Of a DNA stretch of 64,000 nucleotides, positions 1 through 64,000 are shown piece by piece; position 1 is the first letter of the stretch; each line of letters starts with the position of its first letter. The DNA lies in assembly GCF_006715395.1 (NCBI RefSeq), contig NZ_VFNC01000003.1, forward strand, positions 992,001-1,056,000. The letters are read 5' to 3'. A program made the position numbers and the translations under genes. The notes under the pieces were generated by a model. The model saw only the letters and a program-made list of their open reading frames with translations. It searched no databases and was not told the origin of the DNA. The DNA is from Streptomyces sp. SLBN-31. Its GTDB lineage: Bacteria > Actinomycetota > Actinomycetes > Streptomycetales > Streptomycetaceae.

Positions 1-28
1 CAGCGGCATCCCGGGCCTGCCGTTCTAG
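1..28 (+). CDS. C-terminal tip of YbaB/EbfC-family nucleoid-associated protein (partial)
   Basis: Only the last eight codons and the TAG stop (26-28) are in the window; the readable end is SGIPGLPF. A short Gly/Leu/Pro/Phe-rich tail just before recR is typical of the YbaB/EbfC DNA-binding protein that precedes recR in actinobacteria and many other bacteria. The call rests on this tail and the gene order, so it is tentative. The 5' part lies outside the window. Confidence 0.5.
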
Positions 29-105
29 GAGCCGGCACCGCCTTTCTAAGCGGGGCCTCGGGCAACTACCGTACGAACCTGAAAGACTCCAGGAAGGGCA
101 GTCCG

Positions 106-705
106 TTGTACGAAGGCGTGGTCCAGGACCTCATCGACGAGCTGGGACGGCTGCCCGGCGTCGGTCCCAAGAGCGCCCAGCGGATCGCCTTCCACATCCT
201 GCAGGCGGAGCCGACGGACGTACGGCGTCTCGCCCAGGCTCTGATGGAGGTCAAGGCGAAGGTCCGCTTCTGCGCGACGTGCGGCAACGTCGCGCAGGAG
301 GAGCTGTGCAACATCTGCCGCGACACCCGCCGCGACCCCTCCGTCATCTGTGTGGTGGAGGAGCCGAAGGACGTGGTCGCGATCGAGCGCACCCGCGAGT
401 TCCGCGGCCGCTACCACGTCCTGGGCGGGGCCATCAGCCCCATCGAGGGCGTGGGTCCCGACGACCTGCGTATCCGAGAACTTCTCGCGCGGTTGGCCGA
501 CGGTACGGTCACGGAACTGATCCTGGCCACGGACCCGAATCTGGAGGGCGAGGCCACGGCGACGTACCTCGCCCGAATGATCAAACCCATGGGCCTCAAG
601 GTCACCCGCCTGGCCAGCGGCCTCCCGGTGGGTGGCGACCTGGAATACGCGGACGAGGTGACCCTCGGTCGCGCCTTCGAGGGGAGACGACTCCTAGATG
701 TCTGA
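106..705 (+). CDS. recR: Recombination mediator RecR
   Basis: RecR works with RecF/RecO to load RecA on gapped single-stranded DNA during recombinational repair. The 199-residue length is normal. In order are an N-terminal helix-hairpin-helix ([18 protein letters not shown], about 11-28), a C4 zinc finger (CATCG...CNIC, about 57-72), and a Toprim domain ([10 protein letters not shown] then [12 protein letters not shown]). The start is TTG at 106, chosen because AGGAAGGG ends eight bases upstream and the protein begins at the conserved family start. It follows the YbaB/EbfC gene, the usual partner, and overlaps the next gene by 8 bp, which suggests one transcript. Confidence 0.97.
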
Positions 706-1354
706 CGCCACGCTGCACGACGCGACGCAGGACCCGGACGACTTCGCCGTCCAGATCGCGGACCAGGTGGAGAGCTTCCTGGTGGCCGTCACCGAGGTGG
801 CCAAGGGCGACGAGCCCGGCTCGGCCGTTCCCTTCCTGCTGCTGGAGGTCTCCCAGCTGCTGCTGGCCGGCGGCCGTCTCGGCGCGCACGAGGACATCGT
901 CCCCGACGAGCGCTACGAGCCGGACACGGGCCCGGACGCCGACGTGGACGAGCTCCGCGAGAACCTCGCCCGCCTGCTGGACCCGGTGGACGTCTACTCC
1001 GAGGTCTTCGACCCCTACGAGCCCCGCAAGGCCCCGGTACCGGCCCGGCTCTCCGACGACATCGCCGACGTCATCACCGACCTGCGCCACGGCATGGCCC
1101 ACTACCGCGCCGGCCGTGTCACGGAGGCCCTGTGGTGGTGGCAGTTCTCCTACTTCTCCAACTGGGGCTCCACGGCCTCCGCCGCCCTGCGCGCCCTGCA
1201 GTCCGTCCTCATCCACGTCCGGCTCAACCAGCCCCTGGAGGAGCTGGACGGCCTGGACACGGACCAGAGCATGGGCGACGAGACCCTGGAGTTCGAGGCG
1301 GGCAAGGTGATGGCGGAGGAGATCGCCGGGCCGCTGGGCATCAAGCGGGGCTAG
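698..1354 (+). CDS. DUF5063 domain-containing protein
   Basis: A 218-residue soluble acidic protein of unknown function, found next to recR in streptomycetes and assigned to DUF5063 by overall pattern (Trp-rich centre [25 protein letters not shown], about 145-170). No signal peptide, membrane segment or catalytic motif is visible. Its ATG lies inside the 3' end of recR (8-bp overlap), so translation is probably coupled. The 3' end overlaps the convergent PhzF-like gene by 14 bp. No function is proposed; the co-transcription with recR is an inference from the overlap. Confidence 0.85.
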
Positions 1355-2201
1355 TCCCCGTCGGCCCGAGGGTTACGGCGGCGCCGGCCACGCCGATGCC
1401 CGTGCCCGGCTCCGCCGGTACCGTCACGGTGATCGTGCTCGGCCGGCCCATGTCCGCGCCCTGGTGGACGGTCACCGTCGCGGGCGTCGCCACCAGCTCC
1501 AGCTCGCGGAGGTAGCCGCCGAGAGCGGCCGCCGCCGCACCGGTCGCCGGGTCCTCGACGACACCGCCGGGCGGGAACGGGTTGCGGGCGTGGAAGACCG
1601 TGGGTGACTCCCGCCAGACCAGGTCGACGGTGGTCCAGCCGCCACGGTCCATGAGGGCGGCGAGCGCGTCCATGTCGTAGCGCAGTTCGGCCAGCCGCTC
1701 GCGGTCGGTGGCGGCGAGGATCGGATGCCAGGCGCCGGCGAAGGCCATGCGCGGCGGGAGCTCCGGGTCCAGGTCCTCGGCGTCCCAGCCGAGGATGGCC
1801 AGCAACTCGGCCAGGTCGGCCTCCGGGACCGGCACCGAACGCGGGGCGACGCTCACCAGGGTCGCCACCAGCGTGCCGTCGGCCGTGCGGTCGGTGGTGA
1901 CCGTGACCGGGCCCGCCTTCGTCCGCAGCAGCAGCCGTCCGGTGCCGTGCCGCTCCGCGTGCGCGACCGCCGTCGCGATCGTCGCGTGACCGCAGAACGA
2001 CACCTCGGCGAGCGGGCTGAAGTACCGCACGTCCATGGTGCCGTCCTGGGACGGCACCAGGAACGCCGTCTCCGAGTAGCCGACCTCGGCCGCGGCCGCC
2101 AGCATCGTCGCGTCGTCGACGCCGGTGGCATCGAGCACGACACCCGCCGGGTTGCCTCCCGCGGGGTCGGTGCTGAACGCCACGTATCGCAGAATCTCCA
2201 T
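1341..2201 (-). CDS. PhzF-family isomerase/epimerase-like protein
   Basis: A 286-residue protein of the PhzF/diaminopimelate-epimerase-like fold. Seen: the N-terminal family start (YVAFSTDPAGGNPAGVVLDA), a segment SETAFLVPS, the FCGHATIATA motif near residue 85, and a C-terminal DPATGAAAAALGGYL motif, all hallmarks of PhzF. PhzF proteins isomerise small hydroxy- or amino-acids; the substrate here is unknown, and no phenazine genes are nearby. It is monocistronic, convergent with the DUF5063 gene, and followed upstream by a TSUP permease on the same strand after a 45-bp gap. Confidence 0.9.
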   Translation of the reverse strand: MEILRYVAFSTDPAGGNPAGVVLDATGVDDATMLAAAAEVGYSETAFLVPSQDGTMDVRYFSPLAEVSFCGHATIATAVAHAERHGTGRLLLRTKAGPVTVTTDRTADGTLVATLVSVAPRSVPVPEADLAELLAILGWDAEDLDPELPPRMAFAGAWHPILAATDRERLAELRYDMDALAALMDRGGWTTVDLVWRESPTVFHARNPFPPGGVVEDPATGAAAAALGGYLRELELVATPATVTVHQGADMGRPSTITVTVPAEPGTGIGVAGAAVTLGPTGTSPA

Positions 2202-2246
2202 CCGCCGACGGTATCCGAACTGCCGTACGGCGAAAGGCGGGAGGGT

Positions 2247-2966
2247 TCACAGACCCCACAGTCCCTTCCCCACGGCCGTCACCCCGCCGGTCAGCGCGAG
2301 CGTCAGCACCAGCAGTCGGGCCCGCTTCTCGGGTATGCGCTCCGTGAGCGACCTGCCGATGAGCGCGCCGGCCGTCATCGCGCAGACCACCGCCGTCCAC
2401 TGTGCGCCGGCCAGCCGCGGCGCCCCGTTCGCGGCCACCGAGAAGGCGTTCACCACCACCCCGTAGAACTGCGCGTTCGGCACGAACTCCCGTACCGTCC
2501 AGCCCGCGTTGAGCGCGTACAGGGAGATCGGCGGGCCGCCGACGCCCGCCGCCGAGTTCATGAACCCGCCGACGGCACCGGCGGCGACCGCCCCCCTCGT
2601 CCCGCGCAGCGCGGCCACCCGCGCACCCCGCATCACCAGCAGCACGGCGACGGTCACCAGGCCGCCCATCACCAGCAGCAGGACGGGCGCCGGGAGTTGC
2701 CGGGTCAGCCAGGCTCCCGCCGGGACCGTGCAGGCCGCGGCCAGGCACAGCGGGACCATCGCGGCGGCCCGTACCCGCCGCCAGCCGCCCGCGAGTCCGA
2801 CGACGCTGATGGCGCCGGCGGCGCAGTTGGCCAGGACCACCCCGTTCACCGGCCCCAGCAGCAGCACCAGCGCGGGTACGGCGACCAGCGCGAAGCCCAT
2901 GCCGGTCAGCCACTGCACCGACGAGCCGAGCAGCACGATCCCCGCCAGCAGTACGTCCGTGCCCAC
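2247..2966 (-). CDS. TSUP-family (TauE/SafE-like) membrane permease
   Basis: A 239-residue protein made almost wholly of hydrophobic segments (about eight), with the internal repeat and the family motif GFMNSAAGVGGPPISLYAL near residue 155, typical of TSUP transporters (TauE/SafE/DUF81). Members export or import sulfite, sulfoacetate or other organosulfur anions; the substrate cannot be told from sequence. It lies upstream of the PhzF gene on the same strand (45-bp gap), so the two may be co-transcribed. Its promoter must lie in the 194-bp gap divergent from ask. Confidence 0.88.
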   Translation of the reverse strand: MGTDVLLAGIVLLGSSVQWLTGMGFALVAVPALVLLLGPVNGVVLANCAAGAISVVGLAGGWRRVRAAAMVPLCLAAACTVPAGAWLTRQLPAPVLLLVMGGLVTVAVLLVMRGARVAALRGTRGAVAAGAVGGFMNSAAGVGGPPISLYALNAGWTVREFVPNAQFYGVVVNAFSVAANGAPRLAGAQWTAVVCAMTAGALIGRSLTERIPEKRARLLVLTLALTGGVTAVGKGLWGL

Positions 2967-3160
2967 GCGACCACTCCCCGTGAATTGCGAGCTCAGCCGT
3001 CATTGTGACCCGGGGCACTTTCGGAGTGGCGCGGACGTTCGAGGGGCAGGTGCTGTCCGGAACGCGAGCGGGACGAGATCTCACGATGCGGTATCGCGGA
3101 GGGGATTTTCGGACGCTCGTTAAACTGAGCCGACATATACGGACTGAGCGAGGAGCGCAC

Positions 3161-4432
3161 GTGGGCCTTGTCGTGCAGAAGTACGGAGGCTCCTCCGTAG
3201 CCGATGCCGAAGGCATCAAGCGCGTCGCCAAGCGGATCGTGGAAGCGAAGAAGAACGGCAACCAGGTGGTTGTCGTCGTTTCCGCGATGGGCGACACGAC
3301 GGACGAGCTGATCGATCTCGCCGAGCAGGTTTCTCCCATGCCTGCCGGGCGGGAGTTCGACATGCTGCTGACCGCCGGAGAGCGGATCTCCATGGCACTG
3401 CTGGCCATGGCGATCAAAAACCTGGGCCACGAGGCCCAGAGCTTCACCGGCAGCCAGGCGGGCGTCATCACCGACTCCGTCCACAACAAAGCCCGCATCA
3501 TCGACGTGACGCCGGGGCGCATCCGCACCGCGCTCGACGAGGGCAACATCGCCATCGTCGCCGGTTTCCAGGGCGTCAGCGCCGACAAGAAGGACATCAC
3601 GACCCTCGGTCGTGGTGGCTCCGACACCACGGCGGTCGCGCTGGCCGCGGCCCTCGACGCCGAGGTGTGCGAGATCTACACCGACGTCGACGGCGTGTTC
3701 ACCGCCGACCCGCGTGTGGTGAAGAAGGCGAAGAAGATCGACTGGATCTCCTTCGAGGACATGCTGGAGCTGGCCTCGTCCGGCTCCAAGGTGCTGCTCC
3801 ACCGCTGCGTGGAGTACGCCCGACGCTACGACATCCCGATCCACGTCCGGTCCAGCTTCAGCGGACTGCAGGGCACCTGGGTCAGCAGTGAGCCGATTGG
3901 GGACCAGAAGGTGGAGCAGGCCATCATCTCCGGTGTCGCGCACGACACCTCCGAGGCCAAGGTGACGGTCGTCGGCGTGCCGGACAAGCCGGGCGAGGCC
4001 GCGGTCATCTTCCGGGCCATCGCCGACGCCGAGATCAACATCGACATGGTGGTGCAGAACGTGTCGGCCGCGTCCACCGGGCTGACCGACATCTCCTTCA
4101 CCCTTCCCAAGACCGAGGGCCGCAAGGCCATCGACGCCCTGGAGAAGGCGAAGGTCGGCATCGGCTTCGACTCGCTGCGCTACGACGACCAGATCGGCAA
4201 GATCTCCCTCGTCGGCGCCGGCATGAAGACCAACCCGGGCGTCACCGCGGCCTTCTTCGAGGCGCTGTCCGACGCGGGCGTCAACATCGAGCTGATCTCG
4301 ACCTCCGAGATCCGTATCTCGGTCGTCACCCGTGCCGACGACGTCAACGACGCCGTGCGCGCCGTGCACACCGCCTTCGGCCTGGACTCCGACAGCGACG
4401 AGGCCGTCGTCTACGGGGGCACCGGACGCTGA
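3161..4432 (+). CDS. ask: Aspartate kinase (aspartokinase)
   Basis: Phosphorylates L-aspartate, the first step towards lysine/diaminopimelate, threonine, methionine and isoleucine. The product is 423 residues: kinase domain with KYGGSSV at 7-13 and [16 protein letters not shown] near 150-165, then two ACT domains (about 265-330 and 345-405) that bind lysine/threonine for feedback control. The GTG at 3161 is chosen over upstream starts because the protein then opens as GLVVQKYGG like its family, and AGGAG sits at 3151-3155. It overlaps asd by 1 bp (TGATG). A second start inside the gene may give the regulatory beta subunit (separate entry). Confidence 0.97.
3899..3913 (+). promoter_or_regulatory. 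Possible internal ribosome binding site and GTG start for aspartokinase beta subunit
   Basis: GGGGA at 3899-3903 lies seven bases before an in-frame GTG at 3911, codon 251 of ask. Translation from here would give a 173-residue product beginning [10 protein letters not shown] and holding only the ACT domains. In Corynebacterium and Bacillus the beta subunit of aspartokinase is made from an internal start at this same place. The alignment with the known Corynebacterium beta start is from memory. Confidence 0.5.
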
Positions 4433-5490
4433 TGTCTGGGACCGGACGGCCGACGCTCGCGGTCGTGGGAGCGACCGGTGCCGTCGGCACGGTCATGCTT
4501 CAGATCCTGTCCCAGCACGCGGACATCTGGGGCGAGATCCGTCTGATCGCCTCGCCGCGCTCGGCCGGCCGCAAGCTGGCCGTGCGCGGCGAGCAGGTCG
4601 AGGTGGTGGCGCTGACCGAGGAGGCCTTCGACGGGGTCGACGTCGCCATGTTCGACGTGCCCGACGAGGTCGCCGAGCGGTGGGCGCCGCTGGCCGCCGC
4701 CCGGGGCGCGGTCGTGGTGGACAACTCGGGCGCCTTCCGGATGGACCCCGAGGTCCCGCTGGTCGTCCCCGAGGTCAATCCGCACTGCGCCCGCCGCCGG
4801 CCGCGCGGGATCATCGCCAACCCCAACTGCACGACCCTGTCGATGATCGTGGCGCTCGGCGCGCTGCACGCCGAGTTCGGGCTGCGCGAGCTGGTGGTGT
4901 CCTCGTACCAGGCGGTGAGCGGAGCCGGCCGCGCCGGTGTCGAGACGCTCCGCCGGCAGCTGGCGCTGGTGGCCGGCACGGAGCTGGGGACGCACCCCGG
5001 TGACCTCAGGCGGGCCGTCGGCGACGACACCGGGCCGTTCCCGGAGCCGGTCGCGCTGAACGTCGTACCGTGGGCCGGGTCGTTGCGCGAGGACGGCTGG
5101 TCGTCGGAGGAGATGAAGGTGCGGGACGAGACCCGCAAGATCCTCGGGCTGCCCCACCTTCCCGTGGCGGTCACCTGCGTACGGGTCCCGGTCGTCACCA
5201 CGCACTCCCTGACCGTCCACGCCCGCTTCGAGGGCGAGGTCACCGTGGACGGCGCCCGCGAGATCCTGGCCACCGCGCCGGGCGTCGTGCTCTTCGACGA
5301 TCCGGCCGCCGGGGAGTTCCCGACGCCCGCCGACGTGGTGGGCACCGACCCGACCTGGGTGGGCCGGGTGCGGCGCGCGCTCGACGATCCGACCGCGCTC
5401 GAACTGTTCGTCTGCGGCGACAACCTGCGCAAGGGCGCGGCCCTCAACACCGCCCAGATCGCCGAGCTGGTGGCCGCCGAGCGGGTGTGA
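4432..5490 (+). CDS. asd: Aspartate-semialdehyde dehydrogenase
   Basis: NADPH-dependent reduction of aspartyl phosphate to aspartate semialdehyde, the step after aspartokinase. The product has 352 residues. Seen: Rossmann motif [12 protein letters not shown] at 9-20, the active-site cysteine in NPNCTTL (about residue 132), SYQAVSGAG, and the catalytic His region near [12 protein letters not shown]. The ATG at 4432 overlaps the ask stop by one base, so the two enzymes are translationally coupled at equal ratio. A hairpin terminator follows the stop codon. Confidence 0.97.
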
Positions 5491-5497
5491 CACGAGA

Positions 5498-5521
5498 CGC
5501 CCCGGCGGTGGGTCCGGGGCG
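5498..5521 (+). terminator. Hairpin terminator after asd
   Basis: Perfect 8-bp stem CGCCCCGG / CCGGGGCG with an 8-base loop, starting 8 bases after the asd stop, followed by GTTTGTATG. It lacks a long T run, as is common for Streptomyces terminators. Confidence 0.7.
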
Positions 5522-5896
5522 GTTTGTATGATCTGTGAACGAAGTGTGAGCCGGTCCATGGTCCGGACCACTTGCTGTGGACCCCGTCGGCGTCCGAAGA
5601 TTTTCCTCCCCGTCCTTCCGCAACCGCGCGAAGGGCGGGGAGCGTCTTTGCGAACGCCCTTCAGGGGGCCGAACGTCCTTCAGGTGGCCGAGCGCCTCCG
5701 GGAGCCGGCGGGGACGCGGTACGAGGTGTGGGGACATCTCGATCATTCAGGACATAGGGGAAGAGCGGGTAGGCATGAGGGCGTTTGACGCACGGTCGGT
5801 TGTGCTGCCTGACGCGAGACGGCCGGTCACGGCACATGACGCGAAAGTGACGCCCGGCACGTACAACCCTGACGGGGGGAAGCGTGTCCAACTGAC
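5522..5896. other. Long leader/promoter region before the ECF sigma gene, with short repeats
   Basis: No convincing gene is seen in this 375-base stretch. It holds a 12-bp perfect palindrome TGGTCCGGACCA (about 5558-5570), a 7-bp stem (AAGGGCG at 5631-5637 / CGCCCTT at 5655-5661), and a near-perfect tandem repeat of 19 bases (5652-5670 and 5671-5689, 17 of 19 identical). GGGGGGA at about 5874-5880 lies 16 bases before the GTG of the sigma gene, far for a ribosome site. An open frame from ATG 5774 overlaps the sigma start but shows no family features. Confidence 0.4.
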
Positions 5897-6541
5897 GTGG
5901 CCCAGGTTCTCGACTTCAGCGCTGCGACACGCAGCCGACCCCGCATGCCCGGCGCGCCCGGCGGCATGCCGGTGATCGCGCCCATGCCCGCAGCGCGGCC
6001 CACCCGCATACCCAGTCAGCGCGACGGCGTCGAGGACGCCGTGGCGGCCGGAACCACCGTCGACCACCTGACGGAGACCTATCGCGCGCACTACCGCTCG
6101 CTGCTGGGCCTCGCCGCGCTCCTGCTCGACGACACCGCTTCCTGCGAGGACGTCGTCCAGGAGGCCTTCATCCGCGTCCACTCCGCGCGCAAGCGCGTCC
6201 GCGACCCGGAGAAGACCCTCGCCTACCTGCGGCAGACGGTCGTCAACCTCTCCCGCTCGGCCCTGCGCCGCCGCATCCTCGGCCTCAAGCTGCTGTCCAA
6301 GCCGATGCCGGACATGGCGAGCGCGGAGGAGGGGGCGTACGACCAGCTCGAGCGCGACTCCCTCATCAAGGCGATGAAGGGGCTGCAGCGCCGCCAGCGC
6401 GAGGTCCTGGTGCTGCGCTACTTCGCGGACATGACCGAGGCGCAGGTCGCCGAGACGCTCGGCATATCGCTGGGCTCGGTGAAGGCGTACGGCTCCCGCG
6501 GCATCGCCGCCCTGCGCGTCGCGATGGAGGCACCGGCATGA
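5897..6541 (+). CDS. SigE-family (ECF-type) RNA polymerase sigma factor
   Basis: A 214-residue group 4 sigma factor of the actinobacterial SigE-like family, which direct RNA polymerase to promoters for stress or development genes. Seen: about 50 variable residues, then region 2 (YRAHYRSLLGLAALLLDD...EDVVQEAFIRVH, about 56-100; QTVVNLSRSALRRR about 112-125), a linker, and region 4 with the helix-turn-helix (LQRRQREVLVLRYFADM...VAETLGISLGSVKAYGSRG, about 158-200). The GTG at 5897 is the family-like start but has only a distant ribosome site. Its stop overlaps the next gene's ATG (ATGA), so the next product is a likely cognate regulator. Confidence 0.92.
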   Translation: MAQVLDFSAATRSRPRMPGAPGGMPVIAPMPAARPTRIPSQRDGVEDAVAAGTTVDHLTETYRAHYRSLLGLAALLLDDTASCEDVVQEAFIRVHSARKRVRDPEKTLAYLRQTVVNLSRSALRRRILGLKLLSKPMPDMASAEEGAYDQLERDSLIKAMKGLQRRQREVLVLRYFADMTEAQVAETLGISLGSVKAYGSRGIAALRVAMEAPA

Positions 6542-7698
6542 ACCGGGACGCCCAGGGACCCGACTCCCGAGACCGCCACGAGCCCTTCGCCTGGCACGAG
6601 CCGACGGCACCGCACGAGCAAGAGCACACGCAATCGCACGCTGGGAACGACACTGTGAACCACGGCCCCGACGACCAGAGCCCCGACGGGTTCGACTCGG
6701 ACGAGCTGGCTCTGCGCAGGATGCTGCACCAGGCGGTGCAGACGGTCGAGCCGCGCGACGGCACACTGGAGCACCTGCGGCGGGCCGTGCCCGCCCGGCG
6801 CGCCCGCAAGCGGCAGGCGATGGTCGGCATGGCGGCCGCGGCACTCTTCCTCGGCACCGCCGTCCCGGCCCTCGTGCACGTCTCGAACTCCACCGGCTCG
6901 GACGTCAACCCGTCCGTCGCCGGGCAGGCCTCACAGGCCCAGGGCGGGGCGAACCAGGGAAAAACCGACGGCAGTGAGAGCACTGCCGGCGGCACCTCCG
7001 GCAAGTCCGGAAACCCCGGCAAGAACGGCACCAAGGGCGACGGCAAGGGCAAGAACTCCGGCGCCGGCACCGGCGGCACGGCCGGCACCGACCCCTCGGC
7101 GACCTCCGCGACGGCCCCGGTCTGCACGGCCGACCAGCTCGGCCAGGCCACCGGCAGCGCCGCCGCCCCGGACGCCGCGGGCACCGTCTACGGCACCTTC
7201 CGTGTCGTGAACACCTCCGCCACCGCCTGCACGGTCGACGGCCCCGGCTCGGTGGGCTTCCAGACGGCGGGTGCCGCGGACGCCACGAAGATCAGCACCA
7301 TGCGGCACGTGTCCGGGGACGCGGCGGCCGGCCTGCCCGACCCGTCCACCGAGCTCGCCTCACTGATCCTGCAGCCCGGCGCCGCCTACGAGGTGAAGTT
7401 CGCCTGGGTGCCCTCCCAGAGCTGTCCCACCACCGGCGGCGACAGCAGCGGCACCACGGACGGCGGCCCGACCGCCGACCCGTCCCCCACGGGCGAGACC
7501 ACCAGCAGCACCACCGGCAGCACGTCCTCGGGCACGGACAGCGGCGTGACCACCCAGATGCTCAGGACGGACGGCACGGCGGACGGCAGTGTCATCGTGG
7601 CGGACACGACGCAGGCGGGATCGCCGACGGCCACCGCCACGGTGCCGAACGCGTGCGCGGGGATCGTCTACTACACGGGGCTGCTCGCGGGGTCCTGA
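6538..7698 (+). CDS. Single-pass membrane protein coupled to the sigma factor; candidate anti-sigma factor with DUF4232-like outer domain
   Basis: 386 residues. Seen: an acidic, His-rich cytoplasmic part of about 93 residues with a short helical stretch (DELALRRMLHQAVQTVEPRDGTLEHLRRAVPARRARKRQ split around 58-92), one membrane helix (about 95-113), a low-complexity Ser/Gly/Thr/Lys linker (about 115-185), then an outer domain with Cys pairs (VCTADQLG..., NTSATACTVDGPGSVGF, SQSC, PNACAG), resembling DUF4232. It overlaps the sigma gene by 4 bp, the usual layout of sigma/anti-sigma pairs. No zinc-binding HxxxCxxC anti-sigma motif is visible, so the role is inferred from position and topology. Confidence 0.75.
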   Translation: MNRDAQGPDSRDRHEPFAWHEPTAPHEQEHTQSHAGNDTVNHGPDDQSPDGFDSDELALRRMLHQAVQTVEPRDGTLEHLRRAVPARRARKRQAMVGMAAAALFLGTAVPALVHVSNSTGSDVNPSVAGQASQAQGGANQGKTDGSESTAGGTSGKSGNPGKNGTKGDGKGKNSGAGTGGTAGTDPSATSATAPVCTADQLGQATGSAAAPDAAGTVYGTFRVVNTSATACTVDGPGSVGFQTAGAADATKISTMRHVSGDAAAGLPDPSTELASLILQPGAAYEVKFAWVPSQSCPTTGGDSSGTTDGGPTADPSPTGETTSSTTGSTSSGTDSGVTTQMLRTDGTADGSVIVADTTQAGSPTATATVPNACAGIVYYTGLLAGS

Positions 7699-8465
7699 GC
7701 CTCGGCCTCGCTCACCAGGCCCATCGCCGCGTCGCGCGCGAACTCCACCTCGCGGCGCAGCAGCCTGAACCACATGAAGACCACGAACCCGGCGAAGACG
7801 AACCACTCGCCGGTGTAACCGAGGTTCTGGAAGGCCTTCAGGTCCAGCCCGGAGCCGGCCGGCGCCGTCGCCGGCACGGCCTTCATCCCGGAGTCCCCCT
7901 TGTTCAGGGTGACCCAGGCGTCGTACACGTCGTACGGCACCAGGTTGACCAGCGACGCCGCGCTGATCGCGGCGGTCTGCCCGGCCGGCAGGCCGCCCCG
8001 GGCGCTCACCCCGTTGTCCCCGGGCGTCTCGGACGCCTGCAGCGCGCCGGTGACGGTGACCTCACCGCTCGGCGCGGCGGGGGCGCGGGCCGCGTCGGCC
8101 GACCCCGGCAGCCAGCCCCGCACGACCGGCAGCGCCTTGCCGCCGTCGACGCGCAGCAGCGTCAGCACGTAGTACCCCTGCCTGCCGTCCAGGGTGCGGT
8201 CCGGCACCAGCAGCTGCTTGCCCCAGCGGCCGGTCGCGGTGGCCTGCCGGCCCGACGTGGCCTTGTCCACGGGCAGCAGTTCCCGCAGGGGGCGCGCGGC
8301 CTCCTGCTTGCTGTCGGCGGCCTGCGCGGTCGCCTCGCGGTGGTCCTGCACCCGGCCCTCGAAGCGGCTCAGCTGCCACGACCCCATGAAGATGCAGAAG
8401 GGGATGGCGAGCAGCACGAAGACGTTGATCCCCCACCACCGGGGCGTCAGCAGAAACCGGTACAC
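7671..8465 (-). CDS. SURF1-family cytochrome oxidase assembly protein
   Basis: SURF1 proteins help assemble aa3-type cytochrome c oxidase in the membrane. Seen: N-terminal membrane helix in RFLLTPRWWGINVFVLLA followed by GSWQLSRFE, an outer beta domain with VRGWLPG, and a C-terminal helix (EWFVFAGFVVFMWFRLLRR) followed by a charged tail; two helices around a periplasmic-type domain is the SURF1 plan. The start is uncertain: GTG at 8465 begins VYRFLLTP and suits the family; GTGs at 8474 and 8528 would add 3 or 21 residues, and none has a good ribosome site. The gene converges with the membrane-protein gene and overlaps it by 28 bp. Confidence 0.88.
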   Translation of the reverse strand: MYRFLLTPRWWGINVFVLLAIPFCIFMGSWQLSRFEGRVQDHREATAQAADSKQEAARPLRELLPVDKATSGRQATATGRWGKQLLVPDRTLDGRQGYYVLTLLRVDGGKALPVVRGWLPGSADAARAPAAPSGEVTVTGALQASETPGDNGVSARGGLPAGQTAAISAASLVNLVPYDVYDAWVTLNKGDSGMKAVPATAPAGSGLDLKAFQNLGYTGEWFVFAGFVVFMWFRLLRREVEFARDAAMGLVSEAEAQDPASSPV

Positions 8466-8632
8466 GCCTTCCACGGTACGGGGCGGCCACGCCGCGCCCG
8501 GCCGCGGGGTTCGCTCCGGTGCGCCCACCGGCCGACCGTCTGGACCTGTGTTCGGTAAGGGCGCGGTAGAAGTTGTCCACAGCCTGCGGACCCTGGCGGC
8601 GAATTGTCCGTGCGAGCAGGCAGTATGGGGCC

Positions 8633-10453
8633 ATGACTGAGAGCAACGGGTCCGCTGCCCCCAAGCGGAACGAGGACATGCCCGACTGGGAGAAGCGCTT
8701 CCGGGCGCCGCGGGTGTCGCTGCCCGACTGGGCCGAGGACGCCCCGGACCGCTCCCTGTTCGTGTCGAACGCCACGGGCACGTACGAGCTGTACGCCTGG
8801 GACCGGGCCACGGGCGCCCAGCGCCAGGTCACGGACCGGCCGAACGGCACGACGGACGGCGTGCTCTCCCCGGACGGCGCGTGGATCTGGTGGTTCGACG
8901 ACAAGGACGGCGACGAGTTCGGCGTCTGGCGCAGACAGCCCTTCGACGGCGGCCCCGACGAACTCGCCGCCCCGGGCCTGGAGGCCTCCTACCCGGCGGG
9001 CCTGGCCCTGGGCCGCGACGGCGACACGGCGGTCGTCGGCCGCTCCACCGACGAGGAGGGCACGACGATCCACCTCGTGCGTGCCGGCTCGGCCCCCGTG
9101 GAGATCTACCGCCACCGGGAGTCGGCGGGCGTCGGCGACCTCTCCCGCGACGGCACCCTGATCGCGATCGAGCACACCGAGCACGGCGACGCCATGCACT
9201 CGGCGCTGCGCGTCCTGCGCCCCGACGGCACCCCCGTCGCCGAGCTCGACGACACCAAGGACGGCACCGAGGAACTGGGCCTGGAAGTGCTGGGTTTCGC
9301 CCCGGTCGAGGGCGACACCCGCCTGCTCATCGGCCACCAGCGCCGGGGCCGCTGGGAGCCGCTGGTGTGGGACGTGGCGACCGGCGAGGAGACGGACCTG
9401 GCCCTGGAGCTGCCCGGCGACGTGAGCGCCGAGTGGTACCCGGACGGCGCGGGCCTGCTCATCGTGCACAGCTTCGAGGCCCGCAGCGAACTCTTCCGGT
9501 ACGACCTGGCCGGCCGCTCCCTGGAGCGGATCCCCACCCCGCCCGGCTCCGTCTCCGGCGCCTCGGCCCGCCCCGACGGCAGCGTGGAGTACCTGTGGTC
9601 CTCGGCCGCCGAGCCCTCGGCGGTGCGCTCCACGACCGGCGAGGTCGTCCTCGACCCGCCCGGCCTGAGGTCCCCGGGCTCGGTCCCGGTGGAGGACGTG
9701 TGGGTGGACGGCCCCGGCGGCCGCATCCACGCCCTGGTGCAGAAGCCGGCCGGTGCCACCGGCCCGCTGCCGACCGTGTTCGACATCCACGGCGGACCCA
9801 CCTGGCACGACAGCGACGCCTTCGCGGCGGGCCCGGCGGCCTGGGTCGACCACGGCTACGCGGTGGTCCGCGTCAACTACCGCGGCTCCACGGGCTACGG
9901 CCGCGCCTGGACCGACGCCCTCAAGCACCGTGTCGGCCTGATCGAGCTGGAGGACGTCGCGGCGGTCCGCGACTGGGCGGTGGCCTCCGGCCTCGCCGAT
10001 CCCGACCGGCTCGTCCTCACCGGCGGGTCCTGGGGCGGCTACCTCACCCTCCTCGGCCTCGGCACCCAGCCGGACGCCTGGACCCTGGGCATCGCCGCGG
10101 TCCCGGTCGCCGACTATGTCACGGCCTACCACGACGAGATGGAGGCCCTGAAGGCCATGGACCGCACCCTGCTGGGCGGCACCCCGGAGGAGGTCCCCGA
10201 GCGCTTCGAGGCGTCCTCGCCCCTGACCTACGTGGACAAGGTCACGGCCCCGGTCTACATCTCGGCCGGCGTCAACGACCCCCGCTGCCCGATCCGCCAG
10301 ATCGAGAACTATGTCAAGCGGCTGGAGGCCAGGGGCGCGGTCCACGAGGTGTACCGCTACGACGCGGGCCACGGCTCCCTGGTGGTGGACGAACGCATCA
10401 AGCAGGTACGCCTGGAACTGGAGTTCGCGGAACGCCACCTGGCAGGCGCATAG
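8633..10453 (+). CDS. S9-family (prolyl oligopeptidase-like) serine peptidase
   Basis: 606 residues, no signal peptide, so cytoplasmic. The N-terminal part (about 35-345) has beta-propeller-like repeats (LYAWDRATGAQRQVT, LSPDGAWIWWFDD, RDGTLIAIEH); the C-terminal alpha/beta hydrolase domain (about 355-606) carries the triad Ser466 in GGSWGGYL, Asp549 in GVNDPRCP and His580 in AGHGSLV. Such enzymes cleave short peptides, often after proline or acylated residues; the substrate here is not known. ATG 8633 is taken as the start because the protein then begins with a hydrophilic lead; no strong ribosome site is present. A repeat-rich terminator follows. Confidence 0.92.
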   Translation: MTESNGSAAPKRNEDMPDWEKRFRAPRVSLPDWAEDAPDRSLFVSNATGTYELYAWDRATGAQRQVTDRPNGTTDGVLSPDGAWIWWFDDKDGDEFGVWRRQPFDGGPDELAAPGLEASYPAGLALGRDGDTAVVGRSTDEEGTTIHLVRAGSAPVEIYRHRESAGVGDLSRDGTLIAIEHTEHGDAMHSALRVLRPDGTPVAELDDTKDGTEELGLEVLGFAPVEGDTRLLIGHQRRGRWEPLVWDVATGEETDLALELPGDVSAEWYPDGAGLLIVHSFEARSELFRYDLAGRSLERIPTPPGSVSGASARPDGSVEYLWSSAAEPSAVRSTTGEVVLDPPGLRSPGSVPVEDVWVDGPGGRIHALVQKPAGATGPLPTVFDIHGGPTWHDSDAFAAGPAAWVDHGYAVVRVNYRGSTGYGRAWTDALKHRVGLIELEDVAAVRDWAVASGLADPDRLVLTGGSWGGYLTLLGLGTQPDAWTLGIAAVPVADYVTAYHDEMEALKAMDRTLLGGTPEEVPERFEASSPLTYVDKVTAPVYISAGVNDPRCPIRQIENYVKRLEARGAVHEVYRYDAGHGSLVVDERIKQVRLELEFAERHLAGA

Positions 10454-10465
10454 CCGCGGCCAGTC

Positions 10466-10532
10466 GTGCCGCCCCAGCCGCGGGCAGCAGTGCCGCCCCA
10501 GCCGCGGGCAGTCGTGCCGCTGGGGCGGCACG
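10466..10532. terminator. Bidirectional hairpin built from a 24-bp tandem repeat
   Basis: GTGCCGCCCCAG occurs at 10466-10477 and again at 10490-10501, exactly 24 bases apart; its exact reverse complement is at 10520-10531. Either left copy can pair with the right one to form a 12-bp stem, and an alternative tight 8-bp stem with a TGGG loop exists at 10513-10532. It lies between convergent genes and probably ends transcription from both. Confidence 0.75.
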
Positions 10533-10652
10533 GGTGGGCGCGGCGGCACCCCGCAAGCGCGGGCCAGCGAAACCCACCCCGGCCGACCACAACGCCGGGC
10601 GCCAGGCCAGACCCCGGCCACCCCGACGCCGCCCTCAGCACAAGCCGGCAGG

Positions 10653-12602
10653 TCAGGCCCCCGCCGGCTCCCACCGCCGCCGCCCGAGCAACACCGCCAG
10701 CCCCACCCGCGTCGCCGCCATCACCACCCGATCCGACTTCCGCAGCACATACGCCTCGTCCAGATCCCACACCAGCCCCGCCCCCGCGACGCCCCGACCA
10801 CCATCCTCGTACGCCTCCTCCGCGGCCGGCTCCTGCCGACCGCCCGCCGACACCCCCCGCTCCAACGCCAGCACCCGCCACGACCCCGCCCGGAACGCCT
10901 GCGCGACCGTCTTCCCCTCCAGTTGCGGATGCCCGTCCACATCCACCGCGGCGAAGAGCAGCACCCGCCGCTCCACGGGGATCGCCCCCAGGATCTGCCG
11001 CCCCATCATCGCCCCGGCGAAAGCGGGAGCGGCCAGATGGGACACGCTCCGGCTCCGGGTGGACGCCCGCGGATGGGCGGCCCGCAGCGTCCGGTACACG
11101 GCGGTCGCGAAGTCGTCGTCGTACAGCCGCAGCACCACCCGTAGATCGGGCCGCACGGAGCGGGCGTACAGCGCGGCTTCCAGGTTGGTCGTGTCCGCGC
11201 TGGTCACCGCGAGCAGCGCCTCCGCCCGGTGGATCTTGGCGGCCTCCAGGACGCCCTCCTGGGTGACGTCGCCGAGGACGACGGGCACCCGCAGCCGCCG
11301 GGCCGTGGCCAGGCCCCGAGCGTCGGGGTCGGACTCGACGCACACCACCGGGATCTGCAGTTCCCGCAGCCGGGTCAGCACCCGTGTGCCGATCTTGCCC
11401 AGCCCGAGGAGGACGACATGCCCGCTCAGCCCGCGGGGCGGCTTGCGCAGCGCGGAGGCCGTGCGAAAGGTGCCCAGCGCCTCCAGGACCGCCGCCAGCA
11501 GCACCGGCAGCAGCAGCAACCCCACCAGTCCGGACAGGAGTTGGAGGATCTGGCGGCCGATGGGCTGTCCGATGGCGGGGTCGTCGATGGCGAAGAGGTC
11601 GAGCAGGGTCAGGTAGAAGGCCCGCAGCGGGTGCATCCGGGTCACCGCCGACAGGGCGATGGCGAGCGCGATCACGCACGCCGCCATGCCCGCCAGCGAC
11701 CACCGCAGCCGCCGCGAGAACAGCGACGCGAACGGCACGGCACCGCGGGCCGGCGGCAGCGCGGGCCCGGAGTACGACACCTGCTCCAGCACCACCGTCC
11801 CGCGCCCGGTCGCACCCCGCACCGCCGCCGCGTCGGGCAGCAGCAGCGGCTCCTGGTCGGCGCCGAGTCCGACGCCGTCGCCCCCGGCCGGGTCGTTGCT
11901 GGAGAGCACCGCCAGCGTGGCCAGACCCGGCGCCGGGAGCTGACCGGGGCGCGGCGTGCGCTCCACCGCGCGCAGCAGCAGCCCGTCGGTCTGCACGACC
12001 TTGCTGGTGCCGGCGACGGCGGTGGCGGCCAGCGCCGGCGCGGCCGTGTCGGCGTCGGACAGCACGGTGGTGGAGACGTCGAAGCCGGTGGCGTCGGAGC
12101 CGCCCGCGGCCAACGCGGAGGCCTGGTCCAGGAGTTCCTCGATGTGCTGGCCGAGCCGCCGGTTGTACAGGCGCAGCACGAGCCGCAGCCGGGGGTTGAG
12201 GCGGCGGGCGGTGAGGGCGGCGCGGATGTTGGTCTCGTCGTCGTCGTACACGAGGGCGAGCGCGGCGGCCCGTTCCACGCCGGCGTCGGCGAGCACGGTC
12301 TCGGTGGCCTCGGTGGCCTCGAGGACCTGCTGGGCGCCGACGGGTTCGGCGATGCCCGCCCCGCCCGCCCGGCCGACGGCCGCGGTCACCCGGTCGAGCA
12401 GTGCCGTCGTCGTCGCGCGGGCCCGGCCCACCACCGGCAGCCGGACACCGCGCTCGGAGGGCGGGACGACGAGGGTGACCTGTTCGCCGTAGACACCGCG
12501 CAGTTCGGCGGCCAGCCGGTGGGCCAGTCCGTCGTCACCGCAGACCACCATGTGCGCGGACCCGCCACCGGCGGGCTGACCTTGATTCGGAACGCTCGCC
12601 AC
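10653..12602 (-). CDS. Ion-channel-like protein with two TrkA-N/RCK NAD-binding domains
   Basis: 649 residues. Seen: an N-terminal Rossmann-like TrkA-N domain (MVVCGDDGLAHRLAAELRG, about 18-36, then a stretch to about 190), a central membrane part with helices at about 300-322 (LRWSLAGMAACVIALAIALSAV) and 345-395 and a pore-loop-like stretch LDLFAIDD, then a second TrkA-N domain (HVVLLGLGKIGTRVLTRLREL, about 392-412). This resembles CASTOR/POLLUX-type or Kch-like cation channels gated by cytosolic nucleotide-binding domains. The ion is not known; the filter TVGYG is absent. GTG 12602 has no clear ribosome site. It is divergent from the permease gene. Confidence 0.82.
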   Translation of the reverse strand: MASVPNQGQPAGGGSAHMVVCGDDGLAHRLAAELRGVYGEQVTLVVPPSERGVRLPVVGRARATTTALLDRVTAAVGRAGGAGIAEPVGAQQVLEATEATETVLADAGVERAAALALVYDDDETNIRAALTARRLNPRLRLVLRLYNRRLGQHIEELLDQASALAAGGSDATGFDVSTTVLSDADTAAPALAATAVAGTSKVVQTDGLLLRAVERTPRPGQLPAPGLATLAVLSSNDPAGGDGVGLGADQEPLLLPDAAAVRGATGRGTVVLEQVSYSGPALPPARGAVPFASLFSRRLRWSLAGMAACVIALAIALSAVTRMHPLRAFYLTLLDLFAIDDPAIGQPIGRQILQLLSGLVGLLLLPVLLAAVLEALGTFRTASALRKPPRGLSGHVVLLGLGKIGTRVLTRLRELQIPVVCVESDPDARGLATARRLRVPVVLGDVTQEGVLEAAKIHRAEALLAVTSADTTNLEAALYARSVRPDLRVVLRLYDDDFATAVYRTLRAAHPRASTRSRSVSHLAAPAFAGAMMGRQILGAIPVERRVLLFAAVDVDGHPQLEGKTVAQAFRAGSWRVLALERGVSAGGRQEPAAEEAYEDGGRGVAGAGLVWDLDEAYVLRKSDRVVMAATRVGLAVLLGRRRWEPAGA

Positions 12603-12743
12603 GAGGGGAAAGACTGCCCCACCGGGACGGGTGGTTCCAGCGAAGAACCCGTACGGTCACTGAACGTCCACGGCGCTCCCGCCGTACTGAGGGGGAGCAG
12701 GACCAGCGCACCGCCGCAGCGCAGCACCGGAGGTACCTCGCCC

Positions 12744-13796
12744 GTGGCCATCACCAGACCAGCCCCGACGGGCCCGGACACCCACGAGCCGACGCGCGCC
12801 GCCGCCCCCGAACCGCCTGTTGCACAGCGGCCGACGCCCAGGTCCGGGTCGGAGTCCAGGTCGCCGCTGGTGCTCACCATGCTCCTGCTGACGCTGGTGC
12901 TGCTGCAGGGCCCCATCCGCGGCGCCCTGAACGCACCCGTGATGCAGAGCTGGATGACGGTGTTCGTCGCCGTGCTCGTGCAGGCGCTGCCCTTCCTCGT
13001 GCTCGGCGTCCTGCTTTCGGCGGCCATCGCGGTGTTCGTGCCGCCGGCGTTCTTCGCGCGGGCGCTGCCCAGCCGGCCCGCCCTCGCGGTGCCGGTCGCC
13101 GGAATGGCGGGGGCGATGCTGCCGGGCTGCGAGTGCGCGTCCGTGCCGGTGGCCGGGGCGCTGGTGCGGCGCGGCGTGACCCCCGCCGCGGCGCTCGCCT
13201 TCCTGCTGTCCGCCCCGGCGATCAACCCGATCGTGCTGACGGCGACCGCGGTGGCCTTCCCCCGCGACCCCGAGATGGTCGTGGGCCGGCTCGTCGCCGG
13301 TCTGCTCGTGTCGTGCGTGATGGGCTGGCTGTGGCAGCGCCTCGGCCGCACGGACTGGCTGCGCACCCCGCAGCGCTCCCATTACGAGGGCCCGAGCAAG
13401 GGCGCCGCGTTCTGGAACTCGGTCCGGCACGACGTGATGCACGCGGGCGGCTTCCTGGTGGTGGGCGCGATGGCCGCCGCGACGCTCAAGGCGGTGGCCC
13501 CGGCGAGCTGGCTGCGCACGGCGGCTGAGAACCCGCTGGTGGCGATCCTCGCGCTCGCCGTCCTGGCGGTCCTGCTGTCGATCTGCTCGGAGGCGGACGC
13601 GTTCGTGGCCGCGTCGCTGACGCAGTTCTCGCTCACGGCCAAATTGGCGTTCCTGGTGGTGGGTCCGATGATCGACCTCAAGCTGTTCGCCATGCAGGCG
13701 GGCACCTTCGGCCGCGGCTTTGCCCTGCGCTTCGCGCCCGCCACCTTCGTCGTCGCGATCGCGGGCGCGGTGCTGACCGGGGCGGTGCTGCTGTGA
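12744..13796 (+). CDS. ArsP_1/DUF318-type permease
   Basis: 350 residues with about eight membrane helices after a 45-residue Pro/Arg-rich lead. The family signature MLPGCECASVPVAGALVRRGVTPAAALAFLLSAPAINP is readable near residues 125-165 (in parts). This is the ArsP_1/DUF318 (UPF0718, Bacillus YcgR-like) family, some members of which export organoarsenicals; the substrate here is unknown. GTG 12744 is chosen because GGAGGT lies at 12729-12734. The stop overlaps the next gene's GTG (GTGA), so the two form an operon and probably one transport unit. Confidence 0.88.
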   Translation: MAITRPAPTGPDTHEPTRAAAPEPPVAQRPTPRSGSESRSPLVLTMLLLTLVLLQGPIRGALNAPVMQSWMTVFVAVLVQALPFLVLGVLLSAAIAVFVPPAFFARALPSRPALAVPVAGMAGAMLPGCECASVPVAGALVRRGVTPAAALAFLLSAPAINPIVLTATAVAFPRDPEMVVGRLVAGLLVSCVMGWLWQRLGRTDWLRTPQRSHYEGPSKGAAFWNSVRHDVMHAGGFLVVGAMAAATLKAVAPASWLRTAAENPLVAILALAVLAVLLSICSEADAFVAASLTQFSLTAKLAFLVVGPMIDLKLFAMQAGTFGRGFALRFAPATFVVAIAGAVLTGAVLL

Positions 13797-14590
13797 ACCG
13801 GCAGGCGCAGGCGGCGATCCTGTTCCTGACCGGCGTGGCCCTGCTGCACGCCGGCTTCACCAACCTCTACCTGCGCTATGTGAAGGCGGGACTGCAGCCG
13901 CTGCTGCTGGCCTCCGGCGCGGTGCTGGTCGTGGCGGCGCTGGCGACGGTCTGGTACGAGTGGCGGGGCCGCGGTAGCCATGCGGAGGACGCGCACGACG
14001 GCCACGGGCAGCACGCGGCTGTCGTCCACGACGACCAAGGGCGGCAGGCGGAGGACCTCCACGACGACCACGGGCACGCCCATCGCGAGCCCCGCATCTC
14101 CTGGCTGCTCGTCCTGCCCCTGCTCGCGCTCATCCTGGTCGCCCCGCCCGCCCTCGGCTCCTACAGCGCGATGCGCACCGGTACGGCCCTGCAGCAGCCG
14201 TACGGCTACGACAAGCTGCCCGCCACCGGCCCGCTCGACCTCAACGTCGTCGACTACGCCACCCGCGCCGTCTACGACCACGGCCGAAACCTCAAGGGCC
14301 GTGAGATCAAGGTCACCGGCTTCGTCGCCCTCGACCGCTCCGGCGCCCCCTACCTCGTCCGCATGGCCCTCAACTGCTGCGCCGCCGACGCCCAGCCGGT
14401 GAAGATCGCCCTCACCGGCAAGCTCCCTCCGGTGCTGCAACCCGACAAGTGGCTTGAGATCACGGGGAGTTACACCGCCCGGCAGACCAGGGACCCGGTG
14501 AACGAAGGCCCCGTCCCCTATCTGAAGGTCACCTCCGCCACCCCGGTGGCGACGCCGAAGGACCCGTACGACGAGAGCTGGAACAACTGA
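13793..14590 (+). CDS. TIGR03943/YcgQ-family membrane protein with His/Asp-rich loop
   Basis: 265 residues. Seen: two N-terminal membrane helices (about 5-22 and 37-55), a cytoplasmic or outer loop very rich in His and Asp (about 62-98: repeated HxxD, DDHGHAH), a third helix (about 103-122), then a beta-rich C-terminal domain with MALNCCAADAQPVKI (about 188-202) and LEITGSY. The TIGR03943 (YcgQ) partner of the DUF318 permease is a known pair. The His/Asp loop and the CC pair suggest metal binding, an inference. It shares a 4-bp GTGA overlap with the permease gene. Confidence 0.88.
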   Translation: MNRQAQAAILFLTGVALLHAGFTNLYLRYVKAGLQPLLLASGAVLVVAALATVWYEWRGRGSHAEDAHDGHGQHAAVVHDDQGRQAEDLHDDHGHAHREPRISWLLVLPLLALILVAPPALGSYSAMRTGTALQQPYGYDKLPATGPLDLNVVDYATRAVYDHGRNLKGREIKVTGFVALDRSGAPYLVRMALNCCAADAQPVKIALTGKLPPVLQPDKWLEITGSYTARQTRDPVNEGPVPYLKVTSATPVATPKDPYDESWNN

Positions 14591-14665
14591 CGCGGCTCGC
14601 CACCGAGTCGTCCGCACCGAGAAACAGCAGGTCACGGAATTCGGCCCTGTGACATCATGCGCCCC

Positions 14666-17659
<2,994 letters not shown>

Positions 17660-18718
17660 TCAGAGCGCCTTCGCCGGCCAGTCCAGCAGCCGCGCCCCGA
17701 TGACGGCCGTCTGCAGCGTGTACCGGTGGCCGGGATCGCACGGATCGGCCCCGGTCAGCTGGTGGATCCGCGCCAGCCGGTACGTCAGCGCCCGCACGCT
17801 CAACGCCAGCCGCCGCGCGGCCTCCGCGGCGATGCACCCGCACTCGAAGTACACGCTCAGCGTCTCCAGCAGCGGCTCCGCACCGCCGCGCGCCGCGGTC
17901 AGCGGACCCAGCGCGTCCCGCACCAGGTCGGCCATGGCCTGCCGGTCCCGGGTGAGGACGGGATACACCAGCAGGTCGGCGGCGCGCAGTACGGGCCCCT
18001 CCAGCCCGAGCCGCTCGGCCAGTTCGAGGGTGTTGACGGCCTCCTCGTAGGACTGGACGACCCCGCCGGGACCCTGCTGCGGCCGGCCGATGGCGACGCG
18101 GCAGCCGTCCGTGGCGGCGTACGCGTGCTTGGCGAAGTGGGCGAGCACCTCGTCCTGGTCACCGGGCGCGACGCACAGCAGCCGCCCGTCCTTGGTGGTG
18201 AGCAGGATGTTGCGCTCGCCGAAGCGGGCGATGAGGGCGTGCTCCACCCGGCGGGGGACCGGCGCGCCCTCGTCGTAGGCCGTCGGGCCCTGCGCGACCG
18301 CGACGGCGTGGGCGTGCGAGAGGCGCAGGCCGAAGCGTTCGGCGCGTTCGGCGAGGCGCCCGAGGTCGCTGCGGCCGTAGAGGAGGTCGTCGATGAACTC
18401 CCGGCGCGCGGCCTCCTCCCGGCGCACGGCGACCAGTTGGGCGTGCTCGTAGCCCTCGGCGAAGGCGTCGACGACCTGCGTCATGGCGGCGAGCGTGCTG
18501 TCGGCGGAGCCGGGCGTGGCCGGCCAGGCGGCCCGGGTGGCGGTGAGGTGGGCCACGATCAGGGCGCGCAGCCCGTGACCGGCCTCCGCGGCCTGCTCGC
18601 CCAGCGCGCGCCGGGCCGCTATCTCGTCGCGGGTCAGCCGCCGGCCGGTCGCCGACACGTCCGCCAGCAGTTGGGCATACCCGTCCAGATACTGGCCGGG
18701 CGTCTCACGCTCCGCCAC
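17660..18718 (-). CDS. PucR-family transcriptional regulator
   Basis: 352 residues. Seen: N-terminal helical region (DEIAARRALGEQAAEAGHGLRALIVAHL), a GGDEF-related middle (about 165-280, VAIGRPQQGPGGVVQSYEEAVNTLELAERLG), and a C-terminal PucR helix-turn-helix (LLETLSVYFECGCIAAEAARRLALSVRALTYRLARI in parts, about 295-335). PucR proteins are usually local activators or repressors of catabolic or stress genes. GTG 18718 is chosen over a far upstream ATG because GGGGGA sits just before it and the upstream extension overlaps a palindromic control region. It ends immediately beside glyS (convergent) and diverges from the flotillin set. Confidence 0.88.
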   Translation of the reverse strand: MAERETPGQYLDGYAQLLADVSATGRRLTRDEIAARRALGEQAAEAGHGLRALIVAHLTATRAAWPATPGSADSTLAAMTQVVDAFAEGYEHAQLVAVRREEAARREFIDDLLYGRSDLGRLAERAERFGLRLSHAHAVAVAQGPTAYDEGAPVPRRVEHALIARFGERNILLTTKDGRLLCVAPGDQDEVLAHFAKHAYAATDGCRVAIGRPQQGPGGVVQSYEEAVNTLELAERLGLEGPVLRAADLLVYPVLTRDRQAMADLVRDALGPLTAARGGAEPLLETLSVYFECGCIAAEAARRLALSVRALTYRLARIHQLTGADPCDPGHRYTLQTAVIGARLLDWPAKAL

Positions 18719-18791
18719 CCCGTCCCCCGTTTCCTGACGCGCCGGTGACGGTTCCTTGACGCGGCTCCGGCATCGAAACCCTAGTGAACAC

Positions 18792-18806
18792 TGCCGGAAA
18801 CCGGCA
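18792..18806. promoter_or_regulatory. Palindromic operator-like box 1
   Basis: TGCCGGAAACCGGCA, a perfect inverted repeat with a 3-base centre, in the 203-bp divergent region between the PucR gene and the YqiJ-like gene. The same 15-mer occurs on the other strand at 18868-18882. A half-site-like TCCGGCATCG stands at about 18766-18775. Confidence 0.65.
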
Positions 18807-18860
18807 ATGCGCGGGCGTGCGCAGGGCGCGCACCATGGGCCGCGGGGAGCACCACGGTCG

Positions 18861-18889
18861 GTCCCGATGCCGGTTTCCGGCATCGGGAC
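18861..18889. promoter_or_regulatory. Palindromic operator-like box 2 (13-bp arms)
   Basis: Arms 18861-18873 (GTCCCGATGCCGG) and 18877-18889 (its exact reverse complement) flank TTT. The inner 15 bases are the reverse complement of box 1, 76 bp away. The stem is strong enough to act as RNA hairpin too, but the repeated core favours a protein-binding site; the PucR protein encoded next door is the first candidate. Confidence 0.65.
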
Positions 18890-18921
18890 CCAGGGAGACG
18901 AGGAAACGGGGGTCGGGGACC

Positions 18922-19539
18922 ATGGGGGCGTTTCTCGCGGCCGCCGCGGGGTTTCCCACCATCCTGTTCAGCTCGGCTCTCGTCGTGGTCGTCGTCTTCT
19001 GGCTGCTGACCGCCGTCGGCGCGGCCGACCACCACGGCTTCCACGGGCACCAGCACTTCGAGGCGTGGGGGATGGGCGGGGTGCCGGTGACGGTCGCGTT
19101 CTCCCTGCTCACCGCGGTCGCCTGGTTCGTCAGCCTCAGTACGACGGTGTTGCTGGACCCGTTGATGCCGTTCGGGCTCGCCCGGGCCGCGTTCCGGGTC
19201 GCGGTCCTGGCGGTCGCGCTGCTGGTCGCCTGGCGGACGACCCGGCTGCTCGTGCGTCCCCTGCGTCACCTCCTCCCGGACGCCCCCGGCCCCTCCCGGT
19301 ACGACTTCGTCGGTCTGACCTGCACCATCCGCACCGGCCGGGTGGACGGCGGCTTCGGACAGGCCGAGGTCAGGCCGGCCGACGGCTCCAGCGCGCTGGT
19401 CCAGGTGCGCCAGTCGGGCGACGACGCCCTGCGCAGCGGCAGCACCGGACTTCTGTACGCGTACGACGAGACCGGCGAGTTCTTCTGGGTCGCGCCCTAC
19501 GACAGCGCGCTCGACCCCCGGCGTCACCCTTCCGTCTGA
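18922..19539 (+). CDS. YqiJ/NfeD-like membrane protein with OB-fold domain
   Basis: 205 residues. Seen: three membrane helices (about 10-33, 53-75, 85-105), a His-rich loop after the first (HHGFHGHQH), and a C-terminal small beta domain (about 122-200: FVGLTCTIRTGRVDGGFGQAEVR...LVQVRQSG), the OB-fold typical of NfeD/YqiJ. Such proteins nearly always pair with flotillins and are thought to anchor or tune them. The ATG at 18922 follows GGGGA. It is 42 bp upstream of the flotillin gene and is presumably co-transcribed, under the palindromic boxes. Confidence 0.82.
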   Translation: MGAFLAAAAGFPTILFSSALVVVVVFWLLTAVGAADHHGFHGHQHFEAWGMGGVPVTVAFSLLTAVAWFVSLSTTVLLDPLMPFGLARAAFRVAVLAVALLVAWRTTRLLVRPLRHLLPDAPGPSRYDFVGLTCTIRTGRVDGGFGQAEVRPADGSSALVQVRQSGDDALRSGSTGLLYAYDETGEFFWVAPYDSALDPRRHPSV

Positions 19540-19581
19540 CTTCGGCTCACCCACCCACTTCATCCTTCGAGGACTCATGTC

Positions 19582-21714
19582 ATGAACGCCATCACCGTGG
19601 GCGTCGGCGTGCTCGTCGCCGTCGTGCTGCTCATCGCGCTCACCCTGCTGCTGGTGGTCGGCCGGCTGTTCCGCAAGGTGGAGCAGGGCCGGGCGCTGAT
19701 CATCTCCAAGACGAAGAAGGTCGACGTCACCTTCACCGGGGCCGTCGTCCTGCCGGTGCTGCACAAGGCCGAGTACATGGACATCTCGGTGAAGACCATC
19801 GAGATCCGCCGTACCGGCCGCGAGGGGCTGATCTGCCGGGACAACATCCGCGCCGACATTCACATCAGCTTCTTCGTACGGGTCAACAAGACCGTCGAGG
19901 ACGTCATCAAGGTCGCCCAGGCCATCGGCACGCACACCGCCAGCGACCCGGCGGCGATCCAGGACTTCTTCGCCGCGAAGTTCTCCGAGGCCCTCAAGAC
20001 CGTCGGCAAGCAGCTGGACTTCGTCGACCTCTACACCAAGCGCGAGGAGTTCCGGGACCGGATCATCCAGGTCATCGGCACCGACCTCAACGGCTACCAC
20101 CTCGACGACGCGGCCATCGACTTCCTCGAGCAGACCCCGATGACCCAGCTGGACGCGGCGAACATCCTCGACGCCCAGGGCATCCGGAAGATCACCGAGC
20201 TGACCACCGTCGAGCACGTGCGCACGAACGAGTACGAGCGCACCGAGCAGAAGGAGATCACCCGGCAGAACGTCGAGGCCCGGGAGACCATCCTGGAGCT
20301 CGAGCGCCGCCAGGCCGAGGCGGAGATCAGGCAGCGGCGCGAGGTGGAGACCCTGCGCGCCAAGGAGGAGGCCGTCACCGCGAAGGTGCAGGAGGAGGAA
20401 CGGCTCGGCGCCCAGACCGCCTTCCTGCGCACCGAGGAACAGCTCGGCGTCCAGCGCGAGAACCAGGCCCGCGAGATCGCGGTGGCGCAGAAGAACCGCG
20501 AGCGGGTCATCGCCGTGGAGAACGAGCGCATCGAGAAGGACCGCCTGCTGGAGGTCATCGCACGGGAACGGGAGACCGCCCTGTCGGGGATCGCCAAGGA
20601 CAAGGAGGTCGAGGCCGAGCGCCGGACGGTCGCGGACGTGATCCGGGAGCGGATCGCCGTCGACCGCACGGTCGCCGAGCAGGAGGAGGCCATCAAGAAG
20701 CTGCGCGTCGTCGAGGAGGCCGAGCGCGAACGCCAGTCGGTGATCATCGCCGCGGAGGCCGAAGCGCAGGAGAAGCTGGTCAAGGACATCAAGGCCGCCG
20801 AGGCGGCCGAGTCCGCGGCCAGGCACCGGGCGGCCGAACAGCTCACCCTCGCCGAGGCGCGGCTGAAGTCCGCCGACCTCGACGCGCGGGCCAAGCTGCG
20901 GCTCGCGGAAGGCGTGCAGGCGGAGGAGGCGGCCGCGGGACTGGCCGCCGTGCAGGTCCGCGACAAGGAGGCCGAGGTCACCGAGAAGGCCGGCCGCGCG
21001 GAGGCCGTGGCCACGGAGGCCCGGCTGCGGGCGGAGGCGGAGGGCACGCGGGCGAGGACGCTCGCGGAGGCCGAGGGCGCCGAGGCGCGGCTGCGGGCCG
21101 AGGCCGAGGGCACGCGGGCCAAGGCGCTCGCGGAGGCCACCGGCATCGGCGAGAAGCTCAAGGCCGAGGCCGAGGGCCTGAGCCAGAAGGCGGTCGCGAT
21201 GGCCGCCCTGGACGACGCCTCCCGCGGGCACGAGGAGTACCGGCTGCGGCTGGCCGCGGAGAAGGAGATCCGCCTGGCCGGCCTCGACATGCAGCGGCAG
21301 GTCGCCGAGGCGCAGGCAACGGTCCTGGCGACCGGCCTGGAGAACGCCGACATCGACATCGTCGGCGGCGAGTCCGTCTTCTTCGACCGGCTGATGTCGG
21401 CGATCTCGCTGGGCAAGGGCGTCGACGGCTTCGTCCAGAACTCGGACACCGCGCAGGCGCTGGCGAAGCCCTGGCTCGACGGCACGGCGAGCTTCACCGA
21501 GGACGTGAGCCGCGTGCTGGGCTCGGTCTCCACCGCCGACGTACAGAACCTCACCGTCTCGGCGCTGCTGCTGAAGCTGATGAACACGGGCGGCGCGGAT
21601 TCGGTCGCGCTGCGCCAACTCCTCGACAGGGCGGGCGAACTGGGCGTCGCGGACACGCCCTTGGCGTCCGTGAACGGCACCGCCCCCAAGGGGCGCGGGG
21701 AACTGCGCGACTAG
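19582..21714 (+). CDS. Flotillin-family protein (YqiK-like)
   Basis: 710 residues. Seen: one N-terminal membrane helix (about 5-27), an SPFH/PHB domain (about 30-195: GRALIISKTKKVDVTFTGAVVLP, IEIRRTGREGLICRDNI), then about 370 residues of heptad-rich, Glu/Ala/Arg coiled coil (about 215-585) with repeated EAEGTRA units, and a globular C-terminal tail. Flotillins oligomerise into membrane microdomains and affect secretion, envelope stress and fluidity. GAGGA just upstream supports ATG 19582. The paired YqiJ-like gene and the giant ATPase downstream (123-bp gap) suggest one membrane-associated machine. Confidence 0.93.
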   Translation: MNAITVGVGVLVAVVLLIALTLLLVVGRLFRKVEQGRALIISKTKKVDVTFTGAVVLPVLHKAEYMDISVKTIEIRRTGREGLICRDNIRADIHISFFVRVNKTVEDVIKVAQAIGTHTASDPAAIQDFFAAKFSEALKTVGKQLDFVDLYTKREEFRDRIIQVIGTDLNGYHLDDAAIDFLEQTPMTQLDAANILDAQGIRKITELTTVEHVRTNEYERTEQKEITRQNVEARETILELERRQAEAEIRQRREVETLRAKEEAVTAKVQEEERLGAQTAFLRTEEQLGVQRENQAREIAVAQKNRERVIAVENERIEKDRLLEVIARERETALSGIAKDKEVEAERRTVADVIRERIAVDRTVAEQEEAIKKLRVVEEAERERQSVIIAAEAEAQEKLVKDIKAAEAAESAARHRAAEQLTLAEARLKSADLDARAKLRLAEGVQAEEAAAGLAAVQVRDKEAEVTEKAGRAEAVATEARLRAEAEGTRARTLAEAEGAEARLRAEAEGTRAKALAEATGIGEKLKAEAEGLSQKAVAMAALDDASRGHEEYRLRLAAEKEIRLAGLDMQRQVAEAQATVLATGLENADIDIVGGESVFFDRLMSAISLGKGVDGFVQNSDTAQALAKPWLDGTASFTEDVSRVLGSVSTADVQNLTVSALLLKLMNTGGADSVALRQLLDRAGELGVADTPLASVNGTAPKGRGELRD

Positions 21715-21837
21715 CCACGACGGCGCCGCAGACGACCCACCGCGCCACCCCCTGAACCGTTCCGGAGCCGCCGCACGAGGGGACGGCGGCTCCGGAACAG
21801 TGATGCACCGATCTGTTGAGCATGTGGAGAGGCAACC

Positions 21838-24800
21838 ATGACCACCGGCCCGGACACCCCGCGTGAGGGCTCGTACGAGGCCCACGGCGACGGCGCCTAC
21901 GAGGTGCTGCGCGACCGCCTCACCGCCCAGGCCGCCGAACTCGCCCGCCGCGCCGAACTCCTCAACGCCCGACGCGTCGAGGAGTTCGGCTCCACCGGGC
22001 TGGAGCTCACCGGCAGCGGAAGCCTGCGCACCCCACACAACCGCGTCCCCCGCGACCTGGTCGCCGTCGGCGACGCGCTGCTCCTCGGCAGCACCGCGGC
22101 ACCGGTCCCGGGACGCCCGCCCACAGGCAGCACCGCAGCACCGGTCCCGGGACGCCCGCCCACAGGCAGCACCGCGCCCTCCGACCCGGGACGCCCGCCC
22201 ACGGTCGCCGACGTCCTCACCCTCCACGACCGCGACCTGAACCCCCTGCCCGAGGACGCGGTCCCCGGTCTCCTCGACGATCCTGCCTTCGTCCGCGAGT
22301 TCGCCGAACTCCACCGCTACTTCCGCGACGCCCGCCTCCTCCAACTCCGCCGCCTGGACGACAGGTTGCTGGCCGTCTTCCAGACGGGCGAGCTGACCGA
22401 CGACATCCGTGTGCTGCGCTGGAGCGTGGCGACCGACGGACGGATCTCCTTCCTCGACGCGCGCGGCGAACGCGACCACGTCTTCCCGCCGGCCCACGAC
22501 TTCACCTGGACCCGGACCACCCGCGACGACCACGTCCTCGGCCGCCACCCCCATGTCTGCGTCGACGGCGAGGTGTTCGTCACCACGGTCGGCGGCGCCC
22601 TCACCGTCAGGACCGACGACGACACCGAGACCGCCGACGGCATCCACAGCGAACCGGTCGCCGAACCGCTGCAGTCCCTCGCCGACGCGGAGATCGCGTA
22701 CGCGCGCGTGGGCCCGCTGATCCTCCTGGACGTCCTGCCCTACAAGGAGGAGACCCACCGCCACCTGGTCTTCAACACCCTCACCAGGACCGTCGTCCGC
22801 CTCGACGGCATCGGCCGGTCCTGCCGCCGCCTCCCCGAGGACCAGGGCATCGTCTTCCCCGGCGGGTACTGCCTGGCCACGGGGGCGTACAAGACCTTCG
22901 ACGGCGTCGACACCGACGGCCTAGAACTCGAGCGGACGGTGCGCTCACCGAACGGTGAGGACGTCCTGTTCGCCTACCACGCGCGCGCCACCGGCCGCAG
23001 CCTCCTGCTGTCGTACAACCTGGTCCGCAAGCAGGTCGCCACCCCGCTGACCTGCGACGGCTGGGCCCTGTTCGAGGACGGCGCGCTGACCGTGCTGCGC
23101 CCGCACACCGGCGAGCCCGCCCGCGTCCACCCCGTGCAGCGGTGGACCTCGCCCTACGTCTGCGACACCCACGCGGCCACCCGCCCCGCCGGCACCGGCC
23201 CGCTCGCCCGCGTCGGCAACGCCGACCTCGTCCGGGGCATCTCCGACTGCCTCTCCGTCACCGCGACCGCGGCCGGCACGACGCCGACGACCGAGGTGTA
23301 CGAGGCCCTGGCCGCCGCCTGTGTCCGGGTCACGGACACCCACCACTGGCTCGGCGACCCCGAACTGGGCGACCTGCGCACCCCGTTGGACGCCCTCCAC
23401 GCCACCGCCGAGCAGGTGCTGACCGAGTTCGAGACGGTCCGAACCCTCACCCGCCAGGCGTCCGACGCCATCGAGCAGGCGTCCGAGGACACCACCGCTC
23501 TCGTACGGCGCCTGCGCGGCGAGCCACCGCGCGACGCCGCCTCCTGGATCGACGGCCTCACCGAACTGCGCCGCGCCCAGGGCCGGTTGCTGACGCTGAA
23601 GGACCTCCGGTACGCGGACACCGCCCGCGTCGACGCCCTCGCGGCGGAGGCCGAGACGGACCTGGCGTCGTTCGGCCAGCGGGCGGTGGCGGCGCTGGCC
23701 CGCGAGGACGCCTTCGCCGGCCACCACCGGGACATCGCGGCCCTGGTGGCCGAGGCCGGCGCGCTCGCCACGGCCGCCGAGGCGGCACCGCTGACCGCCC
23801 GGCTGGACGAACTGGCCGAGCGGCTGCGGACGGTCACCGAGGTGGTGGCCGGCCTCGACATCGCCGACGCCACGGTCCGTACGTCCGTCCTGGAGCGGGT
23901 GGCCGAGGTGCTGGGCGGGACCAACCGGGCCCGAGCCGTCCTGGAGGCCCGCCGCCGCGCACTGCGGGACCGGGAGGGCCGCGCCCAGTTCGCCGCCGAA
24001 CTGGCCCTGCTCGCCCAGTCGATCACCGGTGCCCTGGCCGCCGCAACCGACCCGCAGGCCTGCGACACCCAACTGTCACTGCTGCTGGTCCGGTTGGAGA
24101 ACCTGGAGGCCCGCTTCACCGACCACGACGACTTCCTCACCGAACTCGCGGACAAACGCACCGAGATCCACGAGACCTTCGCCGCCCGCAAACAGACCCT
24201 CGCCGACGACCGCGCCCGCCGCGCCGAACAGCTCACCGCCTCCGCCGAACGCCTCCTGGAGACGGTGAACCGCCGGGCGACCGCCCTCCCCGACGCCGAG
24301 GCCATCGGGGCGTACTTCGCCTCCGACCCGATGGTCGCCAAGGTCCGCCGCACCGCCGACGACCTGCGCGCCCTCGGCGACCGGGCGCGCGCGGACGAAC
24401 TGGCGGGCCGCCTCACCGCCGCCCACCAGGAGGCCGGCCGCGCCCTGCGCGACCGCGCCGACCTGTACGCCGACGACGGCCGCACTCTGCGCCTGGGCCG
24501 CCACCGGTTCGCCGTCAACACCGAACCCCTCGACCTCGCGCTGGTCCCGCACGGCCCCGACGGCCTGGCCTTCGCCCTCACCGGCACGGACTACCGCTCC
24601 CCGGTGACCGACCCCGGCTTCGCCGCCACCCGCCCCTACTGGAACCGCCCCCTGCCCTCGGAGTCCCCCGAGGTCTACCGCGCCGAGCACCTCGCCGCCC
24701 GCCTGCTCGCCGAACACGGCCCGACCGCCCTCGCCGGGACCGACCTGGCCGCCCTTGTCCGCCGCACGGCACAGGAGTCGTACGACGAAGGCCACGAACG

Positions 24801-26682
24801 CGGCATACACGACCACGACGCGACGGCGATCCTCACCTCGCTCCTCCAACTGCACACGGAGGCGGGCCTGTTGCGCCACCTGCCCACCGCCCGGGCGGCA
24901 GCCCACCTGTTCTGGACGCACGACACCACCCCCGAGGCCCGTGACACGTGGACGAGACGCGCACGCTCACTCGCCCGCGCGAGGGAGACGTTCGGACCGG
25001 CCCCGGCGATCGCGGACTTCTGCTCGGAGCTGGGTGCGGCGGTGGGTGACGCGGAGGCGGCGGCGTACCTCTTCGAAGAACTCACCACAGGCCCCGACGG
25101 GTTCGTGATGAGCGCCGGCGCCCGCGAGTTCCTCGACAAGTTCCGCCGCACGGTCGGCACTTCGGCCTACGACGAGGACCTGACCGCCCTCGACGACCTG
25201 CCCGCCCGCCGCCAGCTGGTCGAGGCCTGGCTGTCGGCGTACGCCAGGACGAGCGGGTACGCCGACCTGCCCTCCGCCGACCTGGCCGAGGCGATCGCGG
25301 CGGAACTCTGCCCCGCCCTGCCGCGCTACGAGTCGGACGCCCCGCTGACGGCGACCGTGGACGGCCTGCTGGGCACCCACCCCCGCATCACCGCGACCGG
25401 CACCCTGACCCTCCGTATCGACGAATTCATGTCCCGCACAACGAAGTTCAGGACGACGGAGGTCCCGGCCCACCGCGACTACCTGCGCCGGCGGACCGCC
25501 CTGCTGACCGCGGAACGCACCCGCATCCGCGTCGACGACCACCGCCCGCGCGTGATGACGACCTTCGTCCGCAACCGCCTGATCGACGAGGTCTACCTCC
25601 CCCTCCTGGGCGACAGCCTGGCCAAACAGCTGGGCACGACGGCCGGCCCCGGCACGGGCGGCCTCCTGCTACTGGTCTCCCCGCCCGGGTACGGCAAGAC
25701 GACGCTCATGGAGTACGTGGCGGAGCGCCTCGGCCTGGTCCTGGTGAAGGTGAACGGTCCGGCACTCGGCCATCGCGTCACCTCCCTCGACCCGGCCGAG
25801 GCGCCGAACGCCACGGCCCGCCAGGAGGTCGAGAAGATCAACTTCGCCCTCGCGGCCGGCAACAACACCCTGCTCCACGTGGACGACATCCAGCACACGT
25901 CCCCCGAACTCCTCCAGAAGTTCGTGCCGTTGTGCGACAGCACGCGCCGCGTCGAGGGAGTGTGGGACGGCGAGCCGCGCACCTACGACCTGCGCGGCAA
26001 ACGCTTCGCCGTCTGCCTGGCCGGCAACCCCTACACCGAGTCCGGCACCCGCTTCCACGTCCCCGACATGCTGGCCAACCGCGCCGACGTGTGGAACCTC
26101 GGAGACGTGGTGACCGGCAAGGAAGCGGTCTTCGAGCTGAGCTTCATAGAAAACGCCCTGACGTCGAACCCGACCCTCACCGCCCTGGCGGGTCGCCCCC
26201 GAACCGACCTGGACCTCCTCCTCCGCCTGGCGTCACAGGACCCGACGGCCCACCCGTCCCACCTCACCCACCCCTGCGCCCCGGCCGAACTGGACCAGAT
26301 CCTGACGGTCCTCCGCCACCTCCTCACGGCCCGCGAGACGGTCCTGGCCGTCAACCGCGCCTACATGGCCTCGGCGGCCCAGTCACCCGCAACCCGCACC
26401 GAGCCCCCCTTCCAACTCCAGGGCTCCTACCGCAACCTGAACAAGATCGCCCAACGCGTCCACCCGACGATGAACACCGCTGAACTGACCGCGGTGATAA
26501 CCGACCACTACCGCACCGAGGCCCAAACCCTCCCGACAGCCACAGAGGCCAACCTCCTGAAACTCGCGGAACTCCAGGGCGCACAGACCCCGCAGCAGTC
26601 GTCCAGGTGGACGGCCTTGAAACAGCAACACACACGCGCCACCCAGGTCTCCCCGCGACCCTCTCCGACATCCTCCGCCTAG
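21838..26682 (+). CDS. Giant AAA ATPase of the 'DNA repair ATPase' (DUF3686) type
   Basis: 1614 residues. Seen in order: an N-terminal helical segment (VLRDRLTAQAAELARRAEL); three 13-residue repeats (84-122); a long beta-rich region (about 135-500, many DGR/RDG turns); coiled-coil helices (about 520-870); a further linker; and a C-terminal AAA domain with Walker A PPGYGKTT (about 1282-1289) and Walker B LLHVDDIQ (about 1345-1352), followed by a sensor-like CLAGNPY. The family is annotated as DNA-repair ATPase but has no proven role. It follows the flotillin gene by 123 bp; the context suggests a membrane-linked remodelling ATPase, which is an inference. Confidence 0.85.
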   Translation: MTTGPDTPREGSYEAHGDGAYEVLRDRLTAQAAELARRAELLNARRVEEFGSTGLELTGSGSLRTPHNRVPRDLVAVGDALLLGSTAAPVPGRPPTGSTAAPVPGRPPTGSTAPSDPGRPPTVADVLTLHDRDLNPLPEDAVPGLLDDPAFVREFAELHRYFRDARLLQLRRLDDRLLAVFQTGELTDDIRVLRWSVATDGRISFLDARGERDHVFPPAHDFTWTRTTRDDHVLGRHPHVCVDGEVFVTTVGGALTVRTDDDTETADGIHSEPVAEPLQSLADAEIAYARVGPLILLDVLPYKEETHRHLVFNTLTRTVVRLDGIGRSCRRLPEDQGIVFPGGYCLATGAYKTFDGVDTDGLELERTVRSPNGEDVLFAYHARATGRSLLLSYNLVRKQVATPLTCDGWALFEDGALTVLRPHTGEPARVHPVQRWTSPYVCDTHAATRPAGTGPLARVGNADLVRGISDCLSVTATAAGTTPTTEVYEALAAACVRVTDTHHWLGDPELGDLRTPLDALHATAEQVLTEFETVRTLTRQASDAIEQASEDTTALVRRLRGEPPRDAASWIDGLTELRRAQGRLLTLKDLRYADTARVDALAAEAETDLASFGQRAVAALAREDAFAGHHRDIAALVAEAGALATAAEAAPLTARLDELAERLRTVTEVVAGLDIADATVRTSVLERVAEVLGGTNRARAVLEARRRALRDREGRAQFAAELALLAQSITGALAAATDPQACDTQLSLLLVRLENLEARFTDHDDFLTELADKRTEIHETFAARKQTLADDRARRAEQLTASAERLLETVNRRATALPDAEAIGAYFASDPMVAKVRRTADDLRALGDRARADELAGRLTAAHQEAGRALRDRADLYADDGRTLRLGRHRFAVNTEPLDLALVPHGPDGLAFALTGTDYRSPVTDPGFAATRPYWNRPLPSESPEVYRAEHLAARLLAEHGPTALAGTDLAALVRRTAQESYDEGHERGIHDHDATAILTSLLQLHTEAGLLRHLPTARAAAHLFWTHDTTPEARDTWTRRARSLARARETFGPAPAIADFCSELGAAVGDAEAAAYLFEELTTGPDGFVMSAGAREFLDKFRRTVGTSAYDEDLTALDDLPARRQLVEAWLSAYARTSGYADLPSADLAEAIAAELCPALPRYESDAPLTATVDGLLGTHPRITATGTLTLRIDEFMSRTTKFRTTEVPAHRDYLRRRTALLTAERTRIRVDDHRPRVMTTFVRNRLIDEVYLPLLGDSLAKQLGTTAGPGTGGLLLLVSPPGYGKTTLMEYVAERLGLVLVKVNGPALGHRVTSLDPAEAPNATARQEVEKINFALAAGNNTLLHVDDIQHTSPELLQKFVPLCDSTRRVEGVWDGEPRTYDLRGKRFAVCLAGNPYTESGTRFHVPDMLANRADVWNLGDVVTGKEAVFELSFIENALTSNPTLTALAGRPRTDLDLLLRLASQDPTAHPSHLTHPCAPAELDQILTVLRHLLTARETVLAVNRAYMASAAQSPATRTEPPFQLQGSYRNLNKIAQRVHPTMNTAELTAVITDHYRTEAQTLPTATEANLLKLAELQGAQTPQQSSRWTALKQQHTRATQVSPRPSPTSSA
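22087..22203 (+). repeat. Three tandem 39-bp units inside the giant ATPase gene
   Basis: Units at 22087-22125, 22126-22164 and 22165-22203 encode GSTAAPVPGRPPT twice and GSTAPSDPGRPPT once. Units 1 and 2 differ by a single base, which implies recent duplication; the third is more diverged. Frame is kept, so the repeat number could vary between strains without breaking the protein. Confidence 0.9.
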
Positions 26683-26703
26683 AGACGAACCCTTGGCGTC
26701 TCT
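26681..26703 (+). terminator. Hairpin at the end of the giant ATPase gene
   Basis: AGAGACG (26681-26687) pairs with CGTCTCT (26697-26703) around a 9-base loop and overlaps the TAG stop codon; the following bases are CACTCCTTTCC. A second weak inverted repeat, CATTCC/GGAATG, lies at 26730-26748 in the leader of the next gene. Confidence 0.55.
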
Positions 26704-26831
26704 CACTCCTTTCCTGACCAGGAATCAGACATTCCGGGATCGGGAATGCGCTTCACGGGAACGTGCCGTTCGAATCGGCCCTCCTGATCGACAGGCTGAC
26801 CCGACCAGTCGGCCGTGATCAAGGGGGATTC

Positions 26832-28022
26832 ATGCGCGTCGCGCAGCACAGACGGGTCCTCGCCGCAGCCGTGACCACGGCCGCGGCGATACTCGCGCTC
26901 GTCGACGTACCCGCGAGCGCCCAGCCCGCCGACCTGGCCGCTCCGACGGCGGCGAACGCCGACACCACGGCACTCGCTCAGCTCGCCGAGGGCTATCTGC
27001 AGCAGCGCGCCGACATGCTGACGACGTCCCGTCCGCCGGTGAGGGCCGCCGTCGTCCACGTAAAGGCCACGCGCGCCATGGCCGCTCGCACACAGGACGA
27101 TCTCGCCGCCCTCGCGGAGAAGGGCAAGAGGTACAGGGAAGTCGACGGCGGCTACACAAAGGCGCGGGTCGACGTGAACGTCACCGACACCACCGTCTCC
27201 GGTCGGACAGCGACACTGCAACTCACCGAGCACACACGCCTCTACCCGCCGTTCACGGCCCAGGAGGTCGAGAAGGGAGCGCCGGAGTACGAGGAACTGT
27301 CGCTGCCCCACACGGTGCAGTACGCCCAGGGAACCGACGGCACGTGGCTGCTGTCGTCCGACAAAGCCGATACGGAGGGTGGCCCGACGCCGACGACACA
27401 GGTCTCGGACGTGGACGCCGGCGCCGGCGCGGACGACGGGGGCGGTAAGGCGGACGAGGACGAGGGAGGCAAGGACGCCCCCTCCGACACGACCCCGCTG
27501 CCCGACGCCACGGTCGACGACCTCGTCAAGCCGTCGGTTGCCGCCGGCTACAGCTACAACAAGATGGTGGCTTACGCCGACAAGTACTGGGACCACCACA
27601 ACGGCGCCTTCCGCACGTACGGCAACGACTGCACCAACTTCATCTCGCAGGCGATGCTGGAGGGCGGATGGGGTCCCAAGGGCGGCGCCATCATCCAGCG
27701 GACCAGCAACAAGTACTGGTTCTACGGACCGACGAAGTTCACCACCAGCTACACCTGGGCCGGCGCCGAGAACTGGTACTGGTTCGCGAAGAAGCACTCG
27801 AAGCGAACCAAGATCCTGGACAACGTGTGGAAGCTGGCCAAGTCGGATGTGCTGCAAGCCGACTGGGACCGCAACGACAACATCGACCACACGATGATCG
27901 TCACGAAGAAATACCAGGGCACGCCGTACCTGACGTACCACACCGGCGACACCCACAACAAAAGCCTGAACAAGCTGCTCTCCGACCATCCGCGCACCTG
28001 GTGGTACGCACACCGCACCTGA
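26832..28022 (+). CDS. Secreted Amidase_6-like protein
   Basis: 396 residues. Seen: a signal peptide (RRVLAAAVTTAAAILALVDVPASA, cleavage near residue 30), an intermediate domain resembling a stalk (about 40-180), a Gly/Asp/Glu-rich linker (about 195-225), and a C-terminal putative amidase domain (about 235-396) with GNDCTNFISQAM, where Cys267 is the likely nucleophile, and DHTMIV with His353. Amidase_6 proteins are NlpC/P60-like cysteine hydrolases of unknown substrate, often acting on cell wall or peptides. ATG 26832 follows AAGGGGGA. The next gene is a lipoprotein 42 bp downstream and may be co-expressed. Confidence 0.85.
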   Translation: MRVAQHRRVLAAAVTTAAAILALVDVPASAQPADLAAPTAANADTTALAQLAEGYLQQRADMLTTSRPPVRAAVVHVKATRAMAARTQDDLAALAEKGKRYREVDGGYTKARVDVNVTDTTVSGRTATLQLTEHTRLYPPFTAQEVEKGAPEYEELSLPHTVQYAQGTDGTWLLSSDKADTEGGPTPTTQVSDVDAGAGADDGGGKADEDEGGKDAPSDTTPLPDATVDDLVKPSVAAGYSYNKMVAYADKYWDHHNGAFRTYGNDCTNFISQAMLEGGWGPKGGAIIQRTSNKYWFYGPTKFTTSYTWAGAENWYWFAKKHSKRTKILDNVWKLAKSDVLQADWDRNDNIDHTMIVTKKYQGTPYLTYHTGDTHNKSLNKLLSDHPRTWWYAHRT

Positions 28023-28064
28023 CAGGCTGCCGACCCCCTCACAGGAACAACCAAGGAGTGCGCT

Positions 28065-28529
28065 GTGGAACGTCGACGACTCCTGGCCGTGCTGGCCGCC
28101 CTGGCCGTCGCATCCGGCTGCTCGTCCCCTGACGACAAGTCCGCGTCCTCAAGCCCTTCGAGTTCGGCATCCGCCGATGGGGCGCGCGGAGCGGTCGAAG
28201 CCTACGTGGCCGCACTGAACTCCCGCAGTGTCACCGACCTGATCGCCGCCGGTGGTGTCGAGGACGCGAAGTGGTCGAGGCAGGAGGCGACGCAGATCCT
28301 CGCGGACCGGGGCGGGCGGGGATGGAAGATCAAGGGCGTGCAGATCGAGCACGACATGGGCCCGGACACCGGCTCGGCCCGCCTTGTGGCCGAGGACAAG
28401 GAGGGTAAACCGCTGCGGGACACCTTCACCGTGACGCGGCGAAAGGGCAGGTGGCACCTGGTGGTCTTCACGCACCAGCCGACCAAGCCGGGCAAGAAAC
28501 CCGCCTCAACCGCCACCCCCGCTTCCTGA
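28065..28529 (+). CDS. Small lipoprotein of unknown function
   Basis: 154 residues, starting at GTG 28065 after AAGGAG (28051-28056). Signal sequence RRRLLAVLAALAVASGC with a lipobox (VASGC) marks Cys19 for lipid attachment; a Ser/Asp-rich spacer follows. The rest (about 45-140) looks like a small NTF2-like or DUF4878-type fold (AVEAYVAALNSRSVTDLIAAGG ... KGRWHLVVF, in parts). Likely tethered to the outer face of the membrane. It is the last chromosomal gene before the integrated element. Confidence 0.8.
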   Translation: MERRRLLAVLAALAVASGCSSPDDKSASSSPSSSASADGARGAVEAYVAALNSRSVTDLIAAGGVEDAKWSRQEATQILADRGGRGWKIKGVQIEHDMGPDTGSARLVAEDKEGKPLRDTFTVTRRKGRWHLVVFTHQPTKPGKKPASTATPAS

Positions 28530-28724
28530 CACGCCGACTGGGGCAGCCTGCGCCGGTGACAGCGCTGAAGGGAACGCGCTGGCGAAGGCCCTTACATGAC
28601 CAGGAGACGCAGCCCCTACGAGCCGTCGGCGGTACAAGGGCCCGGTCCGGGTCTGTCGATGCAGCCAGAGGTTGCACTCCCCCCACCGGCAGCCGAATGG
28701 CTCCCAATACAGGCCCCCAAAGCA

Positions 28725-28764
28725 GGTCAGACCCGCCGCTGATCCCTCAACGACGGGTCTGACC
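28725..28764 (-). terminator. Displaced terminator of the tRNA-Pro gene, outside attL
   Basis: Perfect 11-bp inverted repeat: GGTCAGACCCG (28725-28735) and CGGGTCTGACC (28754-28764), loop of 18. Read on the minus strand it would follow the tRNA 3' end by 13 bases in the chromosome before integration and be followed by TGCTTT. The integrated element now separates it from the intact tRNA by 15.7 kb. It may also stop transcription from the lipoprotein gene. Confidence 0.65.
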
Positions 28765-28776
28765 TGGTGTTTCATT

Positions 28777-28821
28777 GTCGGGGTGGCGGGATTTGAACCC
28801 ACGACCTCTTCGTCCCGAACG
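28777..28821. other. attL, 45-bp core
   Basis: Identical over 45 bases to 44455-44499 and mismatched on both sides (T versus C before, C versus A after). It is the 3' part of a tRNA-Pro gene from the anticodon stem to the discriminator base, with no 5' half, so it is not a tRNA gene. Confidence 0.93.
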
Positions 28822-28923
28822 CCATCAGCAGCCGTCTTGGCCTCCGTAACCATCTTGCTGGCCAGGGAGTTCGTTGTGGGCACCGTCCGTGGACGTCCAG
28901 TACCGTCTTCAGTCGGTCATGCC

Positions 28924-28946
28924 GTTTGGCCCCCCGTTTGGCCCCC
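28924..28946 (+). repeat. Arm-type repeat candidate near attL
   Basis: Two head-to-tail copies of GTTTGGCCCCC(C). Near-identical doublets occur at 30400-30421 and, 49 bases from attR, at 44382-44406. In the excised circle the first and last would flank the attP core on both sides in the same orientation, as integrase arm-binding sites do. Confidence 0.5.
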
Positions 28947-29071
28947 GGGATGGAGTGCCGGGCAGAACGCAGAGCGATTGGCCGATGCAACGGCCATCAC
29001 GCCCTGAGAGTGCTCGTTGGACGTGGGGCGCGTCCCGTCGATAGTGACGGTTTGATAGCTTCCTCTGGACG

Positions 29072-29971
29072 TCAGCTAGGAGTGGCTTCTTCAGACTTTT
29101 GCGCGGGGTTGGTTTGTTGGCCCGTATCCGTTGTCGGAGTGACTGCCTGAGGGACCTGAATGGCTGCCTGGATAAAACCATCGACTACGCGCCCCAGCGC
29201 TGCGGTACGCTCGCCGGTATCAAGTCTTTGCGCGAGATTTTCGGCAGCAAGCAAATAGCCGCCAGCAAGAGGCTCACGGAAGTAGAAACGCGCCTGCTCC
29301 ACAGATACTCGGTATGTCGCAAGCAACGTAGTTGAGATGTAGCTGCCCAAAGCGGATATCAGACCAGTCAGTGTAGCGACAGTAACCGCTGTAGTGGTGT
29401 TACGTGCCCATACGACTGCTGTAGCGCCACCCAGCACAAGCAGGGCCGCTGCCACCATCACCCACTGAGCAAGCCGAAAAGCTGACCGGGCCTGACTGGT
29501 GGACAATCGGTGATATTCTTGCAGTAGAGTGCGATTCACTTTCAATGGAGCATCGACTTCTGGCGCATGCTCCAGTTCTGCCGCCCTTAGGAAGACTCGT
29601 TCCTCCGTTTCAATCTCCTCCAACACGGCATTTTGACTCGCGGCGCGCACCGACAGAATAATTGCTGCCATCACCGCGAAACCGATGGATGCCGCCCCCC
29701 AACCCCAGTGCATTGGCTTTGGGCCACCGCCGAACGGATCGTAATCAGACCAATTGATAAGGATCACCACGCCGGTGCCGAAAAATGCAAGCGTGATGGG
29801 AATGCCGACTAACAGGTCCCGCCAAGTGTTCTTGTTACGGTCGATTCGCGCCTTGTCTAGCCTCGCTCCTGACTGGGCCCTGGCAAGGATCAAGGCGGGG
29901 CTATCCACCGTGGGGGGCTTCTCGCCTGGGCTGCCGTCGGCGGGAGTATCTGTCATCTGTCCTCTGTTCAC
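29072..29971 (-). CDS. Element cargo: four-helix membrane protein, possibly TRADD-N-associated type
   Basis: About 299 residues from GTG 29971, or 294 from ATG 29956 (AGAGGA upstream is close to the latter). Seen: helices at about 53-75 and 88-108, a cytoplasmic loop of ~55 residues with an acidic helix (VLEEIETEERVFLRAAELEH), helices at about 165-190 and 198-220, and a C-terminal amphipathic part (EQARFYFREPLAGGYLLAAENLA). The second helix pair preceded by EYHRLSTSQARSAFRLAQ recalls the TRADD-N-associated membrane domain known from bacterial conflict proteins; this match is from memory. It stands alone beside attL, a common site for defence cargo. Confidence 0.65.
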   Translation of the reverse strand: MNRGQMTDTPADGSPGEKPPTVDSPALILARAQSGARLDKARIDRNKNTWRDLLVGIPITLAFFGTGVVILINWSDYDPFGGGPKPMHWGWGAASIGFAVMAAIILSVRAASQNAVLEEIETEERVFLRAAELEHAPEVDAPLKVNRTLLQEYHRLSTSQARSAFRLAQWVMVAAALLVLGGATAVVWARNTTTAVTVATLTGLISALGSYISTTLLATYRVSVEQARFYFREPLAGGYLLAAENLAQRLDTGERTAALGRVVDGFIQAAIQVPQAVTPTTDTGQQTNPAQKSEEATPS

Positions 29972-30195
29972 TGCTGGCTCTTCAGGGGTATCTCACACCA
30001 GAAGAGAGCCGATTGCGAGGATCTTCACAGATCTTGAGCCGCATGTGTGTTCTGTACGCAAGGAGGCGCCAGGCCAGCGTTCAAAGTCAGCGTGCGGTCT
30101 CTCACAGTCGGCTACGTCATGAGCGGCAAGCGACGCTCAGCCGCGGTGGTACCCCGACATGATGCTCGCGCTCTGCCGCCACTGTCCCGCGCATT

Positions 30196-30233
30196 CATGT
30201 CGCAGGGCACCCCCCACGGGGCCCTGCGACATG
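30196..30233. terminator. Strong hairpin in the element's left part
   Basis: CATGTCGCAGGGC (30196-30208) and its exact reverse complement (30221-30233) around a 12-base C/G-rich loop: a 13-bp perfect stem with no gene beside it. It could end transcription or be part of a small RNA. Confidence 0.45.
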
Positions 30234-30399
30234 TTGGCCCTCCATGACGGAGGGTGCAGGAGAGCCCCGCTTTACTCCTGGACCGCATGCTCTCGAACGC
30301 GATCGGGCCCTTGGTGACCTTGCCTACGGGAAGCTGACCTGCCCGTTCGGGTCTGGCATCGTCCACGGTCGTCCTAGACAGTCCGGGTGCTGCTGCCTC

Positions 30400-30421
30400 G
30401 TTTGGCCCCCCGTTTGGCCCC
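30400..30421 (+). repeat. Third arm-type repeat doublet
   Basis: Same GTTTGGCCCCC tandem pair as at 28924-28946, here 1.5 kb inside the element. It may be a scar of an earlier element end or an extra integrase-binding site. Confidence 0.45.
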
Positions 30422-30627
30422 GGCCGTTTCCTCACTGACGCCCTGCTCTAGCGAGGCGGACCTGATCACACGGCGAGGTGGAGGGCGCAGCCAAGTGCGC
30501 TCACCAACGGGTGCCAGGTGCGTTTAGGCCAGTCGGCGCAGCTCCCCAAGACAATCCTTCACTGTCCAGCAGAGTGTAAGTAGCGATGGTGGAGCGTCTC
30601 ACGCGAGATACGTTAAGGACTTACCTG

Positions 30628-30942
30628 ATGACTGGACCTTCGAGTCATGCGAAGGGGGCAACCAGCAAATGGAGCCCAGGTCGTAATTTGTGGAGAAGGC
30701 TGAAAATCTTCGGGTTCACTCTTCTGTGTGTGGCCATTGACCTATCCTTCATTTTGGCCTGGGTATGGGTACATCAAATGGCTGAGGGTGGCTTTAAGTG
30801 GTTGGGTAGCCTGCACGGCCTGGAGGGTCTAATCGTTGACGCTCTCAAATGGTTGTTCACTGCTGGCACACTGGCCCTTCTAGTTGTCTATGTGGTAAAA
30901 GACTTTGTAAGTCTCGCGATCGAGATCTGGAAAGGTGCTTGA
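30628..30942 (+). CDS. Element cargo: small two-helix membrane protein, AT-rich
   Basis: 104 residues from ATG 30628, supported by AAGGA at 30615-30619; an upstream ATG at 30586 has no ribosome site and would add a TTA codon. Seen: a basic lead (SKWSPGRNLWRRLK), a helix (about 27-48, FGFTLLCVAIDLSFILAWVW), a loop, a second helix (about 75-95, LFTAGTLALLVVYVV). Third codon positions are often A or T (AAA, TTT, GTA, CTA), unlike chromosomal genes here, so it came from lower-GC DNA. The next gene begins one base after its stop, so the two form an operon. No family recognised. Confidence 0.65.
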   Translation: MTGPSSHAKGATSKWSPGRNLWRRLKIFGFTLLCVAIDLSFILAWVWVHQMAEGGFKWLGSLHGLEGLIVDALKWLFTAGTLALLVVYVVKDFVSLAIEIWKGA

Positions 30943-30943
30943 A

Positions 30944-31795
30944 GTGAAGGACGGCTCGCTTGTCGAGCGATTGCTCCTGCTACTTGGCGAGAGCTTTCGG
31001 CTGCCTAGGAGATCGCTTAGGGATATTGTTTGGGTGTATGAGCGTCGCCTATGGGTATTTGTGCTCACGATTGCAGTCAGTGGCTTGACTGTACTTGCCG
31101 TAGCCTTCCTGGCATCCATCTACTCCTACTCGCTGAATGCCGGCGTTTTCTCCACTATTGCGGTGATCGCGATCTCTATCGGCCTTTGGAGGGGGTTTAA
31201 TTTGCCGTATGGCGTAGAGGTATTTGCTCGGTTTCCCCTCAGTCTAGTGACTGGTCGCTCTCGGATGAGCATGGATGAGATTGACGCTGTGTTGCAGGCT
31301 GATGAGGAACAGTTCGTCAGATCGTTCGTCCGGAAAGGTGGACAAGGCTGGTCGGGAATTGTCGATCCGTCGTTCTTTTTGGGAGTGGTAAGTGTCAGTG
31401 CGGCCAGCGGTATGGCTTGGGATGACTTCCTAAAAATGATGGCAAGGATTTTGTTTGCGATGCGCCATGTTCCTGGCCCTGGAGATCCGGAGTCTTTCCT
31501 GCAGGAGGATGGGACGCTCGACCTTCAACTGCAGGAGATGCTCCTAGCTGATTGGAGGATGGTTAAAAGCGTCATGGAAGGAAATCCCGCCGGACACTCA
31601 GTGGACGAGTCTGCTGCGTTCCATTGGGCTCTGTTCACTCGAGACTTCTTTGCGTCTCAGTGCTTTGTTCGGCTCCGATTTGATCAATTTGATGTGATGC
31701 TGCGCCGGGGGGCGTCGGAAGGGTTGGAACCGTCTGAACTGGCGGAACGAATTGTCGACCATTGGATTGATGAGCATCTGAACAGCGAAGAATGA
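30944..31795 (+). CDS. Element cargo: AT-rich protein with two membrane helices and a large soluble domain
   Basis: 283 residues from GTG 30944 (GGAAAGG at 30929-30935); GTG 30935 would add three. Seen: helices at about 37-60 (WVFVLTIAVSGLTVLAVAFLA) and 69-85, then a ~190-residue soluble, acidic, Trp/Phe-rich domain with no known motif, ending in helices (ELAERIVDHWIDEHLN). Codon third positions are strongly A/T. Together with the small membrane protein before it, it looks like a two-gene accessory system of foreign origin; function unknown. Nothing like a nuclease, kinase or toxin motif could be identified. Confidence 0.7.
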   Translation: MKDGSLVERLLLLLGESFRLPRRSLRDIVWVYERRLWVFVLTIAVSGLTVLAVAFLASIYSYSLNAGVFSTIAVIAISIGLWRGFNLPYGVEVFARFPLSLVTGRSRMSMDEIDAVLQADEEQFVRSFVRKGGQGWSGIVDPSFFLGVVSVSAASGMAWDDFLKMMARILFAMRHVPGPGDPESFLQEDGTLDLQLQEMLLADWRMVKSVMEGNPAGHSVDESAAFHWALFTRDFFASQCFVRLRFDQFDVMLRRGASEGLEPSELAERIVDHWIDEHLNSEE

Positions 31796-31907
31796 CGGGG
31801 CTGCGACGCGTAGCCCGCTCCGATACTTTGCTTAGTGGGTTGCTGAGCGCATGCCTAAGCCGTCAGCTCCTTGGATGCCATGCAGGCGTCGCGGTCTAAC
31901 CTGAAAT

Positions 31908-33155
31908 TCATCGAGGCATAAATCCGGGCTTCTGTTCGGCGAGTACGTGAAGCCGTGCAAGGTAGTCCTGCGCTGCTGGCTCGGAGCTGTACCGGCGCCG
32001 CATCTCGGCAGCAAGTTCGCGGCTGGTCATGATCAGGGACGGTACTGATTGACGGTCCCCTTCGAGGGCGCGCTCCCCCATGGTGAGTGCCTGTTCCAAG
32101 TCACCATCACGCGCCGCCGTGACTCCAAGTGTGACCCGCGCTTCCGCGTTGCGCATCGGCGAGCGCTCGGTGCCGTCGAAGTCCGTTCCCGCCCTCAGCA
32201 CCTCTTCGGCGAGCGTGCGCGCAAGCTTGTCTTCGCCGACCAAGCGGTAGCAGTCCATCGCGTAGAAGTCGAACTTGGCAGGGTCAACCACAAAGTGGTT
32301 GTCAAGGTTCTCGGGGTACGGCATCCCTTCGAGCAACCGCCGCCCCTTGTCCAAGGCGACCTCGACTTGCCGGCGGTCCCCGATCCGTGCCCACGCCTTG
32401 GCTTCCTGCGCTGCGAGCTGCACGGCCACGCCGTGATGCTGTGCCGTCTCGGCTCCGGCCTGCGCTGCCGCGATGACGCCGCGGTAGTCGCCGGTCGTGA
32501 GGGCGAACCATGCCCGCATCTCGTGTGCCCACCCGGCGACCTCTGCATGGTCAGCCTCGGTCGCGAGCGAGAGCGCCGCCTGTCGCGTCGACTCAGCCGC
32601 GTGGCGTGCGCCCGTGTCGTACTCGACGCAGCCGACCAGTAGGGCGAGCCAACCAGACAGTGCGAGCACTTCGCGGTGCTGCGCAAGGGTGAGGCTCTTC
32701 GTGTGAAGCTCGACGACACGGCGAAGCCACTGCCGCCCCTCGATGAGAAGTTGCTCGCTCGGCATGAACGGGTACTCCGAGGCAAGCCGATCAGCCGTGA
32801 TCCGCAGAGCATCAAGCGTGGCGTTGTCGACGTCCGACCGGTTGAGACGGCTCACGATCTCCAGCGTCTCCATGCCGGACGCCGTCAAGATCTCCTTGTC
32901 CCCGTCCCGCCGTGCGGGCGCCGGGAAGAGCGCGTGCGTCACGGTGCCGAAGAGGGCCGCGATGATCGGTTGGTAGAAGTCGTTCGGCATCTGGCCTGAC
33001 TCCCAGCGCTTCCACTGGCGAATCATGCTGTCTTCCGCGGGCAGCTCTGTGGGAGCGTGCGCTCGCAGTGCCCTGACTGCCTGACGCTGCGACCAGTCGC
33101 GCGCCATTCGTTCGGCAGCGATACGCCGCGCCCATGCAGGCCTGTCGTCGGTCAT
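31908..33155 (-). CDS. XRE-family regulator with TPR-like C-terminus
   Basis: 415 residues. Seen: N-terminal helix-turn-helix (WARRIAAERMARDWSQRQAVRAL ... IRQWKRWESGQMP, in parts, about 8-58), then helical repeats through the C-terminus (alternating Ala/Leu helices such as QAALSLATEADHAEVAGWAHEMRA, in parts). Such long XRE proteins are common in streptomycete mobile elements, where they respond to unknown signals, perhaps peptides. ATG 33155 follows GAGGAGG. It is separated by 158 bp from the GntR gene on the same strand. Confidence 0.88.
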   Translation of the reverse strand: MTDDRPAWARRIAAERMARDWSQRQAVRALRAHAPTELPAEDSMIRQWKRWESGQMPNDFYQPIIAALFGTVTHALFPAPARRDGDKEILTASGMETLEIVSRLNRSDVDNATLDALRITADRLASEYPFMPSEQLLIEGRQWLRRVVELHTKSLTLAQHREVLALSGWLALLVGCVEYDTGARHAAESTRQAALSLATEADHAEVAGWAHEMRAWFALTTGDYRGVIAAAQAGAETAQHHGVAVQLAAQEAKAWARIGDRRQVEVALDKGRRLLEGMPYPENLDNHFVVDPAKFDFYAMDCYRLVGEDKLARTLAEEVLRAGTDFDGTERSPMRNAEARVTLGVTAARDGDLEQALTMGERALEGDRQSVPSLIMTSRELAAEMRRRYSSEPAAQDYLARLHVLAEQKPGFMPR

Positions 33156-33313
33156 GCGCCCTCCTCTGAGTGCCTACTCCGAGTCTCGCGCGCGAGCAGG
33201 GGGGACAGGGAAGGGGACAGAGGGGTGTCACTGGACATGTCCCCACCTCCACTTCGTCGTCCCCTGGCTGTCACTTACCTCACAACTCCCGTTCCTTGCA
33301 TGCTGGTTGCAGA

Positions 33314-33649
33314 TCACGCACCACCCGGGGCGGAGCGTTCTTCGAGCGCTGCGACCCGTTCAGCCAACGCCTGAATCTGGGAGCGGATTTCCTTGATGTC
33401 GTCGCGTACGTCGCCGGTGGGGGCCGACCCGTCGCCGACGAAGTTACCGAGGTTCCCGGCCGAGACGATGAGCCCTTCGGCTCGGAGTGCGGCCAACCCG
33501 TTCTGGATGGTCTGGCTCGCGAACCCGAATCGGTCCATCAACTCTCGCTGCGACGGGAGCTTGTCCCCCGGCTTCATCTTCTTGATGTCGTCGCGTAGCG
33601 CGTCCGCGACCTGCACCGCTTTCGGCTTCGGCCCTCCTGTGACAGTCAT
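33314..33649 (-). CDS. GntR-family repressor (KorSA-like) of the element
   Basis: 111 residues. Winged helix-turn-helix with the GntR signature (KPGDKLPSQRELMDRFGFASQTIQNGLAALRAEGLI, in parts, about 25-63), followed by a short coiled coil (DDIKEIRSQIQALAERVAALEE, in parts) that may serve for dimerisation in place of a ligand domain. In pSAM2 a similar small GntR protein (KorSA) represses transfer and replication genes. Two palindromes directly upstream (33690-33731) in the divergent region with the transfer operon are its likely operators. No strong ribosome site is seen. Confidence 0.88.
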   Translation of the reverse strand: MTVTGGPKPKAVQVADALRDDIKKMKPGDKLPSQRELMDRFGFASQTIQNGLAALRAEGLIVSAGNLGNFVGDGSAPTGDVRDDIKEIRSQIQALAERVAALEERSAPGGA

Positions 33650-33689
33650 GCTCTGAGCTTACCCACCACAGCGAACTAGAGCGCATCAC

Positions 33690-33706
33690 TGCACGAGGGT
33701 CGTGCA
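33690..33706. promoter_or_regulatory. Operator candidate: TGCACGA-GGG-TCGTGCA
   Basis: Perfect 7-bp inverted repeat with a 3-base centre, 41 bases upstream of the GntR start codon. Ten bases on lies ACTAG-TGCAAG-CTAGT (33716-33731); a matching half-site AACTAGAG is at about 33675-33682. Confidence 0.6.
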
Positions 33707-33715
33707 CCACAGCAG

Positions 33716-33731
33716 ACTAGTGCAAGCTAGT
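33716..33731. promoter_or_regulatory. Second operator candidate: ACTAG-N6-CTAGT
   Basis: 5-bp inverted repeat with a 6-base centre, with a further half-copy of ACTAG upstream near 33675. It lies between the GntR gene and the transfer operon. Confidence 0.45.
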
Positions 33732-33992
33732 TAGTAAGCCGGTCACCCCGAACCTTGGGATGACAAGCGCTTGAGCTGCACGAATGGCTCGGGATTGCCC
33801 GTATTGCTGCCGCTTGCGGCAGTCGGAAGGCGGCATCTGCCGCACGCCGCGGGCCCCGCGCTAATCGCACCTTGAGAACTCAACAGTGGACCGAGGATCT
33901 ACCGCCTGTCCTCAGCGACAAGAAGGCGGTCCGCGCGGAGCACGACCCGCGCACTCTTTCGACCTCTCCGCAACGCTGCGGCCGGTTGCCTC

Positions 33993-34017
33993 CCCCGCTC
34001 GTCTCGTACGAGCGGGG
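33993..34017 (+). terminator. Hairpin in the leader of the transfer operon
   Basis: CCCCGCTCGT (33993-34002) and ACGAGCGGGG (34008-34017), 10-bp perfect stem with a 5-base loop CTCGT, 42 bases upstream of the first small gene. It has no T run; it may damp or attenuate transcription. Confidence 0.5.
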
Positions 34018-34058
34018 CCGAGGGGAGCCGGAACCCCCTTCACCTCCCAGGAGAAGCC

Positions 34059-34232
34059 ATGCGCCGGATCACCAACCCTCGTCACCCCAACGTCAACCAG
34101 GTCGGCACGCAGATTCAGTACAAGGGCGAGCCGCACCTGATCACGGATGTCGGCGGTAGCTCCTTCACGCTCGTCCGCCTCCGTGACGGATACGCCGAGA
34201 ACGTCAAGATTCGCGAAGTCAACGGCCGCTAG
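34059..34232 (+). CDS. 57-residue element protein of unknown function
   Basis: ATG 34059 with AGGAG at 34049-34053. The product begins MRRITNPRHPNVNQVG and ends VKIREVNGR; it is basic, with beta-strand-like alternation (GTQIQYKGEPHLITDVG, FTLVRLRDGYAENV), perhaps a small beta-barrel or SH3-like fold. First gene of the transfer operon after the control region. No family recognised. Confidence 0.65.
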   Translation: MRRITNPRHPNVNQVGTQIQYKGEPHLITDVGGSSFTLVRLRDGYAENVKIREVNGR

Positions 34233-34329
34233 TAGCACCGCCCCGGCATCCCGCCACGAGGGCGCCGGATCGAATCCGGCCCGGGGCCCTTCTCCCTGCC
34301 GCGCTTGCAGCAGGGGACTTCGGAACAGT

Positions 34330-34352
34330 CGCCGTCTCACCACACGCCTGCG
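34330..34352 (+). repeat. Leader motif copy 1
   Basis: CGCCGTCTCACCACA(C)GCCTGCG, followed after about 12 bases by TTCCAGTCCCTCC, shortly before the ribosome site of the 97-residue protein gene. The same arrangement recurs at 39523-39545 before the 25-residue leader frame. Confidence 0.7.
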
Positions 34353-34391
34353 GCTGCTTCGGATTCCAGTCCCTCCGACTCAGGAGCCCCC

Positions 34392-34685
34392 ATGCGCACG
34401 TACATCGGCGGTCATCAGGCCGTCTCCGTCAACGACTTCATCGAACTGGCCCTCGGAACCCCGCCTGAGCTGTGGCTCGGGGAAGAGGGCGAGACCGAAG
34501 AAGAGCGTGCGGCCCGGCTGGACGCCGCGCGCGACATCCTCGCCGACAACCCGGAGCTCCCGGACGACGTGGCCCGCATCGCCGCCGAGGTGATCGAGGC
34601 GCACGCCCCGGAGCTGTTTAACGTCGTCCCGCTGGCCCGCCCGGCCGGTCGCCGTCGGTCCTCCCGGAAGGGAGCGGCGGCATGA
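34392..34685 (+). CDS. 97-residue acidic element protein
   Basis: ATG 34392 after AGGAG (34382-34386), preceded by the repeated leader motif. 97 residues, strongly acidic centre (LGEEGETEEERAARLDAARD), C-terminus basic (RPAGRRRSSRKG). No motif identified. The stop overlaps the ATG of the DUF2637 gene (ATGA), so the products are made together; a small partner of the transfer apparatus is plausible but unproven. Confidence 0.7.
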   Translation: MRTYIGGHQAVSVNDFIELALGTPPELWLGEEGETEEERAARLDAARDILADNPELPDDVARIAAEVIEAHAPELFNVVPLARPAGRRRSSRKGAAA

Positions 34686-35683
34686 CCACCGCCGATGCGA
34701 CACAGACCGTCGTACGTCCGGCAGTGCCGCCACTGACGAAGCCGGAGATGGGCCTTGCTGGAGTCGGCGCTCTCGCTGCAGCTGGAGTCGGCGCGCTCGG
34801 TCTGATCTCCTCCTTCGACGCGGTCTCCGCTGCTGCGGCCCGCTGGGGCTTCGGAGAGCCGTGGATGCTGCCAGTCGGTATCGACGTGGCCATTCCCGTG
34901 TTCACCGTGGCCAACCTGCTGTTGATCCGCATGGATATGGCGCTCGCGTGGGTGCGGTTCGTTCCCTGGGCGCTCACGTTGATCACCTGCGGGCTCAACA
35001 TCGCGGCCGGACACTCCCTGTCGGCCAAGGTCGCGCACGGCACGATGCCGCTGCTGTGGGTGGTGTTCTCCGAGATCGGCGCGCACATCTACGCCGTGCG
35101 GATCGGCGCCGTCACCGGTCGCCGCATGGAGAAGATCCGGTTCTCTCGCTGGCTGCTCGCCTTCCCCTCCACCTTCGCGCTTTGGCGCCGCATGACGCTG
35201 TGGGAAGTCACCTCCTACTCCGAGGCGCTGGCACGGGAGAAGGAACGGCAGTTGGCGCGCGCGGACCTGCGCGAGCGCTACGGCCGCAAGTGGCGCTCAA
35301 AGACGCCGCGGCGCGAGCGCGTGATGCTGCGCATGGGCGAACTGGCCCCCGCTGCCGAGCAGGAGACATCCGAAAGGCCCCCGGCGGAGAATCCGCCGGC
35401 GCCTCTGGTCGACGCCAAGCCGCGCCCGCGCCGACAGCCCAAACCCAAGGGCAAGGCCAAGACACAGCGCACCTTCGAGGAGCTGCTGACCGACGCGCGC
35501 GCGGCCACCGCGGAGTGGACCGAGGCGGAACTGACCGCGGACCGCATCCGCACCGCCGTGCACGTCTCGCAGGCCAACGCCCGCAAGCTGCGGGAGCAGT
35601 TGAAGGCAGAGCGCGCCGATGGCCGTCCGCTGCACTCCGTGGACGACTCGGAGGGCTACGACACGACGGCTGAGGCTGCCTGA
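34682..35683 (+). CDS. DUF2637 membrane protein of the transfer module
   Basis: 333 residues. Seen: four membrane helices in the first 150 residues (about 23-45, 62-82, 90-112, 118-140), then a basic cytoplasmic part (EALAREKERQLARADLRERYGRKW) and a Pro/Lys-rich linker (RPRRQPKPKGKAK) leading to a helix-turn-helix-like end (TADRIRTAVHVSQANARKLREQL, about 290-312). DUF2637 proteins are typical of AICEs and Streptomyces plasmids and are linked to spread between hyphal compartments. It overlaps the next gene by 1 bp (TGATG). Confidence 0.85.
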   Translation: MTTADATQTVVRPAVPPLTKPEMGLAGVGALAAAGVGALGLISSFDAVSAAAARWGFGEPWMLPVGIDVAIPVFTVANLLLIRMDMALAWVRFVPWALTLITCGLNIAAGHSLSAKVAHGTMPLLWVVFSEIGAHIYAVRIGAVTGRRMEKIRFSRWLLAFPSTFALWRRMTLWEVTSYSEALAREKERQLARADLRERYGRKWRSKTPRRERVMLRMGELAPAAEQETSERPPAENPPAPLVDAKPRPRRQPKPKGKAKTQRTFEELLTDARAATAEWTEAELTADRIRTAVHVSQANARKLREQLKAERADGRPLHSVDDSEGYDTTAEAA

Positions 35684-36054
35684 TGTTCGCCAAATGCTTC
35701 GACCCGACCGGCGCGAGGCACGGACTGGCCACCTATCCGTGGCGCTGCGCCCCCGACGGACTCGCCACCAAACGGCAGTTACGGGCCCGCGGCTTACGCC
35801 CCGGTGGGCAGTCCATCGCGGCGCAGATCATGCGACCGCGCCATCGGCGCGGCCCGCTGGTCGCCTACCTCTACCGCGTCGACCGCGCCAAGCCCGTCCG
35901 GCCGATGACGCCGGGCAAGTGGGCCGCGCTCGCCAAGGCGAACCGCGCCCGCCGCACCTGCCCGGTGTGCCGACAGGACGCCGGATACGTCATCCCCACC
36001 TCGCTCGGCATGTGCGTGCCCTGCGCCTACCCCGAGGAACAGCGCGCCGCCTGA
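35683..36054 (+). CDS. RRQRL-motif zinc-binding element protein
   Basis: 123 residues. The TKRQLRARGLRPGGQ stretch (about 29-43) is the RRQRL-type motif, and CPVCRQDAGYVIPTSLGMCVPCA (in parts, about 92-115) is a four-Cys zinc ribbon. The family is seen only in actinomycete mobile elements next to tra genes; function unknown. Starts with ATG 35683 within the previous stop (1-bp overlap). Confidence 0.85.
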   Translation: MFAKCFDPTGARHGLATYPWRCAPDGLATKRQLRARGLRPGGQSIAAQIMRPRHRRGPLVAYLYRVDRAKPVRPMTPGKWAALAKANRARRTCPVCRQDAGYVIPTSLGMCVPCAYPEEQRAA

Positions 36055-36073
36055 ACACACCGCACCACGATCC

Positions 36074-36120
36074 GGCGGGGCCCGTCCGCTCACCTCCTAC
36101 AGCGACGGACCGGCCCCGCC
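36074..36120 (+). terminator. Hairpin before traB
   Basis: GGCGGGGCC (36074-36082) pairs with GGCCCCGCC (36112-36120), with an inner GTCCG/CGGAC pairing, followed by TTTCCTCCC. It lies between the RRQRL gene and traB and may cut expression of the translocase, whose overproduction is usually toxic. Confidence 0.6.
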
Positions 36121-36146
36121 TTTCCTCCCACTGGAAGGGACCCTCA

Positions 36147-38420
36147 GTGAAGCACCCCGACGACGACAACGAACTGTTCAACCGGCTCGAAGCCGAGATG
36201 ACGGCCGACGAAATCCATGTCGTCGACAACGGCCGTGACCTCGACGCGTTCCGCGACCTCGACTCACGCGTGGTCGACCTCGACAAGGCGCGGTCGGCCC
36301 GTACCGAGTCGGCCGACCCGACTACCCGACCCGACTCCGACCCGTCGGCCGACTCCGACGCCGCGCGGTCGGGTGCCGAGTCGGCCGACCCGACGGTACC
36401 CGTGATGGTCGACCAGTCGACCCCGCGGGCGACCGGCCCGGGGTACCTCGGTCGGCTCGCGGGAGCACACCGCCGTGCGGTCGTTCCCGAGTGGCTGCGG
36501 TCGGTGGCGGAACTGCGGACCGCCGCGGCGTGGGTGGCCCGCCACTACGCCCACGCCGCCGGGTATCACGCGCTGCGTGCCCCGGTCTACGCCGCCCGCC
36601 TCACCCTCCAGGCCCCCGCGGGCGCCGCGAAGTTCGTGGGCGGCACCATGCGGTGGGTGGCCGACCGCGAGGGCGAGCCGGTCCGACTCGCCGCGGTCCG
36701 CCGTGAGGACGCCGCGGAGTACCTGAAGCTTTCGCGACAGCGCGACGGACGCGTCCGACTGCGCACCCTCGTGGCGGTGCTCGCGATGTTCGTCGGACTG
36801 GGCGCCGCGCTTGCGATGTACGTGCTCGCCCCTGACTGGCTTCAGGCGGTGTCGGTGAGCGCGGTCGTGATGGCGCTCGGGTTCGCCGGACGCAAGGCCG
36901 ATGACCCGGTCATCCACAGGGCTGTGGAGCTGCCCAAGGCCACCAAGCTCACCAGTGACATCGTGCTGCGTGCGCTCGGAGCGCTCGGCATCCCCGCCAT
37001 CAACCAGGCGCAGGCCAAGGGCCGCGACGGGTTCGAGTTCACCGCGCCCATCACTCGCGACGGCCCCGGCTGGCGCGCGGAGGGCAACCTCCCGTACGGC
37101 GTCACGGTGACCGACGTCATCGAGCGCCGCGACCGGCTCGCATCCGGCCTGCGCCGCCCGCTCGGCTGCGTGTGGCCCGAGGCGGTGCCGGACGAGCACA
37201 CCGGTCACCTCGTGCTCTGGGTCGGCGACCAGGACATGTCTCGCGCCAAGCAGCCCAAGTGGCCGCTGCTCAAGTCGGGTTCGGTCGACCTGTTCAAGCC
37301 GGTCGCCTACGGCACCGACCAGCGCGGACGCTGGGTCGAAGCGACGCTGATGTACATCGCGGGCGTCATCGGCGCCATCCCGCGCATGGGCAAGACCTTC
37401 CTGCTCAGGCTGCTGCTGCTCATCGCCGCGCTGGACCCGCGGGCGGAGCTGCACACCTACGACATGAAGGGCACGGGCGACCTCGACCCGGTCGGCGACG
37501 CCGTCTCTCACCGCCATGCCGCGGGCGACGACGACGAGTCCATCGAGTACTGCCTGAACGACTTCCGGGCACTGCGCGAGGAACTGCGACGCCGCACCAA
37601 GGTGATCCGCTCACTTCCGCGGGATGTCTGCCCGGAGTCGAAGGTGACCAGCGCCCTTGCCGACAAGCGCTCCCTGGGTCTGCACCCGATCGTGATCGGA
37701 GTGGATGAGTGCCAGGTGCTGTTCGAGCACCCCGAGCACGCCAAGGAGTTCGAGGAGATCGCAACCGACCTGGTCAAGCGCGGTCCGGCCACTGGCATCG
37801 TGCTGCTGCTCGCCACCCAGCGGCCGGACGCCAAGGCGCTGCCCACCGGCATCAGCGCGAACGCGTCGGCCCGGTGGTGCCTGAAGGTCATGGGCCAGCT
37901 CGAAAACGACATGGTGCTCGGCACGTCCGCCTACAAGCGCGGCGTGCGGGCGACCATGTTCGCCTGGGGTGACAAGGGCATTCACTACTTCGTCGGTGAA
38001 GGCTCGGACGCCCGGATCGTGCGCGCCATCTACGTCGACGGTCGCGACGCCGACGCGATCGGCGCCCGCGCACGCCGCCTGCGCGAGGAGGCGGGCACGC
38101 TGTCCGGGCACGCGCTCGGGGAGGCACCCGAGCCGGTCACCAGCGCGTATGACTTGCTGCGCGACATCCTCGCGGTTGTGCCGGCCGATGAGCCCAAGGT
38201 GTGGTCCGAGACCGTCGTCGCCCGGCTCGCAGAGCTGCGCGAGGAGGTCTACGACGGCTGGGACCCCGAGGGACTGGCCGCGGCCCTGAAGCCGCACGGC
38301 GTCTCCACCATCCAGGTGGGCCGCCGGGTCAAGGGCAAGGTTGTCAACCGGCGCGGCATCGACCGCTCCCACATCGTCGCCGCGATTGCGGAGCGTGACG
38401 GAAAGCGGGACGCGGGCTGA
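36147..38420 (+). CDS. FtsK/SpoIIIE-type DNA translocase, TraB/TraSA-like
   Basis: 757 residues. Moves double-stranded element DNA between mycelia. Seen: acidic lead with Asp/Ser repeats (about 45-85), a region with a membrane helix pair (about 205-245: LVAVLAMFVGLGAALAMYVLA; VSVSAVVMALGFA), then the RecA-like motor with Walker A GAIPRMGKT (409-417) and Walker B IVIGVDE (515-521), LLATQRP as sensor, and a C-terminal winged-helix-like tail (about 690-750) that in TraB reads 8-bp recognition sequences. GTG 36147 follows GGAAGGGA. A repeat array of CCGCTA motifs begins 10 bases after its stop. Confidence 0.93.
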   Translation: MKHPDDDNELFNRLEAEMTADEIHVVDNGRDLDAFRDLDSRVVDLDKARSARTESADPTTRPDSDPSADSDAARSGAESADPTVPVMVDQSTPRATGPGYLGRLAGAHRRAVVPEWLRSVAELRTAAAWVARHYAHAAGYHALRAPVYAARLTLQAPAGAAKFVGGTMRWVADREGEPVRLAAVRREDAAEYLKLSRQRDGRVRLRTLVAVLAMFVGLGAALAMYVLAPDWLQAVSVSAVVMALGFAGRKADDPVIHRAVELPKATKLTSDIVLRALGALGIPAINQAQAKGRDGFEFTAPITRDGPGWRAEGNLPYGVTVTDVIERRDRLASGLRRPLGCVWPEAVPDEHTGHLVLWVGDQDMSRAKQPKWPLLKSGSVDLFKPVAYGTDQRGRWVEATLMYIAGVIGAIPRMGKTFLLRLLLLIAALDPRAELHTYDMKGTGDLDPVGDAVSHRHAAGDDDESIEYCLNDFRALREELRRRTKVIRSLPRDVCPESKVTSALADKRSLGLHPIVIGVDECQVLFEHPEHAKEFEEIATDLVKRGPATGIVLLLATQRPDAKALPTGISANASARWCLKVMGQLENDMVLGTSAYKRGVRATMFAWGDKGIHYFVGEGSDARIVRAIYVDGRDADAIGARARRLREEAGTLSGHALGEAPEPVTSAYDLLRDILAVVPADEPKVWSETVVARLAELREEVYDGWDPEGLAAALKPHGVSTIQVGRRVKGKVVNRRGIDRSHIVAAIAERDGKRDAG

Positions 38421-38430
38421 GACTCCGGGG

Positions 38431-38518
38431 CCGCTATCGCTAGCGGCATACACCGCTAACGTTAGCGGCCCCGCTAGCGCCTCAAACCCGCTCTGATCAG
38501 GCCGCTAGCGGATAGCGG
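38431..38518. repeat. CCGCTA/TAGCGG palindrome array after traB (possible clt/TRS)
   Basis: Eight copies of CCGCTA or its complement in 88 bases, including the perfect 16-bp palindrome CCGCTAACGTTAGCGG (38453-38468) and CCGCTAGCGG (38502-38511). They lie in the gap between traB and the next gene. The same core occurs in a second array at 42029-42244. Candidate recognition sites for TraB or the replication protein. Confidence 0.7.
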
Positions 38519-38561
38519 CCCACCTGCGGAAACCCCCGAAACCCGCCTGGAAGGGCCCGTG

Positions 38562-38819
38562 ATGACCCCTGTCCTGCTCGCTATCACCCTGATTCTAGGC
38601 GTAACGCTGTGTTACGTCGCCGTGTGCGCTGCCTCGCCGTTCGGCAACTGCCGCAAGTGCAACGGCTGGGGCTTCCAGATGAAAACCGACCGCAAGGGCC
38701 GCATGAAGCGCGGCAAGGACTGCCGCCGCTGCAAGGCCACCGGCAAGCGCATACGCGTCGGCCGCTGGCTCTACAACCGCTGGGCCCGCATCTACCGCGC
38801 GGGCACGGACACCCCCTGA
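38562..38819 (+). CDS. Small zinc-ribbon membrane-anchored element protein
   Basis: 85 residues from ATG 38562 (GGAAGGG at 38549-38555). Seen: an N-terminal hydrophobic helix (VLLAITLILGVTLCYVAVCAA, in part), then two CxxC pairs CRKCNGWG and CRRCKATG, like the zinc-binding repeats of DnaJ, in a basic body. Found in similar AICE operons; function unknown. 14 bases before the next gene. Confidence 0.75.
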   Translation: MTPVLLAITLILGVTLCYVAVCAASPFGNCRKCNGWGFQMKTDRKGRMKRGKDCRRCKATGKRIRVGRWLYNRWARIYRAGTDTP

Positions 38820-38833
38820 CCGGAAGGCTCACG

Positions 38834-39028
38834 ATGATCCTGAACATCTCCGCCGTGCTGCTGTTCGGCGCCGGTTCGTTCTTCGCCGTCAAGACCCGGT
38901 CTGCCGGGGGCGGTGCCGCCCTGGTGCTGTTCCTGTTCGGGTTCTTCGTCGCCGGGACTGGCGCGTATGAGCCCATCCACAACCTCGTGCAGGCGTCCGC
39001 CGATGCCCTGTCCGCCCTCGGCAACTGA
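38834..39028 (+). CDS. 64-residue hydrophobic protein, SpdA/SpdD-like
   Basis: ATG 38834 after GGAAGG (38822-38827). Two membrane helices (about 3-20 and 27-47) in a 64-residue protein, ending EPIHNLVQASADALSALGN. Small membrane proteins of this kind, grouped after tra, act in plasmid spread in Streptomyces; assigned by position and topology only. Confidence 0.7.
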   Translation: MILNISAVLLFGAGSFFAVKTRSAGGGAALVLFLFGFFVAGTGAYEPIHNLVQASADALSALGN

Positions 39029-39041
39029 CAGGAGACCCGTG

Positions 39042-39506
39042 ATGAACGAACCCGCCAAGCCTCTCGTGACCGGCCGTCGTGAGGCGACCGTGGAAGTCCA
39101 CCGGCCTACTCCGCTCGCCCCGGTGCCTTCGACGCCGGTGGTACCGGTGCAGCCGGGCACGATCCCGGCGGTGACGAGCATCGTCCTGCCGGACGGCCGC
39201 GTCGTCACCGGCTACACCCTCGAACCCGCCAAGCCCGAGCCGGTCGTGACCAAGCCGCCCGTCTCCCGCGCCGCGGTGAACATCGCCCTCGGGGGCATCG
39301 GGTTCGCCGCGGTGTGCGGCGGGCTGTTCCTGCTGACCGCCTTCATCACCGCCCTGACCGCGCTCATCACCCAGCTCATCACCCTCGCTGCCGTGATCTT
39401 CGGCGGCTGGGTGGCCGTGCAGGTGTTCAGCGCGAGCGGCCACCGCAGGGGGACCACGGTCAACATCCGCAAGGCCGTCTTCAAGCGCAACCACTTCCAC
39501 GGCTAG
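39042..39506 (+). CDS. Spd-like membrane protein of the transfer module
   Basis: 154 residues from ATG 39042 (AGGAG 39030-39034). Seen: a Pro/Val-rich lead (TPLAPVPSTPVVPVQPG), a beta stretch VTSIVLPDGRVVTGYTL, then two adjoining membrane helices (about 82-103, 106-130) and a basic tail ending KRNHFHG. Typical of 'mobile element transfer' proteins between tra and the replication genes in AICEs. Confidence 0.75.
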   Translation: MNEPAKPLVTGRREATVEVHRPTPLAPVPSTPVVPVQPGTIPAVTSIVLPDGRVVTGYTLEPAKPEPVVTKPPVSRAAVNIALGGIGFAAVCGGLFLLTAFITALTALITQLITLAAVIFGGWVAVQVFSASGHRRGTTVNIRKAVFKRNHFHG

Positions 39507-39522
39507 CTACGCCCGAGGCGGG

Positions 39523-39545
39523 CGCCGTCTCACCACAAGCCTGCG
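39523..39545 (+). repeat. Leader motif copy 2
   Basis: CGCCGTCTCACCACA(A)GCCTGCG then TTCTCCAGTCCCTCC, 22 of 23 bases identical to 34330-34352 in the first block. It precedes the 25-residue frame and the replication genes. Confidence 0.7.
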
Positions 39546-39592
39546 CCCGCCCCGGTTCTCCAGTCCCTCCAAGAGAGCAGGAGACATCCAGC

Positions 39593-39670
39593 ATGACCCA
39601 ACGAGCGTCATTCGGCGAGGGCCGTTTGGTCCACGCCACCCCTTCGAGCGTGCCGGGGGTGACGGCATGA
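39593..39670 (+). CDS. 25-codon leader frame coupled to the prim-pol gene
   Basis: ATG 39593 with AGGAG at 39579-39583; product MTQRASFGEGRLVHATPSSV and five more residues. Its TGA overlaps the ATG of the prim-pol gene (ATGA). The prim-pol start has no good ribosome site of its own, so this frame probably delivers ribosomes to it. Confidence 0.55.
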   Translation: MTQRASFGEGRLVHATPSSVPGVTA

Positions 39671-40557
39671 ACCGTCACCTCCTGTTCGCCGCGCTGGACG
39701 CCGCGGAGCGGGGATGGGCCGTCCTCCCGCTCCGTCCCGGCGACAAGCGTCCGGCCCTGCACGGTGAGGACGTCTGCCCCGGCATCGGGGACTGCGCGGG
39801 CGGTCACCGCAAGTGGGAAGAGCGCGCCACCATCGACCCAGACCGCATCCGCCGCGCGTGGGGCGATCTGCCGTTCAACGTCGGGATCGCGACCGGCCCG
39901 TCCGGGCTGGTCGTTGTCGACCTCGACATGCCCAAGCGGAAGAGCAGTGCGGACACGCCTAACGGCGTGACGACCTTCACGGCGCTCTGCGAGCGCGCCG
40001 GGCAGGCCGTGCCCACCACCCGCACGGTGCGGACCGCGAGCGGCGGGGTCCACCTGTACTTCAGTGCCCCGCACGGCGTCCGGCTCGGCAACACGGCCGG
40101 ACGGCTCGGCAAGCGCATCGACACCCGCGCGTGGGGCGGCTACGTCGTCGCCCCCGGCAGCATCACCCCCACCGGCGCCTACGCGCTCGTCAACGACGCG
40201 CCGCCCGCGCCGCTGCCGGAATGGCTGTGCGCCCGCCTGACGGCCCGTCAGTCGTCACGGGCACTGATGGCTGCACCGTCGGCGGTTCAAGCCTCTCGCT
40301 ACGCCGCAGCGGGCTTGCACGCGGAAACCGCGAGCGTTCGAACGGCCCCGGAGGGCGAGCGCAACGCCACCTTGCTCCGGGCGGCGCGAGCCCTGGGGCG
40401 GTTCATCGCGTGGGGCGACCTCCCCAGGGAGCAGGTTGAGGAGGCTCTTCAGTGGGCGGGGGAGCAGGCCGGTCTGTCGCCGCGATCATGTGAGGCGACC
40501 ATTCGCAGCGGTCTGAACTGGTCGATTGCCCGCAACGGTCAGCGGAGGGCGGCATGA
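39667..40557 (+). CDS. Bifunctional DNA primase/polymerase (prim-pol)
   Basis: 296 residues. Prim-pol fold of the archaeo-eukaryotic primase type: AALDAAERGWAVLPLRPGDKRPAL at the start, metal-binding VVVDLDMP (near residue 85), and GGVHLYF (near 126), GGYVVAPGSI (near 160). Replication protein of the Prim-Pol class of AICEs, which prime and copy the excised circle. The C-terminal ~90 residues are helical and may contact the partner ATPase. It overlaps the 25-codon frame and the next gene by 4 bp each. Confidence 0.92.
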   Translation: MNRHLLFAALDAAERGWAVLPLRPGDKRPALHGEDVCPGIGDCAGGHRKWEERATIDPDRIRRAWGDLPFNVGIATGPSGLVVVDLDMPKRKSSADTPNGVTTFTALCERAGQAVPTTRTVRTASGGVHLYFSAPHGVRLGNTAGRLGKRIDTRAWGGYVVAPGSITPTGAYALVNDAPPAPLPEWLCARLTARQSSRALMAAPSAVQASRYAAAGLHAETASVRTAPEGERNATLLRAARALGRFIAWGDLPREQVEEALQWAGEQAGLSPRSCEATIRSGLNWSIARNGQRRAA

Positions 40558-40910
40558 GCACCCCTCCCCGCCTCCCACTGAAGAGCCTTCCCGCCACCCC
40601 GACCGGCCCGCGCGCCGCCGCACTGGCCGTGCCCGGTCCCGCCGTGGGCGAGCTGAAAGGCGCCGCCCGTAAGGGCGTCCCTTCTGCTCTTCGTCCTGAC
40701 CCGCACCCGGGCGACGGACGGTTCCCGGTCGCGTGGCTGTGCATCTGCGCACCGCGCGGCGCCGTGCCTACGGCCACCTCGAAATGCCTGTGCGGCAGGG
40801 ATCGGAGCGCCGTTGGCCACCGGAAGGTGCTCGCCCTGATCGACGACCACACCGCCCACCGCGACGTATGCCCGCTCCGCACCAACCAGGAAGGGAGGCA
40901 GGCGGCATGA
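40554..40910 (+). CDS. Cys/His-containing element protein
   Basis: 118 residues between prim-pol and the DUF3631 ATPase, with ATGA overlaps on both sides. The second half has WLCICAPRGA, SKCLCGRDRSAVGH, DDHTAHRDVC, six Cys and His pairs spaced like a zinc-binding site. Pro-rich, unstructured lead. Probably a replication accessory; no family recognised. Confidence 0.7.
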   Translation: MSTPPRLPLKSLPATPTGPRAAALAVPGPAVGELKGAARKGVPSALRPDPHPGDGRFPVAWLCICAPRGAVPTATSKCLCGRDRSAVGHRKVLALIDDHTAHRDVCPLRTNQEGRQAA

Positions 40911-42082
40911 GCGCCAATCCGCCGGCACCCGCCATGGACGGCTCCGCACTGCTCGATGAGGTGGAAGCCTTCCACCGCCGCTTCAACATCTTCCCCCTCG
41001 AAGCCGCGTACGTCGCTGTGACGCTGTGGGACGCGCACGCGCACCTGCTCGACTGCTTCGACTCCACACCGCGGCTCGCGTTCCTGTCGCCGGAGCCGGG
41101 TTCGGGCAAGTCCCGCGCGCTGGAGATCGTGGAAACCCTCGTGCCGCAACCGATGGTCGCGGTCAATGCATCCGCCTCCGCGCTCTTCCGGGCGGTCTCG
41201 GGGATGGAGGGACGGCCCACCATCCTGTTCGACGAAATCGACACCGTTTTCGGCCCCAAGGCTGGAGAGAACGAACAGCTCCGAGGCTTCCTCAACGCAG
41301 GCCACCGCCGCTCCGGCGTCATGTGGCGCTGCGTGGGCGACGGCTCCAACCAGCAAGTACAGGAGTTCCCGTCGTTCTGCGGGGTGGCGGTCGCCGGGCT
41401 CGGCTCACTGCCGGACACGATCCTCACCCGCTCGGTCATCGTCCGCATGCGCCGCCGTGCCCCGAACGAGCAGGTAGAACCGTTCCGGCAGCGCATCCAC
41501 GAGAAGGAAGGCCACGCGCTGCGCGACCGGCTCGCCACCTGGGCACAGTCCGTCCGTCACCTGGTCGACGGGGTGTTCCCGGAGCTCCCAGAGGGCATCA
41601 GCGACCGGCCCGCGGACGTGTGGGAACCACTGCTCGCCGTGGCCGACGCGGCGGGCGGCGCGTGGCCGGAGCGGGCCCGCGCCGCCTGCATCGAGCTGGT
41701 GAACGCGGCCAAGACCAGCGACAAGGGCAGCATCGGCATCCGCCTGCTCACTGACCTGCGCGACTACGTGTTCAACGGCATCGACCGCCTACCCACCGTC
41801 GCCATCCTCGACAGGCTGCACAGCCTCGAAGAGGCGCCATGGGCGGACATGAGCGGCAAGCCGCTCGATGCCCGTGGGCTGTCACGGATGCTGCGGGAGT
41901 ACATGACCGCGGACAACACCCCCATCGCGGCCCGCAACATCAAGGCAGGCGGAAGCGTCATGAAGGGCTACTACGCGAGCGATCTGCACGACGCGTGGCA
42001 GCGCTACTGCCCACCCCCCGCGGAAAGTGCGCTACTTCCGCTACCTCCGCTACCGGGCAGCTCAGAGGCGGTTTCCGGGTAG
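40907..42082 (+). CDS. DUF3631 ATPase of the replication module
   Basis: 391 residues from ATG 40907 (AGGGAGG near 40893). P-loop ATPase: Walker A SPEPGSGKS (near residue 64), Walker B ILFDEID (near 103), sensor-like VAVAGLGSLPDTILTRSVIVRMRR (in parts), and the DUF3631 C-terminal domain with a winged-helix-like segment (LDARGLSRMLREYM). Together with prim-pol it likely unwinds the origin. The coding sequence ends inside the iteron-like array, so its C-terminal 18 residues (Pro/Leu/Ser-rich) are dictated by the repeats. Confidence 0.88.
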   Translation: MSANPPAPAMDGSALLDEVEAFHRRFNIFPLEAAYVAVTLWDAHAHLLDCFDSTPRLAFLSPEPGSGKSRALEIVETLVPQPMVAVNASASALFRAVSGMEGRPTILFDEIDTVFGPKAGENEQLRGFLNAGHRRSGVMWRCVGDGSNQQVQEFPSFCGVAVAGLGSLPDTILTRSVIVRMRRRAPNEQVEPFRQRIHEKEGHALRDRLATWAQSVRHLVDGVFPELPEGISDRPADVWEPLLAVADAAGGAWPERARAACIELVNAAKTSDKGSIGIRLLTDLRDYVFNGIDRLPTVAILDRLHSLEEAPWADMSGKPLDARGLSRMLREYMTADNTPIAARNIKAGGSVMKGYYASDLHDAWQRYCPPPAESALLPLPPLPGSSEAVSG

Positions 42083-42244
42083 CGGCAAGCCGCTCCGCAT
42101 CCGCTACCGCAACACCCCATCCGCTACCCGCCCCGCGGCCACGAACCCGGGGGCGGTAGCGGCTCCATCCGCTACCCGCAGCCCTATGCGCTACCTCGAT
42201 CATGCCCCTGACCAGGGCGGTAGCGGAGGTAGCGGAAGTAGCGG
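42029..42244. repeat. Iteron-like array, core CCGCTACC
   Basis: Nine exact copies of CCGCTACC on either strand (42038, 42047, 42078, 42101, 42121, 42155, 42169, 42219, 42228) plus near copies at 42029, 42188 and 42237. Three at each end are spaced exactly 9 bases apart. It begins inside the DUF3631 gene and fills the gap to the excisionase. Candidate replication origin or transfer locus. Confidence 0.85.
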
Positions 42245-42299
42245 ACCTGACAGGAAGGGGGCCACCGCCCCCGGAACCCTGCCGAGGAGGCACCGCCGC

Positions 42300-42509
42300 A
42301 TGACCACGGTTGCTGAACCCGCCGAACAGCTCCTTTACCGCCCCGAAGAGGCGGCCAAGGCCCTCAGGATCGGACGCTCGATGGTCTACGAGGAGATACG
42401 CCTCGGACGCCTTCAGACCGTCCGCATCGGCCGTCGCCGACTCGTGCCGCCGGAGTACATCGCGCAGTACGTCGAACTCCTCAAGCGCGAGGCAGAGGCC
42501 GCCGCCTGA
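42300..42509 (+). CDS. xis: Excisionase (HTH_17, MerR-like)
   Basis: 69 residues from ATG 42300 with GAGGAGG at 42284-42290. One winged-helix DNA-binding unit of the excisionase type (YRPEEAAKALRIGRSMVYEE, RLGRLQTVRIGRRRLVP, about 12-50). Binds the att arms to direct integrase towards excision. Lies 75 bases before the integrase gene and after the repeat array, the usual AICE order. Confidence 0.9.
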   Translation: MTTVAEPAEQLLYRPEEAAKALRIGRSMVYEEIRLGRLQTVRIGRRRLVPPEYIAQYVELLKREAEAAA

Positions 42510-42584
42510 ACTCCCCCATCACCCCAGATTCGCCGGGCCGCGCCCGTCAGGGCGCGGCCCTGCCCTATGGAGGCACAACAGAAG

Positions 42585-43742
42585 ATGAGCGAGACCCCGA
42601 AGCGCACCCCAAAGGCTGGCCACGGCGCGGACACCATCTATTGGGACCCCGTAAAGAAGAGCTACGTCGGAGCCGTCTCCCTGGGATACGCCCCGAACGG
42701 CAAGCGCCGTCGGCCGAAGGTGTACGGCAAGACGAAGACCGAAGTACGCCAGAAGATCCGCGACTTGAAGAAGGAGATGCAGACCGGTGTCAAGGCGCCG
42801 GCCAACTACACCGTGGCCGACGCGGTGAACGACTGGTTGGAGCGCGGGCTGAAGGGGCGCGACGAGAAGGGCACCATCGGCAAGAACCGCTCGATGGCGA
42901 ACAAGCACCTGATGCCCTTCATCGGCAAGGCCAAGTTGAAGGAACTCAGCGCGGACGACGTCGACGACTGGTTGGACGACAGGGCCGAATTCCTCGCGAC
43001 GCGAAGCCTGCGTGACCTGCTCGCCATCCTGCGCCGCTCCATCGCGCACGCTCAGCGCAGGGACAAGGCCGCACGGAACGTCGCCCTACTCGTCACCGCA
43101 CCGGAGGGGCGCCCGGGCCGTCCGAGCAAGGCACTCAACTTGGAGCAGGCGAAAGCCGTGCTCATCGCAGCGCGCCCGTCACGGCTGTACGCCTACCTCG
43201 TGCTCTCGCTCCTCAGCGGCGTGCGCACGGAAGAGGCGCGGCCCCTCACCTGGGATCACGTCTTTCTGGAGACGACGGGCGGCATCCCGCCTCACGTTGC
43301 GGTGTGGCGTTCGGTGCGCAAGCACGGTGAGACCAAGACAAGGAAGAGCCGCCGGACCATCGCTCTACCGAAGCAGGTGGTCGAAGTCCTCGAAGAGCAA
43401 ATGCGATGGCAGAAGCAGGAGCGGGCATCGAGAGGGATGGAGTGGAGCCCGACCGGCCGCGTCTTCACCACCCGGAGCGGCGAGCCGCTCGACGCGGCCA
43501 ACGTCCGGCGTGACTTCAAGGCCATCGTGAAGAAGGCCGGACTGAAGCCGGAGTGGACCCCGCGGGAGCTCCGGCACAGCTTCGTGTCGCTGCTCTCCGA
43601 CCACGGCATCCCGCTGGAGACGATCGCTCTGCTGGTCGGCCACAGCAGCCAGGCGACGACCGAAGCGGTCTACCGCAAACAACTCAGGCCCGTGATCACG
43701 AAGGGCGCCGAAGCCATGGACGACATCTTCGCCGACAGCTAA
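42585..43742 (+). CDS. int: Tyrosine-family site-specific integrase
   Basis: 385 residues. Seen: AP2-like arm-binding N-terminal part (about 13-55, KSYVGAVSLGYAPNGKRRRPKVYG, in parts), a core-binding SAM-like domain (about 65-160), and a catalytic domain with Arg214 (SGVRTEEAR), Arg330 (RELRHSF), His353 (LVGHSS) and Tyr363 (EAVYRK). ATG 42585 is chosen because GGAGG (42569-42573) precedes it; ATG 42567 overlaps that site and would add six residues. It recombines the 45-bp core at tRNA-Pro. Full length and all active residues are present. Confidence 0.95.
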   Translation: MSETPKRTPKAGHGADTIYWDPVKKSYVGAVSLGYAPNGKRRRPKVYGKTKTEVRQKIRDLKKEMQTGVKAPANYTVADAVNDWLERGLKGRDEKGTIGKNRSMANKHLMPFIGKAKLKELSADDVDDWLDDRAEFLATRSLRDLLAILRRSIAHAQRRDKAARNVALLVTAPEGRPGRPSKALNLEQAKAVLIAARPSRLYAYLVLSLLSGVRTEEARPLTWDHVFLETTGGIPPHVAVWRSVRKHGETKTRKSRRTIALPKQVVEVLEEQMRWQKQERASRGMEWSPTGRVFTTRSGEPLDAANVRRDFKAIVKKAGLKPEWTPRELRHSFVSLLSDHGIPLETIALLVGHSSQATTEAVYRKQLRPVITKGAEAMDDIFADS

Positions 43743-43808
43743 ACCACACGTCGGGAGGTCGCGCCCTCGTTCCCAGGCGAAGCTGGGGCAACCCGGTCCT
43801 GAGTTTAA

Positions 43809-44333
43809 TCATCTATCCAGCACGCATCGACAAACCTCGGTGAACGCGGACAAGGCTTCATACCCTCTCTCTCTATGTTCCATGAGCTCCCGTAGGCTCA
43901 CCGACCACTCCGGCCCGGGAGGGGCGAAATGCCCCTCCCGTATGGCAATAGCCCTCTCTAGACAGCCTTCCCAATTGCACAACGTCGTGACCATCTCCCC
44001 AGCTTCACCGGCTGCTTCCTCCGGACCTTCGAGGGAGATCAGAATCTCAGCGGTGTTCAACCTGCTGACTGCCTCGCTGAACTGTTCGGCAAGCCCACTG
44101 CAGGACGGATGGTGGCCTTCGTAAGCATCTAGGGCGTCACTGCCTAGCCGAATGGCTTCAGACGCCTGACTCACGAGCTGGCTGTAGGCGTCTCGCCGCT
44201 GCTGTCGCCGCCAGTGCTCGTGTTGAGTCTGTTTCTGATCTCTTCCGGTTAGACGGGCGGCCCCCAGAGTGCCAACGACGCCGATCAGGCCCCCGACTGC
44301 TGCCCCCGCTAGACCTGCTATGCCCTGATCCAC
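43809..44333 (-). CDS. Small element protein with one N-terminal membrane helix
   Basis: About 174 residues from GTG 44333; longer frames up to ATG 44423 run through the tRNA terminator hairpin and the arm repeat and are unlikely. Seen: a Gly/Ala/Val membrane helix (GIAGLAGAAVGGLIGVVGTLGAA, in parts), then a mostly helical, basic-to-acidic cytoplasmic part (WRRQQRRDAYSQLVSQASEAI). Proteins of this plan are common beside integrases in Streptomyces; function unknown. Transcribed towards int, convergent. Confidence 0.6.
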   Translation of the reverse strand: MDQGIAGLAGAAVGGLIGVVGTLGAARLTGRDQKQTQHEHWRRQQRRDAYSQLVSQASEAIRLGSDALDAYEGHHPSCSGLAEQFSEAVSRLNTAEILISLEGPEEAAGEAGEMVTTLCNWEGCLERAIAIREGHFAPPGPEWSVSLRELMEHRERGYEALSAFTEVCRCVLDR

Positions 44334-44381
44334 AGCAGCAGTAAAGCTGACCAACGTCGGCCGCTGGGCTAGATCAGCTTG

Positions 44382-44406
44382 CTTTGGCCCCCTGTTTGGC
44401 CCCCGG
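44382..44406 (+). repeat. Arm-type repeat candidate near attR
   Basis: CTTTGGCCCCC followed by TGTTTGGCCCCCGGG, a doublet matching 28924-28946, 49 bases from the attR core and in the same orientation. Part of the putative integrase arm sites. Confidence 0.5.
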
Positions 44407-44412
44407 GCGTGA

Positions 44413-44448
44413 CAGAGGGCCATTCGCGATCATGCGAATGGCCCTCTG
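44413..44448 (-). terminator. Element-borne terminator for tRNA-Pro
   Basis: Perfect 15-bp stem (44413-44427 and 44434-44448) with a 6-base loop, beginning eight bases after the tRNA 3' end on the minus strand. It replaces the chromosomal terminator now lying outside attL (28725-28764). Confidence 0.75.
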
Positions 44449-44454
44449 ACCTGC

Positions 44455-44499
44455 GTCGGGGTGGCGGGATTTGAACCCACGACCTCTTCGTCCCGAACG
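44455..44499. other. attR, 45-bp core
   Basis: Identical to 28777-28821. It covers the tRNA-Pro 3' part from the anticodon stem through the discriminator, so integration keeps the tRNA functional. Confidence 0.93.
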
Positions 44500-44529
44500 A
44501 AGCGCGCTGCCAAGCTGCGCTACACCCCG
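44456..44529 (-). tRNA. tRNA-Pro (CGG)
   Basis: 74 nt folding into a full cloverleaf: acceptor CGGGGTG/CACCCCG, D stem GCGC/GCGC, anticodon stem CTTCG/CGAAG with loop TTCGGGA (anticodon CGG), 5-base variable loop, T stem GTGGG/CCCGC with TTCAAAT, discriminator A. CCA is not encoded. The gene is the integration target of the element; its 5' half is chromosomal and its last 44 bases are inside attR. Confidence 0.96.
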
Positions 44530-44569
44530 ATGTCGCTGCTGTCCTGCTGTCGCGGCGACGTCGTTTACT

Positions 44570-45355
44570 TTAGCCCACCGGTGGCTGTAGACGAAATCCG
44601 GTTTTCGCGCGGCGGCGGACGGGGTTCGGGCGGGCGTGGTCGAGCGCGACCAGGAGGACGGCGAGGGCGAAGAAGGCGAGGCCGAGGAGGAGGGCGTTGC
44701 CGAGGACGCTCTTGTATCCGTGCAGGTCGACGTCGAGGAAGGGGTAGAGATAGCGGCCCGGCGTGCCGGGGAGGATGAGCTCGCCCCTGATGAGGGAGAG
44801 CGTCAGGTAGGCGAGGGGGTACAGGAGCCAGGTCGCCGCCTGGCGGAGGTGGAGGCGGCCGGGGGCGGTCAGCAGCAGCCAGTCCAGGGCCGCCGCGACC
44901 GGGGTCGCCGTATGGAGGATCTGGTCGGTGACCCAGTGCCAGCCGGTCGGCGGGGCCGTCTCGCCGGTCATCGCGAACGGGCTCGACGCCCTGGCCAGCA
45001 GCAGGTGGTACACCAGGCCCGTGATCGTGATGTAGAGGAGTGTCGCTCCGGTCAGCGCCGAGGGGAGCGGGCGGCGTGCCGTCCACGCTCGGCGAGCCGC
45101 CAGGGTCAGGACGACGGCCAGCAGGATGTTGCTCTGGATGGTGAAGTAGCTCAGGATCCGGACCGGGCTGCCGAGGAGCAGCTCGATCGTCACCGCTCCG
45201 GCCGCCGCGAGGGCGACCAGGAGGCGGTAGAGCGCGGTCAGGGGATGGCGTACGGGGGGCATCACCGCTGTGGCGGGGACCGAGGAGGGCAGCAGCGCGG
45301 GTACGCCCGGGATCGTGGGGAGGTCCGGGATGTCCCTGGGTATCGGGGCGGTCAT
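44570..45355 (-). CDS. Pr6Pr-family membrane protein
   Basis: 261 residues with about six membrane helices (about 40-58, 70-86, 98-120, 140-160, 172-190, 220-240). Motifs [16 protein letters not shown] and [12 protein letters not shown] and [12 protein letters not shown] fit the Pr6Pr family (six-helix, FAR-17a/AIG1-like), which may be serine-esterase-like lipases in eukaryotes; the bacterial role is unknown. The stop lies 40 bases upstream of the tRNA gene. Confidence 0.82.
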
Positions 45356-45466
45356 GCCCCCAAGCTAGGCAAAGGGGGCATTTGCGGCGATGCGGGCGGG
45401 CCGTGCGGGTTAACCGTCCGTTCTGTGCCCCGGACAGGCCCCCCGTCCCGCGCCTGCGGGATCCCT

Positions 45467-46393
45467 CTACGCCCGCTCCACCAACGTCAGCAGCGTCGCC
45501 TCCGGCGGGCAGGCGAAGCGTACCGGTGTGTACCGGTTCGTCCCGCAGCCCGCCGACACGTGCAGATACGACGTACGCCCCTCCGACACATGCCGCGACA
45601 GGCCCTTGACCCGGTCGGTGTCCAGGTCGCAGTTGGTGACGAGGGCGCCGTAGAAGGGGATGCAGAGCTGGCCGCCGTGCGTGTGGCCCGCCAGGATCAG
45701 GGGGTACGCGTCGGCCGTGAAGGCGTCCAGCACGCGCAGGTACGGCGCGTGCACCACGCCCATGGAGAAGTCCGCCGTGTCCGACGGGCCGCCCGCCACC
45801 TGGGCGTACCGGTCGCGCTTGATGTGCGGGTCGTCCAGGCCCGTCAGCTCCAGCGCCATGCCGTCGACCTTCAGGGTGCCGCGGGTGTTGGTCAGGTTCA
45901 GCCAGCCCGCCGAGTCGAAGGCGTCCCGCAGGTCCTCCCACGGGTTGTGGATCGCACCGACGACCGGCGGGTTGCCGTTCAGACCGTGCCGGCCCTGGAC
46001 CTTCTCGAGCAGGTAGCGGGCGGGGTTGCGCGGCTTGGGGCCGTAGTAGTCGTTCGAGCCGAAGACGTACGCGCCCGGGAACTCCATCAACGGGCCCAGC
46101 GCGTCCAGGACCTCCGGCACGCCCTCGGGGTCCGACAGGTTGTCGCCCGTGTTGATCACGAAGTCGGGGCGCAGACCGGCCAGGGAGCGCAGCCAGCGCT
46201 GCTTCTTGCGCTGGCCGCCGACCATGTGGATGTCGGAGACCTGCAGCAGCCGCAGCGGGCGCATCCCGGCGGGCAGGACGGGGACGGTCACCCTCCGCAG
46301 ACGGAACGAGCGGGCCTCGAAGCCCGCCGCGTAGGCCACACCGGCGGCCCCGACCGCCGCGATCCCCAGAGGTACTCCGTATCGAGCGCGCAT
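45467..46393 (-). CDS. Membrane-associated calcineurin-like metallophosphoesterase
   Basis: 308 residues. N-terminal helix (PLGIAAVGAAGVAYAAG) anchors it in the membrane. Dimetal motifs are intact: VSDIHM (DxH), TGDNL (GDx), GSNDYY (GNxx-type), VVHAPY and GHTHGGQL. Members of this YkuE-like family hydrolyse phosphodiesters or lipid-linked phosphates (for example UDP-diacylglucosamine-like substrates); the substrate here is unknown. Divergent from yqeY. Confidence 0.9.
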   Translation of the reverse strand: MRARYGVPLGIAAVGAAGVAYAAGFEARSFRLRRVTVPVLPAGMRPLRLLQVSDIHMVGGQRKKQRWLRSLAGLRPDFVINTGDNLSDPEGVPEVLDALGPLMEFPGAYVFGSNDYYGPKPRNPARYLLEKVQGRHGLNGNPPVVGAIHNPWEDLRDAFDSAGWLNLTNTRGTLKVDGMALELTGLDDPHIKRDRYAQVAGGPSDTADFSMGVVHAPYLRVLDAFTADAYPLILAGHTHGGQLCIPFYGALVTNCDLDTDRVKGLSRHVSEGRTSYLHVSAGCGTNRYTPVRFACPPEATLLTLVERA

Positions 46394-46496
46394 ACCTCCA
46401 TCGTGTCAGACCGGCGAGGTGACTTGAGCCGCCCCGTTCCTGCCTCCCCTTAAATGGGCGGGCGTCGGGAGTTCCGTACCTGCGACAATCAAACCC

Positions 46497-46964
46497 ATGA
46501 CCACCACGCTCAAGTCGAAGCTGCAGGAAGACCTCAACGCCGCGATCAAGGAGCGCGACGAGCTCCGCTCCTCGACGCTCCGGCTGACGCTCACCGCGAT
46601 CACCAAGGAGGAGGTTGCGGGCAAGGAGAAGCGAGAGCTCTCCGACGACGAGGTCCTCAAGGTGATCACCAAGGAGGCGAAGAAGCGTCGTGAGGCGGCC
46701 GACGCCTTCGCGCAGGGTGGTCGTACCGAGTCGGCCGAGCGGGAGAAGGCGGAGGGCGAGGTGCTCGCCGCGTACCTGCCCAAGCAGCTCGGCGACGAGG
46801 AGCTGCACGAGATCGTCGCCGCGGCCGTCGCGGAGGCGAAGGCCGCGGGTGCCGAGGGGCCGCGTGCCATGGGCGCCGTGATGAAGATCGTCAACCCGAA
46901 GGTCGCGGGCCAGGCCGAGGGCGGCCGGGTCGCCGCCGTGGTGAAGAAGCTGCTGGCCGGCTGA
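46497..46964 (+). CDS. GatB/YqeY domain-containing protein
   Basis: 155 residues; the complete family domain, starting KSKLQEDLNAAIKERDELRSS, with KEEVAGKEKRELSD and the C-terminal GPRAMGAVMKIVNPKVAGQAEG motif. Related to the tail of GatB, which helps form Gln-tRNA; the free form has no known role. A GACAAT box seven bases before the ATG suggests a leaderless transcript. A very strong terminator follows. Confidence 0.92.
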   Translation: MTTTLKSKLQEDLNAAIKERDELRSSTLRLTLTAITKEEVAGKEKRELSDDEVLKVITKEAKKRREAADAFAQGGRTESAEREKAEGEVLAAYLPKQLGDEELHEIVAAAVAEAKAAGAEGPRAMGAVMKIVNPKVAGQAEGGRVAAVVKKLLAG

Positions 46965-46979
46965 GGACCGTACGCGAAC

Positions 46980-47028
46980 GCAGGGCGGCCCCTGTCCCAC
47001 CGGTGAGGTGGGACAGGGGCCGCCCTGC
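46980..47028. terminator. Perfect 22-bp bidirectional terminator
   Basis: Arms 46980-47001 and 47007-47028 are exact reverse complements with a 5-base loop (GGTGA). It lies between the convergent yqeY and penicillin-binding-protein genes. Confidence 0.9.
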
Positions 47029-47045
47029 GTGGTGCTACGGCTCCC

Positions 47046-47087
47046 GCGTCAGCCCTGCATGCTCCTGCGTCAGCCCTGCATGCTCCT
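47046..47087. repeat. Perfect 21-bp tandem duplication
   Basis: Unit starting GCGTCAGCCCTGCATGCTCC, at 47046-47066 and 47067-47087, just downstream of the penicillin-binding protein stop codon. Part of a third copy (GCGTCAGCC) overlaps the stop itself. Confidence 0.85.
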
Positions 47088-47100
47088 TGGGGCTCCCGCG

Positions 47101-49359
47101 TCAGCCGCGTCGCCCCCCGTTGCCGTTCCCGTTGGTCGTGCCCTGGAACAGGTTGTCCGGGATGGAGAAGGTGGGCGTGGGGAAGGTGGTCCCGCCGTCC
47201 GTGCCGCCGTTGTTGTTCCCGCCGTTGCCGTTTCCGCCGTTGTCGTTGCCGCCGTTCTTCCCGTCACCGTTCCCCTTGTCCTTTTTTCCGTCGGGGATGT
47301 CGACGAGGTTGAAGGACTCGACGGGCTTGCCCTCCAGGGCGCCGGTCATGGCGTCCTTCCAGATCGGGCCGGGTGTGTCGGCGCCGTAGACCAGGCTGTG
47401 GTAAACGCCGCCGATGGTGATCTGCTTCATCTGGCGCTTGTGGGTGGGGTCGCCGACCCAGACCGCGCCCGCCATGTTCGGGGTGAACCCCACGAACCAG
47501 GCCGCGTAGCGGTTGTCGGTCGTACCGGTCTTACCGGCGCTCGGGCGGTCGCTGAGGCCGGCCTGCTGACCCGTACCGTCCTCGACCACGCCCTTCAGCA
47601 GCGTCGTCACGGTGTCGGCGGTCTTCTCCGACATCGCCCGCGAGCAGGTCGACTTGGGCACCTGCAGCGACTTCGTCTTGTCGCCGACCCGCTGGCTGAT
47701 GGACTCGATGGAGATCGGCGTGCAGTACATGCCGCGCGAGGCGAAGGTGGCGTACGCGTTCGCCATCGTCAGCGGCGACATCTCCTGGGTGCCGAGCGCG
47801 ATCGAGGGGGCCTGCCGCATCTTGGCGCCGTCCGCGCGCTGCACGCCCATCTTCTTGGCCATGTCGACGACCGGGCAGATGCCGATGTCGCTGATCAGCT
47901 GCACGTAGTAGGTGTTGACCGACTTCGCGGTCGCCTGCTTCATGCTGTACGGGCCGTGCTCCGACTCGCTCTCGTTGGTCAGCTTGGTCGGGTTGTTCGG
48001 ATCGTCCCGCCACTGCTGGCCGTTGCAGATGGACACCGGGCTCGGGTAGTCCATCTCGTACGGCGAGGAGTACGACTGCGTCGCCGGCGTGCCGCCCTCG
48101 ATGGCGGCCGCGGCCACGATCGGCTTGAACGTCGAGCCGGGCTGGTAGCCCGCGCCGCCGCCCATGGACTGGTTCACCGACAGGTTGATCTGCGTCTCGT
48201 GCTTGCCGAAGCCGTACGGCCGCGACTGGCCCATCGCCAGGATCTTGCCGGTGCCGGGCTCCACCAGGGTGGCGGCGGTGGCCACGTCGTCGCTCTTGTA
48301 GACGTGGTCCTTGATCGACGACTGCACCGACTTCTGGGCCTGCGGGTCGAGGGTGGTGCGGATCGTCAGACCGCCCTGGTTCCAGACCTTGGCCCGGGCC
48401 TCCTTGGTCCGGCCGAAGATCGGGTCGTTGAGGAAGACCTCGCGGACGTAGTCGCAGAAGAAGCCCGCGCCCTTCACGGCGGTGATGCAGCCGTTCTTCG
48501 GCTGGCTGGGGTCGAGGCCCAGCGGGGATTTCTTGGCCTTGTCGGCCTCGGCCTGCGAGATGTCACCGAGCTCGGCCATGCGCTGCAGCACGGTGTTGCG
48601 GCGCTTGGTGGCCTCCGTCTCGTCGTTGACCGGGTCGTAGCGGCTCGGGGACTGCACGATGCCCGCGAGCAGCGCCGCCTGCTGGACGTTGAGGTCCTTG
48701 GCGTGCTTGGAGAAGTAGCGCTGGGAGGCGGCCTCGACGCCGTAGGCCTGCTCGCCGAAGAACGTGATGTTCAGGTAGTTCTCGAGGATCTTCTTCTTGC
48801 CGAGCTCCTCCTCGACCTGGATCGCGTACTTCAGCTCCTTGATCTTGCGGCCGAGCGTCTGCTGGGTGGCCTCGGCGACCTTCGTCGGGTCGTCGCCGGC
48901 TTCCTCGATGAACACGTTCTTCACGTACTGCTGGGTGAGCGTGGAGGCGCCCTCGGAGACGCCGCCGCTCTGCGCGTTCTTGTTCAGCGCGCGCAGGATG
49001 CCCTTCAGGTCGACCGCGCCGTGCTGGTAGTAGCGCGAGTCCTCGATCGCGACGATCGCCTTCTGCATGTACGGCGAGATGTCCTTGAGGGCGACCACCG
49101 TACGGTCGCGCGAGTACACCGTGGCGATCTGGCCGCCGTCGGCGTCGAGGATCGTGGTGCGCTGGCTCAGCGGCGGGGTCTTGAGGTTGGCCGGGAGCTC
49201 GTCGAAGCTCTCCACCGATCCCTTGGCCGCGAGTCCGAGCGCGCCTACGGCGGGCAGCGCGATACCGGCCATCACGGCACCGGCCAGCACACTGACACCG
49301 AGGAACTTGGCGGCCTGCTGCGTGGGGGACAGGCCACCGCCCGAGCGCTTCTTTGGCAT
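47101..49359 (-). CDS. Class A penicillin-binding protein (transglycosylase/transpeptidase)
   Basis: 752 residues. Seen: short cytoplasmic lead, one membrane helix (about 20-45), glycosyltransferase-51 domain (about 85-250: AIVAIEDSRYYQHGAVD, EGASTLTQQYVKN, ENYLNITFFG), and a transpeptidase domain (about 350-650) with GSTFKP (SxxK serine), KSVN (SxN) and KTGTTDN (KTG). A Gly/Asn-rich, low-complexity tail (about 680-752). It polymerises and cross-links peptidoglycan. wblA lies upstream, divergent. Confidence 0.95.
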   Translation of the reverse strand: MPKKRSGGGLSPTQQAAKFLGVSVLAGAVMAGIALPAVGALGLAAKGSVESFDELPANLKTPPLSQRTTILDADGGQIATVYSRDRTVVALKDISPYMQKAIVAIEDSRYYQHGAVDLKGILRALNKNAQSGGVSEGASTLTQQYVKNVFIEEAGDDPTKVAEATQQTLGRKIKELKYAIQVEEELGKKKILENYLNITFFGEQAYGVEAASQRYFSKHAKDLNVQQAALLAGIVQSPSRYDPVNDETEATKRRNTVLQRMAELGDISQAEADKAKKSPLGLDPSQPKNGCITAVKGAGFFCDYVREVFLNDPIFGRTKEARAKVWNQGGLTIRTTLDPQAQKSVQSSIKDHVYKSDDVATAATLVEPGTGKILAMGQSRPYGFGKHETQINLSVNQSMGGGAGYQPGSTFKPIVAAAAIEGGTPATQSYSSPYEMDYPSPVSICNGQQWRDDPNNPTKLTNESESEHGPYSMKQATAKSVNTYYVQLISDIGICPVVDMAKKMGVQRADGAKMRQAPSIALGTQEMSPLTMANAYATFASRGMYCTPISIESISQRVGDKTKSLQVPKSTCSRAMSEKTADTVTTLLKGVVEDGTGQQAGLSDRPSAGKTGTTDNRYAAWFVGFTPNMAGAVWVGDPTHKRQMKQITIGGVYHSLVYGADTPGPIWKDAMTGALEGKPVESFNLVDIPDGKKDKGNGDGKNGGNDNGGNGNGGNNNGGTDGGTTFPTPTFSIPDNLFQGTTNGNGNGGRRG

Positions 49360-49766
49360 GGGGGCAGCCTACGTTCTCAATCGCCGGACACGCGTATAGG
49401 CCTTGGCCTAAGCTGCTCTCAACTGTCACAGCAGTAGGGCCACGTATCAATACGTCCGGCGACCCCGAATCGTTCCGGAAGTTCCCCGACTTTCTGGTGG
49501 GGGCGTGTCCGAATCCGCCTTCTGTGTCACCTGGCGTCCGTTGTGACTCAGCGGAACTGTCCCGCTTTGCCGGGAAGGTCACGCATGTTACCAGCTCACT
49601 CCCCCGGGTGATCTGCCGCTTACGCATAGTCCGTTCGGGCCATTCAAGATTGGGCCCGAAGGGGGTGTTGCGCTGTGCCCACCTTCCGTAACGTCCTCAA
49701 CTGGCGGCGGTGAATATGCCGCTGCCGCCGTGGGGGAGCCTCGATTCGGGAGAGGACGGCGCCGGT
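49360..49766. other. Regulatory region between the penicillin-binding protein gene and wblA
   Basis: About 400 bases without a convincing gene. It holds ACGTAT-CA-ATACGT (49442-49455), a perfect palindrome; TGACTCAGCGGAA (49544-49556), which matches the BldD consensus except at one base; and TCAC-N8-GTGA (49596-49611). A long, multi-site leader fits wblA, a heavily controlled development gene. The frame continuing upstream of 49767 lacks the family start. Confidence 0.5.
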
Positions 49767-50105
49767 ATGGGCTGGGTAACCGACTGGAGTGCGCAGGCCG
49801 CCTGCCGCACTACCGATCCGGATGAACTGTTCGTTCAGGGAGCAGCGCAGAACAGGGCCAAGGCGGTGTGCACCGGATGTCCGGTACGCACTGAATGCCT
49901 GGCCGACGCGCTGGACAACCGCGTCGAGTTCGGCGTGTGGGGAGGCATGACGGAGCGGGAGCGCCGCGCACTGCTGCGCAGGCGGCCCACCGTGACCTCC
50001 TGGCGCCGGCTCCTGGAGACGGCGCGGGTGGAGTACGAGCGGGGGGTGGGCATCCTGCCGCTCGACGACGACGAGGTGTACGAGAACTACGCGGCGGTGA
50101 GCTGA
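49767..50105 (+). CDS. wblA: WhiB-like regulator WblA
   Basis: 112 residues from ATG 49767, the known length of S. coelicolor WblA. The iron-sulfur cluster ligands are Cys12 (QAACRTTDP), and the CTGCPVRTEC triplet (about 35-44), followed by the GVWGG turn and a basic C-terminal segment (RERRALLRRRP). WblA represses antibiotic production and pushes aerial hyphae towards sporulation. GAGGA lies upstream at about 49752-49756. Next to two arsA-type genes, as in other streptomycetes. Confidence 0.95.
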   Translation: MGWVTDWSAQAACRTTDPDELFVQGAAQNRAKAVCTGCPVRTECLADALDNRVEFGVWGGMTERERRALLRRRPTVTSWRRLLETARVEYERGVGILPLDDDEVYENYAAVS

Positions 50106-50191
50106 GGGCACGCCTCGGGAAAGCACGCCTCGGGAGGGCACCGCTCAGGAGGGCGACCGGGAGGCCACCCCTCAGGAGGGCGCGCCTCGAC

Positions 50192-51538
50192 TCAGTCGAC
50201 GACGGAGTCGGGCAGCTCCGGCCGGTTGGCCGCGAGCCGGTCGCCGATGTCCCGCAGGCCCACGAGGTCGTGCACATCGCCGGGCAGCGCGGCCACTTCG
50301 GCCACCGCGACCTCGGGGTGGAGCGCCGTGAAGCGGTCACGCGTGCGCTGCTCGCGGGAGAGCAGTTGCATACGTTCCGCGTGCAGCCTCAGCAGGCCCG
50401 CGGCGAGACGGTCGACACCCTGGTCCTCATCGTCCGGACCGGGGGAGTTGGCCCCGGACGCCTCGGACTCGGCGGGCTCGGATGCGGGAGATTCTGAACT
50501 GCCGTACGTGTCGGGAGAGTTACGAAGTCCAGCTTTCCCGCCGTCCTGATCGACAATGCGGGACTCCACAAGATTTTCCGCGGCGGCGAGAGCGCGCTCG
50601 GCCGACAACCGGTCGGCGCCGCTGCCGTGGACCCGGTTGAGCACCAGACCGGCGAGCGGCATGTCCTCGGCCGCCAGCCGTTCCACGAAGTAGGCGGCCT
50701 CGCGCAGTGCGTCCCGCTCCGGGGCCGCCACCACCAGGAACGCCGTGCCGGGCGCCTGCAGCAGCTTGTACGTGGCGTCCGCGCGCGTACGGAAGCCGCC
50801 GAACATCGAGTCCATGGCCGCCACGAACGTCTGGACGTCCTTCAGCAGCTGACCGCCGAGCACCTTGCCCAGCGCGCCGGTCATCATCGACATCCCGACG
50901 TTCAGGAACTTCATCCCCGCCCGGCCGCCCACCTTGGCCGGCGCGAGCAGGACCCGGATCAACTTGCCGTCCAGGAAGGACCCGAGCCGCTTCGGGGCGT
51001 CCAGGAAGTCCAGCGCCGACCGGGAGGGCGGGGTGTCGACGACGATCAGGTCCCACTCGTCGCGCGCCCGCAACTGCCCCAGCTTCTCCATCGCCATGTA
51101 CTCCTGCGTGCCGGCGAAGCCCGCGGAGAGCGACTGGTAGAAGGGGTTCGACAGGATCGCGGCCGCCCGCTCCCCGTCCGCGTGCGCCTCGACGATCTCG
51201 TCGAAGGTGCGCTTCATGTCCAGCATCATGGCGTGCAGTTCGCCGTCGCCCTCGACGCCCTTCACCCGGCGCGGGGTGTTGTCCAGCGAGTCGATGCCCA
51301 TGGACTGGGCGAGCCGGCGGGCCGGGTCGATGGTCAGGACGACCACCTTCCGGCCGCGTTCGGCGGCCCGCAGGCCCAGCGCGGCGGCCGTCGTGGTCTT
51401 GCCCACGCCGCCCGAGCCGCAGCACACCACGATCCGCGTCTTCGGGTCGTCGAGCAACGGGTCGACGTCGAGGACGCGCGCGGCGGAGAGGCGGTGCTGG
51501 CGCGCGCTGTCCTGGGCGCCTGCCGGGTCCGGACTCAT
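50192..51538 (-). CDS. ArsA/Get3-family ATPase with altered P-loop
   Basis: 448 residues. The P-loop reads CGSGGVGKTT (40-49), where the ArsA/Get3/MinD signature lysine of KGGxGK is replaced by Ser42; the downstream catalytic lysine Lys47 is kept. Other motifs: VLTIDPARRL (about 67-76), VVDTPPS (about 165). An acidic insert (about 350-385, SSESPASEPAESEASG) precedes the C-terminal helices. Get3-like proteins move hydrophobic helices or anions. Forms an operon with the next ATPase gene (58-bp gap). Function in Streptomyces unknown. Confidence 0.9.
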   Translation of the reverse strand: MSPDPAGAQDSARQHRLSAARVLDVDPLLDDPKTRIVVCCGSGGVGKTTTAAALGLRAAERGRKVVVLTIDPARRLAQSMGIDSLDNTPRRVKGVEGDGELHAMMLDMKRTFDEIVEAHADGERAAAILSNPFYQSLSAGFAGTQEYMAMEKLGQLRARDEWDLIVVDTPPSRSALDFLDAPKRLGSFLDGKLIRVLLAPAKVGGRAGMKFLNVGMSMMTGALGKVLGGQLLKDVQTFVAAMDSMFGGFRTRADATYKLLQAPGTAFLVVAAPERDALREAAYFVERLAAEDMPLAGLVLNRVHGSGADRLSAERALAAAENLVESRIVDQDGGKAGLRNSPDTYGSSESPASEPAESEASGANSPGPDDEDQGVDRLAAGLLRLHAERMQLLSREQRTRDRFTALHPEVAVAEVAALPGDVHDLVGLRDIGDRLAANRPELPDSVVD

Positions 51539-51596
51539 GACATCCCCTGCTTCCCGATCGTGCTCCGGCTGTTGCGCTCGCGCGTCGTGCTCCGGC

Positions 51597-52574
51597 TCAT
51601 GACAGGCCCTGCCCGCGCAGCTCGGCGGCCAGCTCGTACAGCCCCGCGAGGTCCATGCCCTCGGCGAGCAGCGGCAGTTCGTGCAGCGGCAGGGCCGTCT
51701 CGGCGAGCACCGAGCGCTGCTCGTGCTCCAGCGCGTACCGCTCGGCGTACTCCTCGGCCTGCTGCAGCAGCGGGTCCACCAGCTTCTCGGCGTTCCCGCC
51801 CCGTCGCGCGCCGCCCAGCCCCGCCGCCGACAGTGCCTTCGCGACAGTGGAACGCGGCACGCTGCGTACGAGTTCCAGCTCCGTCCCGTCCAACACCTCG
51901 GGCCGCACCATGTTGACGATGATCCGGCCCACCGGGAGCCTGGCGGCGCGTAGTTCGGCGATCCCGTCCACGGTCTCCTGGACGGGCATCTCCTCCAGCA
52001 GCGTCACCAGGTGCACGGCCGTCTCCGCCGACTTCAGCACCCGCATCACGGCCTGCGCCTGGTTGTGTATCGGCCCGATCCTCGCCAGGCCCGCCACCTC
52101 GTCGTTGACGTTCAGGAAACGGGTGATGCGGCCTGTGGGCGGCGCGTCCATGACGATGTAGTCGTAGACGAACCGGCCGCTCTTGTCCCGCCTGCGCACC
52201 GCCTCGCAGGCCTTGCCGGTCAGGAGCACGTCCCTGACGCCCGGCGCGATGGTGGTGGCGAAGTCGATCGCGCCGAGTTTCTTCAACGCTCTTCCGGCGC
52301 CTCCGAGTTTGTAGAACATCTGGAGGTAGTCCAAAAGGGCCAGTTCTGGATCGATGGCGAGGGCATACACCTCCCCGCCCCCTGGAGCGACGGCGATCTT
52401 CCGCTCCTCGTAGGGCAGCGCTTCGGTCTCGAAGAGCTGCGCGATGCCCTGGCGCCCCTCGACCTCGACGAGAAGCGTCCGCTTCCCCTCGGTCGCGAGG
52501 GCCAGCGCGAGAGCGGCGGCGACCGTGGTCTTTCCGGTCCCGCCCTTGCCGCTGACGACCTGGAGCCTGCTCAC
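51597..52574 (-). CDS. ArsA/Get3-family ATPase
   Basis: 325 residues with the canonical deviant P-loop SGKGGTGKTT (8-17), MDAPPTGRI (about 143-151) and EVEGRQGIAQLF. Complete relative to single-domain ArsA/Get3. Paired upstream of the altered-P-loop ATPase, so the two probably form a heterodimer in which this subunit supplies the signature lysine; that is an inference. GTG 52574. Divergent from the DUF4177 gene. Confidence 0.92.
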   Translation of the reverse strand: MSRLQVVSGKGGTGKTTVAAALALALATEGKRTLLVEVEGRQGIAQLFETEALPYEERKIAVAPGGGEVYALAIDPELALLDYLQMFYKLGGAGRALKKLGAIDFATTIAPGVRDVLLTGKACEAVRRRDKSGRFVYDYIVMDAPPTGRITRFLNVNDEVAGLARIGPIHNQAQAVMRVLKSAETAVHLVTLLEEMPVQETVDGIAELRAARLPVGRIIVNMVRPEVLDGTELELVRSVPRSTVAKALSAAGLGGARRGGNAEKLVDPLLQQAEEYAERYALEHEQRSVLAETALPLHELPLLAEGMDLAGLYELAAELRGQGLS

Positions 52575-52669
52575 GTATTCGAGCCTAACCAGTCGCCGTA
52601 CGGATCACGCGACGGCCTGTGGACAACTCGACGACGGATGGTGGCCGGGCAACGGCTAGAGTCGGCCAC

Positions 52670-52828
52670 ATGACCAAGTGGGAATACGCAACCGTGCCTC
52701 TGCTCGTCCATGCCACGAAGCAGATCCTGGACACCTGGGGCGAGGACGGCTGGGAGCTCGTCCAGGTCGTGCCCGGGCCGAACAACCCCGAGCAGCTGGT
52801 GGCCTACCTGAAGCGGGAGAAGCCGTAA
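52670..52828 (+). CDS. DUF4177-family small protein
   Basis: 52 residues: MTKWEYATVPLLVHATKQIL... ending AYLKREKP. Beta-alpha-beta pattern with GEDGWELVQVV, typical of DUF4177. TAGAGT seven bases before the ATG suggests a leaderless transcript. Shares the base A with the next gene (TAATG). Confidence 0.85.
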   Translation: MTKWEYATVPLLVHATKQILDTWGEDGWELVQVVPGPNNPEQLVAYLKREKP

Positions 52829-53292
52829 TGGGCGCCGTCGAGGCCCGGCTGGCCGAACTCGGTCTCACGCTGCCGGAGGTCGTCCCGCCGCTCGCCGCCT
52901 ACCAGCCGGCCGTTCAGTCGGGTGTGTACGTCTACACCTCCGGCCAGCTCCCGATGGTCGAGGGCAAGCTTCCGGTCACCGGCAAGGTCGGTGCCGAGGT
53001 CACGGCCGAGGAGGCCAAGGACCTGGCCCGCACCTGCGCCCTGAACGCCCTGGCCGCCGTCAAGTCGGTCGCCGGCGACCTGGACCGCATCGCGCGCGTG
53101 GTGAAGGTCGTCGGCTTCGTCGCCTCGGCGGCCGACTTCACCGGCCAGCCCGGCGTGATCAACGGCGCCAGCGAGCTGCTCGGCGCGGTCCTCGGCGACA
53201 AGGGTGTGCACGCCCGCAGCGCCGTCGGCGTGGCGGTGCTGCCGCTGGACGCGCCCGTGGAGGTCGAGGTCCAGGTCGAGCTGGTTCCGTAG
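52828..53292 (+). CDS. RidA-family enamine/imine deaminase-like protein
   Basis: 154 residues of the RidA/YjgF/YER057c fold. Seen: YVYTSGQLPMVEGKLPVTGKVG (in parts, about 34-52), CALNALAAVKSVAGDLDRIARVVKVVGFV (in parts) and ARSAVGVAVLPLDAPVEVEV; the usual substrate-binding Arg is in the ARSAVG segment. RidA removes reactive enamines from pyridoxal-phosphate enzymes. Coupled to the DUF4177 gene by a 1-bp overlap. Confidence 0.9.
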   Translation: MGAVEARLAELGLTLPEVVPPLAAYQPAVQSGVYVYTSGQLPMVEGKLPVTGKVGAEVTAEEAKDLARTCALNALAAVKSVAGDLDRIARVVKVVGFVASAADFTGQPGVINGASELLGAVLGDKGVHARSAVGVAVLPLDAPVEVEVQVELVP

Positions 53293-53352
53293 CCACCGCT
53301 CTGACCTCGGGGACCTCTCGAACATTCGCGCACCACGGGATAGCCTCCGGCC

Positions 53353-54228
53353 ATGGCGAATGGGCAGTGGTTTCCGCAGGACTGGCCGGAGCGCATCCGC
53401 GCGCTCGCGGAGGGCACGCTCACTCCGGTGGTCCCCAAGCGCGCGGCCACCGTCATGCTCCTGAAGGACACCGACGGCGGTCCCGTCGTCCACATGCTGC
53501 GCAGACGCGCCTCCATGGCCTTCGCCGGAGGCGCGTACGCGTATCCGGGCGGCGGCGTCGACCCGCGCGACGACGAGCACCACGTCCGCTGGGCGGGCCC
53601 CACGCGCGCGTGGTGGGCCGAGCGGCTCGGCGTCGACGAGCGCACGGCCCAGGCCATCGTCTGCGCGGCCGTCCGCGAGACGTACGAGGAGGCGGGCGTC
53701 CTGCTCGCCGGGCCCTCCGCCGACTCCGTGGTCGGCGACACCACGGGCGAGGACTGGGAGGCCGACCGCGCCGCCCTGGTCGCCCGCGACTTCTCCTTCG
53801 CCGAGTTCCTCGACCGCCGCGGCCTGGTGCTGCGCTCGGACCTGCTCGGCGCCTGGGCGCGCTGGATCACCCCGGAGTTCGAGTCCCGCCGCTACGACAC
53901 CTTCTTCTTCGTTGCCGCCCTGCCGCACGGCCAGCGCACCCGCAACGCCTCCACGGAGGCCGACCGCACGGTGTGGATCCGGCCCGGGGACGCGGCCGAG
54001 GGCTACGACAAGGGCGAGCTGCTGATGATGCCGCCCACCATCGCCACGCTGCGCCGCCTCGCCCCGTACGGCTCGGCCGCCGACGCGCTCGCCGCCGCCC
54101 CCGCGCAGGACATGACCGCCGTACTGGCACAGGCCCGTCTGGAGGACGGCCGGATCGTGCTGACCTGGCCCGGTCACGACGAGTTCACCAAGCGCATCCC
54201 GACCGACCTTCCGACCGGTGGAGCCTGA
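53353..54228 (+). CDS. NUDIX hydrolase
   Basis: 291 residues. Nudix box is split: GGGVDPRDD (about 61-69) and, after an insert, AAVRETYEEAGVLL (about 104-117), the helix with the catalytic REXXEE pattern. Substrate unknown; the family with a long N-terminal lead and C-terminal tail is common in actinobacteria and includes acyl-CoA or nucleotide-sugar hydrolases. TAGCCT seven bases before the ATG suggests a leaderless transcript. Followed after 2 bases by the MBL-fold gene. Confidence 0.88.
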   Translation: MANGQWFPQDWPERIRALAEGTLTPVVPKRAATVMLLKDTDGGPVVHMLRRRASMAFAGGAYAYPGGGVDPRDDEHHVRWAGPTRAWWAERLGVDERTAQAIVCAAVRETYEEAGVLLAGPSADSVVGDTTGEDWEADRAALVARDFSFAEFLDRRGLVLRSDLLGAWARWITPEFESRRYDTFFFVAALPHGQRTRNASTEADRTVWIRPGDAAEGYDKGELLMMPPTIATLRRLAPYGSAADALAAAPAQDMTAVLAQARLEDGRIVLTWPGHDEFTKRIPTDLPTGGA

Positions 54229-54230
54229 GC

Positions 54231-55061
54231 ATGACCGACGCGAGCACCCTCCCCGGCCGGCCCAGGGGCGGGGTCCTGACCGGCCCCGCCACGCCCCGGG
54301 CCGTCAACGTCCTGGCCCCGAACGCCTCGCCGATGACCCTCGACGGCACCAACACCTGGATCCTCTCCGAACCCGACTCCGACCTGGCCGTCGTCGTCGA
54401 TCCCGGCCCGCTGGACGAGGGCCACCTGCGCACGGTCGTCGACACGGCCGAGCAGGCCGGCAAGCGCATCGCCCTCACCCTCCTCACCCACGGCCACCCC
54501 GACCACGCTGAGGGCGCCGCCCGTTTCGCCGAGCTGACCGCCACGCGCGTGCGTGCCCTGGACCCGGCGCTGCGGCTGGGCGACGAGGGCCTCGCGGCCG
54601 GTGACGTGATAGCCGTCGGCGGACTGGAGCTCAGGGTCGTCCCCACTCCGGGCCACACCTCGGACTCCCTGTGCTTCCACCTGCCGGCCGACCGGGCCGT
54701 CCTGACCGGCGACACCGTCCTTGGGCGCGGTACGACGGTCGTGGCGCACCCCGACGGCCGGCTGGGCGACTACCTGGACTCGCTGCGCCGGCTGCGCTCG
54801 CTGACGGTCGACGACGGCGTCCACACCGTCCTGCCGGGCCACGGTCCCGTCCTGGAGGACGCCCAGGGCGCCGTCGAGTTCTACCTGGCCCACCGCGCCC
54901 ACCGCCTCGCCCAGGTCGAGACGGCGGTCGAGGACGGCTACCGCACCCCCTCCCAGGTCGTCGCGCACGTCTACGCGGACGTGGACCGCTCCCTGTGGCC
55001 GGCGGCCGAACTGTCGGTGCGGGCGCAGATGGACTACCTGGAGGAGCACGGGCTGATCTAG
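54231..55061 (+). CDS. MBL-fold metallo-hydrolase
   Basis: 276 residues. Metal motif THGHPDHAEG (about 85-94), further ligands in PTPGHTSDSLCF (His) and LTGDTVLG (Asp), GHGPV (His), all present: a complete zinc-dependent metallo-beta-lactamase fold of the glyoxalase II / LACTB2 type. Two bases downstream of the NUDIX gene, so co-transcribed. The pairing of NUDIX and MBL enzymes is conserved in actinobacteria. Confidence 0.92.
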   Translation: MTDASTLPGRPRGGVLTGPATPRAVNVLAPNASPMTLDGTNTWILSEPDSDLAVVVDPGPLDEGHLRTVVDTAEQAGKRIALTLLTHGHPDHAEGAARFAELTATRVRALDPALRLGDEGLAAGDVIAVGGLELRVVPTPGHTSDSLCFHLPADRAVLTGDTVLGRGTTVVAHPDGRLGDYLDSLRRLRSLTVDDGVHTVLPGHGPVLEDAQGAVEFYLAHRAHRLAQVETAVEDGYRTPSQVVAHVYADVDRSLWPAAELSVRAQMDYLEEHGLI

Positions 55062-55068
55062 GCCCTGC

Positions 55069-55890
55069 CTAGTCCGGCCGGGGGGATTTCACGCCGTGCA
55101 CGCGCGTGTACTCGTCGGCGAGCCACGGTCCGAGGTCGTCGACGTAGGAGCGCAGCACGGCGAGGTCGCCGGTCGGTTCACGGCCGCGTACGGCGGCCGC
55201 GCGCATCTGCTCGGACCGCTCCGGGTAGTACGCGCCGAAGATCTCCGCCATCTCCGTCAGATCGCTCGTCCAGCCGTTCCAGCGGGGCATGACCAGCGTG
55301 AACCCGGTGCGGACGAGATGGCGCGACAGGAAGCGCACCAGGGGCCGCAGGGCCGTCTCGGTGGCGTCGGCGGCCGCGACGCGCTCGCGCCAGCGGGGAA
55401 GGAGCAGCGCCAGGTCGCCGTTGGTCTCGCGGGCGAGCCGGGAGTCGGGCCGGTAGCGCGGCAGGTACTCGGCGAGGTCCTCCCCGAGCAGCGGGGTGCA
55501 CAGACAGGCCACGAACCACCCGAGGTCGTACGTCTCGGCGTCGCTGAGCAGCCGCGCCCGGCCGAAGAGGAGCGTGCCGACCCCGTCGATCTGCGGGAAC
55601 TCCGCGTCGAGCGCTTCACCCAGAGCCCGTACGGCGTCCCGGTCCGCGTCGGACGGCTCCTCGCGCAGGGCGACCAGCAGATCCAGGTCGCTGCGCCCCA
55701 CGCGCGCGGTGCCGCGCGGAATCGACCCGTAGAGGTACGCGCTGTGCAGCAGGGCGCCGAAGACGTGCAGCAGCCGGTCGCGGGCCGCGGCGACGACGGG
55801 GCGGAAGGCGTGCGGAACGCGGCCCAGGGAGCCTTCACGCTCGATGTAGCCCTGCGGGTCGAGCCCCTTGGAGAGCACCTTTTCGGCCAT
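55069..55890 (-). CDS. Nucleotidyltransferase-domain protein (AadA-like)
   Basis: 273 residues. The nucleotidyltransferase motif GSIPRGTARVGRSDLDLLV (about 55-73) holds the metal-binding Asp pair; the rest is helical, as in aminoglycoside adenylyltransferases and DUF4111 proteins. Whether it modifies any drug is unknown; core location and no mobile features argue against acquired resistance. Convergent with the MBL gene. Confidence 0.8.
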   Translation of the reverse strand: MAEKVLSKGLDPQGYIEREGSLGRVPHAFRPVVAAARDRLLHVFGALLHSAYLYGSIPRGTARVGRSDLDLLVALREEPSDADRDAVRALGEALDAEFPQIDGVGTLLFGRARLLSDAETYDLGWFVACLCTPLLGEDLAEYLPRYRPDSRLARETNGDLALLLPRWRERVAAADATETALRPLVRFLSRHLVRTGFTLVMPRWNGWTSDLTEMAEIFGAYYPERSEQMRAAAVRGREPTGDLAVLRSYVDDLGPWLADEYTRVHGVKSPRPD

Positions 55891-55992
55891 GGGGGTACTG
55901 AAGCAGCCCGTCCGGCGTTCGAGGACGAGGCCACCCGGGCCGAACGGGGGTCCGTGGGCGGAGCCCCCGGCCGACCCGGCCGGGTCCGAGCG

Positions 55993-56667
55993 TCAGCGGG
56001 ACCGCTTCGCCAGCCGCTCGACGTCCAGCAGGATCACCGCACGCGCCTCCAGGCGGAGCCAGCCCCGCTGCGCGAAGTCGGCCAGCGCCTTGTTGACCGT
56101 CTCCCGGGACGCGCCGACCAGCTGGGCCAGCTCCTCCTGGGTGAGGTCGTGGACGACGTGGATGCCCTCCTCGGACTGCACGCCGAAGCGGCGCGAGAGG
56201 TCCAGCAGGGCGCGGGCGACACGGCCGGGAACGTCCGAGAAGACCAGGTCGGACATCTGGTCGTTGGTCTTGCGCAGACGCCGCGCGACGGCGCGCAGCA
56301 GGGCGCCGGCCACCTCGGGGCGGACGTTCAGCCAGGGCTGGAGGTCGCCGTGGCCGAGACCGAGCAGCTTGACCTCGGTCAGCGCGGTGGCCGTGGCGGT
56401 GCGCGGGCCCGGGTCGAACAGCGACAGCTCGCCGATCAGTTCGCCGGGGCCGACGACGGCGAGCATGTTCTCGCGGCCGTCGGGGGAGGTGCGGTGCAGC
56501 TTGACCTTGCCCTCGGTGACCACGTAGAGCCGGTCACCGGGGTCGCCCTCGTGGAAGAGCGAGTCGCCGCGCGCGAGGGTCACCTCACTCATGGAGGCGC
56601 GGAGCTCCGCGGCCTGCTCGTCGTCGAGCGCCGCGAAGAGCGGGTTCCGCCGCAGAACGTCGTCCAC
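55993..56667 (-). CDS. crp: Crp/Fnr-family regulator Crp
   Basis: 224 residues, the size of S. coelicolor Crp. Cyclic-nucleotide domain (about 15-120) with GDPGDRLYVVTEGKVKLH, GELIGELSLFDPGPRTATATALT (in parts), and C-terminal helix-turn-helix with TQEELAQLVGASRETVNKALADF (in parts, about 170-192). Crp controls germination and many secondary-metabolite clusters. Start GTG 56667 with AAGGAGA upstream. A sequence fitting the Streptomyces Crp motif lies about 90 bases upstream. Confidence 0.95.
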   Translation of the reverse strand: MDDVLRRNPLFAALDDEQAAELRASMSEVTLARGDSLFHEGDPGDRLYVVTEGKVKLHRTSPDGRENMLAVVGPGELIGELSLFDPGPRTATATALTEVKLLGLGHGDLQPWLNVRPEVAGALLRAVARRLRKTNDQMSDLVFSDVPGRVARALLDLSRRFGVQSEEGIHVVHDLTQEELAQLVGASRETVNKALADFAQRGWLRLEARAVILLDVERLAKRSR

Positions 56668-56757
56668 GAGTTCTCTCCTTGTCGACCTGCTCAGGGGATC
56701 TTGCTCCCCCTTGGTACCAGGGGACCGTGTTCCCCATCTTGCCGGACGGTCCAAACA

Positions 56758-56771
56758 GTGTGATCTGTCAC
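56758..56771. promoter_or_regulatory. Candidate Crp-binding site, GTG-N6-GNCAC
   Basis: GTGTGATCTGTCAC matches the motif reported for S. coelicolor Crp and is also a near palindrome (TGTGA-TCTG-TCACA). It lies 91 bases upstream of crp and 104 upstream of nth, in their shared promoter region, so Crp may control its own gene and nth. Confidence 0.65.
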
Positions 56772-56874
56772 AAGGATGCCGCACTGGTGTCCCGAGGTAA
56801 GCGGCAGGGGTCCAATTGGGGGCCGATCCTTTGGGTCCGGGGCGGATGTCAGTGACGGGCTCTAGGCTGGCCGG

Positions 56875-58032
56875 GTGTCCAAATCGCCGGTGAGAGCACA
56901 GGCCAAGGGGGCTGGACGGGTGGCTGCACGTCGTGATTCCGCTGTGGGCGAACAAGACTCCGGCGGCGGAAGGAAACCGGCAAAAGGGACAGGGAGTGTG
57001 GCGGGCGGTAAGGCTGTGGCGAAGAAGGTGACCGCGGAGAAGACGACCGCGAAGAAGACGACCGCGGAGAAGACGACCGCGAAGAAGACGACTGCGAAAA
57101 AGACGGTTACGAAGAAGGCGGCTGCGAAAAAGACGACGGGGAACCAGACGGCCGTGAAGAAGACCGCAGCCGTCAAGAAGGCGACCGTCGCCCCGAAGAA
57201 GGCCTCCGCCGCCGTCAAGGGCGCCCCCGCGGCCAAGCCCGTCGCGGCGCCGCCCAAGGGCGAGTCGCAGACCGTGCTCGTGCGCCGCGCCCGCCGCATC
57301 AACCGCGAACTCGCCGAGGTCTACCCGTACGCCCACCCGGAGTTGGACTTCGAGAACCCCTTCCAGCTCGTCGTCGCCACCGTTCTGTCCGCCCAGACAA
57401 CCGACCTGAGGGTCAATCAGACGACCCCGGCGCTCTTCGCCAAGTACCCCACCCCCGAGGACCTGGCCGCCGCCAACCCCGAGGAGGTCGAGGAGATCCT
57501 CCGCCCGACCGGCTTCTTCCGGGCCAAGACCAAGTCGGTGACAGGGCTTTCGAAGGCGCTCGTGGAGCAGTTCGGCGGTGAGGTGCCCGGCAGGCTGGAG
57601 GACCTCGTCAAGTTGCCCGGCGTCGGCCGCAAGACCGCCTTCGTCGTGCTCGGCAACGCCTTCGGCCGCCCCGGCATCACCGTGGACACCCACTTCCAGC
57701 GGCTCGTGCGGCGCTGGCAGTGGACCGCGGAGACCGATCCCGACAAGATCGAGGCCGCCGTGGCAGCGCTCTTCCCGAAGAGCGACTGGACCGACCTCTC
57801 GCACCACGTCATCTGGCACGGCCGCCGCATCTGCCACGCCCGCAAGCCCGCCTGCGGCGCCTGCCCCATCGCCCCGCTCTGCCCGGCCTACGGCGAGGGC
57901 GAGACGGACCCCGAGAAGGCCAAGAAGCTCCTGAAGTACGAGAAGGGCGGCTTCCCGGGCCAGCGCCTCAACCCGCCGCAGGCCTACCTGGACGCCGGCG
58001 GCAGGGCGGCGCCGCCGCTGGGCGCCGGATGA
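56875..58032 (+). CDS. nth: Endonuclease III with a Lys/Thr/Ala-rich N-terminal tail
   Basis: 385 residues. The catalytic core (about 130-360) has the helix-hairpin-helix [12 protein letters not shown] (Lys near 250), Asp in [11 protein letters not shown], and the four-Cys iron-sulfur cluster [17 protein letters not shown]. The first ~125 residues are a repetitive tail of KKTTAEK/KKTTAKK units, like histone H1 tails or HupS. Nth removes oxidised pyrimidines; the tail probably raises DNA affinity (inference). GTG 56875 with no ribosome site; TAGGCT just upstream hints at a leaderless start. Divergent from crp. Confidence 0.92.
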
Positions 58033-58108
58033 CGGACCGGACACGCCGGCGCGAGGAACGATCAAGGGCCTGCCGGGCGTTGGAACGGGCAGGACGACGG
58101 GGGTGGCG

Positions 58109-58804
58109 ATGACACGAGCGAGCGATACGCAGGGCGGGCCGGTGACACTCAGCAAGGAGGGCCTGCCCGACTGGCTCGGCCCGGTGGTGCGGGCCGTGGA
58201 GACGGTGCAGCCGCTTCAGCTGAGCCGCTTCCTGCCGCCCGAGGACGGCGCGGGCCGGCAGTCGGCCGTGCTCGTCCTGTTCGGCGAGGGTGAACGCGGT
58301 CCCGAACTGCTGCTCATGGAGCGGGCGGGCTCCCTCAGGTCGCACGCGGGACAGCCGTCCTTCCCCGGCGGCGCCCTCGACCCCGAGGACGGCGACCCGC
58401 ACACCGACGGGCCCCTGCGGGCCGCTCTGCGCGAGGCCGAGGAGGAGACCGGACTCGACCCGTCCGGCGTGCAGCTCTTCGGCGTGCTGCCCAAGCTGTA
58501 CATCCCGGTCAGCGGCTTCGTGGTGACACCGGTGATGGGGTGGTGGCGCGAGCCGAGCCCGGTCGCCGCGGTCGATCCGAACGAGACGGCGAGGGTCTTC
58601 ACCGTCCCCGTGGCGGATCTCACGGACCCGGCCAACCGCGCCACCACGGTGCACCCCAGCGGGCACCGAGGTCCGGCATTCCTGGTCGAATCGGCCCTCG
58701 TATGGGGGTTCACGGCCGGGATCATCGACCGTCTGCTGCACTACTCCGGCTGGGAGCGCCCCTGGGACCGGGAGAAGCAGGTCCCGCTCGACTGGCGGTC
58801 ATGA
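58109..58804 (+). CDS. NUDIX hydrolase, CoA pyrophosphatase type
   Basis: About 231 residues. Seen: LRSHAGQPSFPGGALDPEDGDP, the signature of NudL/PCD1 CoA pyrophosphatases, followed by ALREAEEETGLDP, the Nudix helix. Likely cleaves CoA (or oxidised CoA) to phosphopantetheine and AMP-type products. GTG 58103 would add two residues. It stands 76 bases after nth and 4 before the MarP gene, probably one operon. Confidence 0.9.
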   Translation: MTRASDTQGGPVTLSKEGLPDWLGPVVRAVETVQPLQLSRFLPPEDGAGRQSAVLVLFGEGERGPELLLMERAGSLRSHAGQPSFPGGALDPEDGDPHTDGPLRAALREAEEETGLDPSGVQLFGVLPKLYIPVSGFVVTPVMGWWREPSPVAAVDPNETARVFTVPVADLTDPANRATTVHPSGHRGPAFLVESALVWGFTAGIIDRLLHYSGWERPWDREKQVPLDWRS

Positions 58805-58808
58805 CAGG

Positions 58809-60017
58809 GTGTCCACCGTGAATGTGCTGGACATCCTGTTGCTGGTCGCCGCCGTGTGGTTCGCGATCGTCGGCTATCGCCAGGGCTTCGTCGTCGGCAT
58901 CCTGTCGGTGATCGGCTTCCTGGGCGGCGGTCTCGTAGCGGTCTACACACTGCCCGTCGTCTGGGACGCGCTGACCGACAACGCGGAGGTGAGCACCACA
59001 GCCGCCGTGGTCGCGGTCGTCGTCGTGATCGTCTGCGCCTCCGTGGGGCAGGCCCTCACCACCCACCTCGGCAACAAGCTGCGCCGGTACATCACCTGGT
59101 CCCCGGCCCGCGCCCTGGACGCCACCGGCGGCGCCCTCGTCAACGTCGTCGCGATGCTCCTGGTGGCCTGGCTGATCGGCTCCGCCCTCGCCGGCACGAC
59201 CCTGCCGACGCTCGGCAAGGAGGTGCGCAGCTCCAAGGTGCTCCTCGGAGTCTCCCGGGCGCTGCCCAACCAGGCCGACACCTGGTTCGCCGACTTCTCC
59301 TCGGTCCTCGCGCAGAACGGCTTCCCGCAGGTCTTCAGCCCGTTTTCGAACGAGCCGATCACCGACGTCCGGCCCCCGGACCCGGCCCTCGCCAACAGTC
59401 CCGTGGCCACGCGCGCGAAGAAGTCCATCGTCAAGGTCATGGGCACCGCCACGAGCTGCGGCAAGGTCCTGGAGGGCTCCGGCTTCGTCTTCGGCGACCG
59501 CCGCGTCATGACCAACGCGCACGTGGTCGGCGGCGTCGACGAGCCCACCGTCCAGATAGGCGGCGAGGGCAGGAAGTACGACGCCACGGTCGTCCTCTAC
59601 GACTGGCACCGCGACATCGCCGTCCTCGACGTGCCCGACCTCAAGGCGCCCGCCCTGAAGTTCTCGGCGACCGACGCCAGGAGCGGCGACGGCGCGATCA
59701 TCGCGGGCTTCCCCGAGAACGGCTCGTACGACGTCCGCGCCGCACGCGTGCGTGGCCGCATCCCGGCCAACGGCCCGGACATCTACCATCGCGGCACCGT
59801 GCGCCGGGACGTGTACTCGCTGTACGCGACCGTCCGCCAGGGCAACTCCGGCGGACCGCTGCTCACCCCCCAGGGGGAGGTGTACGGCGTGGTGTTCGCC
59901 AAGTCCCTCGACGACGCCGACACCGGCTACGCGCTCACCGCGGACGAGATCCAGGAGGACATCGCCCAGGGGCGCAGCGCGAACCAGCAGGTCGACAGCG
60001 ACAGTTGCGCGCTGTAG
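58809..60017 (+). CDS. MarP-family membrane serine protease with CvpA domain
   Basis: 402 residues. Four membrane helices of a CvpA-like domain (about 5-25, 30-50, 62-82, 105-130), then an outer trypsin-like domain (about 200-395) with His238 (TNAHVVGG), Asp269 (DIAVLD) and Ser347 (GNSGGPL). Cys217 (TSCGK) and Cys400 near the end may form a disulfide-like switch as in the mycobacterial acid-resistance protease MarP. Acts in the cell envelope. GTG 58818 is an alternative start. Confidence 0.92.
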   Translation: MSTVNVLDILLLVAAVWFAIVGYRQGFVVGILSVIGFLGGGLVAVYTLPVVWDALTDNAEVSTTAAVVAVVVVIVCASVGQALTTHLGNKLRRYITWSPARALDATGGALVNVVAMLLVAWLIGSALAGTTLPTLGKEVRSSKVLLGVSRALPNQADTWFADFSSVLAQNGFPQVFSPFSNEPITDVRPPDPALANSPVATRAKKSIVKVMGTATSCGKVLEGSGFVFGDRRVMTNAHVVGGVDEPTVQIGGEGRKYDATVVLYDWHRDIAVLDVPDLKAPALKFSATDARSGDGAIIAGFPENGSYDVRAARVRGRIPANGPDIYHRGTVRRDVYSLYATVRQGNSGGPLLTPQGEVYGVVFAKSLDDADTGYALTADEIQEDIAQGRSANQQVDSDSCAL

Positions 60018-60360
60018 ACGTCGTACGGGAACCCGGTGAATGAAGGGGCGTCAGCCGCGCGGGTGACGCAGGCGTACCGAGACCCATCGGGCCCGGCGGC
60101 GCAGGATGCGCGGAATGCCCACCCGGAGGTCCGTACCCTGCATCTGCGGGGTGCCTCCTCGCTGGTGGGGGCTCAGGCCGGTGGCCGAGCGGCGATTGCG
60201 AACTGCGTCACTGTAGTCGTGCGTCCAGCCCATACCCGGACGTCTGCCCCTGCCCCAAGGTCGATAACCGCCCCCACGGCCCCCAATTGGCCTATGCGTC
60301 AGGCAATTGGCTGTTCGTAGGACAGGTGTTCAGTTCCGGATACTGGGCGCGACGGAACGA
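60018..60360. other. Intergenic stretch after the MarP gene
   Basis: 343 bases. A minus-strand frame at 60051-60233 (MGWTHDYSDAVRNRRSATGL...) is arginine-rich and has no ribosome site; similar Arg/His-rich peptide remnants recur in streptomycete intergenic DNA, so this may be a dispersed repeat. No promoter or terminator stands out. Confidence 0.35.
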
Positions 60361-61314
60361 TCACCGATCGGGCTCGGGATCCTTGAGCCAGTTGATCAGT
60401 TCGGCCGAGAAGGCGGCCGGATCCTCCTCGTGCGGGAAGTGCCCGAGCCCGTCGAACAGCCGCCAGCGGTAGGGCGCTTCGACGTACTCGCCGGAGCCGG
60501 CCGCGCTGCGGGTGCGCATCACGGGGTCCAGGGAGCCGTGCAGGTGCAGGGTCGGAACCCGCAGCGGCCGCTTCATCCGCCGGTTGAACTGGATGCCGTC
60601 CGGCCGGGCCAGGGAGCGCACCATCCACCGGTACGGCTCCACCGAGCAGTGGGCCGTGGACGGGATGCACATCGCGCGCCGGTAGGTGTCCAGCGTCTCG
60701 TCGTCCGGCTGGCGGGGGCCGGACCACTCCCGGATCAGCTCGGCCACCTGCGCCCCGTCGTCGGCGGTGAGCTGCCGCTCGGGGATCCAGGGGCGCTGGA
60801 ACCCCCAGATGTAGGAACCGGCGCGCGTCTGCTTGACGTCGGTGACCATCGCCGAGCGCCAGCGCCGCGGATGCGGCATGGACGTGACGGCGAGCCGCCG
60901 TACCAGCTTCGGGCGCATCACCGCGGCCGTCCACGCCAGGTATCCGCCCAGGTCGTGGCCGACCAGCGCGGCGTCCGGCTCACCGAGGGAGCGGACGACG
61001 CCGGTGATGTCGAGGACGAGGTTCGTCGGGTCGTACCCGCGCGGGGTGCGGTCGCTGCCGCCGACGCCCCGCAGGTCCATGGCGACGGCCCGGAAGCCCG
61101 CGTCGGCCAGCGCGGTCAGCTGGTGCCGCCAGGTCCACCAGAACTGCGGGAAGCCGTGCAGCAGCAGCACCAGCGGGCCGTCGCCGGCCTCGGCGATGTG
61201 GAAGCGGGCGCCGTTCGCGGCGACGTCGCGATGCGTCACCTTCGTCCCGTCGGGGAGGGCGTCCGGCCGTACGACCGAGGTGGGTTGCGCCGATGGTGTG
61301 GCGGGATCCGTCAT
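60361..61314 (-). CDS. Alpha/beta hydrolase, epoxide-hydrolase-like
   Basis: 317 residues. HGFPQFWWTWRHQ (oxyanion hole, about 54-66), nucleophile Asp in VGHDLGGY (about 118-125), and GHFPHEE with the catalytic His near residue 295: the pattern of epoxide hydrolases and haloalkane dehalogenases (Asp, not Ser, nucleophile). Substrate unknown. The ATG overlaps the stop of the holin-like gene upstream by 4 bp, so they are coupled. Confidence 0.9.
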   Translation of the reverse strand: MTDPATPSAQPTSVVRPDALPDGTKVTHRDVAANGARFHIAEAGDGPLVLLLHGFPQFWWTWRHQLTALADAGFRAVAMDLRGVGGSDRTPRGYDPTNLVLDITGVVRSLGEPDAALVGHDLGGYLAWTAAVMRPKLVRRLAVTSMPHPRRWRSAMVTDVKQTRAGSYIWGFQRPWIPERQLTADDGAQVAELIREWSGPRQPDDETLDTYRRAMCIPSTAHCSVEPYRWMVRSLARPDGIQFNRRMKRPLRVPTLHLHGSLDPVMRTRSAAGSGEYVEAPYRWRLFDGLGHFPHEEDPAAFSAELINWLKDPEPDR

Positions 61315-61805
61315 GAGGACGAGCGTGCCACAGCCTCGATGGCCGCGGGGGCGCGGTCCTCGATCGCCGGATGCTCCGGCCGCGGGTGCGGCTTGGCCTT
61401 CTGCAGGACGCCCGCGGTCTCCTTCATGGACGCGGCGACCTTCTGCGGGCCCTGGCTCTTCTTCGCCTTCTTGGCGAAGGACATGCCGATGAGCGCGAGC
61501 ACGGCCGCGACCAGCACGTTCGCCGCGAACGACAGCAGGAAGCAGATCGCCAGGTTCCAGTCGCTCCAGGTGCGGATCCCGTAGGCCAGCGCGAAGTTCA
61601 GCATCGGCAGCGAGAACACCAGGACCGCGCCGGCCCCGGTGAACGCGCCGCCGCTCGTCGCGCCGCGCTTGACGTCCTGCTTGAGCTGCGCCTTGGCCAG
61701 CGCGATCTCGTCGTGCACCAGCGCCGACAATTCGGTCGTCGCCGAGGCGAACAACTGGCCGATGCTGCGTTCGGCGCCGACCGGGCTGCCGTCGGGTGCG
61801 CTCAT
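61311..61805 (-). CDS. Phage-holin-superfamily (DUF1469/PF07332) protein
   Basis: 164 residues. A cytoplasmic amphipathic lead (SIGQLFASATTELSALVHDEIALAKAQLK, in parts), two membrane helices (about 55-78 and 85-108), then an Ala/Lys/Pro-rich tail. Family members are chromosomal holin-like proteins of actinobacteria, not phage lysis genes; role unknown. GGGAG lies before ATG 61805. Downstream of a tandem repeat (61836-61880) and coupled to the hydrolase gene. Confidence 0.87.
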   Translation of the reverse strand: MSAPDGSPVGAERSIGQLFASATTELSALVHDEIALAKAQLKQDVKRGATSGGAFTGAGAVLVFSLPMLNFALAYGIRTWSDWNLAICFLLSFAANVLVAAVLALIGMSFAKKAKKSQGPQKVAASMKETAGVLQKAKPHPRPEHPAIEDRAPAAIEAVARSSS

Positions 61806-61835
61806 CGCGATCTCCCTCTTCTGCCTACCGTCTGT

Positions 61836-61880
61836 GTTCCCACGGAACTTTTGTACGTCGTTCCCACGGAACTTTTGTAC
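61836..61880. repeat. Duplicated 21-bp element with inner inverted repeat
   Basis: Two exact copies, 61836-61856 and 61860-61880, 24 bases apart. Each opens with GTTCC-CAC-GGAAC and then ACTTTTGTAC-type bases. They lie 31 bases upstream of the holin-like gene, where an operator would be expected. Perfect identity suggests a recent duplication or selection. Confidence 0.7.
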
Positions 61881-61892
61881 CGTCCCGTCAGA

Positions 61893-63329
61893 TCATGCCG
61901 GACGGCTGTCATCATCGCCTGCCCCGCCCGGCACTTGGGCAACCGCGCCTCGCTCGGCGGCCTTCTCCTCGGCGATCCGGCGGTGCTCGGCGGCCTTCTT
62001 CTCGTGGATCGCCGCCATCCGCAGGTGGTACGCCGGGTCGTCCTCCTCGTAGATGTCCGGGATGCCGTCGGCGTCCTCGTCCCGCTCCTCGGCCTCGCAC
62101 AGCCTGCGGTACTTGGCGTTGCGGATCTTAAGCAGCACGGTCGCCAGGGTCGCGGCGATGAGGGACCCGGTCAGTACGGCGGCCTTGACCTCGTCGGTCA
62201 GTACGGCGTCGCCGTCGAAGGCCAGCTCCCCGATGAGCAGCGACACCGTGAAGCCGATGCCGGCCAGCGTGGCCACCGCGAACACGTCCGCCCACTCGAG
62301 ATCCCCGCTGAGCGAGGCCCTGGTGAAACGTGCCGTCAGCCAGGTGCCGCCGAAGATCCCGACCGCCTTGCCGACCACGAGCCCCAGCACCACGCCCAGC
62401 GTCTCCGGCTTGGTGAACACATCGCCCAGCGCCCCGCCCGAGACGGCGACACCCGCGCTGAACAGCGCGAACAGGGGAACGGCGAGACCCGCCGACAGGG
62501 GGCGCACCAGGTGTTCGATCTGCTCCCCGGGGGAGTGTGCCTCGCCCTCGTGGCGGTGGCAGCGCAGCATCAGACCCATGGCGACGCCCGCGATGGTCGC
62601 GTGGACCCCGCTGTTGTACATCAGCCCCCAGATGACGAGCGCGAGGGGGGCGTACACGTACCAGCCGCGCACGCCCTTCCTCAGAAGCAGCCAGAAGACC
62701 GCGAGCCCCACGACGGCGCCGCCGAGCGCGGCGAAGTCGATGGAGCCGGTGAAGAAGACGGCGATGATCAGGATCGCGAAGAGGTCGTCGACGACGGCGA
62801 GGGTGAGCAGGAAGGCGCGCAGGGCGCTCGGCAGGGATGTGCCGATGACGGCGAGCACGGCGAGCGCGAAGGCGATGTCGGTGGCGGTCGGTACCGCCCA
62901 GCCCCGGAGGGAGCCGGCGCCGGTGATGTTGGTGAGGGTGTACACGAGCGCCGGTACGGCCATGCCGCACAGGGCCGCGACGACCGGCAGGACGGCGGCC
63001 TTGGGGTCGCGCAGGTCACCGGCGACGAGCTCGCGTTTCAGCTCGATGCCGGCCACGAAGAAGAAGACCGCGAGCAGGCCGTCGGCGGCCCAGTGGGCGA
63101 CCGAGAGGTGCAGTCCGAGGGCAGCCGGGCCGAAGCGGAAGTGGCTGACGCTCTCGTAACTGTCGTGCAGCGCGGGGATGTTCGCCCAGATCAGTGCCGT
63201 GACCGCGGCCGCGAGCAGCAGTACGCCACCGACGGTCTCGGTGCGCAGCGCGTCCGCGACGTAGGTCCGTTCGGGCAGGGAGAGGCGTCCGAGGACCTTG
63301 CGGGGGGTGCTGCTGCGGGCGGGGGACAC
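61893..63329 (-). CDS. nhaA: Na+/H+ antiporter NhaA
   Basis: 478 residues with about 12 helices. NhaA hallmarks: FFFVAGIELKRELVAGDL, ALCGMAVPALVYTLTN, and the ion-binding Asp pair in VVDDLFAILIIAVFF; GWAVPTATDIAFALAVL precedes it. An extra ~70-residue C-terminal tail holds an Asp-rich DEDADGIPDIYEEDDP loop and a charged helix, longer than E. coli NhaA. GTG 63329 follows GGAGG. Removes Na+ in exchange for H+. Confidence 0.95.
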   Translation of the reverse strand: MSPARSSTPRKVLGRLSLPERTYVADALRTETVGGVLLLAAAVTALIWANIPALHDSYESVSHFRFGPAALGLHLSVAHWAADGLLAVFFFVAGIELKRELVAGDLRDPKAAVLPVVAALCGMAVPALVYTLTNITGAGSLRGWAVPTATDIAFALAVLAVIGTSLPSALRAFLLTLAVVDDLFAILIIAVFFTGSIDFAALGGAVVGLAVFWLLLRKGVRGWYVYAPLALVIWGLMYNSGVHATIAGVAMGLMLRCHRHEGEAHSPGEQIEHLVRPLSAGLAVPLFALFSAGVAVSGGALGDVFTKPETLGVVLGLVVGKAVGIFGGTWLTARFTRASLSGDLEWADVFAVATLAGIGFTVSLLIGELAFDGDAVLTDEVKAAVLTGSLIAATLATVLLKIRNAKYRRLCEAEERDEDADGIPDIYEEDDPAYHLRMAAIHEKKAAEHRRIAEEKAAERGAVAQVPGGAGDDDSRPA

Positions 63330-63426
63330 GGGGAGACCTCCGGTCGGTGGGCAGGGCAGTGCTCTTCGCCGACCAGACTTCCCGGCACACCTGGAGGATC
63401 ACGTTTGCTTTGTTTAGTTTACCTAA

Positions 63427-63461
63427 TGGGGGCGTCCGGCGCGCTGTGCCGGACGCCCCCA
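63427..63461 (-). terminator. Hairpin terminator of acs
   Basis: 14-bp perfect stem (63427-63440 and 63448-63461) with a 7-base loop, 15 bases after the acs stop codon. Beyond it, an AT-rich stretch (TTAGGTAAACTAAACAAAG on the minus strand) leads to nhaA and may hold its promoter. Confidence 0.8.
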
Positions 63462-63475
63462 CGGGACGAAGGCCC

Positions 63476-64000
63476 TCAGTCCTCGCTGGACGCCGCCGGC
63501 AGCTTCGACTGGATGAGGTCCATGACGGTGGAGTCCGTCAGCGTGGTGACGTCACCGAGCTGGCGGTTCTCGGCGACGTCGCGCAGCAGGCGGCGCATGA
63601 TCTTGCCGGAGCGGGTCTTGGGCAGTTCGGCCACCGGCAGGATCCGCTTGGGCTTGGCGATCGGGCCGAGCGTGGCACCGACGTGGTTGCGCAGCTCGGC
63701 GATCAGGTCCTCGGTCTCGGCGGCGGTGCCGCGCAGGATGACGAAGGCAACGATCGCCTGTCCGGTGGTCTCGTCCGTCGCGCCGACGACGGCCGCCTCG
63801 GCGACCGACGGGTGGGACACCAGCGCCGACTCCACCTCGGTGGTGGAGATGTTGTGCCCGGACACGAGCATCACGTCGTCGACCCGGCCCAGCAGCCAGA
63901 TGTCGCCGTCGTCGTCCTTCTTCGCGCCGTCGCCGGCGAAGTACTTGCCCTCGAAGCGGGACCAGTACGTGTCGATGAAGCGCTCGTCGTCGCCCCAGAT
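63476..64000 (-). CDS. acs: Acetyl-CoA synthetase, C-terminal part (runs off the window)
   Basis: The last 174 residues. Seen: IWGDDERFIDTYWSRFEGKY, GDGAKKDDDGDIWLLGRVDD, VMLVSGHNIST (hinge and CoA-site motif), and PKTRSGKIMRRLLR with the conserved lysine that is acetylated to control activity. Makes acetyl-CoA from acetate, ATP and CoA. The upstream two thirds lie beyond the right edge. Confidence 0.95.
   Translation of the reverse strand: MWGDDERFIDTYWSRFEGKYFAGDGAKKDDDGDIWLLGRVDDVMLVSGHNISTTEVESALVSHPSVAEAAVVGATDETTGQAIVAFVILRGTAAETEDLIAELRNHVGATLGPIAKPKRILPVAELPKTRSGKIMRRLLRDVAENRQLGDVTTLTDSTVMDLIQSKLPAASSED

Follow-up and report, generated by a model that had tools for sequence, protein, structure and literature searches.

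The flotillin and the giant DUF3686 AAA+ ATPase encoded side by side in Streptomyces sp. SLBN-31 form, almost beyond doubt, an inseparable pair, and together with a YqiJ-like membrane protein they are best explained, on a modest balance of the evidence, as the Streptomyces form of a widespread flotillin-AAA+ module. In the window (the whole stretch of 64,000 nucleotides that was analysed) the genes for the YqiJ-like protein (18922..19539; 205 aa), the flotillin (19582..21714; 710 aa) and the ATPase (21838..26682; 1614 aa) follow one another on the plus strand. The ORF coordinates reproduce the gaps of 42 bp (YqiJ-like/flotillin) and 123 bp (flotillin/ATPase) given for three tandem genes in the original prediction, which is partly supported overall and confirmed as far as its observation of the locus goes. 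It had the unit run from 18718 to 26682; the end was right, but 18718 is the start of a divergent gene for a PucR-type regulator (17660..18718, minus strand; 352 aa) and the trio begins at 18922. The regulator starts with GTG at 18718; an alternative longer ORF start at 18883 would cross both operators described below. A promoter scan of the locus found no sigma-70-like site, and the single terminator-like site in the same scan scored under the shuffled mean.

Loci were gathered by the ATPase alone, and a flotillin gene lay upstream on the same strand in all 146 of those with enough upstream sequence, adjacency being defined as a flotillin frame ending no more than 700 bases from the open start of the ATPase frame. 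Moreover, ATPase and flotillin are present in the identical 62 of 121 Streptomyces genomes, the two sets being read off search lists. The ATPase family, which had been expected to neighbour SPFH proteins, is therefore anything but rare beside flotillins. The Streptomyces set held 63 trio loci besides that of the window, of which 61 were fetched (all but G341 and G354), and the sample of relatives was the best 80 of 507 confirmed ones, nearest to a Pseudomonas ATPase. The trio ATPase also occurs in plasmid-collection records (8 of 12 matches fetched), and the PF12458 profile, which defines DUF3686, had no match in 14 control genomes.

The association of flotillin and ATPase is not new, since the operon is already in print. 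As passages of Ravi et al. 2024 (PMC11237479) describe it, it encodes a Band-7/flotillin protein, a YqiJ/YuaF protein and an AAA+ ATPase with coiled coil and beta-propeller, the same three proteins as the trio. The architecture of that ATPase, with propeller and coiled coil N-terminal to AAA+, agrees with the models predicted here, and the 'abbreviated operon' lacking CesT/Tir-PspA matches the window. The term 'DUF3686' had no mention in the literature searched. The extended operon raises the possibility, which we regard as unlikely, that the ATPase serves PspA, the ESCRT-III homologue of bacteria, in the manner of Vps4; flotillin and the YqiJ-like protein would then do no more than bring the ATPase to the membrane, and the true substrate would be the PspA polymer. 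PspA is indeed present in 37 of 76 genome-contig loci and in 2 of 8 plasmid-collection loci, a pattern like that in PMC11237479, whose authors propose that a PspA encoded elsewhere works with the abbreviated operons. However, 39 of the 76 genome-contig loci lack PspA whereas flotillin is found in all 76, and PspA was in none of the 61 Streptomyces trio loci; in the window the check for CesT/Tir-PspA covered the immediate neighbours.

The flotillin shows the traits of the SPFH/flotillin superfamily: a single N-terminal hydrophobic helix (residues 8-26), an SPFH domain (residues 32-174) and a C-terminal stretch that fits a coiled coil. The SPFH part scanned alone matched Band_7 (PF01145, E 2.1e-10), while a Pfam scan of the whole protein gave nothing and a search of PDB by sequence gave no match at E <= 0.01. 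Residues 201-575 contain no proline and are rich in A, E and R, which is consistent, judged from composition and the absence of proline, with the coiled coil of about 370 residues proposed earlier. The YqiJ-like protein had been called an OB-fold membrane protein. Its N-terminal part is hydrophobic, with a C-terminal domain following the hydrophobic segments; the OB fold is unconfirmed, the protein having no Pfam match, no support from a PDB sequence profile and a probability of 12% in an OB-fold comparison by hhalign. Among 11 relatives one had a weak NfeD match. Homologues occupy the same place in loci of other phyla, one being annotated DUF1449, so that position and hydrophobic segments agree with what is expected of a 3-TM protein of the YqiJ/YuaF type, the Pfam family and OB fold being unconfirmed. 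Because 12 of the 61 Streptomyces trio loci yielded no YqiJ-like gene, even with a profile search, this protein is a non-obligatory part of the module.

The ATPase lacks a hydrophobic membrane segment. Pfam assigns to it DUF3686 (PF12458, E 3e-179), DUF7902 and an AAA domain from residue 1277. Its structure, predicted as two halves, comprises a putative beta-propeller in the PF12458 region (residues 55-438; 22000..23151), long helices that include DUF7902 at 624-707 (residues 461-876; 23218..24465) and an AAA+ module (residues 1238-1582; 25549..26583), all on the plus strand. Walker A (SPPGYGKTT, residues 1281-1289; 25678..25704) and both residues of the Walker B Asp-Asp (1349-1350; 25882..25887) are invariant in 64 aligned sequences. 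The Walker A lysine is residue 1287 of 1614, which bears out the description of a giant ATPase with its P-loop toward the C-terminus. At the second acidic position of Walker B, where Glu is usual, this ATPase has Asp, a point against the explanation given below.

Among the 50 VIA-align matches listed, the folds closest to the AAA+ module were those of CbbQ and NorQ, which are of the MoxR type together with RavA. This leaves some room for the view that flotillin is a passive platform, the ATPase serving to mature or activate some membrane complex, either a transporter or a respiratory enzyme, in the way that NorQ, CbbQ and RavA act on theirs. Candidate clients would be the co-regulated antiporter discussed below and the TrkA_N proteins which adjoin the trio in several genomes. 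No other gene is as regular beside the ATPase as flotillin in a neighbour search with 18 query proteins, however, and we consider passive flotillin improbable. Unlike the MoxR types, the AAA+ module belongs to a protein of 1614 residues that also has a propeller and a helical part, and it has a flotillin as neighbour. Pfam showed no VWA partner, the usual companion of MoxR proteins, among the neighbouring proteins scanned.

HflKC-FtsH is an SPFH cage paired with an AAA+ protease. The ATPase described here differs from it in having no protease domain recognised by Pfam and in its closest AAA+ fold, CbbQ/NorQ among the 50 matches listed. No such ATPase is known in the YqiJ-YqiK operon of Escherichia coli or the YuaF-YuaG/FloT operon of Bacillus subtilis. 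Like the trio, these two operons combine a flotillin with a membrane partner, described in passages of PMC2636767 as an SPFH2 protein and its NfeD-type partner. HflKC differs from the trio also in its predicted exposure to the periplasm (passages of PMC10434171). The FloA-NfeD chaperone of Staphylococcus aureus likewise consists of a flotillin and an NfeD partner, and the holding of unfolded membrane proteins is a candidate function for the trio; the activity of FloA-NfeD is ATP-independent (PMC11222466), whereas here an ATPase has been added.

Two copies of a perfect dyad, TGCCGG-N3-CCGGCA, lie upstream of the trio. Dyad 1 (TGCCGGAAACCGGCA, 18792..18806) is some 74 bp upstream of the start of pucR; dyad 2 (TGCCGGTTTCCGGCA, 18868..18882), 76 bp from dyad 1 and some 40 bp upstream of the start of the YqiJ-like gene, forms the core of a longer perfect palindrome of 31 nt (18860-18890). 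Across Streptomyces the dyad also precedes pucR, an NfeD-FloT operon and a cation/proton antiporter gene, far above permuted-motif controls. Exact dyads stand ahead of pucR in 29 of 41 loci (21 trio-bearing, from the 30 best loci, and 20 from hand-chosen trio-less genomes), and the FloT and antiporter counts refer to one best-matching locus per genome in 30 genomes. The Fisher tests ignore phylogeny and used counts entered by hand from genome lists. If a single mismatch is tolerated, certain permuted motifs are found upstream of the trio in as many as 16 of 61 loci and ahead of pucR in as many as 9 of 21. In 8 of the 61 trio loci the fixed stretch has no dyad within one mismatch; among these, three (L044, L045 and L055) have exact pairs farther upstream and a fourth (L072) has a one-mismatch site there. 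As a general trait of the trio the dyad was rejected: it was exact in none of 72 trio loci of other phyla (3 within one mismatch) and in one of 10 further actinomycete loci (Streptomyces apocyni; two within one mismatch). The genome of SLBN-31 itself has 16 sites, all within extended frames, of which 4 were classed as intergenic because homology or the likely start lies 3' of the site. The FloT operator is imperfect in this genome. Next to a glyoxalase/AraC pair there is a fourth site that falls outside known coding sequence, and this one is off the present theme.

By Pfam the regulator carries GGDEF_2 and a C-terminal HTH_30, the traits of the PucR/CdaR type. It had been thought dedicated to the trio, which does not hold, since its orthologues (E below about 1e-90, sets taken from search lists) are present in 27 of the 59 genomes that lack the trio and since the operator also precedes NfeD-FloT and the antiporter, the latter found in 30 genomes (read from the search list). 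The computed fixed places of the dyad before the trio, FloT and antiporter operons, and the way it tracks pucR, make it very likely that the dyad-bearing operons are one operator regulon, and we infer with good but somewhat lesser confidence that PucR is the protein which binds the dyads. PucR probably runs a regulon of flotillins plus cation transport. A point against this is that in 8 of the 20 loci lacking the trio nothing beside pucR matched the flotillin or transporter queries. Alternatively, another regulator might bind the dyads, with PucR merely a neighbour and target. The dyad is present where PucR is not adjacent, and one genome (G267) has an exact dyad at its antiporter gene while no close PucR was among the 17 of 39 candidates scored. 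We nevertheless think this improbable. Exact dyads stand before pucR itself, and they adjoin it even in loci where pucR has different neighbours. In addition, the single trio genome without PucR (G351, locus L030) has no dyad within one mismatch. In Streptomyces this scheme of operator and shared regulon appears to be new; the main text of PMC11237479 contains none of the words 'Streptomyces', 'PucR' and 'antiporter'.

Taken as a whole, the trio is best explained as an ATP-driven flotillin module for membrane repair or chaperoning which is deployed on ion or membrane-potential stress. A single N-terminal helix would anchor the flotillin in the cell membrane, at the inner face, and the flotillin would assemble through its coiled coil, with the YqiJ-like protein as its usual membrane partner. 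The soluble ATPase could dock on this assembly via its propeller and helical part, and its MoxR-like AAA+ ring might then open the assembly, or release or remodel membrane proteins held there. We slightly favour a reading in which the ATPase works on the flotillin assembly or on clients of that assembly; the earlier suggestion that it remodels or loads flotillin rafts is a plausible proposal. In Streptomyces the PucR-type protein would bind the TGCCGG-N3-CCGGCA dyads and control itself, the trio, the second flotillin operon NfeD-FloT and the cation/proton antiporter. Because PucR would govern the last two as well, the module may be employed when the cell's ion balance or its membrane potential is upset, and ion or potential stress would, with fair confidence, be the inducing signal. 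More tentatively, and with rather less conviction, the DUF3686 ATPase could supply the energy-driven half of a flotillin cage on the cytoplasmic side, as a protease-free, ATP-fuelled counterpart of HflKC-FtsH that docks by propeller and coiled coil and forces the cage open or empties it. A PucR-type sensor of ion or potential stress would in Streptomyces deploy it with NfeD-FloT and cation/proton antiporters, making membrane-domain repair and ion pumping one regulon.

Two further readings can be dealt with briefly. The patchy distribution of the trio over Streptomyces genomes and its presence in plasmid-collection records might suggest an anti-phage defence module, but the four proteins had no match in PADLOC at E <= 0.001 and the co-regulated genes are flotillins and ion transporters, which makes defence very improbable. 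Least probable of all is a RuvB-like DNA-repair ATPase. In its favour are the database names of relatives, weak hits to RuvB in Pfam, NCBIfam and PDB sequences, which are confined to the P-loop region, and Foldseek, where RuvB chains take the top rank by E-value (3.5e-06, with a TM-score of 0.36 over the target). RuvB is absent from the 50 VIA-align matches listed, which by itself shows nothing. The label, rightly called unproven at the outset, has little support.

The role of bacterial flotillins is an old question, and an ATPase beside a flotillin in every locus examined asks what that ATPase pulls on. If the flotillin module is as we describe it, the name 'DNA repair ATPase', which many among the 120 close relatives listed carry, would be called into question. 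In Streptomyces the shared control apparently ties the module to salt, acid or voltage stress, and the operator, the regulator and the co-regulated ion transporters together point to a testable signal, ion or membrane-potential stress.

The genes of the trio stand in a row on the plus strand, as the original prediction had it: a YqiJ-like gene (18922-19539), a flotillin gene (19582-21714) and the gene of the 1614-residue ATPase (21838-26682), separated by gaps of 42 and 123 bp. Position 18718, at which the prediction let the module begin, belongs to the start codon of a PucR-type gene that runs divergently on the minus strand (17660-18718) and has Pfam matches to HTH_30 and GGDEF_2. The YqiJ-like protein had no Pfam match and was recognised by its position, its hydrophobic segments and its homologues in other phyla. 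The flotillin possessed a single N-terminal hydrophobic helix and its isolated SPFH part matched Band_7 (Pfam), while the ATPase showed DUF3686, DUF7902 and an AAA domain (Pfam) and no hydrophobic membrane segment. The nearest proteins were from Streptomyces. Three in-frame copies of a 39-bp repeat (22087-22203) add residues inside the propeller region of the ATPase; copies 1 and 2 are one base apart, copy 3 is more divergent, and the segment is gapped in homologue alignments and of low confidence in the predicted model. An inverted repeat unlike the dyads described below, CATTCC-N7-GGAATG, was seen by eye at 26730-26748, between the ATPase gene and the downstream Amidase_6 gene.

Judging from passages of Ravi et al. 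2024 (PMC11237479), the trio has already been described, and that of the window is an abbreviated form of the operon reported there. The term DUF3686, alone or with flotillin, was not mentioned in the literature searched. The original prediction had tied the ATPase to flotillins, and the family's regular place is indeed beside them. With the ATPase as sole query 150 loci were gathered: 61 of Streptomyces (from 63 besides the window's own in the genomes searched), one from another family of the same phylum, 8 of 12 matches in the plasmid collection and, from genome_contigs, the 80 top-ranking of 507 relatives. Four loci had less than 1.5 kb upstream; all of the remaining 146 carried a flotillin upstream on the same strand. 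Its frame ended within 700 bases of the open start of the ATPase frame in 142 (141 by script; the other is L013, where the ATPase is broken over two reading frames) and lay roughly 2 to 6.3 kb away in L093, L096, L156 and L157. A flotillin probe matched 62 of 121 Streptomyces genomes, the same 62 that have the ATPase above cut-off; the family is scarcer in the phylum at large (8 of 246 evenly drawn genomes). The YqiJ-like gene was present in 49/61 Streptomyces loci, in the one of the other family, in 8/8 plasmid-collection and in 74/76 genome_contigs loci, and a profile search of the 12 Streptomyces loci without it found none either. Because this gene is absent from some loci and the flotillin from none of the 146, the core of the module is flotillin plus ATPase. 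Two Streptomyces genomes, G128 and G182, each had the trio in duplicate (L013, L015, L016, L017), with signs of decay: besides the split ATPase of L013, the flotillins of L016 and L017 are fragmented, and stop codons interrupt a PucR copy of G128.

The stretch that separates pucR from the YqiJ-like gene contains TGCCGG-WWW-CCGGCA twice, at a distance of 76 bp; one copy lies inside a perfect 31-nt palindrome. We propose the general form, TGCCGG-N3-CCGGCA, as a PucR operator. The whole genome contained four exact sites of the WWW form. Two are those just described, and a third precedes a Na+/H+ exchanger-family gene (PF00999; its best NCBIfam models are potassium/proton antiporters, with scores below their cut-offs). 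The fourth (L168, C1:4064187), next to genes for a glyoxalase-like protein and a regulator of AraC type, is at odds with a flotillin and ion theme. With any spacer there were 16 exact sites, 12 within genes and the same four that we read as intergenic, although the script's extended reading frames cover these too. Half-site permutations of the same base composition served as controls. In the 61 Streptomyces trio loci (1.12 Mb) the dyad occurred 70 times, against a mean of 2.4 for 60 half-sites, motif included, and 12 for the runner-up. In a fixed 1.16 kb before the trio it was exact in 35/61 loci (other permutations: mean 0.17, best 2) and within one mismatch in 53/61 (mean 2.4, best 16). Where sites came in pairs, their spacing was 33 bp in 11 cases and 75-77 bp in 10. 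Among further actinomycete loci 1/10 had the exact dyad and two had it within one mismatch; among 72 loci of other phyla the counts were zero and three.

The same dyad marks other genes. Close orthologues of the antiporter were found in 30/121 genomes, and upstream of them the dyad, at -154 to -179, was exact in 15/30 (mean of 60 permutations, motif included, 0.27; next best 1) and within one mismatch in 24/30 (0.57; next best 2). A FloT orthologue (90% identity) lies 4.4 kb from the antiporter in the window's genome, preceded by a small protein without Pfam match that is taken as NfeD-like by place and size alone. Before this pair the dyad was exact in 20/30 loci (mean of other permutations 0.02) and within one mismatch in 25/30 (0.25); the window's genome itself has one mismatch there. 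Before pucR it was exact in 15/21 trio-bearing genomes (other permutations: mean 0.05, best 2) and in 14/20 trio-less ones (mean and best 0); one mismatch gave 17/21 and 16/20, but one permutation then reaches 9/21. In 12 of the 20 trio-less loci pucR stood beside NfeD-FloT, a CPA2-type antiporter with a TrkA_C protein, or a TrkA_N protein; the other eight had no match to these queries beside pucR. By our reading, a TrkA_N gene also follows the ATPase in 11 trio loci. In the trio-less loci L243, L253 and L254 pucR and the dyad precede a YqiJ-like gene, and in L253 and L254 a TrkA_N gene comes next; such arrangements look as though the intervening flotillin and ATPase genes had dropped out. In the window a 649-aa TrkA_N-type protein is encoded about 5 kb from pucR (10653-12602, minus strand); over the matched part it shares 67% identity with a protein whose gene neighbours pucR in a genome lacking the trio, and no operator within one mismatch was found just upstream of the window's gene.

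PucR orthologues occurred in 61/62 trio genomes vs 27/59 others (Fisher 7e-12, without phylogenetic correction). G351, the only trio genome to lack PucR, lacks the dyad even with one mismatch allowed; a counter-case is G267, with a dyad before the antiporter and no close PucR reported. Neither the PucR-linked operator nor a regulon that joins the trio to FloT and cation/proton antiporters turned up in the literature searched, which covered in part flotillins in Streptomyces and in ion transport, and PucR-family regulators in Streptomyces; beside the known trio, they appear to be the new part.

The abstract of PMC11222466 describes S. aureus flotillin, paired with NfeD, as keeping hold of unfolded membrane proteins independently of ATP, and MoxR-type rings are reported to remodel partner complexes. 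A flotillin-bound ATPase of MoxR type would most simply serve as a motor by which the assembly is opened or its clients are moved. A cytoplasmic side for the module is consistent with the lack of a membrane segment in the ATPase and with the cytoplasm-facing topology predicted for YqiK in PMC10434171. In less likely readings the ATPase would mature clients or act on PspA instead. PspA was encoded within 37/76 genome_contigs and 2/8 plasmid-collection loci. Upstream of the trio, pQBR103 carries a YjfI-PspA-rhomboid-DUF2491-DUF350-DUF1190-glutathionylspermidine synthase set and Hymenobacter genes for a Tir-type protein and for PspA. With PspA in trio loci of other bacteria and antiporters behind the same dyad in Streptomyces, we infer that the motor may work in a setting of disturbed membrane potential or ion balance.
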